This document shows, piece after piece, positions 1-64,000 of a stretch of DNA of 64,000 bases (positions within the stretch are counted from its first letter, which is position 1; every line of letters begins with the position of its first letter). A model generated the notes under the pieces. The model had not been told where the DNA came from, made no database searches, and saw nothing but the letters and a program-made list of their open reading frames with translations. A program made the position numbers and the translations under genes. The stretch covers positions 2,493,990-2,557,989 of the forward strand of contig NZ_CP022463.1 in assembly GCF_002224485.1 (NCBI RefSeq), in the 5' to 3' direction. The DNA is from Sinomonas sp. R1AF57 (GTDB lineage Bacteria; Actinomycetota; Actinomycetes; Actinomycetales; Micrococcaceae).

Positions 1-207
1 CCGGCACGGGCTGGTCAGCGGACGGTTCGACCCGACTTCGGTGGCGGCCCACGTCCCCTCGGCCCGGGCCTTGGCGAGGACCTTGTAGAACCAGGCCCGT
101 GAGACACCGTGCCTGCGGCAGAACTGCGCCACCGCTCCGCGCGGGGCGTCATCGGGCCACTGGGCCACACGCATACGGACCTTCAGATCAGGCTCATGGA
201 TGCTCAT
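1..207 (-). mobile_element. IS481-family transposase, N-terminal part, cut by window edge
   Basis: The minus strand from an ATG at 207 reads openly for 69 codons to the window edge. It begins MSIHEPDLKVRMRVAQ and contains a helix-turn-helix segment (FCRRHGVSRAWFYK, about residues 29-42) typical of IS481-type DDE transposases. The catalytic domain would lie outside the window, so integrity cannot be judged. The adjoining repeats at 229-297 look like the end of the element. The family assignment rests on the HTH and the end repeats only; IS3-like elements have related N-termini. Confidence 0.7.
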
Positions 208-228
208 GCCGTGATCTGAGCGGTGAAG

Positions 229-297
229 TGTCCACACACTCGTGAGACACACCGTCCACGATCTCCTGAGACAGAAGTGTCCATTCAGTCCCGAGAC
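229..297. repeat. Three direct repeats at the insertion-sequence end
   Basis: Three 20-bp units with the pattern (T/C)GTCCA-N9-GAGAC lie at 229-248, 253-272 and 278-297, a period of 24-25 bp. They sit directly upstream of the transposase start. Multiple short direct repeats inside the terminal inverted repeat are typical transposase-binding sites in IS481-like elements. The outer boundary of the element is probably near 300, between here and the glmS terminator. Confidence 0.6.
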
Positions 298-337
298 TTC
301 ACAGCTCGTATTCGCGAATTGCCTGTACCCGAACGGG

Positions 338-368
338 CGTTTTGGGCGCATGATCTGTGCCCGAAACG
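338..368. terminator. Hairpin downstream of glmS
   Basis: A 13-bp stem (two G-U pairs) from CGTTTTGGGCGCA to TGTGCCCGAAACG with a 5-nt loop TGATC lies 18 bp beyond the glmS stop codon. T-rich and A-rich arms would let it act in both directions, separating glmS from the insertion sequence. Confidence 0.55.
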
Positions 369-385
369 AGGAGGGGCGGCCGGGG

Positions 386-2263
386 CTACTCGACCGTGAC
401 CGACTTCGCGAGGTTGCGCGGCTGGTCCACGTCGTAGCCCTTCGCGGAGGCGAGCTCGGCGGCGAAGATCTGCAGCGGCACGGTGGTGAGCAGCGGCATG
501 AGCAGCACGGGCGTCTCGGGGACGTAGAAGACGTGCTCGGCGTAGTCGCGCACGGCCTCGTCGCCCTCCTCCGCGATGACGAAGGTGCGGGCGCCGCGGG
601 CGCGGATCTCCTGGATGTTGGAGACCACCTTCGAGTGCAGCGACTCGCGGCCGCGCGGGGACGGCACCACCACGAAGACCGGCTGGCCCTCGTCGATCAG
701 GGCGATCGGCCCGTGCTTGAGCTCGCCGGCGGCGAAGCCCTCGGCGTGGATGTACGCGATCTCCTTGAGCTTGAGCGCGCCCTCGAGCGCCACCGGGTAG
801 CCGACGTGGCGGCCCAGGAACAGCACGGACGTCGCGTCCTTCATGCTGCGGGCGAGTTCGCGCAGCGGGCCCGCGTTGTCCAGGACGGTCTGGATCTTCT
901 CGGGGATCTTGTTCAGGTCCGCGAGGACGTCCTTGATCTGGCCGGAGAAGATGTTCCCGCGCAGCTGTGCCAGGTAGAGCCCGAGCAGGTACGCGGCGGT
1001 GATCTGGGCCAGGAACGCCTTGGTCGAGGCGACGGCGATCTCGGGCCCGGCGTGCGTGTACAGCACGGCGTCGGACTCGCGGGGGATCGTGGACCCGTTG
1101 GTGTTGCAGATGGAGACGGTCTTGGCGCCCTGCTCGCGGGCATACCGGACGGCCATGAGCGTGTCCATGGTCTCGCCGGACTGCGAGATGGACACGACGA
1201 GCGTGTTCGAGTCCACGATCGGGTCGCGGTAGCGGAACTCGTGCGCGAGCTCGACCTCGGTGGGGATGCGGCACCAGTTCTCGATCGCGTACTTCGCCAC
1301 GAGGCCCGCGTATGCGGCCGTGCCGCACGCGAGCACGATGATCTTGTTGACCTTCTTCAGCTCGGCCGGGTCGATGCGCAGCTCGTCGAGGATGAGGCGG
1401 CCCGAGGTGTCGGAGCGGCCCAGCAGGGTGTCCGCTACGGCGGCCGGCTGGTCGTGGATCTCCTTCTCCATGAAGGACGGGAAGCCGCCCTTCTCGGCGG
1501 AGGCCGCGTCCCACGAGACCTCGAACTCCTTGCCGTGCGCGGGCGCGCCGAAGAAGTCGGTGACCTCGAACGAGTCCGGGGTGATCGTCACGATCTGGTC
1601 CTGGCCGAGCTCCACGGCGCGGCGGGTGTAGTCGATGAAGCCGGAGACGTCGGAGCCGAGGAAGTTCTCCCCCTCGCCGAGGCCGACGACGAGCGGCGAG
1701 TTCCGCCGCGCCGCGACGACGACGCCGGGCTGGTCCGCGTGGACGGCCAGGAGCGTGAACGCGCCCTCGAGCCGCTGGCAGGCGAGCTGCATCGCGCGGG
1801 TGATGTCGCCGTCGGCCGCGCCGCGGTACAGGTCCCCGATCAGCGCGGCGGCGACCTCGGTGTCCGTCTCCGAGGCGAACGCCACGCCCTTCGCGGCCAG
1901 CTCGGCCTTGAGGGTGGCGTAGTTCTCGATGATGCCGTTGTGGATGACGGCGAGCTTGCCGCCGTCGGCCAGATGCGGGTGCGCGTTGGCATCGGTCGGG
2001 CCGCCGTGGGTGGCCCAGCGGGTGTGCCCGATCCCGGTGAGGCTCTCGGGCAGCGGGTGCGCGCCGAGCTCGTTCTCGAGGTTCTTCAGCTTCCCGGCCT
2101 TCTTCCGGGACTCGATCCCCCCGTCTGCGACCACCGCGACGCCGGCAGAGTCGTAGCCGCGGTACTCGAGGCGGCGCAGGCCTTCGATCACGACATCAAG
2201 GGCACTGTGACTTGCATCGGGGCGCGACTGGGCGCGGCCCACGTAGCCGACGATTCCACACAT
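386..2263 (-). CDS. glmS: Glutamine--fructose-6-phosphate aminotransferase (isomerizing)
   Basis: Converts fructose-6-phosphate and glutamine to glucosamine-6-phosphate, the first step of UDP-GlcNAc (peptidoglycan precursor) synthesis in the cytoplasm. The start at 2263 was chosen because it gives MCGIVGYVG: removal of Met exposes the catalytic Cys of the class II glutamine amidotransferase domain (to about residue 225). Two SIS isomerase domains follow (ACGTAAYAG near 309, SISQSGETMDT near 359), and the protein ends with the family signature QPRNLAKSVTVE. Length 625 aa is normal. It is divergent from coaA with 74 bp between starts; glmM, the next pathway enzyme, lies on the same strand at 17.6-18.9 kb. 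Confidence 0.97.
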   Translation of the reverse strand: MCGIVGYVGRAQSRPDASHSALDVVIEGLRRLEYRGYDSAGVAVVADGGIESRKKAGKLKNLENELGAHPLPESLTGIGHTRWATHGGPTDANAHPHLADGGKLAVIHNGIIENYATLKAELAAKGVAFASETDTEVAAALIGDLYRGAADGDITRAMQLACQRLEGAFTLLAVHADQPGVVVAARRNSPLVVGLGEGENFLGSDVSGFIDYTRRAVELGQDQIVTITPDSFEVTDFFGAPAHGKEFEVSWDAASAEKGGFPSFMEKEIHDQPAAVADTLLGRSDTSGRLILDELRIDPAELKKVNKIIVLACGTAAYAGLVAKYAIENWCRIPTEVELAHEFRYRDPIVDSNTLVVSISQSGETMDTLMAVRYAREQGAKTVSICNTNGSTIPRESDAVLYTHAGPEIAVASTKAFLAQITAAYLLGLYLAQLRGNIFSGQIKDVLADLNKIPEKIQTVLDNAGPLRELARSMKDATSVLFLGRHVGYPVALEGALKLKEIAYIHAEGFAAGELKHGPIALIDEGQPVFVVVPSPRGRESLHSKVVSNIQEIRARGARTFVIAEEGDEAVRDYAEHVFYVPETPVLLMPLLTTVPLQIFAAELASAKGYDVDQPRNLAKSVTVE

Positions 2264-2337
2264 GCGCTCCATCCTACCGGGGCGCCCGTCCCCTTCCGTA
2301 TTTCGCACCTGCGCCGCCAGTTGGCAGAATCACATGA

Positions 2338-3303
2338 GTGAGTCTGCAGAGAAGCGAGTTCAGTGGCGACGGCGCGACGCCTTTCGTCGAGCTAGACCGT
2401 GCCACATGGGCCCGTCTGTCGGACCGGGTGGAACAGCCCCTCAACCAGGAGGACATCGAGCGGATCAGGGGCCTCGGCGACCCCCTGGACATGCGCGAGG
2501 TGCGCGACGTGTACCTCCCGCTCTCCCGCCTGCTCTCCCTCTACGTCGAGGCGTCCGGGCAGCTGCACACCGCGACCCAGACGTTCCTCGGCGAGCGCAC
2601 GCAGCGCACTCCGTTCGTGATCGGCGTGGCCGGCTCGGTGGCCGTGGGCAAGTCCACGATCGCCCGCGTGCTGCGGGAGATGCTGCGCCGCTGGCCCTCC
2701 ACCCCGGACGTGCAGCTCGTCACCACGGACGGCTTCCTGTACCCGCTCTCGGAGCTGACGCGCCGCGGGCTGCTCGAGCGGAAGGGCTTCCCCGAGTCGT
2801 ACGACCGCCGCGGGCTCCTGCGCTTCGTCGCCGAGATCAAGTCCGGCGCCGAGGAGGTCCGGGCTCCCTGGTACTCGCACCTCACCTATGACATCGTGCC
2901 CGGCCGGGAGGTCGTGGTCCGGCGGCCCGACGTGCTCATCGTGGAGGGCCTCAACGTCCTCGCTCCCGCCCGCCAGCGCCACGACGGGACCACCGGCCTG
3001 GCCCTGAGCGACTTCTTCGACTTCTCCGTCTACGTGGACGCGAAGACGAGCTACATCGAGAAGTGGTACGTGGAGCGCTTCCTCAAGCTCCGCTCCGGCG
3101 CGTTCGCGCAGCCGGAGAGCTACTTCCACCGCTACGCCTCACTCTCCGACGAGGAGGCCGTCACCACCGCGCGCAGCATCTGGAAGCGGATCAACGAGCC
3201 GAACCTGGTCCAGAACGTCCTCCCCACGCGCGGCCGCGCCCAGCTCGTGCTCACGAAGGACCAGGACCACTCGATCCGCCGCATGCTCCTGCGGAAGGTC
3301 TAG
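2338..3303 (+). CDS. coaA: Pantothenate kinase, type I
   Basis: Phosphorylates pantothenate, the first and usually rate-limiting step of coenzyme A synthesis; cytoplasmic. The 321-aa product starts at GTG 2338 ([12 protein letters not shown]) and carries the P-loop [11 protein letters not shown] (about residues 96-106), then TTDGFLYP and the YDRRGLLRF segment characteristic of the bacterial CoaA/phosphoribulokinase-like fold. Length is typical. An ATG four bases upstream is in another frame. It is followed after 5 bp by the VanY-like gene, which may be co-transcribed. Confidence 0.95.
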
Positions 3304-3308
3304 CGGCG

Positions 3309-4214
3309 GTGGCCGCGCCCAGCAGATCGGGCTCCCGCGCACGACGCCGCTGGGTCGCCTCCGCAGCCCTCGCCGCCCTCGCGCTGGGCCTGAGCGCGTG
3401 CTCGCAGACCACGGCGGTTGAGCGGACCCCGGCGGTTGAGCGCAGCGAAGCGGAGTCGACCACGGCGGTTGAGCGCAGCGAAGCGGAGTCAACGGCGGTT
3501 GAGCGCAGCGAAGCGGAGTCGAAACCCCCAAACGCTGCCCCGTCTCCCTCTCCCAGCGGCGTCCCCACCTATCCGAGCCCGACGGCGGCAGCCGCGGCGG
3601 CGCCGTCGTCCGCACCGGCCGTATCCACTGACCCGGCGAACCCGCTCGTGGTCGTGAACAAGCGGCGCCCGCTGGCCCCGATCGACTTCGCGCCGGAGCT
3701 GGTCGTCCCCAACGTGGTCACGGCGTCGGGGCAGCAGGAGCTCCTGAACCCGGTGACGGCCCATGCCGCGGAGCAGATGTTCGCCGCCGCGACGGCCGAT
3801 GGCGCGCCGATGACGCTGCTGAGCGGGTACCGCTCGTACGCGACGCAGGTGGCGACGTACAACGGGTGGGTCGCGCGGCAGGGTCAGGAGGCGGCCGACG
3901 TCGCCTCGGCCCGCCCCGGCTACTCGGAGCACCAGACAGGCTTCGCGTTCGACATCGGGGACCGCTCGGGGGCATGCTCCCTGCAGCCGTGCTTCAAGGA
4001 CACGAAGGCCGCGCTGTGGGTCGCAGCGCATGCGCACGAGTACGGGTTCATCGTGCGGTACCCGTGGTGGTACCACGAGACGACCGGCTACTACTACGAG
4101 CCGTGGCACCTGCGGTACATCGGCGTCGAGGCGGCCACGCACATGCATCGCCGCGGGGTCGCGACCCTCGAGGAGTACCTCGGGCTCCCGGCCGCCCCGG
4201 CCTACGGCGGTTGA
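3309..4214 (+). CDS. VanY-like D-Ala-D-Ala carboxypeptidase lipoprotein with repeat-derived linker
   Basis: A GTG at 3309, 5 bp after coaA, gives a 301-aa protein with basic N-terminus (RARRR), hydrophobic stretch and lipobox LSAC (Cys31), so it is a predicted lipoprotein. Residues about 35-72 are an odd linker, AVERSEAES-type units, encoded by four in-frame copies of the GGTTGAGCG...GTCGAA repeat that is otherwise intergenic. A Pro/Ser/Ala linker follows, then an M15 peptidase domain with zinc/catalytic motifs SEHQTGFAFD (near 207) and YEPWHLRYIG (near 262). It probably trims the terminal D-Ala of peptidoglycan stems. Its stop codon TGA lies inside the next repeat copy, so the repeat array abuts or truncates the C-terminus; the catalytic core is complete. 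Confidence 0.85.
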   Translation: MAAPSRSGSRARRRWVASAALAALALGLSACSQTTAVERTPAVERSEAESTTAVERSEAESTAVERSEAESKPPNAAPSPSPSGVPTYPSPTAAAAAAPSSAPAVSTDPANPLVVVNKRRPLAPIDFAPELVVPNVVTASGQQELLNPVTAHAAEQMFAAATADGAPMTLLSGYRSYATQVATYNGWVARQGQEAADVASARPGYSEHQTGFAFDIGDRSGACSLQPCFKDTKAALWVAAHAHEYGFIVRYPWWYHETTGYYYEPWHLRYIGVEAATHMHRRGVATLEEYLGLPAAPAYGG

Positions 4215-4467
4215 GCGCAGCCCGGCGGCCGAGCGGACCCCGGTGGTTGAGCGGACCCTGTGGTTGAGCGGAGCGAAGCGGAGTCGAAACCCCGGCGGCC
4301 GAGCGGAGCGAAGCGGAGTCGAAACCCCGGTGGTTGAGCGGACCCCGGTGGTTGAGCGGAGCCGAAACCCCGGTGGTTGAGCGGAGCCGAAACCCCGGCG
4401 GCCGAGCCGAAACCCGGGGGTTGAGCGGAAACCCGGGGGTTGAGCGGAGCGAAGCGGAGTCGAAACC
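4205..4467 (+). repeat. GGTTGAGCG repeat array, left arm
   Basis: About eleven full or shortened copies in one orientation. The full unit begins GG(T/C)(T/C)GAGCG, continues with GAGCGAAGCGGAG and ends GTCGAAACCCC (about 35 bp). Short forms end after GGACCCC or GGAGCCGAAACCCC. The first copy supplies the stop codon of the VanY-like gene. The array ends 20 bp from the stop codon of the GIY-YIG gene. The same unit is inverted at 4819-4996 and occurs singly near 18955 and 24542. Confidence 0.9.
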
Positions 4468-4486
4468 GCGCGGCCGAAGAACCCGC

Positions 4487-4759
4487 TCACTCCTTCATGT
4501 TCGACTTCAGGTCTGCGTAGCGACCCTCAACGACGCATCTTCGCTTGGCGCGGCTCCAACCCTGGAGCTTCTTCTCGAGGTAGTAGGCCTCGGCGATGCT
4601 GTCCATCTGCATCGACCACGCGAGCTTCACCGGCCGGCGCCGTCGTGTGTACGCAGCACCCTCACCGGCGGCGTGCTGCGCGACCCGGCGTTCCAAGTCG
4701 GTCGTGCTGCCCACGTAGTAGCTGCCATCGGCGCACTCCAGAATGTAGGTGAAAGCCAT
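4487..4759 (-). CDS. GIY-YIG domain nuclease-like protein, 90 aa
   Basis: A small stand-alone GIY-YIG protein: YILECADGSYYVGST (residues 5-19) carries the paired tyrosines, ERRVAQH carries the candidate catalytic Arg, and EAYYLEKKLQGW carries the metal-binding Glu. It resembles the UPF0213/YhbQ type of small GIY-YIG protein, whose cellular role is poorly known; DNA cleavage is inferred from the fold. It lies between two inverted arrays of the same repeat: 20 bp from its stop codon on the left and 60 bp upstream of its start on the right. That context suggests a functional link between protein and repeat. Confidence 0.88.
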   Translation of the reverse strand: MAFTYILECADGSYYVGSTTDLERRVAQHAAGEGAAYTRRRRPVKLAWSMQMDSIAEAYYLEKKLQGWSRAKRRCVVEGRYADLKSNMKE

Positions 4760-4818
4760 GGAGCCAAAGCTAACCGGGGGCTTACTCGTCCGGAGGGTTA
4801 TCCACAGGAGCTGGTGAT

Positions 4819-4996
4819 GGGTTTCGACTCCGCTGCGCTTCGCTCAACCACCGTCGCCCGTGGGTTTCGACTCCGCTCAACCACCGTCCGCAGTTGGGTT
4901 TCGACTCCGCTGCGCTCCGCTCAACCACCGTCGCCCGTGGGTTTCCGCTCCGCTCAACCACCGTCCACCATGGGTTTCGGCTCCGCTCAACCACCG
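4819..4996 (-). repeat. GGTTGAGCG repeat array, right arm (inverted)
   Basis: Five copies in the orientation opposite to the left arm, each starting GGGTTTC(G/C)(A/G)CTCCGC on the plus strand and ending GCTCAACCACC. They alternate long and short forms and are separated by near-constant 9-10 bp spacers (GTCGCCCGT occurs twice). The array lies between the GIY-YIG start and the promoter region of the PBP gene. Confidence 0.9.
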
Positions 4997-5050
4997 GGGG
5001 TCCAGCTTCCGCACAGGATCTACCTAGGCGGGTCGCATAGGGTACTCCCC

Positions 5051-7201
5051 ATGTCCTCTGGCAGCAAGAAGCTTTTCGACACCACGACCGCCCTCGGCAG
5101 GGTCCTCGCGTTCTTCGCCGTGAGCGCCTTGTGCGGGGTGCTCGTGGCCGGGCTCATGTCCCCGGCCCTGGCACTCACCGGCGGCGCCGCGACCGGTGCC
5201 ACGGAGGCTCTGGCGGCGGCCCCGAGCGAGCTCACGAGCACCCCTCCGGGGCAGGCGACCAAGGTCCTCGCGGCGGACGGCTCCGTGATCGCGAACCTCT
5301 TCACCGAGAACCGCACCGACGTCCCGCTCGACAAGATGTCCCCGAACATCAAGAACGCCATCGTGGCGATCGAGGACTACAGGTTCTACGAGCACGGCGG
5401 CGTGGACCCCATCGGGATCCTGCGGGCGCTCGCCACGGACCTGACGGGCGGCCGCCAGGGCGCCTCGACCCTGACGCAGCAGTACGTGACCAACGTGCTC
5501 AACGAGCAGCTCGTGGCCCAGGGGCAGAGCGCGGACATCGTGCTCAACGGACAGAAGGGCGTCAGCGACAAGCTGCGGGAGATGCAGCTCTCCATCGCGC
5601 TCGAGAAGAAGTTCTCCAAGCACCAGATCCTCCAGGGCTACCTCAACGTGGTGCCCTTCAACGGAAACGCCTACGGGGTCCAGGCCGCGAGCCAGTACTT
5701 CTTCTCCCTCGACGCCAAGGATCTCACCCTGCCGCAGGCCGCGCTCCTCGCCGGCCTGGTCAACGGGCCGGCCTACTACGACCCGTCGCAGCACCCGGAC
5801 CGGGCCAAGGATCGGCGGGACCTCGTCCTCGACGCGATGCTCGCTCACGGCTACATCGACCAGCGCCAGCACGACGACGCCGTCGCCGCCCCCATCCAGC
5901 TCAAGCTGAACCCGCCGCGCCAGGGCTGCGCCTCCGCCGCGCAGGCCCCGTACTTCTGCGACTACGTCCTCCACCAGATCCTCAACGACCCGGCATACGG
6001 CGCGGACCCGACCGCCCGCCTGAACAAGGTCATGCTCGGCGGCCTGACGATCAAGACCACCCTCGACCCGCGCCTGCAGGGCCCCGCCCAGAAGCAGGTC
6101 GACTCGACCACGGGGACCAACCCGGACAAGTGGGGTGCCTCGCTAGTCACGGTTCAGCCGGGCACGGGGAAGGTCGTCGCGATGGCCCAGAACAGCCGCA
6201 TGGCCGAGGGCCAGGGCTCGGGCTTCGTCACGTCCTACAACTTCAACGTGGACTCCGCCGACTCCAACGGCAACGACCTCGGCGGCGCCGGCGGCTACCA
6301 GCCCGGGTCCACGATGAAGCCCGTGACCCTCGCCGCGTGGCTCATGGAGGGGAAGGGGACGGACCAGACGGTGGACGCCTCGCGGCGCCGTTACGGCTCG
6401 AACTTCCCGTGGAAGTCGACGTGCGGCCCGGTCCATGGCGTCTTCGACAGCACGGTGTCCGGCTCCACCGACCTTCAGAACGACGAGGACGGCTACTACC
6501 GCCCCATGACCGTGCGCCAAGGCATTTACAACTCGATCAACACGGCCACGTTCGCCTCCGCCGCCGGGCTGAACGACTTCTGCGACATCCAGCGCGCCGC
6601 CGATGCGCTCGGCATGCACCAGGGAGACGGCAGGGACCACAAGCTCGACCTCTCGACCCTCGGGAACCTGCTCGGCGGCGAGAACGTGGCGCCCATGACC
6701 ATGGCCAACGCCTTCGCGACCTTCGCCGCCAACGGCACGTACTGCGCCCCGATCGCCATCACCGAGGTGGACGACAACCAGGGCAAGCGGATCGGCGGCC
6801 AGTCCCAGCAGTGCACCCCGGGCGCGATGAACCCCGACGTGGCCAAGGCCGCCACGAACGTGCTCCAGGACGTCCTCACCAAGGGCTCGGGCCTCCTGAT
6901 CCCGCAGAAGCTCGGGGTTCCCGACGCCGCCAAGACGGGCACCAACAACGAGAACAGCCAGACGTGGGTGGTGGGCTACACGCAGGGGCTCGCGACGGCG
7001 TCGTTCTTCGGCGAGGCGCTCAACGGCCCCTCGGTCCGGATGGGCCGCGACATCACGGTCAACGGGAAGTTCTACCCCGTGGTCGACGGCGCGTACATCG
7101 CCGGGCCGCAGTGGGCCGGCTACATGCAGCAGGTGGCGAAGTACTACGACCACGGCAGCTTCGACGCCCCGCCCCAGCGGCTCATCAGCGGCCGGGGCTG
7201 A
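5051..7201 (+). CDS. Class A penicillin-binding protein (transglycosylase/transpeptidase)
   Basis: Bifunctional peptidoglycan polymerase anchored in the membrane. The ATG at 5051 gives 716 aa with one TM segment (about residues 16-40). The GT51 glycosyltransferase domain shows AIEDYRFYEHGG (Glu near 106) and GASTLTQQYVTN (near 137). The transpeptidase domain shows all three motifs: active-site STMK (near 420), SIN (near 495) and KTGT (near 627). There is no PASTA tail. The frame stays open far upstream through the repeat array and the antisense GIY-YIG gene, but that part has no protein character. A hairpin 24 bp after the stop (7226-7250) may terminate it. Confidence 0.93.
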   Translation: MSSGSKKLFDTTTALGRVLAFFAVSALCGVLVAGLMSPALALTGGAATGATEALAAAPSELTSTPPGQATKVLAADGSVIANLFTENRTDVPLDKMSPNIKNAIVAIEDYRFYEHGGVDPIGILRALATDLTGGRQGASTLTQQYVTNVLNEQLVAQGQSADIVLNGQKGVSDKLREMQLSIALEKKFSKHQILQGYLNVVPFNGNAYGVQAASQYFFSLDAKDLTLPQAALLAGLVNGPAYYDPSQHPDRAKDRRDLVLDAMLAHGYIDQRQHDDAVAAPIQLKLNPPRQGCASAAQAPYFCDYVLHQILNDPAYGADPTARLNKVMLGGLTIKTTLDPRLQGPAQKQVDSTTGTNPDKWGASLVTVQPGTGKVVAMAQNSRMAEGQGSGFVTSYNFNVDSADSNGNDLGGAGGYQPGSTMKPVTLAAWLMEGKGTDQTVDASRRRYGSNFPWKSTCGPVHGVFDSTVSGSTDLQNDEDGYYRPMTVRQGIYNSINTATFASAAGLNDFCDIQRAADALGMHQGDGRDHKLDLSTLGNLLGGENVAPMTMANAFATFAANGTYCAPIAITEVDDNQGKRIGGQSQQCTPGAMNPDVAKAATNVLQDVLTKGSGLLIPQKLGVPDAAKTGTNNENSQTWVVGYTQGLATASFFGEALNGPSVRMGRDITVNGKFYPVVDGAYIAGPQWAGYMQQVAKYYDHGSFDAPPQRLISGRG

Positions 7202-7225
7202 CACCGGGCCGCGGACCAGGAGCCG

Positions 7226-7250
7226 GGCCAGCCTTTGTTTGGTGCTGGCC
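7226..7250 (+). terminator. Hairpin after the PBP gene
   Basis: GGCCAGC (7226-7232) pairs with GCTGGCC (7244-7250) around a T-rich 11-nt loop, 24 bp after the stop codon of the PBP gene. There is no clear U-tract, so termination is only probable. Confidence 0.4.
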
Positions 7251-7302
7251 GTGCCGGGGAGGGGGCCGGGACATACCCGCAACCTAGGCAGGAGGAGTCC
7301 TC

Positions 7303-8436
7303 ATGAAGGCTGTCGTCTTCAAGGCACCCCGGGAACTGGCAGTGGAAGAGGTCGACGATGCGCGGATCGAGGAGCCGCTCGACGCCGTCATCCGCATCAC
7401 CACCGCGAACATCTGCGGCTCGGACCTGCACCCCTACGAGGGGCGCGCTGCCCTGGACCCGGGCATGGTCCTGGGCCACGAGAACATGGGCATCGTCGAG
7501 GAGGTGGGCGCCGCCGTCAACCGGATCAAGGTCGGCGACCGGGTGTCCGTGCCGTTCAACCTCGCGTGCGGCACCTGCCGCAACTGCAACGACGGGTGGA
7601 CCTCCGCGTGCCTGCGCGCCAACCCCTCCGGGCAGCCCGGCGCGGGCTACGGCTACCCGAACATGGGCCCCTACTGGGGCGGCCAGGCCGAGCTGCTGCG
7701 GGTCCCGTGGGCGGACTTCAACCTGCTCAGGCTCCCCGAGGGCACCGAGCACGAGCGGGACTACGCGATGCTCTCGGACATCTTCCCCACCGGGTACCAC
7801 GGCGCCGAGATGGCCATGGTGGCGCCGGGGAAGACCGTGGCCGTGTTCGGCGCCGGGCCCGTCGGCCTCATGGCGGCCTACAGCTCGATGCTCAAGGGCG
7901 CGGCCAGGGTGTTCGTCGTGGACAAGGAGCCCGACCGGCTGAAGCTCGCGGAGACGATCGGCGCGACCCCGGTCAACTTCGCCGACGCGGACCCGACGGA
8001 GGCGATCATGGACGCCACCGGAGGGTTCGGCGTCGACTGCGGCGTCGAGGCCGTGGGCTACCAGGCCCACGACCCGGCAGGCGAGGAGCACCCCGAGATG
8101 GTGCTCGACAACCTCGTCGGCGTCGTGCGCGCGACCGGGCACATCGGCGTCGTGGGCGTCTACGTGCCCGAGGATCCCGGCGCCGCGAACAGCCTGGCGA
8201 AGGAGGGCCGCATCCCGTTCGAGTACGGCCAGGCGTTCACGAAGGGCATCAGCCTCGCCGGCGGCCAGTGCCCCGTGAAGAGGTACAACCGCGAGCTCCG
8301 GGACCTCATCACGGCCGGCCGCGCAGAGCCGTCGTGGATTGTCTCCCACGAGGTGCCGCTCGACGAGGCCGTGGACGCGTACGCCAAGTTCGACGCGCGC
8401 GAGGACGGGTACACCAAGGTGCTGCTCCGGCCGTAG
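7303..8436 (+). CDS. Zinc-dependent alcohol/formaldehyde dehydrogenase (MDR family)
   Basis: 377-aa medium-chain dehydrogenase with a strong ribosome-binding site (GCAGGAGGAG) before ATG 7303. Catalytic zinc ligands are visible in ANICGSDLH and GHENMG; the structural zinc loop is CGTCRNCNDG...C; the NAD-binding Rossmann motif is VFGAGPVG. The long insert with YGYPNMGPYWGGQAE matches the glutathione-independent formaldehyde dehydrogenase-like subgroup, in which cofactor and substrate vary. It is single-gene, with no obvious pathway partner; substrate unknown. Confidence 0.88.
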   Translation: MKAVVFKAPRELAVEEVDDARIEEPLDAVIRITTANICGSDLHPYEGRAALDPGMVLGHENMGIVEEVGAAVNRIKVGDRVSVPFNLACGTCRNCNDGWTSACLRANPSGQPGAGYGYPNMGPYWGGQAELLRVPWADFNLLRLPEGTEHERDYAMLSDIFPTGYHGAEMAMVAPGKTVAVFGAGPVGLMAAYSSMLKGAARVFVVDKEPDRLKLAETIGATPVNFADADPTEAIMDATGGFGVDCGVEAVGYQAHDPAGEEHPEMVLDNLVGVVRATGHIGVVGVYVPEDPGAANSLAKEGRIPFEYGQAFTKGISLAGGQCPVKRYNRELRDLITAGRAEPSWIVSHEVPLDEAVDAYAKFDAREDGYTKVLLRP

Positions 8437-8459
8437 CGGCGCTGCCCAATAGCACGGGC

Positions 8460-8474
8460 TTGATTCAATCTTGA
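8460..8474 (+). promoter_or_regulatory. Direct repeat TTGA-N7-TTGA upstream of the TasA-like gene
   Basis: Two TTGA half-sites exactly 11 bp apart (TTGATTCAATCTTGA), the spacing typical of OmpR-family regulator boxes. A closely similar sequence lies at 11049-11063 beside the response-regulator gene of the same cluster. The site is 129 bp before the start codon. Confidence 0.5.
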
Positions 8475-8528
8475 AGTTTTCTTGTCTTCAGACCCGGGAT
8501 GGGCTTGAACCCGGACCGGGAGAGTAGT

Positions 8529-8585
8529 CGATGCCAGCCGGTGACGGTTGGCATCGACCGCGTTGAGCCGGGCTCGTGCCCGGCT
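8529..8585 (+). promoter_or_regulatory. Two hairpins in the leader of the TasA-like gene
   Basis: CGATGCCA pairs with TGGCATCG (8529-8556), and AGCCGGGC pairs with GCCCGGCT around a TCGT tetraloop (8566-8585). The second hairpin sits directly before the ribosome-binding site GAGAGGAAA (8590-8598). The leader may control mRNA stability or translation; no known riboswitch class is recognised. Confidence 0.4.
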
Positions 8586-8602
8586 GAAGAGAGGAAACGA
8601 CA

Positions 8603-9220
8603 ATGGATCTCAGCCTCAAGTCCACTTCAGGGAAGCTCCTGGCCTCGGCCGCCCTCCTGGGAGTCACAGCGAGCATTGCTGGCCTTGGCACGTACGGCGC
8701 TTTCACGTCCACGACCTCCGCGGACACCTCGGTGTCCTCGGGCTCGGTCACCATCGCCCTCGGAGCGGCGGGTGCGGACAACAGACTGAGCGTCGCCGCG
8801 ACCGGAATCGTTCCCGGTGACACGATTCAACGGGCTGTCACGCTCTCCAATGCGGGAGACCAGAACCTGGCCCGGGTGGCTCTGACGACCACCGCGACAA
8901 CCTCGTCGAAGCTCGACACCGACCCGGCGAATGGCCTCCAGATAGCGATCGACAACTGCTCCGCCCCTTGGACTGAGAGCGGCACCGCGCCCGCCTACAC
9001 CTACACCTGTTCCGGGTCCACGACCTCGGTCTTGGCCACTCGTGCCGTCCTCGGCTCGGACGTGGCTCTGGCGAATCTGGCCTCGCTCACGAAGTCCGGA
9101 ACAGATCACCTTCGGGTGACCCTGTCGCTGCCCACGGCAGCGGACAACAGCTTCCAGGGCCTCACCAGCAAGCTGAACCTCCTCTTCACCGGGACTCAGC
9201 GCAGCGGCACCAACCAGTAA
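8603..9220 (+). CDS. TasA/camelysin-like secreted surface protein
   Basis: 205 aa with an N-terminal signal-like segment (LLASAALLGVTASIAGLGTY, about residues 12-31) followed by AFTSTTSADTSVSSGSVTIAL, the hallmark opening of TasA/camelysin (CalY) proteins. DNRLSVAATGIVPGD and the repeated Thr/Ser-rich strands fit a jelly-roll fibre subunit. A SipW-type signal peptidase gene follows after 39 bp, which is the usual partner that processes this family. Likely role: an exported fibre or matrix protein. Ribosome-binding site GAGAGGAAA. The related metalloprotease name (camelysin) should not be taken as evidence of peptidase activity. Confidence 0.8.
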   Translation: MDLSLKSTSGKLLASAALLGVTASIAGLGTYGAFTSTTSADTSVSSGSVTIALGAAGADNRLSVAATGIVPGDTIQRAVTLSNAGDQNLARVALTTTATTSSKLDTDPANGLQIAIDNCSAPWTESGTAPAYTYTCSGSTTSVLATRAVLGSDVALANLASLTKSGTDHLRVTLSLPTAADNSFQGLTSKLNLLFTGTQRSGTNQ

Positions 9221-9259
9221 CGGAAGCAGTTCCAGCCAGAACCCCGGGGAAGGCCACGC

Positions 9260-9841
9260 ATGATTGCCACACACACCGCCGCGACGGTGCTTCGAGCTCT
9301 GGTGCGCCTCGTGCTGGGACTCGTCCTCGCTGTGGCCGCCGCAGCCTTCGTGTTCCTCGCCGTCGGCCCGCGGTTCCTCGGCTACCAGACCTCGACCATG
9401 CTGACAGGATCGATGGCTCCCCTCATCAACCCGGGCGATGTCGTGGTGAGTGTGGAGACGCCGGCCTCTGCGCTGAAAGTCGGCGACATCATCACTTACC
9501 GCATCCCAGTCGAGGACCAACGGGTCGAAACCCACCGGGTCGCGAGCCTCAGCCGCAACGCCACGGGAGCCACCGTCATCACGACCAAGGGCGACGCAAA
9601 CAACGGCAAGGACCCCTGGACGGCAGTCATCACGGACGACACCGTGTACACGACGGCGGCGGTGATCCCGCATCTCGGCGACGCCATCAGGGCCCTCCGC
9701 TCCCCGGTCGTGCGGCCGGTGCTGCTGTACGGTGCGCCGGCCGTGCTGCTGGTGATCGTCCTGGCCTCGATATGGCGCCCGCGCGCCGCCGTCGAGCAGG
9801 AAGACGGACATGCCACTGTGGGTGCGGAAGGGAGGGCATGA
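9260..9841 (+). CDS. sipW: SipW-like signal peptidase I
   Basis: 193-aa membrane protease with TM segments at both ends (about residues 12-35 and 155-175). The catalytic Ser lies in TMLTGSMAP (near residue 51) and a His follows in ETHRVASL (near 91), in place of the Lys of ordinary signal peptidases; this Ser-His arrangement is the ER-type/SipW subgroup. It likely cleaves the signal peptide of the TasA-like protein upstream. Its stop codon overlaps the next start (ATGA), indicating translational coupling to the Hpt-like gene. Confidence 0.85.
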   Translation: MIATHTAATVLRALVRLVLGLVLAVAAAAFVFLAVGPRFLGYQTSTMLTGSMAPLINPGDVVVSVETPASALKVGDIITYRIPVEDQRVETHRVASLSRNATGATVITTKGDANNGKDPWTAVITDDTVYTTAAVIPHLGDAIRALRSPVVRPVLLYGAPAVLLVIVLASIWRPRAAVEQEDGHATVGAEGRA

Positions 9842-10197
9842 CTGGCGTGCTGCCCATCATCGAACTTGGCCGACTCGAGGCGCTGGCCCGCGATCTCGAC
9901 TCCTGGGACGACGTGCTCGACTTCGCTGGGAAGTTCCTCCAACTGCTACCCGCCCGGCTCGGGGCCATCACGGCCGCACTCCAGAAGGATGACCAGGAGG
10001 CAGCGCACATCGCCCTGGTGAGCCTCGCGGCCTCCTCGGGTGCGGTCGGTGCCCTCCAGCTCGAGCACGATGCCCGGCTGGCTGATCAGGAAGTCCGCGC
10101 AGGGCGCATGGGAGAGGCGAGGGGATGGTCTCCGGGACTGCGTGACGACGCGGTGAAGTTGAAAGCGGCGCTTGAGGCGCTCCTCCGTCCCTTCTGA
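9838..10197 (+). CDS. Hpt-like domain protein lacking the phospho-acceptor His
   Basis: 119 aa, starting in the ATGA overlap with sipW. It is an all-helical protein resembling an Hpt phosphotransfer domain: FLQLLPARLGAITAALQKDD and then VSLAASSGAVGALQL, which aligns with the Hpt signature H-x-L-K-G-S-x-x-x-x-G-A. At the position of the phospho-accepting His there is Val (VSLAASSGAVGA); a His four residues earlier (AAHIAL) is out of register. A paralogue at 46409 has Leu at the same place. It may bind a receiver or kinase without relaying phosphate. It is convergent with the response regulator gene, 19 bp apart. Confidence 0.65.
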   Translation: MTGVLPIIELGRLEALARDLDSWDDVLDFAGKFLQLLPARLGAITAALQKDDQEAAHIALVSLAASSGAVGALQLEHDARLADQEVRAGRMGEARGWSPGLRDDAVKLKAALEALLRPF

Positions 10198-10216
10198 GGC
10201 AAGCGGCGTGGCCGGC

Positions 10217-10984
10217 TCAGACGACGGGGGCAACCATGCCGTACCCGACTCCTCGCACGGTGCGGATGAATCGAGGACTCCTGCCACTGTCCCCTAGCTT
10301 CCGCCGCAGATTGCCCACATGGACCTCCACGAGGTGCTCGTCGGAAGCCCATTCGTCGCCCCAGACGGAGCGCAGCAGCATTTCCCGGGTCCAGACTCGG
10401 CGGGGGGAAGCGACCATGAGCGCCAGCAGATCGAACTCGGTGCGTGTCAGGGTCAGCTCGTTCCCATCGAGGAACACGAGCCTGGCCTCGGGATCGACCA
10501 GCAGCGGGCCATGGGCGAGGTGCGGGGATTCTGAATCGAGCGTGCCGCCCCCGACGGGGGCGGTGCGGACGGCGGCGCTTTCTCGCCGCGGACGCCTGAA
10601 CATGGCCTCGACGCGGGCTTGGACCGTCCTCGGGCTGAACGGCTTGCTGATGTAGTCGTCAGCGCCGATCTGGAGACCAGTCAGCTCGTCGATCTCGTCC
10701 GCTCGCCCGGTGATCATGATGACGTAGGCGTCCGAGAACTGCCTGAGGCGGCGGCACACCTCTGTACCCTCGAGGTCGGGCAGGTTCAGGTCGAGGGTGA
10801 TGAGGTCGGGAGAATGCTTGCGGACATGCTCCAGGCCGCCGGCTCCGGTGGCGGCTTCGGCCACGACGAAGCCGTGCCGCTGCAGGGTCCTGACCAGGAG
10901 GGTGCGCATGTCGGCGTCGTCTTCGACGACGACGGCCCGGCGTTCTGGCACGTTCTCCCGCAATGGCTGCATGTTCTCCCCCAT
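10217..10984 (-). CDS. OmpR-family response regulator, TasA-like cluster
   Basis: DNA-binding response regulator, 255 aa from ATG 10984. Receiver domain: acidic pocket VVEDDAD, phospho-acceptor Asp65 in LITLDLNLPD and Lys in YISKPFSP. The C-terminal winged helix shows RTEFDLLALM and VHVGNLRRKLGD, ending in RTVRGVGYGM. Alternative starts are GTG 11020 and ATG 10972, the latter with GGGGGAG four bases before it. The likely partner is the histidine kinase at 11590-13287; the TTGA-N7-TTGA repeats at 8460 and 11049 are candidate binding sites. Confidence 0.9.
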   Translation of the reverse strand: MGENMQPLRENVPERRAVVVEDDADMRTLLVRTLQRHGFVVAEAATGAGGLEHVRKHSPDLITLDLNLPDLEGTEVCRRLRQFSDAYVIMITGRADEIDELTGLQIGADDYISKPFSPRTVQARVEAMFRRPRRESAAVRTAPVGGGTLDSESPHLAHGPLLVDPEARLVFLDGNELTLTRTEFDLLALMVASPRRVWTREMLLRSVWGDEWASDEHLVEVHVGNLRRKLGDSGRSPRFIRTVRGVGYGMVAPVV

Positions 10985-11048
10985 AGGCTGCAGTCTTCCA
11001 GAGCGACGGCGCCGATTCACGTCGGCGCGGGTGAGTTCTGCGCCGCAG

Positions 11049-11063
11049 TTGAGCCAACCTTGA
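11049..11063. promoter_or_regulatory. Direct repeat TTGA-N7-TTGA between regulator and secreted-protein gene
   Basis: TTGAGCCAACCTTGA has half-sites 11 bp apart and matches the repeat at 8460-8474 beyond the half-sites (CAA-Y-C in the spacer). It lies in the divergent region between the response regulator and the secreted protein at 11147, fitting auto- and target regulation. A further TTGA lies at 11083. Confidence 0.5.
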
Positions 11064-11146
11064 GCATTCGCGCGGGGCGGGCTTGATCGCCGGGTAGAAG
11101 CATTTGACTGCGGGTTCGATCATGCAGAGTTGGAAGGAGGATCAGG

Positions 11147-11602
11147 ATGACGAAGGCACCGTACACGCGCCGTGTCGGGGAGAGCCGTGCCCTCGTCCGG
11201 CGTCTCGTGCCACTTGTCGTTGCGCCAGCCGCCGCCGTGCTTCTCTCCCTGGCTCCTGCAGCCGCCCAGGCGGCGTTCACTGCAGGTTCCGCCGCGCCGC
11301 TCGCTGCCTCGACATATTCGATCCCCGCGCCTGCCTCCCTCGCTGCGAAGGTCGTCTGCAGCGCTTCCGCCAGAGAGGTCAAGGCGACGGTCAGCAGCTA
11401 CGCGACCGTTCTCCGTGCCACCTCATACACGCTGACCCTCACGGCGTCAGACGGCACCGCCAGCTCGACCACCACCACCCAGCAAACGGCGGTTCTGACC
11501 CAGACCTTTGTCCCCGGCGGCAGCAGGGCCTACACGGTGAGCGTACAAGCCAGAGTCGGGTCCTGGATCGGCTCGCCTCTGACCCAGTCCTACGCATGCT
11601 GA
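11147..11602 (+). CDS. Small secreted protein of unknown function
   Basis: 151 aa with a clear Sec signal (RRLVPLVVAPAAAVLLSLAP, cleavage probably after AQA near residue 41) and a strong GGAAGGAGG ribosome-binding site. The mature part is Thr/Ser-rich with alternating strands (SYTLTLTASDGTAS; RAYTVSVQARVGSW), like one fibronectin/Ig-type beta-sandwich, with two Cys (VVCSAS; final Cys) that could form a disulphide. It is encoded inside the TasA/SipW/two-component cluster beside a shared operator candidate, so it may be a minor component or target of that system. The 3' end overlaps the convergent kinase gene by 13 bp. No family recognised. Confidence 0.7.
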   Translation: MTKAPYTRRVGESRALVRRLVPLVVAPAAAVLLSLAPAAAQAAFTAGSAAPLAASTYSIPAPASLAAKVVCSASAREVKATVSSYATVLRATSYTLTLTASDGTASSTTTTQQTAVLTQTFVPGGSRAYTVSVQARVGSWIGSPLTQSYAC

Positions 11603-13287
11603 CCGTGCTCTGCAGCCGGGCGCCGAGGCGGGTTGGATCCTGGGCCTTCGCTCCTGAGCGGGAGTCGGACGGTGAACGTGCTTCCCACACCGACGCGGCT
11701 CGTGCACTCGATGGTGCCGCCGTGCTGCTCGACAACCTCCTTCGCGAGCGCGAGCCCTAGCCCCGTCCCGGGCACCTCGGAGTCGAGGGCCGCGCTGCTA
11801 CGGCCGAAACGTGTGAAGACGTGCTCCATCTCGTCGGCAGCGATGCCTATTCCGGCGTCCTCAACCCGGCACACTGCCCACGGCCCTTCCCTCAAAGCGG
11901 TCAGGCGTACTGCCGTGCCCGAAGCCGAATACTTCAGAGCATTGGAGACCAGATTGTCCAGCACCCGCACCAGGCCGGTCCGGTCCGCCAGCACAGGGAG
12001 CACCGCGGAGGCCGTGGCTGTGAGCGATATTCCCTTCCGGCTGGCTTCCGCCCGCGAGGAATCGGAGGCTGCGCGGACCAGCTCCGCCAAGTCGACGGGC
12101 AGGCGGATCGCCGAGGCGTCCTCACCGGTCACTGAGGCTGCAAGGATGTCTTCGACCATCTGGTTGACGTGGTTGGCGTTGCGCACGATCACCTCGAGGT
12201 CGGACCGGGAGGAATCGCTCAGCCCTGAGTCCTCCAGGACCATCTCGGCGTAGCCGAGGATGTTCCCCAAGGGGGTCCGGAATTCGTGCGACATGGTGGA
12301 GAGGAAGCGGTCTCTCGCGCGAACGGCCGAGACTACATCAGTGACATCCGACGTGGCGACCACTGTCCCGCCGAGCCGACCGGCGTGATTGTGGAAGCTC
12401 CGAGCGCTGATTGAGACGACCCGGGCCCCAGGACCCTTCCCCAGCCTGTACAGCTCGCTCTCGACATGAGTGCCGCTCAGCACTCGTTCAAGCCCCCGCT
12501 CCTCCCACCGCACCGTCCCGTCAGGCCCTTCCCGGTAGGCCAGCATGCCGGGCTCTGCATCGAGGGGAGCCCCCTCAGCCGGCGTGGCAGCGGAGTACAC
12601 CTCTGCATGCCTCTCGTTTGCCAACATCCCCTTGCCCTCGCCGTCGAGGACCAGGATTCCGACGTCGGCGGTCTCCAGCACGGTATCCAGTAGCTGCTCA
12701 CGGGTCTCGGTCCTCTCGAGCAGTTCCTGCACCCGCGCCTGCTGCGCCATCGCACTGAGGGTCATCACGGAGGTACCCACCCCGATCGCGAGGAGGATGA
12801 ACGGCCCAACTACGCGCGCAACCAGCGAGTGCGGGGTCGCCGCGCCAGAGAGGAGGACTGGAGCCCATATCGTGAGCAAGGCCGCGGCCCCGGCGAGGGG
12901 GACGAAGATCCTCGGCCGAAAGCCGGAGCCTGCGATCCACATGACCGGGAAGACGCCTAGGAGTCCAAGACCCGAGAGAGTATCCGAGGCAGAGGAAGCG
13001 ACAAACCCGATAGGGACGAAGTCCAGGAACGGGATGACGAGGAACAGCCCGTACGGAAGCTTGGCCCACGGCAAGGCAACGCAGGCCGCGAACAGGGCCA
13101 ACGCCATACCTTGGCCAGCCACGAAGCGAGGGTCCCCAAGCTCCTCCGGACCCGCGACCGCCGCGACGAGGCAGACCAGCAGCATCGTCAGGTTCAATGG
13201 AATCTGGCTCAGGATGACACGGCCCCTCATGCCCAGCTCGTGGAACCGCGCCCGGCCCAGAAGCAGCACGTCCAGTGCATTCCCCAC
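11590..13287 (-). CDS. PAS-containing membrane histidine kinase, TasA-like cluster
   Basis: The GTG at 13287 was chosen over upstream frames because GGGGAGGG lies 7 bases before it and it matches the start of the paralogue at 47794. The 565-aa protein has several N-terminal TM helices (about residues 25-190), a PAS domain (LLDTVLETADVGILVLDGEG), an H-box STMSHEFRTPLGN, then N, G1 and G2 boxes (DNLVSNALKYS; VEDAGIGIAADE; GTGLGLALAKEV). The TM region shares SQ(I/L)PL, ...LPW..., D-F-V and FPV(M/I)WIA with the second kinase. Likely sensor for the response regulator at 10217. Confidence 0.9.
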   Translation of the reverse strand: MGNALDVLLLGRARFHELGMRGRVILSQIPLNLTMLLVCLVAAVAGPEELGDPRFVAGQGMALALFAACVALPWAKLPYGLFLVIPFLDFVPIGFVASSASDTLSGLGLLGVFPVMWIAGSGFRPRIFVPLAGAAALLTIWAPVLLSGAATPHSLVARVVGPFILLAIGVGTSVMTLSAMAQQARVQELLERTETREQLLDTVLETADVGILVLDGEGKGMLANERHAEVYSAATPAEGAPLDAEPGMLAYREGPDGTVRWEERGLERVLSGTHVESELYRLGKGPGARVVSISARSFHNHAGRLGGTVVATSDVTDVVSAVRARDRFLSTMSHEFRTPLGNILGYAEMVLEDSGLSDSSRSDLEVIVRNANHVNQMVEDILAASVTGEDASAIRLPVDLAELVRAASDSSRAEASRKGISLTATASAVLPVLADRTGLVRVLDNLVSNALKYSASGTAVRLTALREGPWAVCRVEDAGIGIAADEMEHVFTRFGRSSAALDSEVPGTGLGLALAKEVVEQHGGTIECTSRVGVGSTFTVRLPLRSEGPGSNPPRRPAAEHGQHA

Positions 13288-13472
13288 TCGTTGCCCTCCC
13301 CAGTGCAGGCTTATCTCAGACCCATTGTGTCGCTTCCGGAGGACGAGTCCCGTCACGTCCCGCCGCGAGGTCGTCGATGGGACTTCGGGCACCTCGGCCG
13401 CACCGCAGCGGCGCGGAAGGATTTAACCGCTCGTTCATTCTGGTCCGGCGGCGGCAGGTCTACTGTGGGCGC

Positions 13473-13862
13473 ATGCTGAGTGGATTCAAAGAGTTCATCA
13501 TGAAGGGCAACGTCCTCGACCTTGCCGTCGCCGTCATCATGGGCGCCGCGTTCGGCGCCGTGGTGGACGCTCTGGTCAAGAACGTCCTGATGCCCGCCAT
13601 CTCCGTTCTCGTCGGCCAGCCCAACTTCGACAACTTCCTCGCGGTCGGGCCGATCAAGTTCGGCGTGCTCCTGACCGCGATCGTGAATTTCCTCCTGATC
13701 GCGGCCTCGATCTACTTCGTCATCATCGTCCCGATGAACCACATGATCGCGCGCCGCAACCGCAAGCTCGGCATCAAGGACGAGGAGGCTGGCGAGAAGG
13801 TCGACCCGCAGATCGCCCTCCTCACCGAGATCCGCGACTCGCTCAAGACCCGCCAGAACTAG
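13473..13862 (+). CDS. mscL: Large-conductance mechanosensitive channel MscL
   Basis: Emergency osmotic release channel in the inner membrane. 129 aa from ATG 13473, with N-terminal amphipathic MLSGFKEFIMKGNVLDLAVA, pore helix AVIMGAAFGAVVDALVKN, a periplasmic loop and a second TM helix (LLTAIVNFLLIAASIYFVII), then a charged C-terminal helix (IALLTEIRDSL). Length and order are typical of the pentameric family. It is followed by a good terminator hairpin. Confidence 0.96.
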   Translation: MLSGFKEFIMKGNVLDLAVAVIMGAAFGAVVDALVKNVLMPAISVLVGQPNFDNFLAVGPIKFGVLLTAIVNFLLIAASIYFVIIVPMNHMIARRNRKLGIKDEEAGEKVDPQIALLTEIRDSLKTRQN

Positions 13863-13878
13863 CGCTGGCAGGCTGGAC

Positions 13879-13905
13879 GCCGGCACCCGCGCCCCGGGTG
13901 CCGGC
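13879..13905 (+). terminator. Terminator after mscL
   Basis: Perfect 11-bp stem GCCGGCACCCG / CGGGTGCCGGC with a 5-nt loop, 16 bp beyond the mscL stop codon. Confidence 0.65.
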
Positions 13906-13946
13906 ATTCAGCGCGCGTTGAGGGTCCGCCTGTAGGCTCGACGCCC

Positions 13947-14687
13947 ATGATTGCGTCACTGACCGCCGGAGTAGCCCTTGCAGCCTCGGTCACAGGTGCG
14001 AGTCTCCCCTCCGCGGTCGCCGCGGACGGCCCCGCCTGCGGAACCAAGCTGCTGCCGGTGACCCTCTGCGCCGACCACGTCAGCCCGCTCGTCTCGTCGT
14101 CGCCGGCCCCCTCGCCGTCGCCCTCAAGCACGACGGCGACGTCCCCGGCACCGCAGCCCACCTCGCCGTCCGCTCCCGCTCCCCAGCCCGCTCCCCAGCC
14201 CGCGCCCGCTCAGCCTGCGCCCGCGCCAGCCGCCAGCGCCGGCACGGCCTCCCCGGGCACGGCCGCCGGCTCCCAGAGTCCTGCCAGCCCGGCCTCGGGC
14301 GGTCAGGCTCCGGTTGGACAAGCAGCGGTCGGACGAGCGCCGGCGGCACAGCCCCAAGGCCCCGCCGCGCCTGCCTCGCACCCGGCGCCGGCCGACGAGG
14401 CCCCGGACGGGACCACTCCCCTGTTCCCCGCCTCGACGGACGCCGCGGCGGTCGTCCTCCCCACGCTGTCCGCCTCGATGTCACCCGCGGGCGCCGCCTC
14501 CGGCCCGCCTGAGGACGCGTCCCGTGCCGAAGCCGCGGACGACTCCCCCTCCGACGCCTCCTCGCCATCGCACCTCATCAGCCCGACCCCGGTCCTCCTG
14601 GCGGTCGGCTTCCTCCTGACCTCGATCTCGGGCGTGGGCCTGTACCGCCGTCGCGCCAACGGCCCCCTCGCCCTCCGCGACCGCTAG
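13947..14687 (+). CDS. Secreted Ala/Pro-rich cell-surface protein with C-terminal anchor
   Basis: 246 aa: a signal sequence (about residues 1-25, ending SAVAADG), a short Cys-containing head (ACGTKLLPVTLC), a long Pro/Ala/Ser linker with PAPQ-type repeats (about 50-130) and a C-terminal TM helix (PVLLAVGFLLTSISGVGLY) followed by RRRANGP. This layout is that of a surface stalk protein; there is no LPXTG, so the C-terminal helix probably stays as a membrane anchor. Function unknown; it could be a spacer or adhesin-like protein. Confidence 0.65.
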   Translation: MIASLTAGVALAASVTGASLPSAVAADGPACGTKLLPVTLCADHVSPLVSSSPAPSPSPSSTTATSPAPQPTSPSAPAPQPAPQPAPAQPAPAPAASAGTASPGTAAGSQSPASPASGGQAPVGQAAVGRAPAAQPQGPAAPASHPAPADEAPDGTTPLFPASTDAAAVVLPTLSASMSPAGAASGPPEDASRAEAADDSPSDASSPSHLISPTPVLLAVGFLLTSISGVGLYRRRANGPLALRDR

Positions 14688-14697
14688 GACGCGGCCC

Positions 14698-15168
14698 TCA
14701 CCCGGAGAGCCCCGCCTCGGCAAGGCGTTCGGCCCCGTCTCGGAAGGCGCCGCGGAGGTCGCTCTCGCCGAGCCGGGACGCCGCCGAGGCGAAGACGATC
14801 GCCCCGACGATCCGCGCCTCCTGGATCCGCCACGGTTCCGGGAACGGCCCCTCGTCCGGCCGCGGTCCGGGCCACGGCCACGGCCAGCGGCGCGGCCACG
14901 GGGTGCCGCACCAGTCCTCGACGAGCTCGCTCACCCAGCCCGCGGGATTCTCGCCGCGCAGCTGCGCCTCGATGGCGAGGTGCACCACCCGGTTCGCCAT
15001 GCTGACGGCGCCGACGGCGATGTCGTGCGGATCCTTTGGCGGCAGGGGCTGCGGGTTGAGCGCCACCGACTCGACCCTGCGCCCGTTCACGGGGCCGTGC
15101 GGGATGATCGCATCCCAGATCTCGGGACGGAGCCGGCTGATCGCAGCCAGGAGCGGAAAGTGGGCCAT
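14698..15168 (-). CDS. Hypothetical protein with Trp/Pro-rich segment
   Basis: 156 aa. ATG 15168 is preceded by GGGAGGAC, which decides the start over the longer open frame. The sequence begins MAHFPLLAAISRLRPEIWDA, contains VALNPQPLPPKDP and a striking PWPRRWPWPWPGPRP stretch near residue 105, and ends in a helical segment. No TM helix or signal. No recognised family and no catalytic pattern. It is convergent with the preceding gene, 10 bp apart. Confidence 0.55.
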   Translation of the reverse strand: MAHFPLLAAISRLRPEIWDAIIPHGPVNGRRVESVALNPQPLPPKDPHDIAVGAVSMANRVVHLAIEAQLRGENPAGWVSELVEDWCGTPWPRRWPWPWPGPRPDEGPFPEPWRIQEARIVGAIVFASAASRLGESDLRGAFRDGAERLAEAGLSG

Positions 15169-15361
15169 GCTGTCCTCCCGGACGGAAGCAGAGTGCGAAT
15201 CCCCAGCCGGAGCCCTAATCTCCTGCCGCAAGTATGCTCGCCACCCACCCGCCGCGGAATAGCGCACGACGCCGCGCCTCACCGAGTGTTGACCGGCTCG
15301 CCTCGGCGCGGCACTCTGGCGGCAGATCAACGTGCGGGGGATCTCCACGAGGAGGCGAACC

Positions 15362-15811
15362 ATGATTCCGTGGACGCGGATCACGCTCGGCGTCCTGACC
15401 GCCCTCGGCGGCGTCACCGCGCTGGCCGGCGGCGCGACGCTGGTGTGGGGGTCCCTGTCCGTGAGCAGGGTCGACTGGGCCACGCCGCCCGAGACGATGC
15501 TGGTGGGCAGCCCGTTCTCGTCCTACCTGGTCCCGGGCCTGCTGCTCGCACTGGTGATCGGCGGCACGCAGATCACTGCGGCGGCGATGCTGCTGCGGAG
15601 GGCGCGGGGCGCTGCCCTGGCGACGGCGGTGGCGGGCTACGGGCTACTGATCTGGATCTTCGTGCAGATGATCGTCATCCCCTTCAGCCCGCTGCAGGCC
15701 ATCTACTTCGCCTGGGGCGCGGCGGAGGTGGGGCTCCTGCTCGTGGCGCTCGGGCTGTTCCGGCGCCCCGCCGTCGATGCCACGGAACGGTGGACCACGG
15801 CGGCCCGCTGA
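15362..15811 (+). CDS. Small integral membrane protein, four TM helices
   Basis: 149 aa; the ribosome-binding site GAGGAGGCG precedes ATG 15362. Four hydrophobic segments are visible (LGVLTALGGVTALAGGATLV; YLVPGLLLALVIGGTQITAA; ALATAVAGYGLLIWIFVQMI; FAWGAAEVGLLLVALGLF). It is typical of short DoxX-like or uncharacterised actinobacterial membrane proteins; no active-site residues stand out. Function unknown. Confidence 0.65.
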   Translation: MIPWTRITLGVLTALGGVTALAGGATLVWGSLSVSRVDWATPPETMLVGSPFSSYLVPGLLLALVIGGTQITAAAMLLRRARGAALATAVAGYGLLIWIFVQMIVIPFSPLQAIYFAWGAAEVGLLLVALGLFRRPAVDATERWTTAAR

Positions 15812-15936
15812 CCGCTGGGGGAAGGCATGGGCCGTCTGCGCGGTGACGCGTGAGACCGCATCTGACCCGTCACCGCACAACCGGAACCCTCCGCCGCCGG
15901 GGGACCCTCCGCGAGCCACCGCTTAAGGCGCCCGAC

Positions 15937-17013
15937 CTACACGGCGACGAGCTCGACGACCCCGTAGACGCCCGTATCGGTGACCCGGCCCGGCTCGAAG
16001 CCCGCAGCCGCTCCCAGTGCCTGGTGCTCCGCGGCGGACCGCTGGCGGCCCTCGGTCTGGGCGAGCATCATGAGGTCCGAGACCGAGACCGGGAACGCCG
16101 CGACATTCGGCTCCTGGAGCCACTCCAGCACGAGAACCCTCGCACCGGGCGCTGCGGCCGCGCGGACGTTGCGGAGGATCTGCCGGCACTGGTCGTCGTC
16201 CCAGTCGTGCAGGACGTCCTTGAGGAGGTACAGGTCCGCCCGGGCCTCGAAGCCCTCGAACAGGTCACCCTGGACAGCCCGCACCCGCTCCCCCACTCCC
16301 CGTGCGGCGAGGTAGTCCCGCGAGACGGCGAGGGGCCCTGCCTGGTCGACCAGCACGCCGTCGAGCGTCGGACGCGCCCGGAGCACCTCGGCGAGCATCG
16401 AGCCGATGCCGCCGCCCACGTCGCACACCGTGCCATGCTCGGGCCACGGGTAGGCGGCGACGATGAGCGGGGCAGCGAGGAGCGTGAGCTCGTGCATGGT
16501 GCGGGCGAAGCCCGCCTCCTCGTCGGGATGCGACGCCATGTGCTCCCAGAGGGTGGTGCCGGTGGCCTCGTTGAAGGCCGGCTTGCCGTCGGCGAGGGTC
16601 TCGGGGAGCCGGAGCCAGCCGGCGAGGACCGCGTCCGAGGTCACGTAGCGGATCCAGCCGGTCATGGAGTGTGGGCTGTCCTCGAGCAGGAGCCTTCCGG
16701 TGCGCGTGAGCGTGAAGCGGCCGCCGGCGTCGAGCCTCACGAGTCCGTAGACGGCGAGGCCGCGAAGGACGCGGTGGACGGTGTCCGCGTGCAGGCCCAG
16801 CTCCGCGGCGACCTGCTGCGCTGTCTTCCGCCCGGCGGCCAGCGGCTCGACGAGGCGGGTCTTCACGGCCGCGCGCATCAGTGCGACCGCCGCGACTCCC
16901 CCGCTGACCTCGAGGAACCGGGCCTGGGCGGGTTTGAGCGCGGCCGCAGCCCGTTCGAGGGCGGCGCTGAGCCCTTGGACGGCGCGGACGACGGCGGGTG
17001 GCGGCGGGCGCAT
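15937..17013 (-). CDS. SAM-dependent O-methyltransferase (COMT/hydroxyneurosporene type)
   Basis: 358 aa. An N-terminal winged-helix dimerisation domain (TAQQVAAELGLHADTVHRVL, about residues 65-85) is followed by a Rossmann methyltransferase domain with SAM-binding VCDVGGGIGSML (near 190) and the catalytic His region LKDVLHDWDDDQC (near 265). This is the plant-COMT-like architecture used for methylation of hydroxylated aromatics and polyketide-type substrates. Substrate unknown; there are no biosynthetic neighbours. Confidence 0.88.
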   Translation of the reverse strand: MRPPPPAVVRAVQGLSAALERAAAALKPAQARFLEVSGGVAAVALMRAAVKTRLVEPLAAGRKTAQQVAAELGLHADTVHRVLRGLAVYGLVRLDAGGRFTLTRTGRLLLEDSPHSMTGWIRYVTSDAVLAGWLRLPETLADGKPAFNEATGTTLWEHMASHPDEEAGFARTMHELTLLAAPLIVAAYPWPEHGTVCDVGGGIGSMLAEVLRARPTLDGVLVDQAGPLAVSRDYLAARGVGERVRAVQGDLFEGFEARADLYLLKDVLHDWDDDQCRQILRNVRAAAAPGARVLVLEWLQEPNVAAFPVSVSDLMMLAQTEGRQRSAAEHQALGAAAGFEPGRVTDTGVYGVVELVAV

Positions 17014-17154
17014 GAGGCGAGCGTACCGTTCTGCTCAGGCTGGGGTTCTCGGGCGGCGTGTCGGCGCATGACACGCCGCGCCAGCACCCTCCAGCCAGCC
17101 CCAAACTGAGCAGGAACGGACGGACCCCCGGCGCGAGCGCGGTCCTGCGAGGCC

Positions 17155-17484
17155 TCAGCCCTCAGTGCTCTCCACCCCTGGCATGGCCAGGAACTCGAGG
17201 ACCTCGATGGTGCCGCCGGACTCGGTGTGCGGGTGGCCCTCCAGGAGGCCCTGGACTTCGCCGAGGGAGCCGCCCTGCATGATGGAGAAGCCGCCGATCG
17301 GATCGCCGCCGCCGGGGCCCGCGACGCTCTGCACCGGCGAGCCCATGTCCACGAGCGCAGCGGCGGCCCGCTCGCCCCACGCGTTCCACGCGTCCATGCC
17401 GGCGGCGGCCGCCGCAGAGTCGGTGTTGGCCATCTGCTCACGGGCAGTGCGGGGCGAACGGTACAGGATCAGGAACTTGGCCAC
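17155..17484 (-). CDS. YCII/DGPF-domain protein
   Basis: 109 aa: MAKFLILYRSPRTAREQMA at the N-terminus and SGGTIEVLEFLAMPG at the C-terminus are typical of the YCII-related (DGPF) ferredoxin-like fold. Its biochemical role is generally unknown; members sometimes accompany ECF sigma factors, but none is adjacent here. It lies between the methyltransferase and glmM on the same strand. Confidence 0.8.
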   Translation of the reverse strand: MAKFLILYRSPRTAREQMANTDSAAAAAGMDAWNAWGERAAAALVDMGSPVQSVAGPGGGDPIGGFSIMQGGSLGEVQGLLEGHPHTESGGTIEVLEFLAMPGVESTEG

Positions 17485-17589
17485 GGAGACTCCTCAGCTC
17501 AGCGGGACGGCCCGGATCAGGGCCAAGCCCATGGTCCAGCCGGGGAGCGGCCGCGGCAAGGGCCAGCTCCCGGACGTGCGGCGGGAGGC

Positions 17590-18939
17590 CTATGCCAGGG
17601 CGAGCTGGCTCTCGACCACTCCCGCGAGCCGTTCGGCGATGGCCTGGGCGGTTGCCTCGTCGGCGGCCTCGACCATGACGCGCACCACGGGCTCGGTGCC
17701 GGAGGGACGCAGCAGAACCCGCCCGGTCTCCCCCAGCTCGGCCTCGGCGGCAGCGACGGCCGCCGCGACGCCGTCGTCCGCGCTCACGCGCGCCTTGTCC
17801 ACGCCCTTGACGTTGATGAGCACCTGCGGATAGCGGGTCATGACGGCGGCGAGGTCCTTGAGCGGCCGGCCGGTGCGGGCCACCTGGGCGGCGAGCTGGA
17901 GGCCGGTGAGGACGCCGTCGCCGGTGGTGGCGTAGTCGGAGAAGATGACGTGGCCGGACTGCTCGCCGCCGAGCGAGTACCCGTGCGCGCGCATCTCCTC
18001 GAGGACGTAGCGGTCCCCGACGGCGGTCTCGCGGATGGCGACGCCGGCGTCGCGGAGGGCGATCTTCAGGCCGAGGTTGCTCATGACCGTCGCCACGAGG
18101 ACGTTGTCGCGCAGCTTCCCGTCGTCCTTGAGGGCCAGGCCGAGGATGGCCATGATCTGGTCGCCGTCCACGACGGTGCCCTCGTGGTCGACGGCGAGGC
18201 AGCGGTCGGCGTCGCCGTCGTGCGCGATGCCGAGGTCGGCGCCGTGGGCGATGACGGCGGCCTGGAGCTGCTCGAGGTGGGTGGAGCCGACGCCGTCGTT
18301 GATGTTGAGGCCGTCCGGCTCGGCACCGATGACGATGACGTTCGCGCCGGCGTCCTTGAAGACCTGCGGGGAGCAGCCGGACGCGGCGCCGTTCGCGCAG
18401 TCGAGGACTACGGTGAGGCCGTCGAGGCGGTGCGGGAGCGTGGTGAGGAGGTGGACGATGTAGCGGTCCTCGGCGTCCGCGAAGCGCTGGATGCGGCCGA
18501 CGCCGGCGCCGGTGGGACGGACGGGCTCCTCGGAGAGGAGGGCCTCGATCTGGTCCTCGGTCTCGTCGGGGAGCTTGTGGCCGCCGCGGGCGAAGAACTT
18601 GATGCCGTTGTCCGGGGCCGGGTTGTGGCTGGCGGAGATCATGACGCCGAAGTCGGCGCCGAGGTCCGCGACCAAGTAGGCGGCAGCCGGGGTGGGGAGC
18701 ACGCCGGCGTTGAACACGTCCACGCCCGCGCTCGCGAGGCCCGCCTCGACGGCGGCGGAGATGAACTCGCCGGAGGCGCGGGGGTCGCGGGCGACGACGG
18801 CGCGGGGCCGGGCGCCGTCGGCCACCTGCCGGTGTCCGAGGACGACGGCGGCCGCCTGGGAGAGCTTGAGGGCGAGCTGGGCGTCGAGAAGGCCATTGGC
18901 CAGTCCGCGGACGCCGTCGGTACCGAAGAGCCTAGTCAC
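17590..18939 (-). CDS. glmM: Phosphoglucosamine mutase
   Basis: Interconverts glucosamine-6-phosphate and glucosamine-1-phosphate in UDP-GlcNAc synthesis; cytoplasmic. 449 aa starting [12 protein letters not shown]. The phosphoserine loop is [12 protein letters not shown] (near residue 100), the metal-binding loop [10 protein letters not shown] (near 243), and the C-terminal phosphate-binding loop [15 protein letters not shown]. Normal length. Backbone neighbour of rpsI-rplM in this lineage, though separated here by ppk2 and two secreted-protein genes. A GGTTGAGCG repeat remnant lies just upstream of the start. Confidence 0.97.
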
Positions 18940-18951
18940 AAGGGCCTAGTC

Positions 18952-18992
18952 TACGGCGGTTGAGCGAAGTCGAAACCCGCCCCGGCGGTTGA
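18952..18992 (+). repeat. Isolated GGTTGAGCG repeat copy upstream of glmM
   Basis: TACGGCGGTTGAGCGAAGTC then GAAACCC, followed by a second half-copy GGCGGTTGAG. It is the same family as the arrays at 4205 and 4819, and its left flank TACGGCGG is the same sequence that meets the first array copy at 4203-4210. It lies 13 bp upstream of the glmM start codon, in its likely 5' untranslated region. Confidence 0.75.
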
Positions 18993-19008
18993 GGCCGACG
19001 CCGGAGCC

Positions 19009-19944
19009 TCAGTCCCGCAGCACCGGGAACCGCGCCGCGTAGGTCTCGCCCTCCTCGAGGACCTCGGCGGCGGGCCCTACGATGAGCGGGTCGGGGGCGT
19101 GGGCGACCTTGAGGTCCTTCTTGTCATAGGGCGTCACGTGGAGCACGTAGCGCATGGCCTCGAGGCGGGCGCGCTTCTTGTCGTTGCTCTTGATGACGGT
19201 CCAGGGCGCGTCCCCGGTGTCCGTGTAGAAGAACATGGCCTCCTTGGCCTCGGTGTAGGCGTCCCACTTGTCGAGGCTGGCCATGTCCGTGGGCGAGAGC
19301 TTCCACTGCTTGACCGGGTCCGTCTCGCGCGAGGCGAAGCGGTTGAGCTGCTCCTCGCGGCCCACGGAGAACCACAGCTTGTGCAGCCGGATGCCGGAGT
19401 TGACGAGCATCCGCTCGAATTCCGGGGCCTCGCGCATGAACTCGTGGTACTCGCTGGGGCTGCAGTAGCCCATCACGCGCTCGACGCCGGCACGGTTGTA
19501 CCAGGAGCGGTCGAACATGACGATCTCCCCGCCGCTGGGCAGGTGGCCGACGTACCGCTGGAAGTACCACTGGGTGCGCTCTTCGTCGGTGGGCTTCTCG
19601 AGGGCGACGATCCGCGCCCCGCGGGGGTTGAGGTGCTCGTTGAACCGCTTGATCGCCCCGCCCTTACCGGCCGCGTCCCGGCCCTCGAAGAGGATCAGGA
19701 CCTTCTGGCCGGACTCCTTGACCCAGAGCTGGAGCTTGAGGAGCTCGATCTGCAGGGCGCGCTTCTGCCGCTCGTAGGCGGGCCGGGAGAGCTTCTCGGT
19801 GTATGGGTAGCCGTGGCGCCACGCGTGCGGGTCGGCGCTGGGCGTGACCTTGTGGTCGACCTTGCCGATCTCGCGGAGCTCGTCCAGCTCTGCGGCGTAG
19901 TCCTCGGTGACGGAGAGGCGCGGATCCTCGGGGTTCGGTCCCAT
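19009..19944 (-). CDS. ppk2: Polyphosphate kinase 2
   Basis: 311 aa. PPK2 enzymes use polyphosphate to phosphorylate nucleotides. Visible motifs: Walker A FEGRDAAGKGGAIKRF, the lid region PTDEERTQWYFQRYVGHLP, Walker B VMFDRSWYNRAGVERVMGYC and LNRFASRETDPVKQWKLSPTD. Length and order match class I PPK2 (NDP-phosphorylating), but class cannot be settled by eye. The gene is on the same strand as glmM and is separated from the next gene by a strong terminator. Confidence 0.93.
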   Translation of the reverse strand: MGPNPEDPRLSVTEDYAAELDELREIGKVDHKVTPSADPHAWRHGYPYTEKLSRPAYERQKRALQIELLKLQLWVKESGQKVLILFEGRDAAGKGGAIKRFNEHLNPRGARIVALEKPTDEERTQWYFQRYVGHLPSGGEIVMFDRSWYNRAGVERVMGYCSPSEYHEFMREAPEFERMLVNSGIRLHKLWFSVGREEQLNRFASRETDPVKQWKLSPTDMASLDKWDAYTEAKEAMFFYTDTGDAPWTVIKSNDKKRARLEAMRYVLHVTPYDKKDLKVAHAPDPLIVGPAAEVLEEGETYAARFPVLRD

Positions 19945-19978
19945 GGATGAAGGGTAACGCCGCGGGCGACGACGACGA

Positions 19979-20008
19979 ACGCCCGGGTGCCGACTGGCAC
20001 CCGGGCGT
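19979..20008. terminator. Terminator between the coiled-coil gene and ppk2
   Basis: Perfect 13-bp stem ACGCCCGGGTGCC / GGCACCCGGGCGT with a GACT tetraloop, 18 bp after the stop codon of the minus-strand coiled-coil gene. Confidence 0.7.
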
Positions 20009-20026
20009 CCCCCAACTCCGGTTGAG

Positions 20027-22381
20027 CTACTTGCCGGGAACGAGGCAGCCGCCGTTGGCGATGGTGCCGTCGATCGCGGTGATCTGGGCCTGGACGGCCC
20101 CGACCTGCGTCTGGAGGTCCTTCACGACAGCTGTCTGGGCCTTGATGGCGTCGGCCTTCTTGCCCTTCTGCGCCTTGAGATCATCAAGGACTGCCTGCGC
20201 CGCAGTGACCTGCTTGTCGAGGTTGGTCAACTGCAGCTGCAGCGCAGCAAGTTGCTTCTCGTTGTCCGAGACCTGCTTGTTGAGCCCATCCAGCGTGGTC
20301 AGCAACGGGTTCACCTGGTCCTGCAACCGCAGGACTTCCTGCTCGGCGGCTTTAATCTGCGTGTTCAGGTCCTGGAGCTTCGCGACCAGCGTGTCACTGG
20401 CGGCACTGAGCAGGACGAGTTCGCCCTGCTTCGCGTCCACCGCGGCATTCGCCTGATCCACAGCTGCCTGAAGCGCCGGCAGCTGGTCCTGGAGGGACTT
20501 GAGCTCTGCCTGCTTGTCCGTCACAGCCTGCTGGGCGGCGTTCAAGGCATCCTTCGCTGAGGTGAGTGTGCTCTGGAGTTGGGTCAGCTTGTCCTGCTGG
20601 GCCGCAACTTCTGCGAGGGCCACGTCGCGGTTCTCGATCAAGCCCGGCAGAGCGTCGTTCAGACCCTTGACGATCGCAGCCTGCGCGTCCACGGCGGCCT
20701 GAGCAGCAGCCGCGGCACTCTGCAGGGTGCCAAGGTCAGACTGGAGGCCCTGAAGCTCCGCCTGCTTTGCCCCGACGGCGGTGTTGGCGGTGTCCACGGC
20801 GGACTGCAGCGCGGGCAGCTGGCCTTGGAGCGTGGTGAGTTCAGCCTGCTTGGTCGTCACAGCGTCGTTGGCGCTCGCGAGCGCTGCCTGGAGTGGCGCC
20901 GCCTGCTGCTGGAGCGCGCTGCTGTTCTGCTGGGCGGAGAGCAGCTGCGCGTTCAGCGTGTTCACGTTCGCCTGGAGGGCCGTGAGATTGCCCTGCAGGG
21001 CGGCGATCTGACCGTTTATCGTTGTGATCTGGTTGTTCACTGGGACGAGCCGTGCTTGATCGTCCGCGAGCTTAGCCACGGCATCGCGCTTGGCCTTGGC
21101 GTTCGAAGACTCTGGGTAGGAGTCGATGATGGCCTGCTGGGCGGCGATATCGGTCTCCAGGCTCGTCTTCTGCTGCTGCAGGGACGCGAGGGTGTTCTGG
21201 GCCGCGGTGAGTTCAGCCTGCTTAGCCGTCACCGCCTGCTGCGCGGCGGCGAGCTGGGACTGGAGGCTGGCGATCGACGCCTTGGCGTCGGCGATTGCCT
21301 TCGTGTTGGCGTCGACGGCGTCAGCGGCCTGCTTGGCCGTGGCCTGCAGCGAGGCCAGGTCGATCTGGGCCTGGGCGATCTGAGCCTTCTTGGCTGCGAG
21401 GGCTCCGGCGGCCTGCTGCGCCGTCGCCTGCAGCCCGGCGAGGTCCGTCTGGGCCTGGGCGATCTGAGCCTTCTTGACCTCGACGGCGGCCGCGGCATCG
21501 GCCGCCGTCTTCTGCTTTGCCGCGAGGTCTGCCTTGGCGTCGGCCACCGCCTTGATCTGAGCGTCGAGCGTGGACTGCGCGGTGGTTGCGATTCCCTGGA
21601 GCCGGGTCAGCTCGGCCGTCGCAGCGTCGACTGCGCTCTGCGCGGCCTTCACATTGTCCGCGGCCGTCTGTTCGGCCGCCTCGAGGTTCGCGAGTTCGCC
21701 CGCAGCCGAGTTGATCTGCGCCTGCTTGGAGTCGAGTGCAGTCTGGGCATCACCAGCAGCCGTCTGCAGCGCGGCCAGCTCGATGTTTGCCGCGGCGATC
21801 TCCTGATTCTTGGCGTCGAGTGCTGCCTGAGTGCTGCTGGCCTGACTCTTGAGGTCCGCGCTCGCCGCCTCCGCTGCGGCAAGCTTGTCCCGGAGAGGCG
21901 CGAGCTGCGCAGTCACATCCGCCTGCCGGGCCTGGAGCGTCGCGATCGCAGACTCCGCGGCATCAATCTCCTCCTGGGTGGCGGTCTGCTGCGCCTTCAG
22001 AGAGTCGACGGTCGCCTGCGCTGTCGTGATCTGCTTCTCGAGCGCCGCAAGGTCGTCGTCAGCCTGCTTGATCGTTGCGTTGAGGCCAGCGATCTCCGTG
22101 TTGAGTGTGTCCGCTTCCTTCTGCAGATCCGCCCTCTTGGCCTGAAGCACTGCGATGGCGTCAGCGTTCCGCTTCGTCGCGGCCTTGAGCAGGTTCTCTT
22201 GGATCGCGCCCCGGTGCGCCAGCTGGTTGACCACACCGTTGCAGACGCCCTGCGTGCCCGCAGGCCCGTCGGCCTGCGCGGGCAGCCCGACGGTGAGCAG
22301 CGCTCCCGTGATGCCCGGGACCAGGACGGCGGCCGCGAGGGCCCGCCTGAGCCGGATGGTGCGGGTAAGCGAGTAGTTCAT
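20027..22381 (-). CDS. Very long secreted coiled-coil protein
   Basis: The ATG at 22381 is preceded by CGGAGGAATC and gives 784 aa, beginning with a basic region and signal sequence (AAAVLVPGITGALLTVGLPA, cleavage near AQA, residue 37). A short head with one Cys (GVCNGVVNQLAHRG) is followed by about 700 residues of uninterrupted heptad-type sequence rich in Ala, Gln, Leu, Lys and Asp, built of units like LQAQLTALQ, AAQAAVDAQ and KQAEL. There is no Pro and no Cys in the rod until NGGCLVPGK at the C-terminus. A continuous coiled coil of this length would be roughly 0.1 micrometre. No membrane anchor or LPXTG. Likely a surface or extracellular fibre; it shares an upstream 40-bp motif with the next secreted-protein gene. 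Confidence 0.8.
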   Translation of the reverse strand: MNYSLTRTIRLRRALAAAVLVPGITGALLTVGLPAQADGPAGTQGVCNGVVNQLAHRGAIQENLLKAATKRNADAIAVLQAKRADLQKEADTLNTEIAGLNATIKQADDDLAALEKQITTAQATVDSLKAQQTATQEEIDAAESAIATLQARQADVTAQLAPLRDKLAAAEAASADLKSQASSTQAALDAKNQEIAAANIELAALQTAAGDAQTALDSKQAQINSAAGELANLEAAEQTAADNVKAAQSAVDAATAELTRLQGIATTAQSTLDAQIKAVADAKADLAAKQKTAADAAAAVEVKKAQIAQAQTDLAGLQATAQQAAGALAAKKAQIAQAQIDLASLQATAKQAADAVDANTKAIADAKASIASLQSQLAAAQQAVTAKQAELTAAQNTLASLQQQKTSLETDIAAQQAIIDSYPESSNAKAKRDAVAKLADDQARLVPVNNQITTINGQIAALQGNLTALQANVNTLNAQLLSAQQNSSALQQQAAPLQAALASANDAVTTKQAELTTLQGQLPALQSAVDTANTAVGAKQAELQGLQSDLGTLQSAAAAAQAAVDAQAAIVKGLNDALPGLIENRDVALAEVAAQQDKLTQLQSTLTSAKDALNAAQQAVTDKQAELKSLQDQLPALQAAVDQANAAVDAKQGELVLLSAASDTLVAKLQDLNTQIKAAEQEVLRLQDQVNPLLTTLDGLNKQVSDNEKQLAALQLQLTNLDKQVTAAQAVLDDLKAQKGKKADAIKAQTAVVKDLQTQVGAVQAQITAIDGTIANGGCLVPGK

Positions 22382-22580
22382 GATTCCTCCGAGTGGGTGC
22401 GAAGGGACACCAACCGAGACCTGAGACGCCGAGGTGGCAATAGCAGAAGGTTGAGATCCCGCAAGCCGAGGGGGCTGGCGGTGGCGCCGAAGCGCGAATG
22501 CACGATGTGTCCCCTTCATCGTTGGCATTGCGCCCGACTCTGGACGCGTTACAAACGCTATGCGGCTCCCACCAGCCCCG

Positions 22581-22620
22581 CACCACTTGTTTTGCAAACC
22601 GAGTACTCGAAAACATCTGT
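22581..22620 (-). promoter_or_regulatory. Conserved 40-bp upstream motif, copy 1
   Basis: Begins CACCACTTGTT and ends AAAACATCTGT on the plus strand, with core ACCGAGTACTC (22598-22608). It aligns without gaps to 24417-24456 (32 of 40 identical). It lies 200-240 bp upstream of the coiled-coil gene start. Probably a shared promoter or operator. Confidence 0.6.
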
Positions 22621-22646
22621 CATGGAAACGGCAGTACCGGCTGGCA

Positions 22647-24329
22647 CTACTTGGTGAAGGAGAACACCGCCGTGTGGACCGTCCCGTCGGCAAGCCGCAC
22701 CGCTACGGTCCCGCTCTTCCCGGCCCACGCCCGGTCGGTCTTCCACAGGTACGTGTACTGGCCGCTCGCGGCGTCGTAGGTCAGGCCGGCGCCGGGGAGC
22801 TTTCCGCTCTGGTCGATCGCCTCCCCCGCCAGCGCGCCGCCGGTCACGGTGAAGGTGGGCGCGCCGTCGAGCACCCCGAGGCCGCGGTCCCCGCCGAGGC
22901 TGAAGCTCAGCGCCACGTCCCGGCCGGCCCTGGCCACGTTGACCCTGTCCGTGTCCACGCTGCGGAAGAAGCCCGCGAACGGGTACACCACGCGGTAGGA
23001 GCAGGACGCGGACGACGTCGCGTGCCCCACCCGGTCGCTCGCCGCACCGGCCGCGAGGGTCGCCGTCCGCGCGCCCACGGCGTCGGTCGCGAGGCTGAGG
23101 GACCCGGACGAGGCGCCCGCCACGCCGGACCCGCCCGCCTCGTCCGAGGCAGTCCAGGTCCCCGACGCCGCCGAGCCGGCCACCGCCTCAGCCGGGCAGT
23201 CGAGCGCGACGGTGGGCGCCGCACCGTCAACCGCCCCCGAGACAATCGTGTGGTTCTTGTTCAGCGCCGCGTCCCGGGCGACGCCCGTGAGTCGGAACGG
23301 GCCAGCCGCGGCCACGGTGGCGCTGCCGGTGACGCTCGTGACCCCGCTGCCGGCGGAGCCGTCGGGCAGGGCCGGGTCGCCGGCGCTGGCGAAGACCACG
23401 CCTACGGAGTCGCGCCACCAGCTGGTCCCGTCGGGTGCCGTGTACTCGGGGCTGCGGCTCGTGGTGTACGACGGCGCGTTGGGCGCCCCGCGGTCGACGA
23501 CCACCGTCGCGCTCGGCGCGCTCGGGACGCTCGAGAGCACGGGCGCCGCCGTGCCCGCTTCGACGGCGGTGACCCGGTAGCTGCGCGTCCCCTCCTCCGG
23601 AGCGGCCAGAGTGAGGGTGGTCGAGGTGAGGCCGGTGATGACGGTCTTCCACTCGAGGTCGTCGCGGTCGCGGGTCTCGACGGTGTACGTGAGCGGGTCG
23701 CCCTCGGCGTCGGTGGAGGGCGACCACGAAAGCGTGAGCGACCCGCCCGTGACGCGGGCGGAGATGGATGGGGTGCCGGGCGCGGTCGGGGCGGTGTCGG
23801 CGTCGCGGCACCCAGCGGTCTCCCAAGTCACCCGCGTCTCCGCGTTGAGGACCACGGGGGCTTCCCCCGGCGTCGCTGAGGTGCCGCCAGCCCACCAGCG
23901 GATGGTGGTCTCCCCCGGCCCGTTCACCGTGGAGCGCAGGGCCATCTGGAATTCCGCGGAGTCGCTGCGGGTGCCGTCGGGGCGGGCGGTCCAGTCCGGG
24001 GGCAGGGTCAGCTCGGGCCAGGCGGTCGGGAAGTCGACCGTCATGCCGGCGGGCCAGCTGAGCACGCTCGCGTCAAAGCTCACGGTGGTGCCGTCGGCGT
24101 ACACCGGCGCCGTCCCGAGAGCGCCCTGTCGCACCGCGGAGAGGAGCGTGCTGAACGGGATTGACTGGTCGCAGGCGATGGTTCCGAGGGCGACGTCGGT
24201 GCCGTCGGTGAGCGCGTCGCCGTCGGCCAACAGAGTGTCGGCGTGGGCCGGGACGGCGAGCCCCAGGGCGAGCGCTGCGGTCGCCGCGGAGGCGAGGGCG
24301 GGCCGGCAAAGATGTCGAGAACGGGTCAT
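22647..24329 (-). CDS. Secreted multidomain beta-sandwich protein (Fn3, PxKF-type C-terminus)
   Basis: 560 aa from ATG 24329 (GGGGGA eight bases upstream). Signal peptide ends near AHA (residue 31). An N-terminal domain of about 150 residues has two Cys (TIACDQS; TAGC). A fibronectin type III-like domain (SLTLSWSPSTDAEGDPLTYT, near residue 210) is followed by Ig-like strands with DG(A/S)(A/G)P motifs. The C-terminal part, YPFAGFFRSVDTDRVN to QYTYLWKTDRAWAGKSG and HTAVFSF, is typical of the actinobacterial PxKF domain, although the P-x-K-F stretch itself is altered. Function unknown; probably an adhesin or matrix protein expressed with the coiled-coil protein. Confidence 0.8.
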   Translation of the reverse strand: MTRSRHLCRPALASAATAALALGLAVPAHADTLLADGDALTDGTDVALGTIACDQSIPFSTLLSAVRQGALGTAPVYADGTTVSFDASVLSWPAGMTVDFPTAWPELTLPPDWTARPDGTRSDSAEFQMALRSTVNGPGETTIRWWAGGTSATPGEAPVVLNAETRVTWETAGCRDADTAPTAPGTPSISARVTGGSLTLSWSPSTDAEGDPLTYTVETRDRDDLEWKTVITGLTSTTLTLAAPEEGTRSYRVTAVEAGTAAPVLSSVPSAPSATVVVDRGAPNAPSYTTSRSPEYTAPDGTSWWRDSVGVVFASAGDPALPDGSAGSGVTSVTGSATVAAAGPFRLTGVARDAALNKNHTIVSGAVDGAAPTVALDCPAEAVAGSAASGTWTASDEAGGSGVAGASSGSLSLATDAVGARTATLAAGAASDRVGHATSSASCSYRVVYPFAGFFRSVDTDRVNVARAGRDVALSFSLGGDRGLGVLDGAPTFTVTGGALAGEAIDQSGKLPGAGLTYDAASGQYTYLWKTDRAWAGKSGTVAVRLADGTVHTAVFSFTK

Positions 24330-24416
24330 GACGGGGTCCCCCAAAGATTTTTTTCGACGGATCGGCGCCGCTGCCTGCGGCCCCGCCGCGAACCTAGCGC
24401 GCCGCTTCGCCCCGCG

Positions 24417-24456
24417 CACCACTTGTTCCTGACACCGTGTACTCAAAAACACCTGT
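24417..24456 (-). promoter_or_regulatory. Conserved 40-bp upstream motif, copy 2
   Basis: Begins CACCACTTGTT and ends AAAACACCTGT, with core ACCGTGTACTC (24434-24444). It lies 88-127 bp upstream of the secreted multidomain protein start and aligns gaplessly with 22581-22620. Confidence 0.6.
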
Positions 24457-24496
24457 TTGGCGAATTCCGGCCGGTTGGGGGCCCGTCCGGGGACGC

Positions 24497-24534
24497 GGAA
24501 AGGCCCGCCCCGCAACGTGCGGGACGGGCCTTCC
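24497..24534 (-). terminator. Terminator after rpsI
   Basis: Imperfect stem with arms GGAAAGGCCCG and CGGGCCTTCC around a short G/C-rich loop, 45 bp downstream of the rpsI stop codon on the minus strand. It ends the rplM-rpsI transcript. Confidence 0.65.
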
Positions 24535-24539
24535 GAATG

Positions 24540-24563
24540 GCGGTTGAGCGAGGTCGAAACCCC
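24540..24563 (+). repeat. Isolated GGTTGAGCG repeat copy downstream of rpsI
   Basis: GCGGTTGAGCGAGGTCGAAA followed by CCCC: one short-form unit of the family arrayed at 4205 and 4819, sitting between the rpsI stop codon and its terminator. Confidence 0.7.
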
Positions 24564-24578
24564 GCCCAACCAGCCGAA

Positions 24579-25082
24579 TCAGCGCTTCGAGTACTGCGGA
24601 GCGCGGCGGGCCTTCTTGAGACCGGCCTTCTTGCGCTCGACCACGCGGGCGTCGCGGGTCAGGAAGCCGGCCTTCTTCAGGGCCGGACGGTTGTTCTCGA
24701 CGTCGATCTCGTTGAGAGCGCGCGAGACACCGAGGCGCACAGCGCCGGCCTGGCCGGAGGGGCCACCGCCGTGGATGCGGACGATCACGTCGTAGGCGCC
24801 CTCGAGGTCGAGGAGCTTGAACGGGTCGTTCACCTCCTGCTGGTGCAGCTTGTTCGGGAAGTAGTTCTCGAGCGTGCGGCCGTTGATGGTCCACTGGCCG
24901 GAGCCGGGGACGACGCGGACGCGGGCCACGGCCTCCTTGCGGCGGCCGACAGCGGCACCGGATACGGTGAGCGCCGGGCGCTCGCGCTTCGGGGCCTCGG
25001 CGCCGGCGGGGGCGCTCTCGGACGTGTAGCTGGTCAGGTTCTCCTCGGCCTCGGCCGGGGCAAGCTCTTCGTTCTGAGCCAC
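24579..25082 (-). CDS. rpsI: 30S ribosomal protein S9
   Basis: 167 aa. An acidic N-terminal extension of about 40 residues precedes the S9 core ([52 protein letters not shown]), ending in PQYSKR, the conserved tail that reaches the decoding site. Co-transcribed with rplM, 38 bp apart. Confidence 0.97.
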
Positions 25083-25120
25083 AGTGTTCTCCTTGATGAA
25101 TTCTTGACTAGTGGCCAGGA

Positions 25121-25564
25121 CTACTGGGCAACCTGGGTGATCTCGAAGGTCTTGGGCTGCTGGGCAGCGTGCGGGTGGTTCGGGCCCGCGTAGACCTTGA
25201 GCTTGGACAGCTGCTGGGCGGCCAGCTTGTTGTGCGGGAGCATGCCCTTCACGGCCTTCTCCACGGCGCGGACCGGGTTCTTCTCAAGGAGCTCCGCGTA
25301 GGTGACGGAGGTCAGGCCGCCCGGGAAGCCCGAGTGGCGGTAGGCGCGCTTCTGCTGGAGCTTGGCGCCGGTGAGGGCGACCTTCTCAGCGTTGATGATG
25401 ATGACGAAATCGCCCATGTCCATGTGGGACGCAAAGGTCGGCTTGTGCTTCCCGCGCAGCAGCGTTGCGGTCTGGCTGGCAAGACGACCCAGAACGACGT
25501 CGGTGGCGTCGATGACGTGCCACTGACGGTCGGCGTCGCCGGGCTTCGGAGTGTACGTACGCAC
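25121..25564 (-). CDS. rplM: 50S ribosomal protein L13
   Basis: 147 aa from GTG 25564 ([10 protein letters not shown]); longer upstream reading is not protein-like. Core motifs [42 protein letters not shown] and [12 protein letters not shown] are those of L13. First gene of the rplM-rpsI operon; a good promoter at 25762-25791 leaves a leader of about 190 nt. Confidence 0.97.
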
Positions 25565-25761
25565 AGTTGTTGCCTTCGTTTCTTGGTCTGGTGGGATGCC
25601 GGTGAGATACATCCCGTTCTTCGGTGCGCTACCGGACCAGAGGTGAGGGCTCCCAGACCAGTCATCCCGTGACACTCGAATGCGCCTCGGGAGCCGGCGT
25701 CCTGCAACTGGACACTCCCGCGGCGCGCACCATCGAGTCGAGACACGCACAACGACTATCA

Positions 25762-25791
25762 AGGATAGCCCGGCGCGGCGCGGCGGGTCAA
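25762..25791 (-). promoter_or_regulatory. Promoter of rplM-rpsI with long leader
   Basis: On the minus strand, TTGACC (25791-25786) and TATCCT (25767-25762) are separated by 18 bp. Transcription would start near 25755, giving an untranslated leader of about 190 nt before the GTG. The leader contains complementary GGTCTGG and CCAGACC segments that could form an autoregulatory structure. Confidence 0.6.
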
Positions 25792-25799
25792 AAGCGGGG

Positions 25800-26092
25800 C
25801 GGCGGCTGGGCGACTGCCCGCCTCATCCAGTCTCGCACGCGCGCACGACGCCGCCCGGCCGGCTCCCGGGGCACGCTCGCCTCCTCGCCGGCCGCCGGCG
25901 GCCCGGAACCGAGTACTCAGCCGCCGGACCGAGTAGTCCCGGGGGTTATCAAAACAAACAAAAACAAGTACCGACCGAGTGTGGCGATCAGTTGCGCCGG
26001 CATTGAAGACTGACGGCGTGGATCTCGACGGCGCTCAATGTGGGGGGTCGTCGCCTTGGATCCACATTCGCACTCAGTAGTTAGGAAATGTC
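25800..26092 (+). promoter_or_regulatory. Upstream region of pilus locus A
   Basis: No gene is seen between the rplM promoter and the Flp-A pilin. The stretch contains three direct copies of ACCGAGT (25908, 25928, 25974), the first as ACCGAGTACTC, identical to the core of the 40-bp motif at 22598. An A-rich run follows (TTATCAAAACAAACAAAAAC, 25947-25966). The pilin ribosome-binding site is TTAGGAAATG. No clear -35/-10 pair stands out. Confidence 0.45.
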
Positions 26093-26311
26093 ATGGACAA
26101 GCTCCTGGTCACCCTCCAGATGTTTTGGAACGACATCACCAACAGCGAGAAGGAGAAGGGAGCCACGGCCGTGGAGTACGGCCTCCTCGTGGCTCTCATC
26201 GCTGCCGTCATCATCGCAGTGGTGGCCATTCTTGGCGGTCAGATCCAAGAAGCCTTCCAGAAGGTTGTCGACGGTCTCACTGCCGGCGGCATCGCCCCCA
26301 AGGCGGGGTAG
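26093..26311 (+). CDS. flp: Flp-type pilin, locus A
   Basis: 72 aa. Leader MDKLLVTLQMFWNDITNSEKEKG is followed by the Flp signature ATAVEYGLLVALIAAVII: predicted prepilin-peptidase cleavage is after Gly23, leaving Glu at +5 and Tyr at +6. The hydrophobic helix would form the pilus core. First gene of a complete Tad-type order (flp, tadE, tadG, cpaB, cpaE, tadA, tadB, tadC). No prepilin peptidase gene lies in the window. Confidence 0.92.
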   Translation: MDKLLVTLQMFWNDITNSEKEKGATAVEYGLLVALIAAVIIAVVAILGGQIQEAFQKVVDGLTAGGIAPKAG

Positions 26312-26396
26312 TTCGACGTGGCGCTGGGGTGCAGCCAGAAGGCGCAGCATCCCAGCGCCGCGGTCTCTTAACGGTGTTCCAATTCTTTAAGGGGGA

Positions 26397-26813
26397 ATGG
26401 TGGCCAGGGCGAGAACCTGTAGAATTTTGACACCAAAGAGGTGTGGAAATGATCTGGGCGCCGTAGCAGTCGAATTCGCCCTCGTTCTCCCCCTCCTCCT
26501 GGGCCTCGTCCTCGGCATTGTGGAATTTGGACGCATCTACAATGCGCAGGTGCTGGTCACCAATGCCGCCCGCGAGGCCGCGCGCACGCTCGCCGTCTCG
26601 ACCACTTCAACGAAACACGATGATGCGGTTGCGGCCGCGAAGGCGGTAGCTCCAAACCTGACGTTGGCAGTGGTGGTACCAAGCACCTGCACCGCGCCCA
26701 GCCAGGTCACGGCCACAGTGACCACGACCTTCAACACCATCTCTGGCTCATGGTTCGGCCTCAATCCTCAAGTCACGGTTACCGGGACGGGAGCTATGCG
26801 ATGCGGCGGCTGA
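26397..26813 (+). CDS. tadE: TadE-family pseudopilin, locus A
   Basis: Up to 138 aa. The signature LGAVAVEFALVLPLLLGLVL has the G/x-x-x-x-E-F processing site and a hydrophobic helix, followed by EFGRIYNAQVLVTNAAREAART, conserved in TadE pseudopilins. Two C-terminal Cys (STCTAPS; MRCGG). GGGGG just before ATG 26397 suggests either that codon or GTG 26400 as start. It overlaps the next gene by 13 bp. Confidence 0.88.
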   Translation: MVARARTCRILTPKRCGNDLGAVAVEFALVLPLLLGLVLGIVEFGRIYNAQVLVTNAAREAARTLAVSTTSTKHDDAVAAAKAVAPNLTLAVVVPSTCTAPSQVTATVTTTFNTISGSWFGLNPQVTVTGTGAMRCGG

Positions 26814-27820
26814 CACGCAAGACGCATTCCGATCAACGCGGGGCCGTGGCCATCGTGGTGGCACTTCTCATGGTGGTCCTCGTCGGCTTCGCCGCACTGG
26901 CGGTCGATATCGGACGCATCGCCTCGACCAAGGCCCAGCTCCAGAATGGCGCCGATGCCTCGGCCTTGGCCGTCGCACAGCTCTGCTCGAAGGTGCCGAC
27001 CGACTGCACCCTGGCAAAGGCAAACTCTCTCGCCGATCAGTACGCGCTAGCAAACACGCTTGATACCTCCGGGATGCGGGATGGCCCGGTCGACCTCACG
27101 GTCGCCGGGCATGCCACGGTCAATACCCGCCGAAACGGCGACCTCAATCTCCTCTTCGGCGGAGTCCTCGGTGAAACCTCCGCCAGAGTGACCACGTCGG
27201 CGACAGCGGTCTGGGGTTACCCAGCTCCGCACACCACATTTCCACTTGCCCTGTCGGACAAATGCTTTGATTTATCAAACAGTGTGGATACGGGAAAGCT
27301 CCAGAAGTTCACTTATAAGAAGACCAGTGGGGGCAAAGGAACCGACGGGCAGTGCTACGACGGAGCAGTTTCACCTTTATCCGGCGGCTTTGGTTGGCTT
27401 TCCCAGTCGGGCGACTGCAAGGCCTCCATTACAGGGTCGTGGACCGCAGGTTCGGATCCTGGAAACTCAGTTAATGGGTGCGATACGATTCTGCAGCAGT
27501 GGAAGGCAGCCATCTCGAAAGATGGTTGGGTCAAAGTCACACTTCCGGTCTTTGCGGCAGCATCAGGAAATGGGGCAGGGGGAACCTTCACAATCAGAGG
27601 ATTTGCAACATTTCAGATCTACGGATGGATGTTTGCAGGGGCCGGAAATGATCCCCGGACCTACCAGCCAGCATCTATTCCGGCGAGTCTACAGTGCTCG
27701 GGAAGCGAGCGTTGCATTATCGGGAAGTTCGTAAAATACGAAACTGCGGGTCAACAGTCGGAGACGACAGTTGACCCAAGTCATAATCTCTACACAACCA
27801 CCATCGGCCTAGTCAAGTAA
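26801..27820 (+). CDS. tadG: TadG-like pilus-assembly protein, locus A
   Basis: 339 aa; ATG 26801 lies inside the end of tadE, as in locus B. An N-terminal helix (RGAVAIVVALLMVVLVGFAALAV) and GADASALAVAQLC are typical of TadG/TadE-like minor pilins. The large extracellular C-terminal part shares GGFGWL, LPVF, GFA-F and paired Cys with the locus B protein. Base composition changes inside the gene: about 27235-27820 is clearly AT-richer than the flanks, hinting at a different history for the exposed domain. Confidence 0.85.
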   Translation: MRRLTRKTHSDQRGAVAIVVALLMVVLVGFAALAVDIGRIASTKAQLQNGADASALAVAQLCSKVPTDCTLAKANSLADQYALANTLDTSGMRDGPVDLTVAGHATVNTRRNGDLNLLFGGVLGETSARVTTSATAVWGYPAPHTTFPLALSDKCFDLSNSVDTGKLQKFTYKKTSGGKGTDGQCYDGAVSPLSGGFGWLSQSGDCKASITGSWTAGSDPGNSVNGCDTILQQWKAAISKDGWVKVTLPVFAAASGNGAGGTFTIRGFATFQIYGWMFAGAGNDPRTYQPASIPASLQCSGSERCIIGKFVKYETAGQQSETTVDPSHNLYTTTIGLVK

Positions 27821-27836
27821 CAATGAAGGAGCACCC

Positions 27837-28592
27837 GTGAGGACCCGCCTACTGGGAGGCGTGGCCGCACTGATTATCGCAATCATCGGCACCGTTCTTC
27901 TCTTCATGTACGTCAGCGGCTCTGACGCACGTGCCCTCGCCGGCACGGAAACACAGGATGTGTTCATCGTCCAGAAGCAGATCCCGGCTGGAACCTCCGC
28001 CGGGAGCGTCAGCGCAAGCGTCGCCAAGAAACCCGTGCCGAAGGCTGTCATTCCGCAGGACGCCGTCACTGATCTCGGCGCGATCCAAGGGAAGGTCGCG
28101 GCAGTAGCGCTTGAGCCTGGGGAACAGCTCATCGCTAATCGCTTCGCGGAACCCAGCGCCCTTGCCGCACCAGGCCGCGTCGACGTCCCAGCAGGTCTGC
28201 AGGAAGTCACCGTGCGGCTTCCCATCGAACGCGTGATCGGGGGCGCTATCGCAGCGGGGGACACGGTGGGTGTCCTCCTCTCGATGCCGAAGGACGACAG
28301 CGCGCCGGCCCAGACCCAGTTCTCCTTCAATAAGGTCCTTGTCACCGCCGTCCAGACCTCCACCGGGGCGACGGCGGAGAACAACGCCTCGAGCCCTGCT
28401 TCTCAGGGAACCGGAGGCGCCGCCAAGAGCTCGAGCGGCGGCGAGTACCTCGTGACCTTGGCCCGTTCCCCCGCTGACGCGGCTCGTATCGTCTTCACCG
28501 CCGAATTCGGCACCATCTACCTCACCAAGCAGGGCGCTCCAGCCCAGGAAGCCGACGCGGGCCTCCTCGATCGATCGAAGGTGCTGCGATGA
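27837..28592 (+). CDS. cpaB: CpaB/RcpC-type pilus-assembly protein, locus A
   Basis: 251 aa with an N-terminal TM helix (GGVAALIIAIIGTVLLFMYV) and SAF-like segments (QDVFIVQKQIPAGT; LEPGEQLIANRF; QEVTVRLPIERVIGGAIAAGD) typical of Flp pilus-assembly protein CpaB. It acts on the outer face of the membrane. Its stop overlaps the cpaE start (ATGA). Confidence 0.88.
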   Translation: MRTRLLGGVAALIIAIIGTVLLFMYVSGSDARALAGTETQDVFIVQKQIPAGTSAGSVSASVAKKPVPKAVIPQDAVTDLGAIQGKVAAVALEPGEQLIANRFAEPSALAAPGRVDVPAGLQEVTVRLPIERVIGGAIAAGDTVGVLLSMPKDDSAPAQTQFSFNKVLVTAVQTSTGATAENNASSPASQGTGGAAKSSSGGEYLVTLARSPADAARIVFTAEFGTIYLTKQGAPAQEADAGLLDRSKVLR

Positions 28593-29782
28593 GCCGCTTT
28601 GCACTGATCACCGCTGACGCCGAGTTTGAGCATCGAGTGCGCCTCGCCTCGGCCGGGCTTCCGGGATCGCTCCAGTCATTCCAAGCGAACTTCCTACCGG
28701 CGAGCATCGACGACGTCTTCGGCCAGCTCGTCGGTGAGCCAGTCGAGGTCCTCGTCCTGGGGCCCGACCTGCGGCCTGATGACGTCATGGGCTTCTCGGC
28801 CGCAGTTGATGTCCGGTACCCCTACGTGAGCATCGTCTACGCTGCCGAACCGACCCCGGACCTCGCCATCAGCGCAATGCGCTCCGGCATCCGGGACATT
28901 ATCACCCCCTCTGCGAACGCCGAGTCGTTGCGAGCACACCTTGAGCAGGCCGCTTTGGCCGCAACCTCCCGCATGGCGGCGTCTCCCTCTGAGGACGAGG
29001 AGACTCGGTCCGGTCATGGGCGCGTCATAGCCGTGATGTCGCCTAAGGGCGGAGTCGGGAAGACGACAATCGCGACGAACATCGCCGTAGGCCTCGGAAG
29101 AATAGCGCCGATGTCGGTCGTCATCGTCGATCTCGACCTGCAGTTCGGAGATGTTGCGTCTGGGCTCATGCTGAATCCCGAGCGCACGATTGCCGACGCC
29201 GCCAACGGTCCCATGGACGCCCTTTCGCTCAAGACGTACCTCTCGCCTCATCCGACGAACATCTACGCGCTCTGCGCTCCGAAGAATCCAGCGGAGGCCG
29301 ACAGAATTTCCTCGGACAGCGTGGGCGAACTGATTGCCCGACTGTCTGCTGAGTTCCAGTACGTCGTCATCGACACGTCTCCTGGCCTCGGCGAGCACGT
29401 CCTCGCGACGCTCGATCAGGCGAGCGATGTCGTCTGGGTCTGCGGGATGGACATCCCGAGCGTGCGGGGCCTCAAGTCCGGGCTGGAGATTCTGGATGAG
29501 CTCAACATGCTCCCGGAGCATCGCCACGTCGTCGTCAATATGGCCGACCGCAAGTCGGGAATCACCCTCCAGGACGTGGAGGCGACTCTCGGGGTTCCCG
29601 TCGATATAGTCCTGCCCCGGTCACGTGTCCTTCCTCTCTCGACCAACCGTGGAGTCCCCGCTCTTCAGGACGGACTGCGCGACCCAGCAGTCAAGGGTCT
29701 GCGTCGACTGGTCGAGCGCTTCCAGCCGCAGTGGGACACGCGCGAGCACAAGCAACTGCACCGTAGGACGGTGTTCCAGTGA
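28589..29782 (+). CDS. cpaE: CpaE/TadZ-like ATPase, locus A
   Basis: 397 aa. An N-terminal receiver-like domain (residues 1-125) precedes a MinD/ParA-type ATPase: deviant Walker A MSPKGGVGKTTIATNIAVG (near 150), VVIVDLDLQFGD and VVIDTSPGLGE. TadZ/CpaE proteins localise the Tad machinery at the cytoplasmic membrane. Overlaps both neighbours by 4 bp. Confidence 0.9.
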   Translation: MSRFALITADAEFEHRVRLASAGLPGSLQSFQANFLPASIDDVFGQLVGEPVEVLVLGPDLRPDDVMGFSAAVDVRYPYVSIVYAAEPTPDLAISAMRSGIRDIITPSANAESLRAHLEQAALAATSRMAASPSEDEETRSGHGRVIAVMSPKGGVGKTTIATNIAVGLGRIAPMSVVIVDLDLQFGDVASGLMLNPERTIADAANGPMDALSLKTYLSPHPTNIYALCAPKNPAEADRISSDSVGELIARLSAEFQYVVIDTSPGLGEHVLATLDQASDVVWVCGMDIPSVRGLKSGLEILDELNMLPEHRHVVVNMADRKSGITLQDVEATLGVPVDIVLPRSRVLPLSTNRGVPALQDGLRDPAVKGLRRLVERFQPQWDTREHKQLHRRTVFQ

Positions 29783-31270
29783 GCCTCTCCGAACGTCTGA
29801 ATACTGCTCGGGGCCTGACCGCCGACACTTCACCGTCGGTTGTGAAGACCGCAAGCCTGGGGCCATTCCCGGCAGCCGGTGCTGCGCCGATAGAAGCGCT
29901 CGACGCCGCGACCCATGGCACAGCTACCCTCAATGAACGAGTCAAGGCGAAGGCTGCGGCCGATGCGGAGGCACGCCTCGCGGTCCACGATCTGGCATCG
30001 GACCGCGACGTGCGAGCGAGCGAAGCTCTAAGATCCCTCAAGGAACGGGTCACCACGGAGCTGTTCGAGCGAGTCGGAGGGCGCATTGCGGACTCCTCCT
30101 TGAGCGAGTCCGATCTGCACGACTACGTCGAGGGCGAGTTGCGCGCTGTCGTCTCAGAGCAGCAGGTGCCCCTCACCTCGAACGAGCGCGGCCGGCTAAT
30201 CGATGAAGTGATGGACGACGTACTCGGTCTGGGCCCGATCCAGCGGTACGTCGACGACCCGAGCGTTACCGAAGTCATGGTGAACCGTGCCGACCAAGTC
30301 TATATCGAACGGCACGGCCAGCTCTTCCCAACAGAAACGATGTTCGCGTCGGAGGAGCAGCTCCGTCGGGTCATCGAACGCATTGTCTCCAGAGTGGGCC
30401 GACGCATCGACGAGTCGTCGCCTCTGGTCGACGCCCGGCTTTCGGACGGGTCCCGAGTGAACGCGATCATCCCGCCGCTCGCCGTCAACGGCGCCGCCCT
30501 GACGATCCGGAAGTTCTCGCGCGAGGCATTGAGCGTCAACAGACTGATTGAACTCGGCACGCTGACCCCAGACATGGCTGACCTGCTGCGGGCCTGCGTC
30601 CAATCGCGACTTAACGTGATCGTCTCGGGCGGTACAGGAACGGGCAAGACCACTTTGCTCAATGTCCTTTCCTCCTTCATCCCGCACAACGAGCGGATCG
30701 TGACGATCGAGGACGCGGTAGAGCTCCCGGCTCGAAAGCCGTCCTCCGAACATCGAGGGCACAGGCGCCATCACGATCCGCGACCTCGTCCGCAACTCAC
30801 TCCGCATGCGTCCGGATCGCATCGTGGTCGGGGAGGTCCGCGGCGGCGAGACACTAGACATGCTCCAGGCCATGAACACCGGACACGATGGATCCCTCTC
30901 GACGGTCCATGCCAACTCGCCCCGCGACGCCATCGCACGCCTCGAAACCCTCGTGCTCATGGCCGGAATGGACCTGCCCCTACGAGCGATTCGAGAGCAG
31001 ATCGCTTCAGCAGTAAACGTCATCGTGCACCTGACCCGCCTTCGGGACGGCACCCGGCGCGTCACACACGTCACCGAAGTCCAGGGCATGGAGGGAGACG
31101 TCGTAACCCTCCAGGACGCGTTCGTATTCGACTATGCGGCAGGGCTCGATGCCAACGGACGCTTCTTGGGCACGCCCATTTCGACGGGGATCCGGCCCCG
31201 CTTCACCGACCACTTCCGTGATCTGGGCATACACATCAACCCGGCCATTTTCGGTGTCGGGAGGAACTGA
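29779..31270 (+). pseudogene. tadA: TadA/CpaF secretion ATPase, locus A, frameshifted
   Basis: The first part reads in frame to about 30726 and includes [17 protein letters not shown] (Walker A) and [10 protein letters not shown]. The rest, [19 protein letters not shown] then [19 protein letters not shown] to the end at 31270, is in another frame. Compared with the intact locus B copy, nine codons (QIQQDHVVR) between VEL and LES are replaced by four bases (CCGG, 30727-30730), a 23-bp deletion. Adding 23 bp restores 504 codons. The original frame runs on to 31221 as non-homologous protein. The deletion removes part of the core next to Walker B, so a truncated product would be inactive. The gene is probably a recent pseudogene; a sequencing error is unlikely to lose 23 bp. 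Confidence 0.88.
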
Positions 31271-31273
31271 ACC

Positions 31274-32215
31274 ATGGACAGTCCTTACGTGCTGATTGTT
31301 GGCCTGCTGACGGTCTACGGCGGTCTTGGGCTCGCCATCTTCACCTGGGTCCGCGCTGAACGCGTTGTTGCACCCGCGCGAAGGCGGCCTATCGCTTCCG
31401 CCGGAGATTCGGCGCTGTCTAGACTGACCAACAGCGCCGTGGGTGCAATCAACCAGCGCCTAAGAGGGCGGGACCTGCAGCTTCTGACCGCCGACCGATT
31501 CGAGCAGGCGGGCCTCCGGATCAGTACAGGGGAATTCCTTGTCATCTGTGGATCCTCGGCTGTGGCGGCGGGGCTGATCGGCTTCCTGCTCGGCGGCGTG
31601 GGGCTTGCCGTGCTCCTCGCCCTCCTTGGGGGTTTCGCCCCGCTGATCTGGCTCAGTATGAAGATCTCGAAGCGCCAAGCCACATTTGGTGATCAACTGC
31701 CCGACACGCTCCAGACCATTGCAGGCAACCTTCGGGCCGGTCACAGTCTTCTCCGCGCGCTGGATGGGGCGGCCGACGACAGCGAAGCGCCGATGAGCGA
31801 AGAACTGCGCCGCGTGGTCAATGAGACTCGGATCGGGCGTGATCTCCTGGAAGCACTGGCCGATGTGGCGGTGCGAACCAAGAGCCCGGACTTCCTATGG
31901 ACGGCGCAGGCCGTCGAGACGCAGCGCGAGGTAGGTGGCAATCTCGCGGAGGTCCTCGAGAACGTGACAGAGACCATCCGGGAGCGGGCCCAACTCGCTC
32001 GGCAGGTGAAGGCGCTGAGCGCCGAGGGCAAAATGTCGGCGCTCGTGCTCGTACTCCTGCCGATCGCGTTCATCCTGCTCCTGACAGTAATCAACCCGAT
32101 CTACGCGCAGGTGTTCTTCACAACGTTCGCAGGGTGGATGATGTTGGGCGCTGTCGCACTTCTCCTATCCGTCGGTTCATTCTGGCTGAGTCGGCTCATC
32201 AAGCCGAAGTACTGA
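31274..32215 (+). CDS. tadB: TadB inner-membrane platform protein, locus A
   Basis: 313 aa, T2SS-F-type domain (FGDQLPDTLQTIAGNLRAGHSLLRALDG; DFLWTAQAVETQREVGGNLAEVLENV) flanked by TM helices at about residues 5-25, 90-125, 255-280 and 285-305. It forms the Tad platform together with TadC and normally works with the TadA ATPase, whose gene just upstream is broken. Starts 3 bp after the tadA stop codon. Confidence 0.92.
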   Translation: MDSPYVLIVGLLTVYGGLGLAIFTWVRAERVVAPARRRPIASAGDSALSRLTNSAVGAINQRLRGRDLQLLTADRFEQAGLRISTGEFLVICGSSAVAAGLIGFLLGGVGLAVLLALLGGFAPLIWLSMKISKRQATFGDQLPDTLQTIAGNLRAGHSLLRALDGAADDSEAPMSEELRRVVNETRIGRDLLEALADVAVRTKSPDFLWTAQAVETQREVGGNLAEVLENVTETIRERAQLARQVKALSAEGKMSALVLVLLPIAFILLLTVINPIYAQVFFTTFAGWMMLGAVALLLSVGSFWLSRLIKPKY

Positions 32216-32225
32216 GGAGATCTCC

Positions 32226-33107
32226 ATGGCACCTCTCGCTTTCGTGGCCATTTCGGCCATCGTCCTACCGCTCACCTTCCTCACGTGGACCGTGGTCGCG
32301 ACTGACCGCACCAGTAGGAAGGCTGTCGAAGCCAATCTTGGACTCATCAAGGCGGGTCCGCGGCATTCAACGTGGACTGTGCCCGAGCAGCTTGCAGCGC
32401 TGTCCCGCAAGGTGACCCCTGTCGGCTACGCGGCAAAGCTGGACCGCCGCCTCGCCGAGGCTGGCCGACCGCGCGCCTGGCCGCTGGATCGCGTCCTCAT
32501 CGCCAAGCCAGTGCTAGGTCTGACGACCTTCGCGCTAACCGTATGGATGTACCTCAGCAACAGTGCCGCCTGGGTTCTGTTGGTCGGCCTTGCACTCATC
32601 GCGCTCGGCTACTTCCTCCCGGACATCCTGCTCTACAACACCGCCATCAAGCGGCGGGAGGACATGCAGCGGGCTATGCCGAACATGCTCGATCAGATGC
32701 TCATTTCGGTTGAGGCTGGAGTCGGGTTCGAAGCGGCCATGGGCCGTGCAGCCGAAAACGGATCAGGACCGCTGGCCGATGAATTCATTCGCACGCTGCA
32801 GGACATCCAGATCGGGCGTCCGCGACGCGAAGCATTTCTCGCCCTCGCCGAACGCGCTCCGTTTGCCGACCTGCGGTCTTTCATCAGGGCCGTGGTCCAA
32901 GCGGACCAGTACGGTATCGCGATCGCCAATGTCCTCCGAGCACAGGCGAAGGAAATGCGCACAAAGAGGCGCCAGCGTGCTGAAGAACACGCCATGAAGA
33001 TCCCTGTAAAGATCCTCTTCCCGCTGATGCTCACGATCCTCCCGGCCCTCTTCATAGTCGTGATGGGACCTGCCTTCTTGAACATCGTCAAGATGTTCGC
33101 TCACTGA
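32226..33107 (+). CDS. tadC: TadC inner-membrane platform protein, locus A
   Basis: 293 aa; GAGGAGAT precedes ATG 32226. T2SS-F-type domain (MPNMLDQMLISVEAGVGFEAAM; IQIGRPRREAFLALAERAPF; ADQYGIAIANVLRAQAKEMR) with TM helices at the N-terminus, about residues 95-135 and at the C-terminus. Last gene of locus A, followed by a strong terminator. Confidence 0.92.
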   Translation: MAPLAFVAISAIVLPLTFLTWTVVATDRTSRKAVEANLGLIKAGPRHSTWTVPEQLAALSRKVTPVGYAAKLDRRLAEAGRPRAWPLDRVLIAKPVLGLTTFALTVWMYLSNSAAWVLLVGLALIALGYFLPDILLYNTAIKRREDMQRAMPNMLDQMLISVEAGVGFEAAMGRAAENGSGPLADEFIRTLQDIQIGRPRREAFLALAERAPFADLRSFIRAVVQADQYGIAIANVLRAQAKEMRTKRRQRAEEHAMKIPVKILFPLMLTILPALFIVVMGPAFLNIVKMFAH

Positions 33108-33131
33108 CCTCCTCGAGAGGCCCCACAGACC

Positions 33132-33170
33132 GGAGCCTCCTCCCGGCACCCAGAACCGGGAGGAGGCTCC
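33132..33170 (+). terminator. Terminator after pilus locus A
   Basis: Perfect 15-bp stem GGAGCCTCCTCCCGG / CCGGGAGGAGGCTCC with a 9-nt loop, 24 bp after the tadC stop codon. Confidence 0.75.
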
Positions 33171-33216
33171 TACCACCCGTCCTGCGCTCACCCCCAGACC
33201 TGAACCAGGAACCACC

Positions 33217-33999
33217 ATGAACGGCAGATCTCCGACGGCCGCGTCCGCGCTCGACCCCACGCAATGGGCCTGGTACCGGGAATTCGGTGGGCTCCCCGCC
33301 GTGCCCGTCGGCACTCGCCGCCGGAACCGACGAATCGCCCGTAAGGCGGTGTTTCGCGGTGGCGCGTTGCTCGCTCTGGCGGGTGCCGCAGTCGTCGTTT
33401 CGGTCCTCCTGACAGTCCTCGGCGTCATCGACCCGCTTGTAGAGCTGGCTCTTGGCTGGCTTGTCCTCGCTGTCGTCCCCGCCTGCCTCGCGAGCTTGGG
33501 AGTAACGGCCGTCCGCGCGCGACGCCGGAACGTGACGGCGGCTTCCCGATGCGCACGTGCTGAGCGGATCCTGGGCGATGCGACGCCGGAGACCGCCACC
33601 GTCGCCGCCCTCCTCGAGTCGCTCCTGTCGATCCCGGGCACCGAAATCTTCCACTCGCTCCGCCTCGGCGGGGCCGCCCCCGCGAGCGCGGACCACGCCG
33701 TCGTGCGCGGCAACATCGTCTTCCTCCTCGAAGCGCAGCGTCGTCCGAGCCAGTCGAGCACCCTCCACTCCGCGGCCGACGAGTTCCGGGCGCTCCTCGG
33801 CCCAGACATCGAAGTCATACCCCTAGTGCTCGTCCACCCCCAGAGCGCCGCGCCCTGCGCCAGGATCTCGGCCGACGGCGCGCACCTCGCCACAGTCGGG
33901 CAGGCGCTGGAACGCGTCGGGGACACCCTCGCATACTCGTTCGGCGACTGGCGTGCCCGGCCGGACCTGCGCGCGTCACTCGTGTCGACGCTGGCCTAG
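33217..33999 (+). CDS. Two-TM protein with possible NERD-like nuclease domain
   Basis: 260 aa: two TM helices (about residues 50-75 and 78-98) then a cytoplasmic domain with TEIFHSLRLGG, SADHAVVRGNIVFLLEAQRR and IEVIPLVLVHP. This pattern resembles the nuclease-related (NERD) domain (asp-his followed by a hydrophobic strand and E-x-K), but the Lys position is Gln (EAQ) here, so activity is doubtful. ATG 33217 follows AACCAGGAACC. It has no counterpart in locus B. Assignment tentative. Confidence 0.5.
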   Translation: MNGRSPTAASALDPTQWAWYREFGGLPAVPVGTRRRNRRIARKAVFRGGALLALAGAAVVVSVLLTVLGVIDPLVELALGWLVLAVVPACLASLGVTAVRARRRNVTAASRCARAERILGDATPETATVAALLESLLSIPGTEIFHSLRLGGAAPASADHAVVRGNIVFLLEAQRRPSQSSTLHSAADEFRALLGPDIEVIPLVLVHPQSAAPCARISADGAHLATVGQALERVGDTLAYSFGDWRARPDLRASLVSTLA

Positions 34000-34033
34000 C
34001 ATTTTGCACACACGTTAGGCCTATGATTCGAGA

Positions 34034-34663
34034 GTGGACCCGCACATCCCTGGCCCCCGGCATCGTCCCACTGGCGCTAGCGGCGTGCGGGACCACATCA
34101 TCAACACCGCCTATGAGCTCTTCTCCCGCCAGGGCGTCCGAGGGGTCGGCGTAGACGACCTCATCGCTGCCTCGGGAGTCGCCATCTCGACCTTCTACCG
34201 GCACTTCCGCTCCAAGGACGACCTCGTCCTCGCCTACCTCGGGCACCGCTTCACAGAGCGCCAGGCCGCCATCAGCGCCGCCCTCAATCACCGCGACGAC
34301 CTCGAGAACCTGGTGCTGACCGTCTTCGACGTGTTCGACGGATGGTTCCGGCAGCGCTCGCCCGAAGTCGTCGGGCTCCTCCAGGTCCTCATCGAGATGG
34401 GGCCCGAGCACCCACTCGGGCAGGCGAGCGCCGCCTACCTCTCGCAGACGAGGATGGGACTTCAAGAAGCAGCGGCCGCCGCCGGCCTCCACGACCCCGA
34501 AGGGTTTGCCTGGTCCTGCCACGCCATCATCCAGGGGTCGATCGTCGCAGACCGCGAAGGGGACCCGGATGCCGCCGAGCACGGGCGCCGGCTCGCCGAG
34601 CTGCTGATGCGCCAGCACCGTGCCGCTGAACCACATCCGCAGGGGCAGGACCTGGCCTCCTGA
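34034..34663 (+). CDS. TetR-family transcriptional regulator
   Basis: 209 aa from GTG 34034. N-terminal HTH: VRDHIINTAYELFSRQGVRG then VGVDDLIAASGVAISTFYRH and FRSKDDLVLAYL, the standard TetR pattern. The C-terminal ligand/dimer domain is all-helical, ligand unknown. A perfect inverted repeat AGAACG-CT-CGTTCT 103 bp after the stop is a candidate operator. The gene downstream is an XRE/TPR regulator, so the target is not obvious. Confidence 0.9.
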   Translation: MDPHIPGPRHRPTGASGVRDHIINTAYELFSRQGVRGVGVDDLIAASGVAISTFYRHFRSKDDLVLAYLGHRFTERQAAISAALNHRDDLENLVLTVFDVFDGWFRQRSPEVVGLLQVLIEMGPEHPLGQASAAYLSQTRMGLQEAAAAAGLHDPEGFAWSCHAIIQGSIVADREGDPDAAEHGRRLAELLMRQHRAAEPHPQGQDLAS

Positions 34664-35125
34664 CCCTGCACGGCTTCCGCGACACACTGCGACGCGAGCC
34701 CTTCCGACCCTGCGAGGGATGTTACAAAAGACGCCATAACATATTCAGCTTCGTGTCATGTAGACAGAACGCTCGTTCTACCTCCATGCTTGACCTTGTG
34801 ACACACCACATGGCGGCTGGGGCCGTGAAGGTGCCGACGATTGCTCGGGCATACTCCCATGACTTCATGGGAAGCGTGCCCGGGCAACGGCCCGGCTCGT
34901 GCGGGCCGACGCCGGCGTCACACTGCACGGTGATCGAACGGACTGGCGTCCAGGACCTCGTCCTCCGCCTCCCGTCGTCCCCAGCACGGCTTCCAGCACC
35001 ACTCGCCGTCGTTCCCAGGCGTCCGATTGCCCCGGGCCCCACGGAGCGCAGCGAGCTGATGGACCAGCTGCGCATCCTCTGCGGACTGCAGCACTCCACA
35101 CCCTCGACCAGACAGGAAGGCAGCC
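34664..35125. other. Intergenic stretch between two regulator genes
   Basis: Open frames occur on both strands here (for example 34753-35160 plus and 34722-35177 minus) but lack protein-like composition, ribosome-binding sites or motifs. The left part (34715-34800) is AT-richer and holds the palindrome at 34766, suggesting a promoter region; the rest shows nothing recognisable. Confidence 0.5.
34766..34779. promoter_or_regulatory. Palindromic operator candidate for the TetR regulator
   Basis: AGAACGCTCGTTCT: two perfect 6-bp half-sites separated by 2 bp, of the kind bound by TetR-family dimers. It is located in the AT-richer part of the gap after the TetR gene and upstream of the XRE/TPR gene. 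Confidence 0.5.
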
Positions 35126-36325
35126 ATGGGTCTCCGATTCGGCCAAAGGCTCTCAGCTGAACGGCGCCGGCTGGCACTGAGCGTTGACCAGCTCAGCCGC
35201 GGCCTCTGCACCCCCAAGCAGCTTTCCCTGCTGGAGGCCGGGCAGCAGGAGCCCACCGACCGTCTCGTCCAGAGCCTCGCCGGCGAGCTGGCGCCCGTCC
35301 AGCAGCTCCTGCCCTCGCTGCTTGCCGAGGCGGCCTGGGACGTCCGCGACTACGCCGACTGCGCCCTGTACGCCCAGTCCGCCGCCCGTCTCGCCCTCGA
35401 CTCCGGCGACCAGCGGCTCTGGCTCGAGATGACCGTCCTCCAGTCCGAGTCCCTCGCAGCCGAGGGACGCTTCAGCGAGGCGAGGGACGTCCTGCAGCTC
35501 CTCCTCCTGGATTCCGACGCCGGCCGGGAAAGCGCCGCGGTCCAGATCCTCCTCGCCCAGGTGTTCAGGGCACTCGGCGAACTCACGACGGCGATCGAGC
35601 ACTCCTCCGACGCCGTCACCGTCGCCTCGCGCGCCTCCGCCGACGCGGCAGACCGTGGCAGGGCGCTGCGGGAACTTGTCGCGGCCCTGACGGAGGCGGG
35701 ACGGCTCGACGAGGCGCGAGCACGCTGCGCCGAGCTCGAGCCCCTCATCACCGAGCTGCCTCCCCAGGCCGCGGGCGAAGCGCACTGGAGCATCGGGAAC
35801 ACCGCCTTCCTCACCGGCGACAACCAGGCGGGGAGAAACCAGCACCGCCAGGCATCCGAGCTCCTGCTCCCGCTCGAGGACATGCGGCTCTGGGCGCAGT
35901 TCAACCTCGACGCCGCCTCCGCGCGTCTCTCCGCCGGGGTCGCCGACGCCGACACGCAGGGCATGATCGAGCACGCAGAGATCGCACTCGCCATTGCGGG
36001 CGGCACCGACCGCGACCGCGCCCTGGCCGACCTGAACCGCGCCCACTGGCTCTACCTCGAGGGCAAGATCTACGACGCAGCCCTCCGGCTCGACCACGGA
36101 CGCCGCCGCCGCGCAGACCTCGGACTCCGGGCCGCGGGGGACGCGTCGATGCTGCATGCGACCATCGCCCAGCACCTCGACTCCCCCGGCGAGGCACTGG
36201 AGCTGTTCCACGAGGCCCACACGAGCTTCGCCGCCGCAGGCGCCTGCGCCAAGGCGCGGGATGCCCTCGCCGCGATCGTCCAGCTTGAGTCCCTGGCCGA
36301 GGTTGCCGAGGGCGCCGGACGCTAG
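35126..36325 (+). CDS. XRE-type HTH regulator with TPR repeats
   Basis: 399 aa. The N-terminal 60 residues form a Cro/C1-type HTH (FGQRLSAERRRLALSVDQLS; LCTPKQLSLLEAGQQEPTDR), and the rest is helical with TPR-like repeats (ALYAQSAARLALDSGD; GELTTAIEHSSDAVTVA; DSPGEALELFHEAHTSFAAA). The arrangement resembles peptide-sensing RRNPP regulators (PlcR/Rgg-like), in which TPRs bind a signal; no peptide gene is evident nearby. Preceded by GGAAGGCAGCC before ATG 35126. Confidence 0.75.
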   Translation: MGLRFGQRLSAERRRLALSVDQLSRGLCTPKQLSLLEAGQQEPTDRLVQSLAGELAPVQQLLPSLLAEAAWDVRDYADCALYAQSAARLALDSGDQRLWLEMTVLQSESLAAEGRFSEARDVLQLLLLDSDAGRESAAVQILLAQVFRALGELTTAIEHSSDAVTVASRASADAADRGRALRELVAALTEAGRLDEARARCAELEPLITELPPQAAGEAHWSIGNTAFLTGDNQAGRNQHRQASELLLPLEDMRLWAQFNLDAASARLSAGVADADTQGMIEHAEIALAIAGGTDRDRALADLNRAHWLYLEGKIYDAALRLDHGRRRRADLGLRAAGDASMLHATIAQHLDSPGEALELFHEAHTSFAAAGACAKARDALAAIVQLESLAEVAEGAGR

Positions 36326-36383
36326 GCCCGGTGCCGCACCGGCAGCCGTTCCCACTGTCGGACCCCGGGCGCACAATGCGTCC

Positions 36384-36680
36384 ATGCACACCGCGACCAT
36401 GCCGAGCCGCCGCGTTCCGCGGCCCGTCCCCTCCCCGTCGCCCTCAGGGAACATCACCCGCGCCCTGAAGGCGCGCCCGGTCTGGGTGGACGTCCCCACC
36501 GACGACGGCGGGGAGACCCGCACCGCGGGCTTCGCCCTCGCCTGGACCCGCGACGCCGTGGAGGTGCAGGTGCTCTGGCGGAAGGAGTACTACGTGGCCG
36601 CCACGGAGTTCTGGGTCGGGGCCTCTAGGGTCCAGCGGCGCGTGATCGAGCCGCAGTGGCTGGGCCGTCCGGTGGCCTGA
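36384..36680 (+). CDS. Small hypothetical protein
   Basis: 98 aa from ATG 36384. A Pro/Arg-rich start precedes a compact part with VWVDVPTDDGGETRTAGFALAWTRDAVEVQVLWRKEYYVAATEFWV, given here only in pieces: WTRDAVEVQVLW and YVAATEFWVGA. The strand-rich pattern suggests a small beta fold. It has the look of a conserved actinobacterial hypothetical (cytoplasmic, basic), but I do not recognise the family. Convergent with the next gene, 7 bp apart. Confidence 0.55.
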   Translation: MHTATMPSRRVPRPVPSPSPSGNITRALKARPVWVDVPTDDGGETRTAGFALAWTRDAVEVQVLWRKEYYVAATEFWVGASRVQRRVIEPQWLGRPVA

Positions 36681-36687
36681 GCGTTCC

Positions 36688-36981
36688 TCAGCGACCGGCC
36701 GGGACCGGCCCGAGTCCCTCGCGCGCCAGATCGTGGATCATCTGGTGGTAGCCCGACAGGGCCAGCGGGGGCATCTGGTGGAGGTCCTCGATGGTCGCAT
36801 GCGGGCGGTCCACACGGACCAGGGAGAGGATCGCCAGATCCTCCTGGTCGTCGTCCAAGGCCCGGTAGGGGCCAATAGGACGCTCGGCAACCAGAGCCCG
36901 CGCGTACCGGCCGAGGCGCTCAGCGCCCATCGGAGTGCCCGTCAGCGTCCAGACTCGCACTAGATCATCAACGCCCACCAT
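36688..36981 (-). CDS. Small hypothetical protein
   Basis: 97 aa from ATG 36981 (GGGGGCAGGG upstream). Begins MVGVDDLVRVWTLTGTPMGA and contains DDDQEDLAILSLVRVDRPHA and LALSGYHQMIHDLAREGLGP. Helical, soluble, no recognised family. Upstream at 37055 lies TTTGTACTCGAA, resembling part of the ACCGAGTACTC core. Confidence 0.55.
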   Translation of the reverse strand: MVGVDDLVRVWTLTGTPMGAERLGRYARALVAERPIGPYRALDDDQEDLAILSLVRVDRPHATIEDLHQMPPLALSGYHQMIHDLAREGLGPVPAGR

Positions 36982-37078
36982 TGCCCTGCCCCCATCCTTC
37001 CGCTGATCCAGTGGTCCCACTGTGACAGCCGGGAGGGTGCGCTGTGATGAGGACTTTGTACTCGAATCCAAAAGAATT

Positions 37079-37107
37079 CTCCCCGGCCACCACCTGTGGC
37101 CGGGGAG
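37079..37107 (-). terminator. Terminator after the HsdR-N-type gene
   Basis: Perfect 12-bp stem CTCCCCGGCCAC / GTGGCCGGGGAG with a 5-nt loop, followed on the minus strand by AATTCTTTT. It lies 55 bp past the stop codon of the nuclease-like gene. Confidence 0.7.
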
Positions 37108-37162
37108 CCTGTACTCAGGAACCGTCCTGCGCCCGGCCGCATCCGGCCATCGCCGGGAACGG

Positions 37163-38281
37163 CTATAAGGAGATCCTGTCGAGCAGCTTCGGCTGGGCCA
37201 GGTCGGTCCGGATGACCTGCCGCAGGACGTCGGTGCTTGTCGCGGTCCCCGTCCTCTTCCTCACCTCACGCCGGACGAGGTCCAGCACCGGCTCCGAGAG
37301 GATGACCTCGAGCAGCAGCTCGGGAGCCGTGGCCGCGCTGTGCCGCCAGACCTCCTCGATCTGGCGACGCTTGAGGGAATCGTGGTGCAGGTAGAACAGC
37401 CGGGAGGCCTTGCTCTCGTCCGGCTCGGGTCCGAGCAGGTCCACTTCGAAGACGAGATCCACCACGACGGGAAGCCCGCCGGTGAGGTGGTAGACCTGCC
37501 AGATCTGCCCGTTGGTCAGGACCATCCATTCGATGCCCTCGTTCACGGCGTACATCTGCACCTGCCGGAGGTGGCGCTCGTTGAGCTTCTGGCTGATGCG
37601 CTTGACCTCGATGAACGCCACGAGCTGCCGGTCGATGCGTACGCCGTAGTCCGCGAAGTCCTGGCGGACCATGTACTCCGTCGTCAGGTCGGCGTACTTG
37701 TCGTACCCCAGGCCTTCGCAGAGCAGGTCGGTGATCAGGAGGCGGGTGTCGCCTTCGTTCGCGTCGCGCTCCAACAGCGCCCGCAGCGGCTCTGCGAACT
37801 TCCGGACCGCCGCGAGGGTCTGCTCGCGCGCCGCTTCCTCCCAGCGGGGCACCTTCAGGCGGGGCCTCGCAGCGGGCGCCTTCCCGCCGGGTTCGGCTTC
37901 ACCGGGCTCGGCTCCGTCCTCTCCGAGAATGGCGGCCGAGCCGATCGCTCCCTCGTCGGCCGACGGCTCCGGTTCGGGCAGCGCTCCCACGCCGTCCGCC
38001 GCGTCCGGCGTCCCGGAGGGGGACGCTGCGGCAGGGACGGCCAGCTCGGGCGGGAGCTGCGAGTACGGGTCCACCACACCCATCGAGGCCTGCATCATGA
38101 TCCAACGGATTGTCTCTGCCCATGGCCCCACGGCAGCGTGCTGCGCCTCGGGCGCATCGAACGACCGTGTCACAGCCAGTACTTCCAATACTTCGACGGC
38201 GGGCACCTCGTGCCCGGCCTCCGCGGCTGCCTCTGCCCATCGAACCAGCGCCGCGTACCGCGCTGAAGCCTTCGCCTCCAT
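37163..38281 (-). CDS. Orphan type I restriction R-subunit N-terminal-like protein
   Basis: 372 aa from ATG 38281 (GGGGGGAACG upstream). Residues 1-80 are helical (MEAKASARYAALVRWAEAAA); 80-145 form an acidic low-complexity linker; the C-terminal 220 residues resemble HSDR_N: TRLLITDLLCEGLGYDKYAD, MVRQDFADYGVRID, VAFIEVKRISQKLNERHLRQ and MVLTNGQIWQVYHL. The D...E-x-K pattern is that of the PD-(D/E)XK nuclease fold. There is no helicase domain and no hsdM/hsdS gene, so it is not a complete type I system. Possibly a stand-alone defence or repair nuclease. Confidence 0.75.
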   Translation of the reverse strand: MEAKASARYAALVRWAEAAAEAGHEVPAVEVLEVLAVTRSFDAPEAQHAAVGPWAETIRWIMMQASMGVVDPYSQLPPELAVPAAASPSGTPDAADGVGALPEPEPSADEGAIGSAAILGEDGAEPGEAEPGGKAPAARPRLKVPRWEEAAREQTLAAVRKFAEPLRALLERDANEGDTRLLITDLLCEGLGYDKYADLTTEYMVRQDFADYGVRIDRQLVAFIEVKRISQKLNERHLRQVQMYAVNEGIEWMVLTNGQIWQVYHLTGGLPVVVDLVFEVDLLGPEPDESKASRLFYLHHDSLKRRQIEEVWRHSAATAPELLLEVILSEPVLDLVRREVRKRTGTATSTDVLRQVIRTDLAQPKLLDRISL

Positions 38282-38357
38282 CGTTCCCCCCAATTCCAGA
38301 GGCTCCCTCGCCCCTTCCACCGACCATAGCGGAGGCCTCCGACATCCTGGGAGGAGA

Positions 38358-39236
38358 TCACCCCGCGATCTCGTCCCGCAGCGCCCGCGTCTGCTCGGCC
38401 CGGGCCGCCATCTCCTCGGCCGTCTCGGGGTACCCGACCTCCTCGAGCACAAGCGGGTGCGCCGGCGCGAGCCGCGTCTTCGCGTCCCGCACCCGCGCGA
38501 GCATCCGCTCGTGCAGCCACTCGGTCCGCTCGAGCCCCTCCCCTACCCGCAACGCCGACCCGACAAGGGCCCTGACCATGTTGTGGCAGAAGGCGTCCGC
38601 GCGCACGTGGGCGAGCACCACGCCGTCGTGCGTCCGCTCGAAGGAGAACTCCTGCAGCTCCCGCACGGTCGTGGACCCCTCGCGCGGCTTGCAGAACGCG
38701 AGGAAGTCCTGCAGCCCCAGCAGCTGCGCCGCGGCCCCGTTCATGCGTCCCACGTCCAGCGGCGCCCTGTGCCACAGCGTGATTCCGCGCAGCACCGGGT
38801 CCCAGTGCTCCGGCCGGTCCGCGATCCGGTACGAGTACCGCCTCCACAGCGCGGAGAACCGCGCGTCGAACCCCGGCGGAGGCACGACGGCGGAGCGCAC
38901 CTCGAGCGCGCCGGTCTCCGCCCCGAGGACCCGGCTCAGCGCCCCCCGGAGCCTGCGCACAAGCACGCCCTCCGGGGCGTCCGGCGACCTCCGCGCCAGT
39001 CCCTCCCACTCCCCGGGGGCGAGGTCCAGGTGCACTACCTGCCCGCGCGCGTGGACCCCCGCGTCGGTCCGGCCCGCCACGACGACGCGCACCGGCCGCC
39101 GCAGGATCAGGGCGAGCGCCTCCTCGAGCGCGCCCTGGGCCGTGAGGAGCCCGGGCTGCACGGCCCACCCGCTGAACGGCCCGCCGTCGTACGCGAGATC
39201 GAGGCGCACGCGCACGGCGTCGGGCTCAGGAATCAT
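38358..39236 (-). CDS. truA: tRNA pseudouridine(38-40) synthase
   Basis: 292 aa from ATG 39236. Isomerises U38-40 in the tRNA anticodon arm. The catalytic Asp lies in AGRTDAGVHARGQVVH (near residue 55); RLDLAYDGGPFSGWAVQPG, FRRYSY-type segment LWRRYSYRIAD and AFCHNMVRALVGSALRVGEG are further family motifs. In this lineage truA normally follows rplQ; here locus B of the Tad pili lies between them. Confidence 0.96.
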   Translation of the reverse strand: MIPEPDAVRVRLDLAYDGGPFSGWAVQPGLLTAQGALEEALALILRRPVRVVVAGRTDAGVHARGQVVHLDLAPGEWEGLARRSPDAPEGVLVRRLRGALSRVLGAETGALEVRSAVVPPPGFDARFSALWRRYSYRIADRPEHWDPVLRGITLWHRAPLDVGRMNGAAAQLLGLQDFLAFCKPREGSTTVRELQEFSFERTHDGVVLAHVRADAFCHNMVRALVGSALRVGEGLERTEWLHERMLARVRDAKTRLAPAHPLVLEEVGYPETAEEMAARAEQTRALRDEIAG

Positions 39237-39422
39237 GCCCCCAAGTCTAAGGATTCCCGCAGGAACACCGCACCGAAAGCACAGGTTCCGCCCGCTTCCC
39301 AAGGGTTCCCCGAGCTTCACCCCAGATCAGCTGCCAGGGCCATCCCGGGTCCGTAACTTCGATGGTGGAGCTGGTGATCGGAACCAGCCGACAACCACAC
39401 CACACCCCCTCAGGAGCACAGA

Positions 39423-39644
39423 ATGCTTTCCATCATCGCCACCCTGCACACCGCCGGCCTCAAGCTCAAGGAGCGCGTCCTCTCGGGCGAGAAGGGTGCC
39501 ACCGCCGTCGAGTACGGCATCATGGTCGCCCTCATCGCGGTCGTGATCATCGCCGCCGTCGCCACCCTCGGCGGCAGCCTCAACGACGCCTTCACCACGA
39601 TCAACGGCAAGATGCCGGCGAAGGCCCCCACCACCGCAGGCTGA
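39423..39644 (+). CDS. flp: Flp-type pilin, locus B
   Basis: 73 aa. Leader of 25 residues ending GEKG, then ATAVEYGIMVALIAVVIIAA: predicted cleavage after Gly25 with Glu at +5 and Tyr at +6. Near-identical core to the locus A pilin but different leader and tail. Ribosome-binding site CTCAGGAGC. First gene of the intact Tad locus. Confidence 0.93.
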   Translation: MLSIIATLHTAGLKLKERVLSGEKGATAVEYGIMVALIAVVIIAAVATLGGSLNDAFTTINGKMPAKAPTTAG

Positions 39645-39745
39645 CCGACGCGGAACCGTCCCGGGCCCGGGTCGCACACCGGCCCGGGACGGCCCATGTC
39701 CGACCCACCCACCCCGCCCCGAACACAGCCGCCGGAAGGAGAGAG

Positions 39746-40117
39746 ATGTCCAGCCAGGACCGCGAGCGCGGAGCCGCCGCCGTCGAGTTCGCGCTCGTGC
39801 TGCCGGTGCTCATCCTGCTCCTCCTCGGCATCGTCGACTACGGCCGGCTGTTCAACGCCCAGCAGACCCTCACCTACGCGGCCCGCTCAGGGGCACGCGT
39901 CATGGTCCTGCAGAACAGCACCTCCGCGGCGATCACCGCGGCGCAGAACACGGCGTCCGACCTCGGCTCGATCCCGGCCTCGTCCTTCGCCGTCTCCCCC
40001 TCCACCTGCACCGCCGGCACCCAGGTGACCTTCACCGTGAACTACACGTTCACTGGCACCGGGTTCTTCGGCAGCTTCCCCCTCCAGGGCAAGGGGGTCA
40101 TGCTGTGCGGCGGCTGA
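39746..40117 (+). CDS. tadE: TadE-family pseudopilin, locus B
   Basis: 123 aa from ATG 39746 (GGAAGGAGAG upstream). RGAAAVEFALVLPVLILLLL carries the processing site G/AAAVEF; DYGRLFNAQQTLTYAARSGA follows. Ends MLCGG, like MRCGG in locus A. Overlaps tadG by 13 bp. Confidence 0.9.
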   Translation: MSSQDRERGAAAVEFALVLPVLILLLLGIVDYGRLFNAQQTLTYAARSGARVMVLQNSTSAAITAAQNTASDLGSIPASSFAVSPSTCTAGTQVTFTVNYTFTGTGFFGSFPLQGKGVMLCGG

Positions 40118-41166
40118 CCCAGACCCGGCCGTCCCGGACGCACGACGCCGCGGCTCACCGCGAGCGCGGGGCCGTCGCCGTCGTCACGGCGATCCTCATG
40201 GTCGTGCTGCTCGGCTTCGCGGCCCTCGCGGTGGACGGCGGCATGCTCTACGCCAAACGCGGCGAGCTGCAGAACGGTGCGGACGCGGCCGCGATCGCCG
40301 TCGCGCAGAAGTGCGCGGCCTCGCTCACGGACCCGCTCTGCTCGAGCACGTCCTCCCTGGCGTCCTCCCTCGCGCAGTCGAACACGGCCCTCGGCCGGGG
40401 CGGCATCGCCTCGCTCACGGTCAACGGGACCTCCCGGACCGTGACCGCGACGACCCAGCCGCTCGAGCCCGGCTCCCAGCCGGGGTGGGTGGCGCTGTAC
40501 TTCGCCCGGGTCATGGGCATCAACAGCGCGGTCGTCGGGGCCCGAGCCCAGGCCTCCTGGGGCAGCCCCAGCACCGGGCTTGCGGCCTTCCCGCTCGCCT
40601 TCTCCGTGTGCCAGCTGCAAGGAAAGGCGATCGACGGCAGCCTGCAGCTCATCCAGTCCTTCGGCTCAGGCGTGAACCCCGCCTGCACCTACGGCACCCC
40701 CGGCCAGCCAAGCCAGGTGGTCCCCGGGGGCTTCGGCTGGCTCCAGCAAAACCCGAACCAGTGCGGCGCCTCGATCAACGTCTCCGCCTCCATCGGCGGC
40801 AGCCAGCCCGGCGCCAGCGGGCCCGACTACTGCGACTCCCTCCTGAAGGGGTGGATCGCAGCCCTCCAGGCCGGCCAGCGCGTCGTCGTGCTCCTGCCCG
40901 TGTTCACCGCAGTCACCGGGACCGGCAAGGGCGCCGTGTACACGCTCGCCGGATTCGCGGCCTTCAGCGTCAAGGGCTGGAACTTCGGCGGAAACGTGCC
41001 GAACTACTACAACAACACGGCCCCCGGCGGCGACGCTTCGCTCACCTGCAGCAACAACTGCAAGGGGATCATCGGCCGCTTCGTCACCTATGTCGCCCTC
41101 GACAACAAGTACGAGGTCGGCCCATCCACCACCTTCGGCGCCACCATCGTGCGCCTCAGCCAGTAG
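40105..41166 (+). CDS. tadG: TadG-like pilus-assembly protein, locus B
   Basis: 353 aa from GTG 40105 within the tadE end. The N-terminal helix (RGAVAVVTAILMVVLLGFAALAV) and GADAAAIAVAQKC match locus A. The extracellular domain shares GGFGWL, VVLLPVF, LAGFAAFSVKGWNF and the Cys-x3-Cys-like CSNNCKGIIGRFV. GC content is uniformly high, unlike the locus A homologue. Confidence 0.88.
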   Translation: MRRLTQTRPSRTHDAAAHRERGAVAVVTAILMVVLLGFAALAVDGGMLYAKRGELQNGADAAAIAVAQKCAASLTDPLCSSTSSLASSLAQSNTALGRGGIASLTVNGTSRTVTATTQPLEPGSQPGWVALYFARVMGINSAVVGARAQASWGSPSTGLAAFPLAFSVCQLQGKAIDGSLQLIQSFGSGVNPACTYGTPGQPSQVVPGGFGWLQQNPNQCGASINVSASIGGSQPGASGPDYCDSLLKGWIAALQAGQRVVVLLPVFTAVTGTGKGAVYTLAGFAAFSVKGWNFGGNVPNYYNNTAPGGDASLTCSNNCKGIIGRFVTYVALDNKYEVGPSTTFGATIVRLSQ

Positions 41167-41181
41167 ACCCGGGAGCCCCGC

Positions 41182-41910
41182 ATGAAGTCACGACTCCTCG
41201 CCGGCGCCGCCGCGCTCGTCGCGGCCATCATCGGCGTCGTCCTCGTCATCTCCTACGCCAACGGCGCGGACAGCCGCGCCATGGCGGGCCTGCAGCCCAC
41301 CCAGGTGCTCGTCGTCGCGAAGCCCGTCGCCCAGGGCACCGCCGCGGACCAGCTCGCCGGATCGCTGGAGCTGCGCACCCTCCCCGCGGATGCCGTCGCG
41401 CCCACCGCGCTGACCTCGCTCGAGGGCACCTCCGGCAAGGTCACGACGACTGAACTCGCCCCCGGCGAGCAGCTCCTCGCGGGCCGGCTCGCGAGCCCGG
41501 CGTCGCTCGTGCGGCCCGGCACGGTCCCGGTCCCCGCCGGTTTCCAGGAGGTCTCCTTCCAGCTCGACCCGGCGCGCGCCGTCGGCGGCCACCTCCAGGC
41601 CGGGGACACGGTCGGGATGTTCCTCTCGTTCGACAAGGGCGCCGTCCCCGCCAGTCAGGGCCCCGAGTCGACCGACCTCACGCTGCACAAGGTCCTGCTC
41701 ACAGCGGTCGACGGCGCGCAGTCCTCCGAGAGCTCGGACTCGGGCAAGCCCGCAGCCGGCGCGCTCACGCTGACCGTCGCGGTGACCGACGTCCAGGCCA
41801 CGAAGATCGTCTTCGCCAACGAGTTCGGCAAGGTCTGGCTCAGCAAGGAGCCCAAGACCGCCGCCGACTCCAACTCCGGCCCCGTCGACCGCGGAAAGGT
41901 CTACCAGTGA
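41182..41910 (+). CDS. cpaB: CpaB/RcpC-type pilus-assembly protein, locus B
   Basis: 242 aa: TM helix (LVAAIIGVVLVISYANG), then SAF-like TQVLVVAKPVAQGT, LAPGEQLLAGRL and QEVSFQLDPARAVGGHLQAGD. Parallel to 27837-28592. Four-base overlap with cpaE. Confidence 0.9.
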   Translation: MKSRLLAGAAALVAAIIGVVLVISYANGADSRAMAGLQPTQVLVVAKPVAQGTAADQLAGSLELRTLPADAVAPTALTSLEGTSGKVTTTELAPGEQLLAGRLASPASLVRPGTVPVPAGFQEVSFQLDPARAVGGHLQAGDTVGMFLSFDKGAVPASQGPESTDLTLHKVLLTAVDGAQSSESSDSGKPAAGALTLTVAVTDVQATKIVFANEFGKVWLSKEPKTAADSNSGPVDRGKVYQ

Positions 41911-43112
41911 GCCTCTTCGTCCTCCTCTCCCCCGACACCGACTTCGCCCTGCGCATGGGCACGGCCGCGGAGGGCCACCTGCCGGGCAGCATCAGCACGT
42001 TCGCCACCGACGAGCTCCCGGGACAGCCCGAGGACCTCTTCGCGGCGCTGGGGGGCGCCCTGCCCGACGTGCTCGTCCTCGGCCCGGGCATCGCGCTCGA
42101 GGGCGCCCTGCGCTTCGCAACGGTCATGGACATCAGCTTCCCCAGCGTGACGATCCTGCTGGCCGCCGAGGCCGACGCCGAGCTCACCCTCCAGGCCATG
42201 CGGGCCGGCGTGCGCGACGTCGTATCCCCCGGCATCGACCCGGAGCAGCTGCGCGTCGTGCTCCAGCGCGGCGCCCAGGCCTCCGAGAGCCGCGGCCGCT
42301 CGACGGCCGCAGCCGGGCCGGCGAGCACCGCGCCGCGCGGACGCATCATCGGCGTCTTCTCGCCCAAGGGCGGCGTCGGCAAGACGACGCTCGCGACCAA
42401 CATCGCCGTCGGGCTGGGCAAGGCCGCGCCGCTGCGGGTCGTCGTCGTGGACCTCGACCTGCAGTTCGGCGACGTGGCCTCGGGCCTGGACCTCGAGCCC
42501 GAGCACACCCTCACCGACGCCGTGACCCCGGCCGCGGCGCGGGACTCCCTCGTGCTCAAGGCGTTCCTGACTCTCCACGCCGGCGGCTTCTACGCCCTGT
42601 GCGCCCCGCGCACCCCCGCCGAGGCCGACTCGGTGACCCCCGAACAGGTGGCCCACCTCATCGGACAGCTCGCCGAGCAGTTCGACTACGTGGTCCTCGA
42701 CACCGCCCCAGGCCTCGGCGAGTGCACCCTCGCCGGCCTCGAGGCCTGCACCGACGCCGTGTGGGTGACCGGCATGGACGTCCCCGGCGTGCGCGGCCTG
42801 CGCTCGAGCCTCGAGGTTCTGGCACACCTGGGCCTCATGCCTGAATCGCGGCACCTCGTGCTGAACATGGCGGATCCGAACGTCGGGCTCTCCGTCAAGG
42901 ACATCGAGGTGACCCTCGGCCTGCCGGTCGACGTGAGCGTGCCCCGCTCCCGCGCCGTCGCCTACTCGACGAACCGCGGCATCCCGGTCCTGCAGGCCCC
43001 GCGCCGCGGCGACAAGGCCACGGCCGCGCTCGGCCACGTGGTCGAACGCCTCTCCCCCTCCGACAAGTCCCGCGCCGCTCGGCGCTCACACCGACGGGTT
43101 GTCCTCTCGTGA
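41907..43112 (+). CDS. cpaE: CpaE/TadZ-like ATPase, locus B
   Basis: 401 aa. An N-terminal receiver-like domain is joined to a MinD-type ATPase: FSPKGGVGKTTLATNIAVG (near residue 150), VVVVDLDLQFGDVASGLD and VVLDTAPGLGE. Localises the pilus machinery at the membrane. Overlaps tadA by 4 bp. Confidence 0.92.
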   Translation: MSLFVLLSPDTDFALRMGTAAEGHLPGSISTFATDELPGQPEDLFAALGGALPDVLVLGPGIALEGALRFATVMDISFPSVTILLAAEADAELTLQAMRAGVRDVVSPGIDPEQLRVVLQRGAQASESRGRSTAAAGPASTAPRGRIIGVFSPKGGVGKTTLATNIAVGLGKAAPLRVVVVDLDLQFGDVASGLDLEPEHTLTDAVTPAAARDSLVLKAFLTLHAGGFYALCAPRTPAEADSVTPEQVAHLIGQLAEQFDYVVLDTAPGLGECTLAGLEACTDAVWVTGMDVPGVRGLRSSLEVLAHLGLMPESRHLVLNMADPNVGLSVKDIEVTLGLPVDVSVPRSRAVAYSTNRGIPVLQAPRRGDKATAALGHVVERLSPSDKSRAARRSHRRVVLS

Positions 43113-44566
43113 AGCTCTCCGAACGCCTTGCCTCCGCCGGCGCCCCCGGCACCGTCCGCCCGCTCGGCGGCGCGCCCGCAGGTGCCGTCGCCCCGGCGGC
43201 GGCGCCAGCGCCGGCGTCGTCCGTGGCCGTCCTCGAGCCGCCGGCCGCCCCCGCGCACGACGCCGCGACGCCGGCCGACGCTCTCGCCGGCATCAAGCAG
43301 CGCGCCGCGAGCGCCCTGTTCGAGCGGATGGGGGCCCGGTTCTCCGACACGGGCGCGACCGAGAAGGAGCTCCGGGCCGCCGCCCGCGAGGAGCTCGTCC
43401 ATGTCATCGACGAGGAGCACGTCCCCCTCAGCACGCCCGAGCGTGCCCGGCTCCTGCGCGACGTCGAGGACGACGTGCTCGGGTACGGCCCGCTCCAGCG
43501 CCTGCTCGACGACGACACGGTCACCGAGATCATGGTCAACCGCCACGACCAGATCTACATCGAGCAGAAGGGCCGCCTGACCCTCTCCCCGCTGCGGTTC
43601 TCCTCGGAGGCGCAGCTGCGCACCGTGATCGAGCGGATCGTCTCCCGCGTGGGCCGCCGCATCGACGAGTCCTCGCCCCTGGTCGACGCCCGCCTCGAGG
43701 ACGGCTCCCGCGTCAACGCCGTGATCCCGCCGCTCGCCGTGGGCGGCTCGTCCCTGACCATCCGGAAGTTCGGCAAGGTCCCGCTCACCGTGAAGGACCT
43801 CATCGGCTTCGGCACGTTCACCCCGGACATGGCCGAGCTCCTGCGCGCGTGCGTCGAGGCGAAGCTGAACATCATCGTCTCCGGCGGCACCGGCACCGGC
43901 AAGACGACCCTGCTCAATGTGCTCTCCTCCTTCATCCCCGCCGGGGACCGGATCGTCACGATCGAGGACGCCGTCGAGCTCCAGATCCAGCAGGACCACG
44001 TGGTGCGCCTCGAGAGCCGCCCGTCCAACACGGAGGGCAAGGGCGAGGTCACCATCCGCGACCTCGTGAAGAACTCCCTCCGCATGCGGCCCGACCGCAT
44101 CGTGGTCGGCGAGGTCCGCGGCGGCGAGTCCCTCGACATGCTCCAGGCGATGAACACCGGCCACGACGGCTCTCTCTCGACCGTGCACTCGAACTCGCCG
44201 CGCGATGCGATCGCGCGCCTCGAGACCCTCGTGCTCATGGCCGGCATGGACCTGCCGCTGCGCGCCATCCGCGAGCAGATCGCCTCCGCCGTGGACCTCA
44301 TCGTCCAGATCTCCCGCCTCCGGGACGGCTCCCGCCGGATCACGCACATCACCGAGGTGCAGGGCATGGAGGGCGACGTGGTGACCCTGCAGGACGCGTT
44401 CGTGTTCGACTTCGCCGCCGGCGTGGACGCCAACGGCAGGTTCCTGGGCAAGCCGATCCCGACCGGGGTCCGCCCCCGCTTCCTGGAGCGCTTCGAGGAC
44501 CTCGGCATCCACGTCCGCTCGAGCGTGTTCGGCGGCATGCCCGTGGGGCAGGGGGCGTCATGGTGA
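43109..44566 (+). CDS. tadA: TadA/CpaF secretion ATPase, locus B
   Basis: 485 aa, intact. Hexameric motor for pilus assembly. Walker [19 protein letters not shown] (near 260), then [20 protein letters not shown], exactly the segment lost in locus [20 protein letters not shown] (Asp box/Walker B) and [13 protein letters not shown] (His box). The Ala/Pro-rich N-terminus (residues 10-55) is variable. It could in principle serve both loci. Confidence 0.95.
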   Translation: MKLSERLASAGAPGTVRPLGGAPAGAVAPAAAPAPASSVAVLEPPAAPAHDAATPADALAGIKQRAASALFERMGARFSDTGATEKELRAAAREELVHVIDEEHVPLSTPERARLLRDVEDDVLGYGPLQRLLDDDTVTEIMVNRHDQIYIEQKGRLTLSPLRFSSEAQLRTVIERIVSRVGRRIDESSPLVDARLEDGSRVNAVIPPLAVGGSSLTIRKFGKVPLTVKDLIGFGTFTPDMAELLRACVEAKLNIIVSGGTGTGKTTLLNVLSSFIPAGDRIVTIEDAVELQIQQDHVVRLESRPSNTEGKGEVTIRDLVKNSLRMRPDRIVVGEVRGGESLDMLQAMNTGHDGSLSTVHSNSPRDAIARLETLVLMAGMDLPLRAIREQIASAVDLIVQISRLRDGSRRITHITEVQGMEGDVVTLQDAFVFDFAAGVDANGRFLGKPIPTGVRPRFLERFEDLGIHVRSSVFGGMPVGQGASW

Positions 44567-45486
44567 TGGCCGGCGCCGCCCTCGTGCTCGTGGCGGGGCT
44601 CGTCCTCGCGGTCCTCGCCGCACGTCCCGGCGAGGCGAGCCTTCCGCTCTCCCGCAGGCGCCCGGAGGCCGCCAAGAGCTCGCTGCTCTCGCGCACCGCC
44701 ACCGGGGCCACGGCCACGCTCCAGGGCTGGTTCAGCCGCAGCGGCTTCCGGCTGGTCTCCCCCGAGAAGCTCGAGCTCGCCGGGCTGCGGATCGGCCAGG
44801 CCGAGCTCGCCGTCATGGTCGGCTCTGCCGCGCTCGCCGCCGTGGCCGTGGGCGCCGTCGTGGGCAGCCTGCCCCTCGGGCTGCTGCTCGCGGTGATCGC
44901 GCTTGCCGCTCCCCGCCTCCTCGTCAGCCAGCGCATCGCCAAGCGGCGCAAGGCGTTCGGCAACCAGCTCGACTCTCTGATCGACCTGCTCTCGGGAAGC
45001 CTGCGCGCGGGCCACAGCATCCTGCGCGCGATCGACGCCGCAGCGGCGGAGAGCCCCGAGCCCTCCGGGAACGAGATGCGCCGCGTGGTCCGGGACGCCT
45101 CCCTCGGCCGTGACCTCCTCGAGTGCCTCCAGGAGACCTCCGAGCGGATGGCCAACGAGGACTTCGTATGGGTGGCCCAGGCGATCCAGATCAACCGGCA
45201 GGTCGGCGGGAACCTCGCGGAGGTGCTCGACCAGGTCAACGAGACCATCCGCGAGCGCGCCGAGATCAAGGGGCACGTCGCCGCCCTCGCCGCCGAGGGG
45301 AAGTTCTCCGCCTACATCCTCATGGCGCTGCCCGTGGGCATCATCGCCATGCTCATGGTCGTCAACCCCGCCTACATGACTCCCCTGTTCACGACTCCGC
45401 TGGGCTGGGGCATGATCGCAGCGTCGGCCGTGCTCATGACCATCGGCGGCCTGTGGCTGCGCAAGCTCATCTCGATCCGGTTCTAG
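44560..45486 (+). CDS. tadB: TadB inner-membrane platform protein, locus B
   Basis: 308 aa from ATG 44560, overlapping the tadA stop; the longer open frame upstream is a shadow of tadA. T2SS-F segment FGNQLDSLIDLLSGSLRAGH and VWVAQAIQINRQVGGNLAEV, TM helices at about residues 2-20, 85-120, 245-270 and 280-300. Confidence 0.92.
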   Translation: MVMAGAALVLVAGLVLAVLAARPGEASLPLSRRRPEAAKSSLLSRTATGATATLQGWFSRSGFRLVSPEKLELAGLRIGQAELAVMVGSAALAAVAVGAVVGSLPLGLLLAVIALAAPRLLVSQRIAKRRKAFGNQLDSLIDLLSGSLRAGHSILRAIDAAAAESPEPSGNEMRRVVRDASLGRDLLECLQETSERMANEDFVWVAQAIQINRQVGGNLAEVLDQVNETIRERAEIKGHVAALAAEGKFSAYILMALPVGIIAMLMVVNPAYMTPLFTTPLGWGMIAASAVLMTIGGLWLRKLISIRF

Positions 45487-45495
45487 GACACTCCC

Positions 45496-46380
45496 ATGAT
45501 CATCGTGACCGCTGCCCTCCTCGTGGCAGTCCCCGCCGCCGCCGTCAGCTGGTGGGCGCTCTCGGCAGACCGGGGCGGCGCCCGCGCAGTGCGCGCGAAC
45601 CTGACCCGCGGGATCGCCGCCTCCCCCGCGGGCCAGACAGGTGCCGCGGGCGGCGCCCAGCTGCTCGAGGGGATCACCCGCCGCCTCACGCCGGCCTCCT
45701 ACATCCGCCGGCTCGACCGGATGCTGGCCCTCGCGGGCCGTCCTGCATCCCTTCCGCTCGGCCGTGTGCTCGCGGCGAAGCCGGCACTCGCCCTGGCCGG
45801 CGCTGCCGCCGGCGGCCTCATGATGAGCGTCGGCCCCGCGCCGATCCTGCGCCTCCTCGCGCTCTTCCTCCTCGTGCTCGGCTACTTCGTCCCGGACCTC
45901 CTGCTCTACAGCCGCGGGACCGAGCGCCAGAAGGTCATCCAGCGCGAGCTGCCCAACATCATGGACCAGCTCCTCATCTCGGTCGAGGCGGGCCTCGGCT
46001 TCGAGGCCGCGCTCGCCCGGGCCGGAGGCACGGGCAAGGGGCCCGTGGCCGAGGAATTCGTGCGGACCCTGCAGGACATGCAGGTCGGCCGGAACCGGCG
46101 AGACGCATACCTGGGCCTGGCCGAGCGGACCACGGTCCCGGAAGTGCGCAGCTTCGTCCAGGCCGTCATCCAGGCCGACGAGTACGGCATCGCGATCGGA
46201 CGCGTGCTGCGCGTCCAGGCCAAGTCGCTGCGGCTGCGGCGCCGTCAGCGTGCCGAGCAGCAGGCGATGAAGCTGCCCGTGAAGGTCCTCTTCCCCCTGC
46301 TGTTCTTCATCTTCCCGGTGCTGTTCATCGCCATTCTCGGGCCTGCCGTTATCAATACAATTGCCATATTCTCAAGGTAG
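45496..46380 (+). CDS. tadC: TadC inner-membrane platform protein, locus B
   Basis: 294 aa. T2SS-F-type domain LPNIMDQLLISVEAGLGFEA, QVGRNRRDAYLGLAERT and ADEYGIAIGRVLRVQAKSLR with flanking TM helices. The end of the gene and the 30 bp after it are AT-richer than the body. The Hpt-like gene begins 28 bp downstream, so it may be transcribed with the pilus genes. Confidence 0.92.
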   Translation: MIIVTAALLVAVPAAAVSWWALSADRGGARAVRANLTRGIAASPAGQTGAAGGAQLLEGITRRLTPASYIRRLDRMLALAGRPASLPLGRVLAAKPALALAGAAAGGLMMSVGPAPILRLLALFLLVLGYFVPDLLLYSRGTERQKVIQRELPNIMDQLLISVEAGLGFEAALARAGGTGKGPVAEEFVRTLQDMQVGRNRRDAYLGLAERTTVPEVRSFVQAVIQADEYGIAIGRVLRVQAKSLRLRRRQRAEQQAMKLPVKVLFPLLFFIFPVLFIAILGPAVINTIAIFSR

Positions 46381-46408
46381 GTCTCGGATGCACTTCAAGG
46401 AGTCACTC

Positions 46409-46807
46409 ATGACCGTGTCCGAGGGCGACCATAAGCACCCCCCACCCGGCAGCCCCCTCCTGGATCCCCGGGTTCTCAGGGAGCTCGCGGAGGACGTGGG
46501 GGCGCCCGCCGCGGCTTCCTTCGCCCGCGAGTTCGCCGGGATGTGGCCGCGCCGCCGCACAGCCCTCGCGCGTGCCCTCGCGCACGACGACGCCGACGGG
46601 GCCATGGAAGCCGTCCTGAGCATGCGGGTCTCCTCCGCCATGGTGGGAGCCCGCCGGCTCGAGGAGCTCGCTGCACAGCTCGAGACAAGCCTGCGCACCC
46701 GGGGGCTGGCCGGGGCTGCGCCGTACGTCGAGGACGTCGAGCACTGCGGCGAAGAGACGGCGCACGTCCTGTCGGCGCAGAGCGAGTCGGGCCACCATCC
46801 CTGGTGA
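46409..46807 (+). CDS. Hpt-like domain protein lacking the phospho-acceptor His, locus B
   Basis: 132 aa; AAGGAG six bases upstream decides ATG 46409 (ATG 46388 is also in frame). Helical Hpt-like fold: FAREFAGMWPRRRTALARAL, then LSMRVSSAMVGARRLEELAA, which aligns with H-x-L-K-S-S-x-x-x-G-A but has Leu at the His position. This is the same substitution class as the paralogue at 9838 (Val). Both sit next to a convergent OmpR-type regulator and a related kinase, so they probably act as regulators by binding rather than as phosphorelay proteins. Confidence 0.7.
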   Translation: MTVSEGDHKHPPPGSPLLDPRVLRELAEDVGAPAAASFAREFAGMWPRRRTALARALAHDDADGAMEAVLSMRVSSAMVGARRLEELAAQLETSLRTRGLAGAAPYVEDVEHCGEETAHVLSAQSESGHHPW

Positions 46808-46831
46808 CGCCTCAATTCGCCCTGTGACGCC

Positions 46832-47686
46832 TCACTGCTGCTGGCGGGACCGCGCCAGGCGGTAGCCGACGCCCCGGACGGTCACGAGCCAGCGCGGGGC
46901 GCGCGGATCGTCGCCGAGCTTCCGCCGCAGGTTCCCGATGTGGACCTCGACGGCGCGCTCGTCCGCCTCGCTGACGTAGGCGTCCATCCTGAACCTGTCC
47001 CCGCGGGCGATCCGGACCAGGTCAGCGCGCGTCAGCACCCTGCCGCCCGCCTTGAGCAGCGCCCGCAGGAGCTCGAACTCGCTGCGCGTGAGGTCCAGAG
47101 GCTCCCCCTCGAGGGAGGCGGTACGCGTGGTCGGATCGAGGTCCAGCCCGTTGTGCGCTAGGAGCTGCGGGGGGCGGGTGGCCGCTTCGGGCGACGCCGG
47201 CGGGGCACTCCCGGCTGTCTGCGCGGCTGGCCGGGCAGCTGGCTGGGGGATGGCCGGCGTGGCAGCATCGGCCGGAGCGGCGGGCTGCGGCTGACCCACC
47301 CTCGGCCGGCGCAGCATCGCGGCGAGCCTCGCACGGAGCTCCCGCGGCCTGAAGGGCTTGGTCATGTAGTCGTCCGCGCCGGACTGGAGGGCCAGGAGCG
47401 TGTCCATCTCCTCGGCGCGGGCCGTGAGCATGACGACGTAGGCGTCGGTCGTCGACCGGATGCGCCGGAGCACCTCGAACCCGTCGATGTCGGGCAGGTT
47501 GACGTCGAGCGTCACCACCACGGGAGCCCGGTCGCGGGCAAGCGCAGCCCCTTCACGTCCCGACGAGGCGGCCACGACGTCGAACCCCGCCTGCGCGAGG
47601 ACCTCCTGCAGCAGCTGCCGCACGTCGTCGTCGTCCTCGACGACGAGGGCCGTCCCCAGTTCGTCCACGATGGCCCCTCTCGACAT
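46832..47686 (-). CDS. OmpR-family response regulator, locus B
   Basis: 284 aa. Receiver: VVEDDDDVRQ, phospho-acceptor Asp61 in VVTLDVNLPD, Lys in YMTKPFRP. A long Pro/Ala-rich linker (about residues 130-180) is unusual for the family and absent from the paralogue at 10217. Winged-helix domain: RSEFELLRALLKAGGRVLTR, VEVHIGNLRRKLGDDPRAPR and TVRGVGYRLA. Divergent from the kinase at 47794, its probable partner. Confidence 0.92.
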   Translation of the reverse strand: MSRGAIVDELGTALVVEDDDDVRQLLQEVLAQAGFDVVAASSGREGAALARDRAPVVVTLDVNLPDIDGFEVLRRIRSTTDAYVVMLTARAEEMDTLLALQSGADDYMTKPFRPRELRARLAAMLRRPRVGQPQPAAPADAATPAIPQPAARPAAQTAGSAPPASPEAATRPPQLLAHNGLDLDPTTRTASLEGEPLDLTRSEFELLRALLKAGGRVLTRADLVRIARGDRFRMDAYVSEADERAVEVHIGNLRRKLGDDPRAPRWLVTVRGVGYRLARSRQQQ

Positions 47687-47712
47687 GCCTTGACAATATG
47701 CCTATTTTTGTC

Positions 47713-47758
47713 TTTTGAGATGACTCATTCCATATTTCCCATGACGCAGTTCTCAAAA
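47713..47758. promoter_or_regulatory. Inverted repeat in the divergent regulator/kinase promoter
   Basis: TTTTGAGA (47713-47720) and TCTCAAAA (47751-47758) are perfect inverted copies 30 bp apart inside the AT-rich gap between the divergent response regulator and kinase. Candidate autoregulatory operator. A TTGACA hexamer lies at 47690. Confidence 0.5.
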
Positions 47759-47793
47759 CACCGTGACAATCTGCGACAAGGGTAGGAGACTCC

Positions 47794-49446
47794 GTGACTG
47801 TCAGTGACCAGCTGCTGGTGCGGCGTGCCGCGCGCCTCCTGCAGGAGCTGGGCCCGCGTTCGCGGGTCGTGCTGTCCCAGCTGCCCCTGGTCCTCGCCCT
47901 CGCGGTGGTCTTCACAGCCGGGCCGGCCTCGTCCGAGATGCGCCTGCGGCCGGGCTTCCTCCTCGGACTCCTCCTCCAGCTCGTCCTCGCCGTGCTGTGC
48001 TTCGCCGTGCCGTGGTGGCGCCTCGGGGAGAACGCGCCGCTGGCAATTCCCATCGTGGACTTCGTCTCCCTCTGGTTCCTGCGCAACGGCGGCGGAGCAG
48101 AAGTCACCGGGCTCGGATCCCTGGCGGCGTTCCCCGTCATCTGGATCGCCGCCTCGACGCTCGCGTCCGGCTGGGTCCTCGTCCTGTGCGCGGTCGGCCC
48201 GCTGGCCATCGTCCTGCCCACGCTCCTCAACGCGCTCCCCTCGCCCTCGCCCAGCGAGTGGACGGTCTTCGCCTCCCTGCCCCTCATCATGCTCGCCACG
48301 GCCGTCGCGATCCGGATCGCCGGGGCGGGCCTGCGGGTGCAGGAGCGCCAGCTCCGCGCGGCGCAGGGGCACCTGCACCGGCTCCTCGAGCGCGCCGAGG
48401 AGTCGGAGCGGCTCCTGACCGGCATCCTCGACACGGCCGAGATCGGCATCGTCGCCGTCTCGCCCGACGGTGCCACCGCCCGGTGCAACCGGCGCTTCCG
48501 GCAGATGCTCGACGACGCGGGCCTCGCCTCCGAGGGCGCGCCCACGTCGCTGGACCGGCTCCCGCTGCGCGAGCGCGACGGCCGCACTCCGGTTCCCCCC
48601 GACCATCAGCCCATCGCGCGTGCCGCCGCCGGGGAGCACATCGACGGCGAGGTCATGTGGCTCGGGGCCGCAGGACGCGCCCGCGCGCTCTCCGTCCGAG
48701 CGCGTCCGCTCGAGGGCGACGGCGGCGGCGCCGTCCTCGCGTTCGGCGACGTGACCCAGCTGCTCGAGGATGTCGAGGCGAAGACCGATCTCGTGCGGAC
48801 CGTCGCCCACGAGTTCCGGACCCCGCTGACGGCGGTGCTGGGGCACCTCGACCTCGCCCTCGAGGCGCCGGACCTTCCCGCCGGCCTCGGCCGCCGGATC
48901 GGCCTGGCCCAGGCGGGCGCCGAGCGGCTCCTGCGGATCGCCTCCGACCTGCTCACGTCCTCCGCCGAGCTCCTCCCCCTCTCGCCCTCCCGGGTCGACG
49001 TCGGCCAGGTGGTCAGGGAGCGCGCCGAGTCGGCACTGCCGGCGGCGGCCAGGGCGGACATCGCGATCGACCTCGACGTCGACCAGCCCCTCCCCGCCCG
49101 CGCCGATCCCTTCCGGGTGGGCCAGGCCGTGGACAACCTGCTCTCCAACGCCATCAAGTACTCACCCTCGGGCGGCACCGTCACGCTCAGCGCCCGCGCC
49201 GAGGACGGGTGGATCACCATCGGCGTGGCAGACACGGGCATGGGCATCCGCCCCGAGGACCGCCCGATGGTCTTCGAGCGCTTCTTCCGCAGCGACGACG
49301 CCCGCCGGGCCCACATCCCCGGGGTCGGGCTGGGCCTCGCGATCACCAAGACCATCGCCGAGCGCCACGGCGGCGAGCTCGCGTGCGTGAGCACGCCCGG
49401 AGCCGGCAGCACATTCACGTTCAGGATCCCGGCCGCCGCGGGGTAG
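47794..49446 (+). CDS. PAS-containing membrane histidine kinase, locus B
   Basis: 550 aa from GTG 47794 (GGGTAGGAG upstream). N-terminal TM helices (about residues 28-190) with SQLPLVLALAVVF, AVPWWRLGEN and FPVIWIAAS, clearly related to the kinase at 11590. PAS-like segment LLTGILDTAEIGIVAVSPDG, H-box VRTVAHEFRTPLTAVLGH (His near 339), N-box DNLLSNAIKYS and G boxes VADTGMGIRPED and GVGLGLAITKTI. Likely partner of the response regulator at 46832. Confidence 0.93.
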   Translation: MTVSDQLLVRRAARLLQELGPRSRVVLSQLPLVLALAVVFTAGPASSEMRLRPGFLLGLLLQLVLAVLCFAVPWWRLGENAPLAIPIVDFVSLWFLRNGGGAEVTGLGSLAAFPVIWIAASTLASGWVLVLCAVGPLAIVLPTLLNALPSPSPSEWTVFASLPLIMLATAVAIRIAGAGLRVQERQLRAAQGHLHRLLERAEESERLLTGILDTAEIGIVAVSPDGATARCNRRFRQMLDDAGLASEGAPTSLDRLPLRERDGRTPVPPDHQPIARAAAGEHIDGEVMWLGAAGRARALSVRARPLEGDGGGAVLAFGDVTQLLEDVEAKTDLVRTVAHEFRTPLTAVLGHLDLALEAPDLPAGLGRRIGLAQAGAERLLRIASDLLTSSAELLPLSPSRVDVGQVVRERAESALPAAARADIAIDLDVDQPLPARADPFRVGQAVDNLLSNAIKYSPSGGTVTLSARAEDGWITIGVADTGMGIRPEDRPMVFERFFRSDDARRAHIPGVGLGLAITKTIAERHGGELACVSTPGAGSTFTFRIPAAAG

Positions 49447-49496
49447 GGCGGCTCCGCCAGAGAGCCACTGCCCTCCCGAACGGCCCCGTGGCACGG

Positions 49497-49533
49497 CGAA
49501 GGCCCCCATCCCTTGCGGGAACGGGGGCCTTCG
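49497..49533. terminator. Bidirectional terminator between kinase gene and rplQ
   Basis: Perfect 11-bp stem CGAAGGCCCCC / GGGGGCCTTCG with a 15-nt loop, placed between the convergent ends of the kinase gene and the ribosomal operon. Confidence 0.75.
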
Positions 49534-49576
49534 CGTGACGGGGTGAGGCGCGCCCAAGGGGCGTGCTCAGCGCGCC

Positions 49577-50164
49577 TTACTTGGCGTCGTCGGCCTTCTT
49601 CTCCTCGGCGGGGGCCTCAGCGGCCTCAGCCTCGGGAGCCTCAGCGGCCTCGGCCTCAGCCGGGGTCTCCTCGGCCTGGGTCTCCTCGACGACCTCGGCC
49701 TCGGCCGGGGTCTCGGCCGGAGCCTCGGCGGCCGGCGCAGCCTTCGAGGTCGCCTTCTCGGCTTCCTTCACCACAGCCTGCTTCGCCGAGACCGGCTCGA
49801 GCACGAGCTCGATGACAGCCATGGGAGCGTTGTCGCCCTTGCGGTTGCCGATCTTGGTGATGCGGGTGTAGCCACCGTTGCGCTCCGCGAGCTGCGGGGC
49901 GATCTCGGTGAAGAGCTCGTGGATGATGCCCTTGTTGGTGTTCGTGCGGGCCGAGATGGCCGCCTGGACACGACGGCGCGAGGCGAGGTCGCCGCGCTTC
50001 GCGAACGTGATGAGGCGCTCGGCGACCGGGCGGAGGCGCTTGGCCTTCGTCACGGTCGTGGTGATCCGCTTGTGCTCGAAGAGCGCAGCGGCCATGTTGT
50101 TGAGCATGAGGCGCTCGTGCGCCGGGCCACCGCCCAGACGCGGACCCTTGGTGGGTGCAGGCAT
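49577..50164 (-). CDS. rplQ: 50S ribosomal protein L17
   Basis: 195 aa. L17 core [40 protein letters not shown] and [20 protein letters not shown], followed by an Ala/Glu-rich acidic extension of about 70 residues ([20 protein letters not shown]) seen in many actinobacterial L17 proteins. Last gene of the infA-rpmJ-rpsM-rpsK-rpoA-rplQ group. Confidence 0.97.
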
Positions 50165-50222
50165 TGTTCTATCTCCTCGTGGGAACCGCTGCCGGCGCTA
50201 GCCGGCCGCAGGCAGGATGTTC

Positions 50223-51233
50223 TTAGAGCTCGTCGTCGCCGTACGGCGCCTCGTCCTCGTCGATCGCTGCAGCGCGAGCGGCGAGGTCGAACCCGGGAGG
50301 CGAGTCCTTGAGGGACAGGCCCAGCTCGAGGAGCTTGGCCTTGACCTCGTCGATGGACTTGGCGCCGAAGTTCCGGATGTCCATCAGGTCCGCCTCGGAG
50401 CGGGCCACGAGCTCACCCACGGTGTGGATGCCCTCGCGCTTGAGGCAGTTGTACGAGCGCACGGTCAGGTCCAGGTCCTCGATCGGCAGCGCCATGTCCG
50501 CGGCGAGAGCGGCGTCCGTCGGGGACGGGCCGATCTCGATGCCCTCGGCGGCGGTGTTCAGCTCGCGGGCGAGGCCGAACAGCTCCACCAGGGTGGTGCC
50601 GGCGGAGGCAACGGCGTCGCGCGGCTTGATGGCCGGCTTCGTCTCGACGTCGACAATGAGCTTGTCGAAGTCGGTGCGCTGCTCAACACGGGTCGCCTCG
50701 ACGCGGAAGGTCACCTTCAGCACGGGCGAGTAGATCGAGTCGACCGGGATGCGGCCGATCTCCGCGTCCGCGGACTTGTTCTGCGCCGCGGACACGTAGC
50801 CGCGGCCGCGCTCGATGGTCAGCTCGAGCTCGAACTTGCCCTTGGAGTTCAGGGTGGCGATGTGCAGATCCGGGTTGTGGATCTCCACGCCCGCCGGCGG
50901 AGCGATGTCCGCCGCCGTCACGACGCCCGGGCCCTGCTTGCGCAGGTAGGCGACGACAGGCTCGTCCTGGTCGGAGGAGATGGACAGGCTCTTGAGGTTC
51001 AGGATGATCTCGGTGACATCCTCCTTGACCCCCTGAACCGTGGTGAATTCGTGCAGCACGCCGTCAATCCGGATGCTGGTGACCGCCGCCCCCGGAATCG
51101 AGGACAGCAGGGTGCGGCGCAGCGAGTTGCCGAGGGTGTAGCCGAAGCCCGGCTCCAGCGGCTCGATGACGAAGCGGGAGCGGTTCTCGGATACTACTTC
51201 TTCAGACAGGGTGGGGCGCTGTGCAATGAGCAC
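50223..51233 (-). CDS. rpoA: RNA polymerase alpha subunit
   Basis: 336 aa. Assembly and promoter-contact subunit of RNA polymerase. N-terminal domain: [20 protein letters not shown] and [21 protein letters not shown]-terminal domain: [20 protein letters not shown] and [19 protein letters not shown]. Start ATG 51233 with AAAGGAAAA upstream. Confidence 0.98.
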
Positions 51234-51335
51234 GTGGTTTTCCTTTCAGGAAGCATCCGCTATATGACGCAACACAGATGGATAAGGGTCTGAACTAAGT
51301 AATGAAGCCGGGCGTGCCCACGTGAGGCGGGTCGC

Positions 51336-51368
51336 CGCCGTCGTGCGCCTTGACGACGCACGACGGCG
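51336..51368 (-). promoter_or_regulatory. Strong hairpin between rpsK and rpoA
   Basis: 12-bp stem CGCCGTCGTGCG / CGCACGACGGCG with a 9-nt loop, enclosed by a second complementary pair (GGGCGTGCCC near 51310 and GGGCACGCC near 51384). It lies within the operon, so it may attenuate or process the mRNA instead of fully terminating it. A similar CGTCGTGCG stem occurs at 58792 and 60229. Confidence 0.5.
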
Positions 51369-51409
51369 ACTGCTCGCCTCGAGCGGGCACGCCGGCCCCG
51401 GCAACCTTG

Positions 51410-51814
51410 TTAGACGCGGCGGCGCTTCGGCGGGCGGCAGCCGTTGTGGGCGGACGGGGTGACGTCCTGAATGGACCCGACCTCGAGGCCAGCGGCCTGC
51501 AGGGCGCGGATCGCGGTCTCGCGGCCGGAGCCCGGACCCTTCACGAACACGTCGACCTTGCGGAGGCCGTGCTCCTGGGCACGCTTCGCGGCGGACTCGG
51601 CGGCCTGCTGCGCGGCGTACGGGGTGGACTTGCGGGAGCCCTTGAAGCCGACCTCACCGGCGGAAGCCCACGAGATCACAGCACCGGACGGGTCCGTGAT
51701 GGACACGATGGTGTTGTTGAAGGTGCTCTTGATGTGCGCCTGACCGAGCGCGATGTTCTTCTTGTCCTTGCGGCGCGGCTTGCGGACCGACGTCGCACGA
51801 GTCTTTGGGGGCAT
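51410..51814 (-). CDS. rpsK: 30S ribosomal protein S11
   Basis: 134 aa. Core motifs [40 protein letters not shown] and [20 protein letters not shown]; ends [11 protein letters not shown] as usual for S11. Operon position between rpsM and rpoA is conserved. Confidence 0.98.
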
Positions 51815-51854
51815 GTGCTATCTCCTACCTAAGTCCTGGGTGACCTGGCCGCTA

Positions 51855-52232
51855 TCAGCGGCCGGCCTTCTTCTTGCCGGCGACGGTGCGCTTCGGACCC
51901 TTGCGGGTACGAGCGTTGGTCTTGGTGCGCTGACCGCGGACCGGGAGGCCCCTGCGGTGGCGAAGACCCTCGTAGCTGCCGATCTCGACCTTGCGGCGGA
52001 TGTCGGCGGCCACCTCGCGGCGGAGGTCACCCTCAACCTTGTAGTTGCCCTCGATGTAGTCGCGGAGCTGGACCAGCTCGGCGTCCGTCAGGTCCTTCAC
52101 ACGAACGTCGGCGCTGATGCCAGTGGCAGCGAGCGTCTCCTTCGCACGGGTGCGGCCCACGCCGTAGATGTAGGTAAGCGCGATTTCCAGCCGCTTTTCG
52201 CGGGGAATGTCAACGCCAGCGAGACGAGCCAT
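51855..52232 (-). CDS. rpsM: 30S ribosomal protein S13
   Basis: 125 aa from ATG 52232 (AAGGAGAACC upstream); a longer frame to 52277 is not used. [59 protein letters not shown] and a basic tail [14 protein letters not shown] identify S13. Confidence 0.98.
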
Positions 52233-52450
52233 AGTGGCGGTTCTCCTTGTGTATTCCGGAGGTGGTAGGCAGTACACCCGCTCTTGCTGTAGCGGCCCCA
52301 GCCTCCGGGCCGGGGGTTAGCTGTCCGGGCCCTGTATGTCGTCCCAGCGCAGCTTGTGCTGCCTTCTTCAGTTGTTGCGTGGGCGTCGCCCGGCCTGATC
52401 CTCGTTGCGGGGTCCCGTCCCGTTCGTTACGGGGTCCCGTCCCGGGAGAA

Positions 52451-52564
52451 TCAGCCCTGGCGCTGCTTGTGGCGCGGGTTCTCGCAGATCACCATGACCC
52501 GGCCGTTACGGCGGATCACCTTGCACTTGTCGCAGATCTGCTTGACGCTCGGCTTGACCTTCAT
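52451..52564 (-). CDS. rpmJ: 50S ribosomal protein L36
   Basis: 37 aa, [20 protein letters not shown] at the N-terminus. Zinc ligands Cys11, Cys14, Cys27 and His32 are all present (the zinc-binding form). Lies between infA and rpsM as in other actinobacteria. The gap to rpsM (218 bp) holds a direct repeat GGGGTCCCGTCCCG (52409-52422 and again from 52431). Confidence 0.97.
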
Positions 52565-52630
52565 GGCGTTCCTTTGCGTGTTGATAGCAGGTGGTCAGCA
52601 TGAACGCCCGGGTGCCCCCGGGCGCGCTGC

Positions 52631-52852
52631 TTACTTGTAGCGGTAGACGATCCGGCCGCGGGTCAGGTCGTACGGGCTGAGTTCCACCACCACGCGATCC
52701 TCAGGGAGGATGCGGATGTAGTGCTGGCGCATCTTCCCAGAGATATGAGCGAGTACGACGTGCTTGTTCGTCAGCTCAACGCGGAACATCGCGTTGGGCA
52801 GCGCTTCAGTCACGACGCCCTCGATCTCGATGACACCGTCCTTCTTGGCCAT
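52631..52852 (-). CDS. infA: Translation initiation factor IF-1
   Basis: 73 aa, OB-fold: [40 protein letters not shown] and [20 protein letters not shown], complete. First gene of the ribosomal group here; the usual neighbour map lies 10.7 kb away, with accessory genes between. Confidence 0.98.
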
Positions 52853-52923
52853 AGCCTCCGCTAACTGTCAGTGCCGCTGGGCGCGCTGGGCCCCCGGCGG
52901 ACGTGTATGGTTGACGACTGGAC

Positions 52924-52957
52924 CGGCCCCAGCCCTCAAAAGGGCATAGCTGGGCCG
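52924..52957 (-). promoter_or_regulatory. Leader hairpin before infA
   Basis: An outer stem (CGGCCCCA with TGGGCCG) encloses an inner GCCCT-CAAA-AGGGC hairpin, between the candidate promoter and the infA start. Possible leader control element of the operon. Confidence 0.45.
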
Positions 52958-52971
52958 ACAGCCAACACACA

Positions 52972-53000
52972 ACTGTACGCCAGTGCGGGCCGGAAGTTAA
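52972..53000 (-). promoter_or_regulatory. Promoter candidate for infA operon
   Basis: On the minus strand TTAACT (53000-52995) and TACAGT (52977-52972) are 17 bp apart. The operon appears to have its own promoter now that map is distant. Confidence 0.5.
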
Positions 53001-53094
53001 ATCCGCCCATGGTACACGGTGCGCTCGGCGGGCCAGCCGCCGCGGTCGCTGGAGGACTACTGTGTGCCTACGCGCGTCATACAGAGGGAACTCG

Positions 53095-53708
53095 ATGGGC
53101 ACTGGATCTCTGCCACCGAGGACCCTCGCCCAGTACCGGGACGAGATCAAGGCCGCCGTGAAGGCCAACCCCGGCATGCGCGTCGGGGAGGCCGTCAACG
53201 CCGGCCCCTGGGTGTGCACCTGCGGCAGAAGTGGCCTGGAACGACCTTCAAGGACTTCGGGTCCGCGACCCTCGGCAACTTCGTGGAGCAGCACTGCGGG
53301 CTGACAGTCGATCGTCCCGCGCCAGCCAAGGCTGCCGAAGTCACCCCCCCAGTCGCGGCATCTCAGGCGCAACCACCGGTCGCTGAAGCACCCCAGCCGA
53401 AGGCGACGGCGCCCGCGAAGGCGACCACGCCGCCGTCGTCCGCCGAGCGCGCCGCGTATCTCCGAGCCGTCCGCCGGCTCTTCCTCAGCGGCCCGATGTC
53501 CGCCGCCGTGGATGCGGCGACGCGGATGCCCCTTGCCACCGCCGGCTCCCTCGTGCGCAAGCACGTCCCCGGCAAGACCTACAGCGACGCCGGGTACGGC
53601 AAGTTCGGTGACATGCTGCGGGACGCGCTCGTGGGGACGCCGTACTCGCTCGGGCGGGACGAGAAGCACGCGTACGTGGAGCGCGCCTCCCGCCTGCTCG
53701 AGACCTAG
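53095..53708 (+). pseudogene. LOTUS/OST-HTH-like protein gene, frameshifted
   Basis: Starts at ATG 53095 as MGTGSLPPRTLAQYRDEIKA and runs to VGEAVNAGP; then homologous-looking sequence continues in another frame as VHLRQKWPGTTFKDFGSATL and onward to the stop at 53708. Adding one base to the C4 run at 53205-53208 restores a 204-aa protein. It has two similar domains, each ending in an aromatic-Gly-x-(K/T)-(F/L)-x-(D/N) pattern (DFGSATLGNFVEQHCGL; AGYGKFGDMLRDAL), which resemble OST-HTH/LOTUS winged helices known to bind RNA, joined by an Ala/Pro linker. The shift may be a real mutation, phase variation or a sequence error. Confidence 0.6.
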
Positions 53709-53768
53709 TAGGGGCGCCGGCTCCTCCGTAGTATGGGCCGGGCCACACCGGAGACGAAGCGGGGAATC

Positions 53769-54131
53769 ATGGGATCGATCGAGTACGGGCTGGGCTTCAC
53801 CCTCGACGCCATCGACGACGTCGAGCTCAGGCAGGTGCAGGGGGCGGTCCTCGAACGCCTCCTGGATGGGAAGCCGATGTGGCTTGCCGCCGGCCAGGAA
53901 GGCAAGGGCTTGACGCTGTTCCTCAATCCCAGCTCGCAGCTCGTGTTCAAGTACAGCTCGGCGCCGATCCCCGACGTGGACCAGCGCCGGGTCGACGTCT
54001 ACCGGGCCTTGATCGCCAAGTTCGGCGGAATCTTCATCAACCACGGTGTGGTGCCCGATGAGGACGCCATGGTGGACGCGGTCAGTGAGGACCTCGGCAC
54101 CGGTGGCCGGGCTGGAGACGAGGGCCGTTAG
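53769..54131 (+). CDS. Hypothetical protein, 120 aa
   Basis: ATG 53769 with GGGGAATC before it (an upstream GTG 53733 is possible). Contains GLGFTLDAIDDVELRQVQGA, GKGLTLFLNPSSQLVFKYSS and RVDVYRALIAKFGGIFINHG. Mixed alpha/beta, soluble, no recognised family. Lies after the frameshifted LOTUS-like gene. Confidence 0.55.
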   Translation: MGSIEYGLGFTLDAIDDVELRQVQGAVLERLLDGKPMWLAAGQEGKGLTLFLNPSSQLVFKYSSAPIPDVDQRRVDVYRALIAKFGGIFINHGVVPDEDAMVDAVSEDLGTGGRAGDEGR

Positions 54132-54209
54132 CTCCAGCGATCGGGCTGCCTAGGCCCCACCGCGCGCGACGCCGCGCGGGCGGTCGTCCCCAGCTTTCGC
54201 GCAGTTCCT

Positions 54210-54289
54210 CCCCAGCTTTCAGCAGCAACCCTCACGGTCACTGGGGATGCCGTCCGCTCTGAGCGACCCGGCCGCCAAGAACTGGGGAG
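54210..54289. repeat. 80-bp CCCCAGCTT...CTGGGGAG element, left of the AbiEi/DUF559 gene
   Basis: Begins CCCCAGCTTTC and ends AAGAACTGGGGAG; with one more base at each end the arms GTTCCTCCCCAG (54204-54215) and CTGGGGAGGAAC (54282-54293) are perfect inverted repeats. A second CCCCAGCTTTC lies just outside (54188-54198). The same 80-bp arrangement occurs at 55351-55430, after the gene. Confidence 0.7.
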
Positions 54290-54438
54290 GAACGTACGGG
54301 AACCGACGTCGCCAGACGGGGACGGCTGCTCGCGTGGACGACACCGATTACTCCTCCACAGAGGGCCATCTGGGGCCGACCGTCCACATAGGAGAAGCCG
54401 AAGCTTCAGTCCCAGGTCAGGGCTGGCCACGATGAGGC

Positions 54439-55284
54439 ATGGCGGATCTGACCCAAGAGCTGAGCGCGAGGAACGGTGTTGCCCGGACGGGGGAGCTCTT
54501 CGCGGCTGGGATCGGTCGGCGTCAGCTGCAGGCGGCCATCGCGAAGGGGACGGTCGAGCGGCCGGCGAGGGGCGTCGTCATGCTTCCCGGAGCCGATCCG
54601 CTGCTCGTGCGATGCCTGACGACCAATTCCCTCCTGACCTGTGTCTCCGCAGCCGAGGGCCACGGCCTCTGGGTTCTGCAGAGGCCTGAGCGCGTGCATC
54701 TGCTCCGGACGGACGGGCGTCTCGTGTCGGAGCGGGCCGTGGTGCACCGGCAGTCCTGGGTCACCGGCGATTTTGGGAGCCGGTTCGCCTCCGTGGCCGA
54801 CGTTGTGCTGCATGCGCTCTCCTGCCTGCCTGAACTCGAGGCGCTGGTCATCGCCGAGTCGGCTGTGCAGAGGGGGCTGTCGAAGGACTTCCTCCGGGCC
54901 CACCTCCCGGGGCGTCGCAACGGGCGGGCCCGCGCCGTTCTGGATCTCATCGACACGGGAGCCGATTCCCTCGTTGAGACATTGGCCCGAACCCACCTGC
55001 GCAGAGCCGGGCTGCGGGTGCAGCCGCAGGTCTGGGTGAAGGGCGTGGGGTGGGTGGATCACCTCGTCGAGGAATGCGTGGCTGTCGAGACCGATGGGAA
55101 AGAGCATCAGAAGCCCGCCAGCCGGTACGAGGACTACGCGCGGGATGCCCGCGCCCAGGCTCTAGGTCTTCCCGTCGTGCGTTTCGGCTACGCCGATGTC
55201 GTCCACCGTCCGGGCGAGATGGTCGAGCGGGTGAAGGCTGTGGTGGCCGCTCGGCGTTCTCTGGGCAGACCGCCGGTCCTCTGA
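54439..55284 (+). CDS. AbiEi-type wHTH + DUF559 (Vsr-like) protein
   Basis: 281 aa. An N-terminal winged helix typical of AbiEi antitoxin-like proteins (ELSARNGVARTGELFAAGIG; RRQLQAAIAKGTVERPARGV) is fused to a C-terminal DUF559 domain of the PD-(D/E)XK/Vsr class: GVGWVDHLVEECVAVETDGK, EHQKPASRYEDYARDARAQA and PVVRFGYADVVHRPGEMVER. Catalytic-looking Asp, Glu and Asp are conserved. No partner toxin gene is adjacent, so a classic AbiE pair is not supported. It is bracketed by two copies of an 80-bp element in direct orientation. Confidence 0.8.
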   Translation: MADLTQELSARNGVARTGELFAAGIGRRQLQAAIAKGTVERPARGVVMLPGADPLLVRCLTTNSLLTCVSAAEGHGLWVLQRPERVHLLRTDGRLVSERAVVHRQSWVTGDFGSRFASVADVVLHALSCLPELEALVIAESAVQRGLSKDFLRAHLPGRRNGRARAVLDLIDTGADSLVETLARTHLRRAGLRVQPQVWVKGVGWVDHLVEECVAVETDGKEHQKPASRYEDYARDARAQALGLPVVRFGYADVVHRPGEMVERVKAVVAARRSLGRPPVL

Positions 55285-55350
55285 GGGGGCGTCCCTCTGA
55301 GGGAGGTTGCTCTGAGGCGGGCATTCCTCCCCACCTTCTGGGGCGTTGGT

Positions 55351-55430
55351 CCCCAGCTTCAGCTTCCGACCCGTGCAATCCGTGGGCTCGGAGCCTGCCG
55401 AGCGCGCGGCTGGCCCCAAGAGCTGGGGAG
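55351..55430. repeat. 80-bp CCCCAGCTT...CTGGGGAG element, right of the AbiEi/DUF559 gene
   Basis: Starts CCCCAGCTTCAGC and ends AAGAGCTGGGGAG. Same total length and order as 54210-54289, with similar inner blocks (CCGTGGG / CACTGGG; GAGCGCGCGG / GAGCGACCCGG). Termini are complementary (CCCCAG/CTGGGG). Confidence 0.65.
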
Positions 55431-55456
55431 ATCAGTACGCCTTCCGCGGGTCGGCC

Positions 55457-55645
55457 CCACACGGGGTGACCTCGACGCCACACGCGGTGACCTCGGACCC
55501 CCACGGGGTGACCTCGGCCCCACACGGGGTGACCTCGGCCCCACACGGGGTGACCTCGGCCCCACACGGGGTGACCTCGGCCCCACACGGGGTGACCTCG
55601 ACGCCACACGGGGTGACCTCGGCGCCACACGGGGTGACCTCGGCG
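55457..55645 (+). repeat. Nine tandem 21-bp repeats
   Basis: Unit CCACACGGGGTGACCTCGGC plus one base, nine copies, mostly identical (variants at copies 1, 2 and 7). The 21-bp unit would encode PHGVTSA in the plus frame, but the surrounding open frame has only a TTG start. It ends 2 bp before the stop codon of the convergent P1-family peptidase gene. Confidence 0.9.
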
Positions 55646-55647
55646 GA

Positions 55648-56694
55648 TCAGGGGGTCGGGTAGGGGTCCCAGCTGCCGAAGGGGGTCGTGACGGGGGTCG
55701 CTGCGAGGACGCCGTCGAGGATGGCGTCCCGGGTCGCCTCCGCTGCGGCGATCTGCACGGCCATCATGAGGGAGACCCGCGCCTGGTCGCTCGAACGGTC
55801 GGCGGCAATCTCCCGCGTCGAGACGGCGAAGACGGTGTCCCCGTCCACGAGGGTGTGGCTCGGGTCGAGCGCGCGGGCAAGGCCGGCGTGCGAGGCTGTC
55901 GCGAGCCGCTGGCACTCCGCGGGCGTCAGCGCGGCGTTCGTCCCGACCACCACGAGTGTCGTGTTCAGCCCGCCTCCGGCGCCGCCCCCGCCGGGCCCAC
56001 CCGGCCCACCCGGCCGGACCTCGGCCGCCGCGCCCGCCTCCTCCGCGACGGCTGTGGCCTGGGCGCCGGGGAACACGGGCAGGCCGGCGGCGTTCACGAC
56101 GGCGAGCGCCCCCACCACGATGCCCTCAGGCAGCGAAACCTCGGGCATCCCGGGCGGCCCTGGCACCGGCCCGCCGGGCACACGCACCGAGGCCATGCCG
56201 ACGCCTCCCTTGTACTGCATCCTGCCGAGCACCGCCCCGGTGCCGGCACCGACGCAGCCGCGGAGGCCGGCGTCGTCCGCGGCCGCGAACCCGACGGCGG
56301 CGGCCGCGGCAGCGAACCCCATCGCCGTGTCGGGGCGGGCTGAGAAGTCTCCGCCGCGGCCGAGGTCGAAGATCACGGCCCCCGGCACGATCGGGACCAC
56401 GCCGCCCATCACCGGGTGCCCCTGCCCCTGCGACTCGAGCCACAGCTGCACGCCGGTCGCGGCGGCGAGCCCGTACGCGCTCCCACCGCAGAGCGCAACG
56501 GCGTCGACTGTCTGGACGAGGGTCGAGGGGTCGAGCGCATCGGTCTCGGTGGTGCCGGGGCCACCGCCCCGTACGTCCACGCCGCCCGCACTGCCGGGGG
56601 GAAGCACGACGGCGGTCACCCCCGTGAGCCATCCGTCGCCGACGCGCTGGGCGTGGCCCACGCGGATGCCGGGTACATCGAGGAGGGAACCCAT
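55648..56694 (-). CDS. P1-family (DmpA/NylC-like) peptidase
   Basis: 348 aa from ATG 56694; a start at 56730 is also possible. N-terminal-nucleophile hydrolase fold: LLDVPGIRVGHAQRVGDGWL, TVDAVALCGGSAYGLAAATG and the autoproteolysis site GGGLNTTLVVVGTNAAL, where the Asn-Thr bond is expected to be cut to expose the nucleophilic Thr, as in nylon-oligomer hydrolase NylC and related P1 peptidases. A Gly/Pro loop precedes it. Substrate unknown (short peptides or amides). Confidence 0.88.
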   Translation of the reverse strand: MGSLLDVPGIRVGHAQRVGDGWLTGVTAVVLPPGSAGGVDVRGGGPGTTETDALDPSTLVQTVDAVALCGGSAYGLAAATGVQLWLESQGQGHPVMGGVVPIVPGAVIFDLGRGGDFSARPDTAMGFAAAAAAVGFAAADDAGLRGCVGAGTGAVLGRMQYKGGVGMASVRVPGGPVPGPPGMPEVSLPEGIVVGALAVVNAAGLPVFPGAQATAVAEEAGAAAEVRPGGPGGPGGGGAGGGLNTTLVVVGTNAALTPAECQRLATASHAGLARALDPSHTLVDGDTVFAVSTREIAADRSSDQARVSLMMAVQIAAAEATRDAILDGVLAATPVTTPFGSWDPYPTP

Positions 56695-56822
56695 GGGGCC
56701 ATTCAACGCCTCCTCTCCGACTCCGCTCAACAGCCCCGCGCACCGGGCGGGACCGGCCCCGCGCGAACTCAGGGTGAACTCTTGGATACGTCCGGCGGAA
56801 TTAACCCACGGATCCGTGCACC

Positions 56823-56855
56823 GTGGTCAGTCCACCTAGGCCGGGCGTGGTCCAC
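56823..56855 (+). promoter_or_regulatory. GTGG/CCAC palindromes before the sugar ABC operon
   Basis: GTGG-TCAGT-CCAC (56823-56835) and GTGG-T-CCAC (56847-56855) are two short palindromes 39-71 bp upstream of the permease start. They could be regulator sites for the transporter; no LacI gene is adjacent. Confidence 0.35.
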
Positions 56856-56893
56856 TACTGGGCGGGGGGAATTCCGCACCAGCCCCGAGAACC

Positions 56894-57892
56894 ATGAAGG
56901 AAAAGCTTGTCAACGACTCATTCCGGTCGCAGGATACGACAATGAGCGACCTCACCGCGGAGCGCCGCCGCAAGGGCGCAGCACCCACGTCGCCGCCGGC
57001 CAGACGCGCCCGCTTCTCCGGACGCACCCGCCGCGACTTCTTCGTCTTCCTCGCGTTCGCGCTGCCGAATCTGGCCCTCATCGCCGTCTTCACCTACCGG
57101 CCCCTGTTCGCGAACCTCCAGTACTCGTTCCTCGACTGGACGCTCGGCTCGCCGAGGGCCCGGAACATCGGCTTCGACAACTACGCGACGTTCTTCGGCA
57201 GCGACGACGCCGCGCGAGTCCTCGGCACCACCGCTGTCTTCACGGTCCTGACCGTGGGGCTGTCGATGGTGCTGGGCCTCCTCGTTGCCCTCGCGCTCAA
57301 CGCGAGGGTGCGCGGCACCACCTTCGCCCGCTCGGCCGTGTTTGCGCCCTATGTGCTCTCCGGCGTCGGCGTCGGACTGGTCTGGATGTTCATCTTCGAC
57401 CCGGGGTACGGCGCCCTCGCGTGGATCCTGCGCAGCTTCGGGGCGCGCAGCCCCGAGTGGTTCAACGACCCGCAGCTCGCGCTGACCATGGTGATCCTCG
57501 TGTACGTCTGGAAGAACCTGGGCTACTGCGCGGTGGTGTACCTGGCGGGGCTGCAGTCCCTTCCGAGCGACATCATGGAGGCCGCCGCGATCGACGGCGC
57601 CGGGTCCGCGCGCCGCTTCTGGAGCATCAGCCTCCCGCTGCTCTCCCCCACGACGTTCTTCCTGCTCATCACCACGATCCTGTCGAGCCTCCAGGCGTTC
57701 GACCTCATCCGGATCATGACCCCCCTCGGCACCGGCACGAGCACACTCATCTACGAGGCCTACCTGCAGGCCTTCGGCTCGTACAACCGCGCAGGCTACT
57801 CGGCGGCCATCTCGGTGGTCCTCTTCGTGATCCTGCTCGTGGTCACGGTTGTGCAGCTCCGCTTCGTCGAGAGGAAGGTGCACTACGCATGA
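56894..57892 (+). CDS. Sugar ABC transporter permease (UgpA/MalF-like)
   Basis: 332 aa; ATG 56894, or ATG 56942 if the first 16 residues are not used. Six TM helices (first at about residues 50-70); the EAA loop EAAAIDGAGSARRFWSISLP contacts the ATPase. Stop overlaps the next gene (ATGA). Works with the next permease and the binding protein as a CUT1-family importer. Confidence 0.92.
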   Translation: MKEKLVNDSFRSQDTTMSDLTAERRRKGAAPTSPPARRARFSGRTRRDFFVFLAFALPNLALIAVFTYRPLFANLQYSFLDWTLGSPRARNIGFDNYATFFGSDDAARVLGTTAVFTVLTVGLSMVLGLLVALALNARVRGTTFARSAVFAPYVLSGVGVGLVWMFIFDPGYGALAWILRSFGARSPEWFNDPQLALTMVILVYVWKNLGYCAVVYLAGLQSLPSDIMEAAAIDGAGSARRFWSISLPLLSPTTFFLLITTILSSLQAFDLIRIMTPLGTGTSTLIYEAYLQAFGSYNRAGYSAAISVVLFVILLVVTVVQLRFVERKVHYA

Positions 57893-58788
57893 CCGCCCCC
57901 GCACCCGCCCCCGTCGCCGAGCACGCCGGCGAGCCCCTGAGGGAGCGGCCGTTCTCCAGGCAGAACCTGGTCCGCACGATCGCTGGCGGGTACCTCCCGC
58001 TCGTCATCGCCACCCTCATCGTGGCGCTGCCCCTGCTGTGGATGGTCCTGAGCTCGTTCAAGACCCCCGGTGAGATCGTCACTACCGAACTGCAGGTCCT
58101 TCCCCAGTCCCTCAACCTGGACAACTACCGCGACGCGATGACCACCGTCCCCTTCGGGCGGTTCTTCCTGAACTCGGCCATCGTCACGGCCGCCGGGGCC
58201 ACGGTCAAGGTGACCCTGGCGATCATGACCGCCTACGCGCTCGTGTTCGTGCGCTTCCCGTTCAAGAACCTGATCTTCATCCTGATCCTCGTCGCGCTCA
58301 TGGTGCCCCCGCAGGTCTCGATCCTGCCGAACTACATCCTCGTCGCAGGGATCGGCGGGAAGAACACCCTGTGGGGCATCATCCTCCCGGGCCTCGGCAC
58401 CGCGTTCGGCACGTTCCTCCTGCGCCAGCACTTCATGACGCTCCCGGCATCGATCCTCGAGGCCGCCGAGATCGACGGGGCCGGGCACTGGAAGCGGCTC
58501 TGGCAGATCGTGGTTCCGGTCTCGGTGCCCTCGATCGCCACCGTGGCGCTCGTGACGATCGTCTCCGAGTGGAACGACTACATCTGGCCGCTCATCATCA
58601 CCGACCGCCCCGAGGTCATGACCCTCCCGGTCGGGCTGACCCTCCTGCAGAACTCCGAGAGCGGCGGCGGGGCGTGGGGCATGCTCATGGCCGGCGCGGT
58701 CCTCGTGATCATCCCCGTCCTCGTGGTCTTCGCGATGCTGCAGCGCTACATCGTGGCCGGACTCACCCAGGGCAGCGTCACCGGGTGA
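57889..58788 (+). CDS. Sugar ABC transporter permease (UgpE/MalG-like)
   Basis: 299 aa from ATG 57889. Six TM helices; EAA loop EAAEIDGAGHWKRLWQIVVP; C-terminal GGGAWGMLMAGAVLVIIPVL typical of MalG-type permeases. The long open frame upstream is a shadow. No ATP-binding gene follows; like other actinobacterial CUT1 systems it may share a general MsiK-type ATPase encoded elsewhere. Confidence 0.92.
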   Translation: MTAPAPAPVAEHAGEPLRERPFSRQNLVRTIAGGYLPLVIATLIVALPLLWMVLSSFKTPGEIVTTELQVLPQSLNLDNYRDAMTTVPFGRFFLNSAIVTAAGATVKVTLAIMTAYALVFVRFPFKNLIFILILVALMVPPQVSILPNYILVAGIGGKNTLWGIILPGLGTAFGTFLLRQHFMTLPASILEAAEIDGAGHWKRLWQIVVPVSVPSIATVALVTIVSEWNDYIWPLIITDRPEVMTLPVGLTLLQNSESGGGAWGMLMAGAVLVIIPVLVVFAMLQRYIVAGLTQGSVTG

Positions 58789-58791
58789 CGT

Positions 58792-58819
58792 ACGACGGCG
58801 GGTGCGCACCCGCCGTCGT
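58792..58819 (+). terminator. Perfect palindrome between permease and binding-protein genes
   Basis: ACGACGGCGGGTGC / GCACCCGCCGTCGT, a 28-bp perfect palindrome beginning 3 bp after the permease stop. It may partly terminate or stabilise mRNA ends to set the ratio of binding protein to permeases. Confidence 0.55.
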
Positions 58820-58863
58820 GCGCCTCCTTCCCCACTCCAGCACCCACCCACGAAAGGCAGACC

Positions 58864-60207
58864 ATGGCATTCCGACTCGATCGCCGTCACTTCCTCGCCC
58901 TCGCCGGCGCAGGGACCGGCGCCGCGGCCCTCGCCGCCTGCGGCGGCCCGGACACCTCCGGCGGATCGGCGTCCTCCGCCGCCGCGGACCTCGACTTCAA
59001 GGACGTCAAGCCCGCCGCCTCCATCGACTTCTGGACCAGCCACCCCGGCAAGTCGCAGGACGTCGAGAAGCAGCTCGTCGACAAGTTCCAGGCAGCGAAC
59101 CCCACGATCAAGGTCAACCTCGTGACCGCGGGCGCGAACTACGAGGAGATCGCGCAGAAGTTCCAGACCGCGCAGGCGGCGAACTCGGGCCTGCCCGGCG
59201 TCGTCGTGCTCTCCGACGTGTGGTGGTTCCGCTACTACATCAACGGCAACATCATCCCGATGGACTCGCTCATCAAGCAGCTGAACTTCGACCTCGGCGA
59301 CTACCGCGACTCCCTCGTGAAGGACTACCAGTACGCCAACAAGCAGTGGGCCATGCCGTACGGGCGCTCGACCCCGCTGTTCTACTACAACAAGGACCAC
59401 TTCAAGGCCGCCGGGCTGCCGGACCGCGCCCCGAAGACCTGGTCCGAGTTCGCCGACTGGGCGCCGAAGCTCAAGGCCGCCTCGGGTGCGCAGTACGCCT
59501 ACATGTACCCGGCGCTGGCCGGGTACGCGGGCTGGACGCTGCAGAACAACCTGTGGGGCTGGGGGTCCGGCTGGTCCAAGGACTGGGACATCACGTGCGA
59601 CTCGGACGACGCCGTCGCCGCGATGCAGTGGGTCCAGGACTCGGTGTACAAGGACAAGTGGGCGGGCGTGTCCTCGAAGGAGTCCGCGGACGACTTCTCC
59701 GCCGGCATCACCTCGACCACGATCTCCTCCACGGGCTCCCTCGTGGGCATCCTCGCGAGCGCGAAGTTCAACGTGGGCGTCGGTTTCCTGCCGGGCGGCC
59801 CGAAGTCGGAGAAGCCCGTGTGCCCGACCGGCGGCGCCGGCCTCGGCATCCCCTCGGGCATCTCGAAGGAGCAGCAGCTCGCGGCGGCGATGTTCATCAA
59901 GTTCGTCGGAGAGCCGGAGAACACGGCGGCATTCTCCGCCGCCACCGGCTACATGCCGAACCGCAAGTCCGCTGACATGACCCAGGTCCTCGCCAAGACG
60001 CCCCAGATCCAGACCGCGATCGATCAGCTCGCCGTCACCCGGGTCCAGGACAACGCCCGCGTGTTCCTCCCCGGCGCGGACCAGGAGATGGCCAAGTCCG
60101 TCGCCAAGATCGTCACCCAGCAGGGCGACGTGAAGTCCACGATGTCCGACCTGAAGAAGACCCTCCAGGGCATCTACGACAAGGACGTGAAGCCGAAGCT
60201 CAAGTAG
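58864..60207 (+). CDS. Sugar ABC transporter solute-binding lipoprotein
   Basis: 447 aa. The N-terminus has both a twin-arginine-like RRHFLAL and a lipobox LAACGG (Cys28), so a membrane-anchored extracytoplasmic binding protein. The mature part follows the extracellular solute-binding family 1 plan (ASIDFWTSHPGK; MPYGRSTPLFYYNKDHF; TWSEFADWAPKLKAASGAQY). The sugar is unknown; UgpB-like proteins bind glycerol phosphates or oligosaccharides. Confidence 0.9.
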   Translation: MAFRLDRRHFLALAGAGTGAAALAACGGPDTSGGSASSAAADLDFKDVKPAASIDFWTSHPGKSQDVEKQLVDKFQAANPTIKVNLVTAGANYEEIAQKFQTAQAANSGLPGVVVLSDVWWFRYYINGNIIPMDSLIKQLNFDLGDYRDSLVKDYQYANKQWAMPYGRSTPLFYYNKDHFKAAGLPDRAPKTWSEFADWAPKLKAASGAQYAYMYPALAGYAGWTLQNNLWGWGSGWSKDWDITCDSDDAVAAMQWVQDSVYKDKWAGVSSKESADDFSAGITSTTISSTGSLVGILASAKFNVGVGFLPGGPKSEKPVCPTGGAGLGIPSGISKEQQLAAAMFIKFVGEPENTAAFSAATGYMPNRKSADMTQVLAKTPQIQTAIDQLAVTRVQDNARVFLPGADQEMAKSVAKIVTQQGDVKSTMSDLKKTLQGIYDKDVKPKLK

Positions 60208-60228
60208 CGTCACCGCGGCAACCCCGCA

Positions 60229-60268
60229 CGACGGCGCCGCCGGCCGTCCACGGCTGGCGGCGCCGTCG
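60229..60268 (+). terminator. Terminator after the ABC operon
   Basis: Stem CGACGGCGCCGCC / GGCGGCGCCGTCG (with further GGCCG/CGGCT pairing) 21 bp after the binding-protein stop codon. Confidence 0.65.
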
Positions 60269-60285
60269 CGCGTCGGCGGGCATCC

Positions 60286-60516
60286 CTACGGCTGCTCCGG
60301 GATCCAGAAGGGGGCCTGCGCGCCGTGCCCGGTGAGCTGGTCTCCCCGCGTCAGCTGGTCGCCGATGCGGGTCAGCGGGGCGAACGACGAGTCGTAGGGG
60401 ACCGCGGGCGGGGTCGCACCTCCCGCCGGCCCGGGGGCCAGGACTGCGAGGAAGAGGGCTGCCACGGCGGCCGCCATGGCGGTCGTCCTCGTGCGGGATG
60501 CGGGTGCTGCGATCAT
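60286..60516 (-). CDS. Small secreted peptide, unknown
   Basis: 76 aa from ATG 60516 (GGAAGG eight bases upstream; GTG 60525 also in frame). A signal sequence (TTAMAAAVAALFLAVLAP) with cleavage probably near AGG/ATP leaves a mature peptide of about 45 residues with PYDSSFAPLTRIGDQLTRGD and ending APFWIPEQP. No Cys. Function unknown. Confidence 0.5.
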   Translation of the reverse strand: MIAAPASRTRTTAMAAAVAALFLAVLAPGPAGGATPPAVPYDSSFAPLTRIGDQLTRGDQLTGHGAQAPFWIPEQP

Positions 60517-60660
60517 CGGACTCACCTTCCGTCAACTGGTGGGATGATGCTTCAACAGTCCTCCCAGGCGCGCTGCGCCACATCGGGAGCATCCCCTCAG
60601 ATCCGCTCGCCGGACCCTCAGATCTGGCCCGCGGGAGCACGCCGGTGGCACGCTGGAGGC

Positions 60661-63597
60661 GTGGCGGAACAGGGGCGCGGCGGCGGCCCCGGCGTGGTGG
60701 GGCGCGCGGAGGAACTGGCCGGGCTGGCCGGGGTCATCGACGCGGCGTGCTCGGGCCACGCCGGCAGCGTCCTCATCCTCGGCGACCCCGGAGTGGGCAA
60801 GACCGCCCTCGTCGCGACGGCGTGTGCGGCTGCGTCTGCAGCCGCGGGCAGCCGTGTGCACGTCCTCAAGGGCGCGGCGCTGCCGATGGGCTCCTCGGCG
60901 GTCCCGTACCTCGCCCTCCGCTCGGCGTTCCGGTCCGCGCCAACCGACCGGGGGCCGGTTCCGCTCATGCAGCGGGCTTCCGGCGAGTCGCTGGCGAACA
61001 TGCCGCTGCTCATCGACGACTGGCTCACCGCCCTCACCGAGGACGCCCCCGTCGTCCTCGCCGTCGACGACCTGCACTGGGCCGACCAGGGGACCCTGGA
61101 CGTCCTGATGTACCTCATCGCCGGGCCCGCCGAGCGCCGCCTGGCCGTCCTCGCGACGTCGCGGCTCAGCGAGGCCCACTCCGCCTCCCCGCTGCGGGAG
61201 TGGCTCGCGGACGTGCGGCGGCTCCCCGGCGTCGAGGTCAGCACGCTCCAGCCGCTCGACCGCCCCGGCACGGAGGCCCTGCTCGCCCGTCTCCTCGGAG
61301 CGCCGCCGAGCCAGTCGCTGGTCACCGAGGTCTTCGCCCGCTCGGCCGGCAACCCATACCTCACGTCCCTCCTGGCCCGCGGCCTGACCGCAGCCGACCG
61401 GCACCTCGGCCCAGGCCTCCCCACCGACCTCCGGGCAGCCGTGCTCAGGTCGTGGCACGGGCTCCCGGACCAGGCGCGGCTCCTGACCGCGATGCTCGCC
61501 GTCGGAGGCCGGGAGGTGGCCGTGCGGGACCTCCGCCGGGTCGCGGCAGGCGAGGTGTCGCCCGACGCCGTCGTGCCCCTCCTGCGCGCGGCCGCCGCCG
61601 CGGGGATCCTCGACCTCTCCCCCGACGGGACCTACTGGTTCCACCACCCGCTCATCGCCGAGACTCTCGTGCAGACCCTCTCCGCCGACGAGCGGCAGCG
61701 CTGGCACGGCGCCTTCGCCGCGGTCTACGAGGAGCCCGCCGAGGCGCACGACGCCGAGCGGCCGCCGCTGCGGCTCATCGCCCTCGCCGACCACCACCAC
61801 CGCGCCGGGAACACGGAGGCCGCCTACCGGTGGGCGCTGCGGGCCGCCGGTTCCGGCGACGGCTCGATCACCCAGAGCGACACGGTGCGCTTGCTGAGGC
61901 GCGCCGTCGCCCTCCGAGAGCGGGTGCCGAGCGCCCGGGAGGCGCCCCGCGACCTGTGGGAGGCGGTCCGCTCGGCCGCCCGCGACGCAGGGGACTTCAC
62001 CGGGGAACTCGAGGCGGTCGACGCCCTGCTGGCTGCGCTCGACCCGCAGGGGGAGCCGCTCGCGGTCGCGGAGCTCATGATCCGCCGCATGCACCTGCGC
62101 TGGTCCACCGGGGAAGCCTTCTTCGACCCGGATGTCGCGGCGCAGGCAGTCCGGCTGGCCGAAGCGGAACCGCGCAGCTGGCAGCATGCCTACGCGCTCT
62201 CGGAGCACGCCCACGCGCTCATGTGGAGGGACCGGAGGCAAGGCGGCGCCTTGGCTGAGCGCGCGCTCGCCATCGCTGTCGGCGCAGGGAATCCCCTCGC
62301 ACTCACCTACGCGAGGGCTGCCTCGGCGATGGCCGCCCTGGCCGAAGGGCGGAACCAGGAAGCGGTCGAGCTGACCGCCGAGGCGATTGCGGACGCCCTC
62401 AGCGCGCGGGACTTCTGGGCCGCCATCCACGCCGTGATGTGGCACGCGAACGCCCAGCTCCCCACCATGTTCCTCAGGGAGTACGCGGACATCATCGCCG
62501 AGGGCCGGCGGCGGCTGGAGGCCCACGGGTCCCCGCACGCCTACACGGCGAAGCTCGCCGCGATCGAGGCCGAGAGCTGGCTTGCCGTCGGCGAGTGGCG
62601 GCGCACCCTTGCAGCACTCAGGAACACCCTCGGCGCTGACCCCGGGCCCATCGCCGACGTCTCCGCACGCCTCACGGCGGCCCGGCTCGCCGCCCTCCAG
62701 GGCCGGAACGACGACGCGCTCGCCCAGCTCGCACGGGCCGAGGAGCTCTCGGACAACGGGGAGGCGTACCTGAACCTGGACTTCGCCGCGATCCGGGCCG
62801 AGGTGTACGCCGCCTGCGGCCGACCCGCGGAATCGTTCTCGGCGGCCATGGCAGGAGCGACACGGCCGGGTCCCCCGCCCACCATGTGCGAGTGGCTCGT
62901 GATGCAGGCAGCGCGGGCCCTCGCCGACCAGGCGCAGGACGCGAGGGACGGCGGCCGCCGCGCCGACAGCTTCGTGAGCGCGGCCGACGAGCTCCAGCAG
63001 CGCTTCCCGCGGGGGCTCCAGGAAATCCACGGCGACCAGGAACTCTATCTGTCCGTGCTCACGGCGCTCCACTGCCTCTACCTCGCAGAGCTCGGGCGCG
63101 CCCGCGGAGACCGGGACAACGCCGCGGCCTGGGCCGCGGCCGCGGACGCGTGCGCAGAGGCGTCGCTGCTCTGGGAGGAGGCGTATGCCTGCCGCCGGGC
63201 GGCCGAGGCGTTCCTGCTCCACGGCCGAGCCTCCAGGGCACAGGGCAGCGCGTTCCTCCGCCGCGGCCTCGCCCTCGCTGCCGAGCTTCAGGCCCGGCCC
63301 GTCCTCGAGGCGCTCGACCAGCTCGCGTCCCAGGCGAGGATCCCCACCGGCCCGGCCGCCCAGACGCGCGACGCCGGCCCTGCCCGCCTCCCCGGGCTCA
63401 CGCCCCGCGAGGCGGCCATCCTCGACTACGTCGTCGCGGGCAGGACCTACGGCGAAATCGCGCGGGAACTCGTGATCAGCGAGAAGACCGTCAGCTCCCA
63501 CATTTCGAGCCTCCTGCGGAAGACCGGGGCCGCGAACCGCGTGGACCTCGCGCGGATGGCCGCGCGGGCGCAGCGGGACGTCACCGGGCGGGAGTGA
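60661..63597 (+). CDS. Large LuxR-family ATP-binding regulator (LAL type)
   Basis: 978 aa from GTG 60661. An N-terminal AAA/STAND-type ATPase: Walker A GDPGVGKTALVATA, Walker B VVLAVDDLHWADQGTLDVLM. A long helical TPR-like middle (about residues 350-880) is followed by a C-terminal LuxR HTH (LTPREAAILDYVVAGRTYGE; IARELVISEKTVSSHISSLL). LAL proteins (MalT-like) respond to small ligands. It is adjacent to the sugar importer and may control it. Its stop is 2 bp from the map stop (convergent). Confidence 0.9.
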   Translation: MAEQGRGGGPGVVGRAEELAGLAGVIDAACSGHAGSVLILGDPGVGKTALVATACAAASAAAGSRVHVLKGAALPMGSSAVPYLALRSAFRSAPTDRGPVPLMQRASGESLANMPLLIDDWLTALTEDAPVVLAVDDLHWADQGTLDVLMYLIAGPAERRLAVLATSRLSEAHSASPLREWLADVRRLPGVEVSTLQPLDRPGTEALLARLLGAPPSQSLVTEVFARSAGNPYLTSLLARGLTAADRHLGPGLPTDLRAAVLRSWHGLPDQARLLTAMLAVGGREVAVRDLRRVAAGEVSPDAVVPLLRAAAAAGILDLSPDGTYWFHHPLIAETLVQTLSADERQRWHGAFAAVYEEPAEAHDAERPPLRLIALADHHHRAGNTEAAYRWALRAAGSGDGSITQSDTVRLLRRAVALRERVPSAREAPRDLWEAVRSAARDAGDFTGELEAVDALLAALDPQGEPLAVAELMIRRMHLRWSTGEAFFDPDVAAQAVRLAEAEPRSWQHAYALSEHAHALMWRDRRQGGALAERALAIAVGAGNPLALTYARAASAMAALAEGRNQEAVELTAEAIADALSARDFWAAIHAVMWHANAQLPTMFLREYADIIAEGRRRLEAHGSPHAYTAKLAAIEAESWLAVGEWRRTLAALRNTLGADPGPIADVSARLTAARLAALQGRNDDALAQLARAEELSDNGEAYLNLDFAAIRAEVYAACGRPAESFSAAMAGATRPGPPPTMCEWLVMQAARALADQAQDARDGGRRADSFVSAADELQQRFPRGLQEIHGDQELYLSVLTALHCLYLAELGRARGDRDNAAAWAAAADACAEASLLWEEAYACRRAAEAFLLHGRASRAQGSAFLRRGLALAAELQARPVLEALDQLASQARIPTGPAAQTRDAGPARLPGLTPREAAILDYVVAGRTYGEIARELVISEKTVSSHISSLLRKTGAANRVDLARMAARAQRDVTGRE

Positions 63598-63601
63598 AGC
63601 G

Positions 63602-64000
63602 TCAGGCGGGGATGGGAACCGGCGTGACGCCGAGGGGCTCGAGCTCGGAGGCCCCGCCGTCGGGCGCGGTGAGCACCCAGATGCCGCCCGCGTGCCGCGC
63701 GACCGAGTGCTCCCACTGGGAGGCGTGCGAGCCGTCCGTGGTCACGACCGTCCACTCGTCGTCGAGCACCTTGGTGTCGATGGACCCGCGCACGAGCATC
63801 GGCTCGATCGCGAGGGCCATGCCCGGCTTGATCTTCGCCCCCCGGTGCCCCGTGCGGTAGTTCAGCACGTCCGGCGCCATGTGCATCTGGGAGCCGATCC
63901 CGTGGCCCACGTAGTCCTCGAGGATGCCCAGCGGGGCCCCCTCCTGGGCGGAGACGAAGTCGTCGATCGCGTCCCCGATGTCCCCCACGAAGGAGCCCTT
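63602..64000 (-). CDS. map: Methionine aminopeptidase, C-terminal part (window edge)
   Basis: Reading continues past the window edge; only the last 132 codons are seen. Segments LGILEDYVGHGIGSQMHMAP, IKPGMALAIEPMLVRGS and QWEHSVARHAGGIWVLTAPD hold metal ligands His (GHGIG), Glu (IEPM) and Glu (WEHSV) of the type I enzyme. Removes initiator Met from new proteins. In many relatives it is next to infA; here it is 10.7 kb away. Confidence 0.95.
   Translation of the reverse strand, partial: KGSFVGDIGDAIDDFVSAQEGAPLGILEDYVGHGIGSQMHMAPDVLNYRTGHRGAKIKPGMALAIEPMLVRGSIDTKVLDDEWTVVTTDGSHASQWEHSVARHAGGIWVLTAPDGGASELEPLGVTPVPIPA

Follow-up and report, generated by a model that had tools for sequence, protein, structure and literature searches.

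We observe that a gene for a small stand-alone GIY-YIG nuclease in Sinomonas sp. R1AF57 lies between arrays of one repeat family that face each other across it, and sequence comparisons indicate that this arrangement is a general actinobacterial system in which the type of repeat appears to change together with the protein. The arrangement was first noted in the window (the whole 64,000-nucleotide stretch analysed here), and the analysis confirms it and shows that it extends far beyond what the original prediction says.

The original prediction described the protein as a stand-alone GIY-YIG protein of 90 aa, and this is borne out by its Pfam score (PF01541, E 1e-18, 67.8 bits against a curated cut-off of 22.6, with the match spanning residues 2-72), which together with catalytic-type residues places it in the GIY-YIG superfamily; the only other Pfam match to the protein was T5orf172, below its cut-off. 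Across 74 aligned homologues, with lengths of ~90-120 aa in most rows, 22 positions are conserved in at least 90%, including Y5, Y15, G17, R25, H29, and E62. Four of these (Y5, Y15, R25, and E62), which we take to be catalytic from other GIY-YIG enzymes, are kept in 69 to 73 of the 74 rows. The nearest solved structures by sequence are UPF0213 proteins (1zg2, E 4e-16; 1ywl, E 1e-10), and the single other GIY-YIG match in the same genome lies inside a 646-aa reading frame. Assignment as a group I intron homing endonuclease was rejected (TIGR01453, 18.5 bits against a cut-off of 56.05), and neither the best PADLOC match (E 0.016) nor a PHROGs match to a homing endonuclease family (E 0.002) was convincing as a sign of a known defence or phage module. 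A plasmid or phage origin was likewise set aside, since homologues were present in just 10 of 72,556 plasmid records and 21 of 50,697 records of phages, all of them below 60% identity.

With respect to the repeats (Table 1), the gene does lie between about eleven copies on the left and five opposed copies on the right, as originally described. The figure of eleven is right because the 3'-side array holds eight GGTTGAGCG starts (4209, 4245, 4262, 4332, 4350, 4375, 4419, and 4438, plus strand) and three GGCCGAGC variants (near 4226, 4296, and 4397); several copies in this array are truncated, and its strict-pattern units are those at 4262-4291 and 4438-4467. The 5' ends of the copies in the 5'-side array fall at 4849, 4882, 4926, 4959, and 4992 on the minus strand. 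Read on the strand of the gene, the array before it has the form GGTTGAG...TCGAAACC and the array after it is the reverse complement. Four further copies, missing from the earlier account, lie in frame within an open reading frame (3063-4214) to the left of the array. The single copies reported at 18952 and 24540 are present, with true positions a few bases away from those given; the second is bordered on one side by a terminator-like hairpin and on the other by the 3' end of a conserved gene on the minus strand, which by its sequence is presumably rpsI.

Table 1. Nuclease gene and repeat copies in the window.
Feature	Position	Strand	Description
GIY-YIG nuclease gene	4487..4759 (stop codon included)	minus	90 aa, PF01541 and conserved residues
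Array 3' of gene	4209..4467	+	8 GGTTGAGCG starts and 3 GGCCGAG variants
Array 5' of gene	4819..4999	minus	5 copies, opposite orientation, pointing to gene
Four further copies	3416..3526	+	Starts 3416, 3434, 3467, 3497
Partial copy, GGTTGAGCG only	15054..15062	+	Pattern match
Isolated 20-nt copy GGTTGAGCGAAGTCGAAACC	18958..18977	+	Pattern match
Isolated 20-nt copy GGTTGAGCGAGGTCGAAACC	24542..24561	+	Pattern match

In the whole genome (3.94 Mb, single contig) we found 54 exact matches to the pattern GGTTGAGCGN{0,25}TCGAAACC and none to the reversed control. Two of the 54 are composites holding another match. The others have a length of 20, 25, or 30 nt, as their middle is mostly CGNAG, present one to three times. 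A known RNA family was ruled out for the repeats, since Rfam gave no match up to E 0.1 in 3000-5100.

Reading the flanks of a first set of 22 relatives taken from named genomes, we observe that most actinobacterial homologues are bracketed by facing arrays and that the repeat differs between species. The core of the window's unit, searched as GAGC..TCGAA, recovered little in relatives, and since each species has its own unit, the search was based on structure instead. In 60 of 68 actinobacterial loci, similarity across the gene (inverted or direct) is higher than 17.5, the 95% level of 224 control positions taken from these contigs, of which 9 are above it; inverted similarity alone exceeds this level in 51 of the 68, and at the 99% level the comparison is 49 of 68 loci against 2 of 224 controls. 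L033 and L047, with short flanks, were left out of this test, and L021-L024 are outside the actinobacterial count. Similarity across the gene lies below both levels in four archaeal or gammaproteobacterial homologues. Hairpin-type units are found on both sides of the gene in 124 of 153 loci, on one side in 19, and on neither in 10, with two fewer independent loci among the 153, since the proteins of L005 and L028 are identical and L025 is the window's own locus. The units face the gene, the nearest upstream one being on the gene strand in 121 of 137 cases and the nearest downstream one on the other strand in 107 of 130. These counts support the expectation that facing repeats usually lie next to homologues; in a divergent clade (such as L180 and L193), the flanking repeats are of other kinds. 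Outside the actinobacteria, a homologue on a Sphingomonas parapaucimobilis plasmid (48.8% identity) has GGCTGAGCGAAGTCGAAGCC as an inverted pair before the gene, and a reverse copy, CCCTTCGACTTCGCTCAGGG, overlaps the 3' end of the gene. No such flanking repeats were found for B. subtilis YazA, two Cupriavidus homologues, and one Microcystis phage homologue.

Repeat number tracks the presence of the gene, another relation raised at the outset, with exceptions that we name here. The gene is present in 7 of 149 family genomes and in 5 of 32 genera. Counts of GGTYGAG..CGARACC in the seven are 8, 39, 48, 90, 98, 219, and 559 (median, 90). For the 142 genomes without the gene, the median is 10, the quartiles are 5 and 14, and the maximum is 56 (one-sided P = 1.4e-4; reversed control, no difference, P = 0.47). 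The low gene-bearing genome (G007) has few GGTY copies and a different unit (GATC-GA-C, L029). At the level of the order, 8 of 347 genomes have more than 8 matches to the CGTT pattern (121, 74, 57, 33, 21, 20, 17, and 9), and seven of them are all seven genomes whose gene has flanking CGTT or CATT units, two of these loci (L046 and L050) having single copies in the flanks read. In the eighth (G184, 20 matches) no gene was detected, and CGTT matches number 0-4 in the 16 gene-bearing order genomes whose stems are of another kind or not recognised. Of 296 class genomes, 30 of which carry the gene, 19 reach 120 GGTY matches, and 16 of these are gene-bearing, the exceptions being G662, G328, and G587; the highest GGTY-type count in relatives is 706 (G585). 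Altogether, no close homologue was detected in seven repeat-rich genomes (G009, G121, G084, G184, G662, G328, and G587). A GIY-YIG search in ten genomes without a close homologue returned matches only in open frames of 287 to 719 aa, and in G009, G121, and G084 matches were found only in long open frames. Repeat-rich genomes without a detected gene indicate that leftover repeats exist, as would be expected if the gene had been lost there.

The form of the unit was approached by searching beside the genes for two-base internal loops in 4-bp stems with a closing pair. The loop found most often is GA facing GA, with 336 hairpins compared to ~40 expected from control DNA, and it is present in 67 of 70 loci (L021-L024 are left out of these and of the inner-pair counts). 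The outer stems vary (GGTT/AACC, GGTC/GACC, CGTT/AACG, GATC/GATC, GATT/AATC, CATT/AATG, CCCT/AGGG, and CGCT/AGCG, with CGTC, CATC, and CCTT added by the held-out loci described below), and they are not independent proof of pairing because pairing was required in the search. The inner pair, which was not used for picking and for which a one-base 3' bulge was allowed, is complementary in 76 of 79 loci (41 CG, 18 TA, and 17 GC), compared to a shuffled mean of 30.9 and a highest value of 47 in 10,000 shuffles; neighbouring offsets give 1 with no bulge and 8 with a two-base bulge. A test of outer stems within loci yielded 642 perfect stems against 377 when shuffled, a modest result because the copies in one locus are alike. 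The unit looks like a single-strand hairpin made of a varying outer stem, a conserved GA/GA loop, a G-C pair, a one-base bulge, and an inner pair. A folded single strand is the simpler reading, since a duplex dyad would have neither GA on both top-strand arms nor such a bulge.

In most units, GA follows a pyrimidine and precedes a purine on both sides, a context that favours paired G-A mismatches. When the window's own units are folded computationally as DNA, the structures are weak (-0.4 and -0.6 kcal/mol) and do not outperform shuffled sequences, and thermodynamic folding failed as proof of a hairpin for these units; folding energy models may undervalue tandem G-A pairs. Among five units folded, the expected outer stem appears in only one (GGTT with inner GA), in which GA is paired to TC and the second GA is left as a bulge, and for the TA and CGTT units the computed fold differs from the proposed hairpin. 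The GA-TC register is open to units with T as the bulge base (57 of 81) and would need C as the inner 3' base, which is true only of inner-G types.

We further observe that the inner code (the two bases after GAG) changes 25 times on the protein tree, compared to a shuffled mean of 50.3 and a lowest value of 45. Within genus g161, the inner code changes 7 times, compared to 13.6 when shuffled (0 of 500 shuffles as low), and for the outer stem the agreement with the protein tree is weak (21 of 500 shuffles reach as low a count). The protein tree has few starred branches (12 of 81). Trees and residue tables are without L020, L031, and L051, in which the frame is disturbed, and L007, L061, and L116 were assigned to a repeat class manually on the basis of the outer unit, and L121 to none, before the residue column was viewed. 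The relation extends to paralogues within one genome, with five paralogues and five different units in G612 and paralogues with differing units also in G526, G603, G585, G668, G509, G684, G252, G466, and G449. Three paralogues in G845 (L177, L186, and L190) have one common unit and one tail, indicating that paralogues do not always differ in their unit.

The alignment column of window residue 90, in the C-terminal tail and outside the Pfam match, ranks first in shared information with the inner code. In the first set of loci, inner T goes with K in 18 of 19 and inner G with R in 16 of 18, and the residue at inner C varies. This column was picked after the fact, and the rule was then fixed before the held-out loci were read. 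The held-out set comprises 73 further loci from the Nocardioidaceae, one family that was already represented in the first set; loci from G777, G778, G818, G833 (two), and G840, one G845 match, and the second copy in G754 (in L149) are not included. Dropping L151 (internal stop) and L144, L164, and L165 (protein equal to a known row) leaves 69 usable loci, of which 20 are without a unit with the pre-set stems and 49 have one; with L152 (C-start stem) taken out, 48 were scored. The rule holds for T-K in 9 of 9 and for G-R in 22 of 22 (31 of 31 together), and inner C goes with a small residue (G, S, A, or P) in 8 of 17, giving 39 of 48 in total, compared to a shuffled mean of 15.5 and a highest value of 28 (10,000 shuffles). 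Over both sets (126 proteins), T-K holds in 27 of 28 and G-R in 38 of 40, and R accompanies inner C in 16 of 58. The rule is not followed by the CGTT class (inner C with R), and the window's own protein has E at the code column, with C as the inner base.

Independent pairs on a tree built without the tail are as predicted in 11 of 12 and 16 of 19 cases for the 126 proteins, with none opposed. Eight of the 20 held-out rows without pre-set stems have units with other stems, namely, L160 (inner T, residue K) and seven with inner C and residue N, H, or a gap; adding L160 alone, a choice that favours the rule, gives 12 of 13 and 16 of 19 pairs, and adding all eight gives 13 of 14 and 14 of 17, again with none opposed. 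The pairs come from greedy pairing on an unstarred FastTree tree and are weaker evidence than pairs on starred branches, where a single pair was found, with no power. Their P values (1e-3 and 3e-5) are indicative only, since the tree is weakly resolved and some tails are aligned with gaps. That nuclease and repeat change together, with one amino acid tracking one base pair, suggests that the enzyme reads the repeat. This co-variation strongly supports the earlier proposal that the protein recognises its repeat, and by this comparative evidence specific recognition is very probable.

Possible traces of spread are seen among congeners. In three of them (G121, G737, and G084), the presumed coaA gene is directly followed by a penicillin-binding protein gene (names from sequence reading), and the site is without the nuclease, the repeats, and the neighbouring lipoprotein gene; G121 and G084 keep repeat copies elsewhere in the genome. 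The sequence anchoring the copy at 24542 was found in 13 of 15 genus genomes, the window's own included, with a copy in the window's genome (G000) and in G104 and none in the remaining 11, two of which (G006 and G037) have unclear, remnant-like sequence there. In G104, of which 400 kb was sampled, all 24 strict copies fall at 3,029,969-3,095,304, a 65-kb stretch around the gene at 3,067,945, and ten 20-kb control windows are without strict copies, one of them holding a partial GGTTGAGCG. The 200 kb around the gene in G104 also contains 27 of its 48 GGTY matches. Of the 54 matches in the window's genome, 13 are no further than 100 kb from the gene, mostly in the flanking arrays and one other cluster, indicating that the spread is wider there.

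We consider it somewhat likely that gene and repeats together make up a REP/RAYT-like pair, with a stand-alone GIY-YIG nuclease as the enzyme and single-stranded hairpins as its substrate. The repeat unit, on one strand, would fold into an imperfect hairpin, and the nuclease would recognise repeats of its own type as single strands, specifically on that strand, with the C-terminal tail accounting for part of the recognition. It would nick the repeat when the DNA is single-stranded, e.g., at replication forks, and copying or capture of the cut unit during repair may then spread the repeat, near the gene first and afterwards genome-wide. The anatomy, the gene-repeat pairing, the co-variation, and the local clustering in one congener are supported by the comparisons above; we infer that the hairpin forms in the cell, that it is cleaved, and that the repeat then spreads. 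That the nuclease cuts its repeat as single-stranded DNA seems quite likely, and we give an even chance to the idea that the spread would be driven by the enzyme rather than by a host function such as DNA uptake control.

The alternative that survives best is a host function like that of the Neisseria nuclease Ssn (see below), in which a nuclease kept by the cell cuts incoming or exposed single-stranded DNA at the repeats, for example limiting transformation or shaping recombination, and in which useful repeats spread by ordinary recombination. Fold and repeat pairing are of the kind reported for Ssn, and the gene-repeat link in actinobacteria and on the Sphingomonas plasmid fits this explanation equally well. 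However, the patchy occurrence of the gene (7 of 149 family genomes), the three congeners in which the site is without gene or repeats, the clustering around the gene in G104, and the paralogues with separate repeats all look more like a selfish pair, and we regard such a host function as unlikely. That the repeats are double-stranded palindromes bound by a protein dimer for regulation or chromosome organisation, with no cutting, is improbable. The outer arms are indeed inverted repeats, the isolated copies are intergenic, and the computed single-strand folding of the window's units is weak, but the GA/GA loop and the one-base bulge consistently break the two-fold symmetry of a duplex, and the catalytic-type residues Y5, Y15, R25, and E62 are conserved in nearly all rows (69 to 73 of 74). 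Still less probable is that another enzyme, e.g., an HUH tyrosine transposase (RAYT), spreads the repeats with the GIY-YIG gene as a passenger; RAYT-associated repeats behave alike (PMC2817692), but the repeat type here follows the GIY-YIG protein, also among paralogues of one genome. Least plausible of all, the repeats would be RNA elements (terminators or mRNA stabilisers) in a hotspot that merely happens to contain the nuclease gene, a notion suited by the position of the 24542 copy just downstream of a terminator-like hairpin and contradicted by the empty Rfam search (up to E 0.1, 3000-5100), by the flanking and orientation rule over 153 loci, and by the protein-repeat code.

Taking up the REP/RAYT-like pair again, we tentatively propose that REP systems include a third, widespread kind, whose GIY-YIG nuclease, in place of an HUH transposase, would read the hairpin of its own repeat and spread it outward from its gene, with a code of K for T-A, R for G-C, and small or other residues for C-G. 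Similar enzymes may explain partnerless repeats, such as TGAGCGAAGTCGAA of Sphingomonas and the CGTC REPs; we put this proposal as a whole slightly below an even chance. The nuclease is a candidate enzyme for an abundant actinobacterial repeat class for which the literature searched describes no partner among the matches listed, and it suggests that a REP/RAYT lifestyle also evolved around an unrelated nuclease fold. It also offers a residue-to-base code that is directly testable in a very small enzyme, and it bears on which enzyme, if any, handles the REPs described as transposase-less in PMC3733652.

Among known proteins, the UPF0213/YazA/YhbQ group resembles the nuclease in providing its nearest solved structures (1zg2 and 1ywl), but B. 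subtilis YazA has no flanking repeats. The literature searched returned no description of a GIY-YIG/repeat pairing among the matches listed. The pairing, which the original prediction did not know to be described, is nevertheless probably not unheard of, given Ssn, a GIY-YIG family of Neisseria meningitidis that a 2025 study reportedly found to cut single-stranded DNA at the genomic NTS repeat and that is reported to have homologues with other sequence specificities. Ssn would be the closest relative, being likewise a small stand-alone GIY-YIG protein tied to a repeat with many copies in its own genome, the present genome having 54 matches. What would set the present system apart from Ssn are the facing arrays, the GA/GA-loop hairpin with its covarying stem, the residue-to-base-pair relation, the paralogues with separate repeats, and the clustering in one congener.

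The CGTC-tagged REPs are described in PMC3733652 as short palindromes without a known dedicated transposase, their Neisseria members being dRS3. The window units have another consensus, beginning with GGTTGAG and showing no unpaired CGTC at one end, and the word Actinobacteria is absent from the main text of that source.

Two sources on REP/RAYT systems (REPtrons) describe RAYT genes with inverted REPs as flanks, co-evolution with these REPs, a REP number predicted by the gene, and, from Nunvar et al., REP clustering near rayt genes (PMC2817692), as well as recognition by TnpA-REP of a single strand in folded form, which in E. coli contains a mismatch bulge (PMC8266576). The present system is alike in that an enzyme gene lies between repeats in inverted orientation, as at the window gene, in that the copy number of the cognate repeat follows the gene, with exceptions, and in the co-evolution, the copies near the gene, and the imperfect hairpins with mismatches (PMC2817692, PMC8266576). 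It is unlike them in that no GTAG tag is found beside the palindrome in the window units and in that the enzyme is a GIY-YIG protein, whereas RAYT is an HUH tyrosine transposase. The proposed likeness to REP/RAYT with a GIY-YIG enzyme as partner holds up in flanking, number, and co-evolution, and the defining difference lies in the enzyme.

The nuclease family includes a divergent clade (loci L180, L193, L076, L121, L181, L183, L188, L194 and L195) that lacks the GA/GA hairpin unit of the main group. At L180 and L193, the two flanks that were read, the repeats differ in make-up from the main type, and a search for the main-type unit at the other seven loci did not find it. A homologue with 44% identity occurs in Methylobacterium bullatum (L217), flanked on each side by CCTCAGGATGAGG, with best similarity scores across the gene of 20 inverted and 19.5 direct.

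Repeats of the GGTY or CGTT type are abundant in eight genomes in which a close nuclease homologue was not detected (G662, G328, G587, G735, G728, G168, G009 and G184); these repeats may be relics of gene loss or may belong to another enzyme. The nuclease gene is present as two tandem copies at L149 (G754:C1:1392039-1392732), with starts 445 bp apart. The homologues at L020, L031, L051 and L151 have disturbed frames or an internal stop and are possibly decaying.

Repeat copies also occur within a neighboring ORF, where they directly follow a lipobox-like LSAC and encode a VERSEAES linker; the homologue in the congener G104 (L026) has a single copy at the corresponding place.

Repeat copies within the neighboring ORF
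Feature	Window position	Context
Four repeat copies	3416-3526	In frame within ORF 3063-4214

In some Nocardioidaceae units (L112, L114, L121 and L184) there is a GA/GA hairpin whose loop is GAA (GCGAGGAACGAGC type), frequently nested at the tip of the larger unit. At the Microbacterium loci L013, L014, L015 and L017, units are often paired head-to-head into a long palindrome, an arrangement that resembles REPINs.
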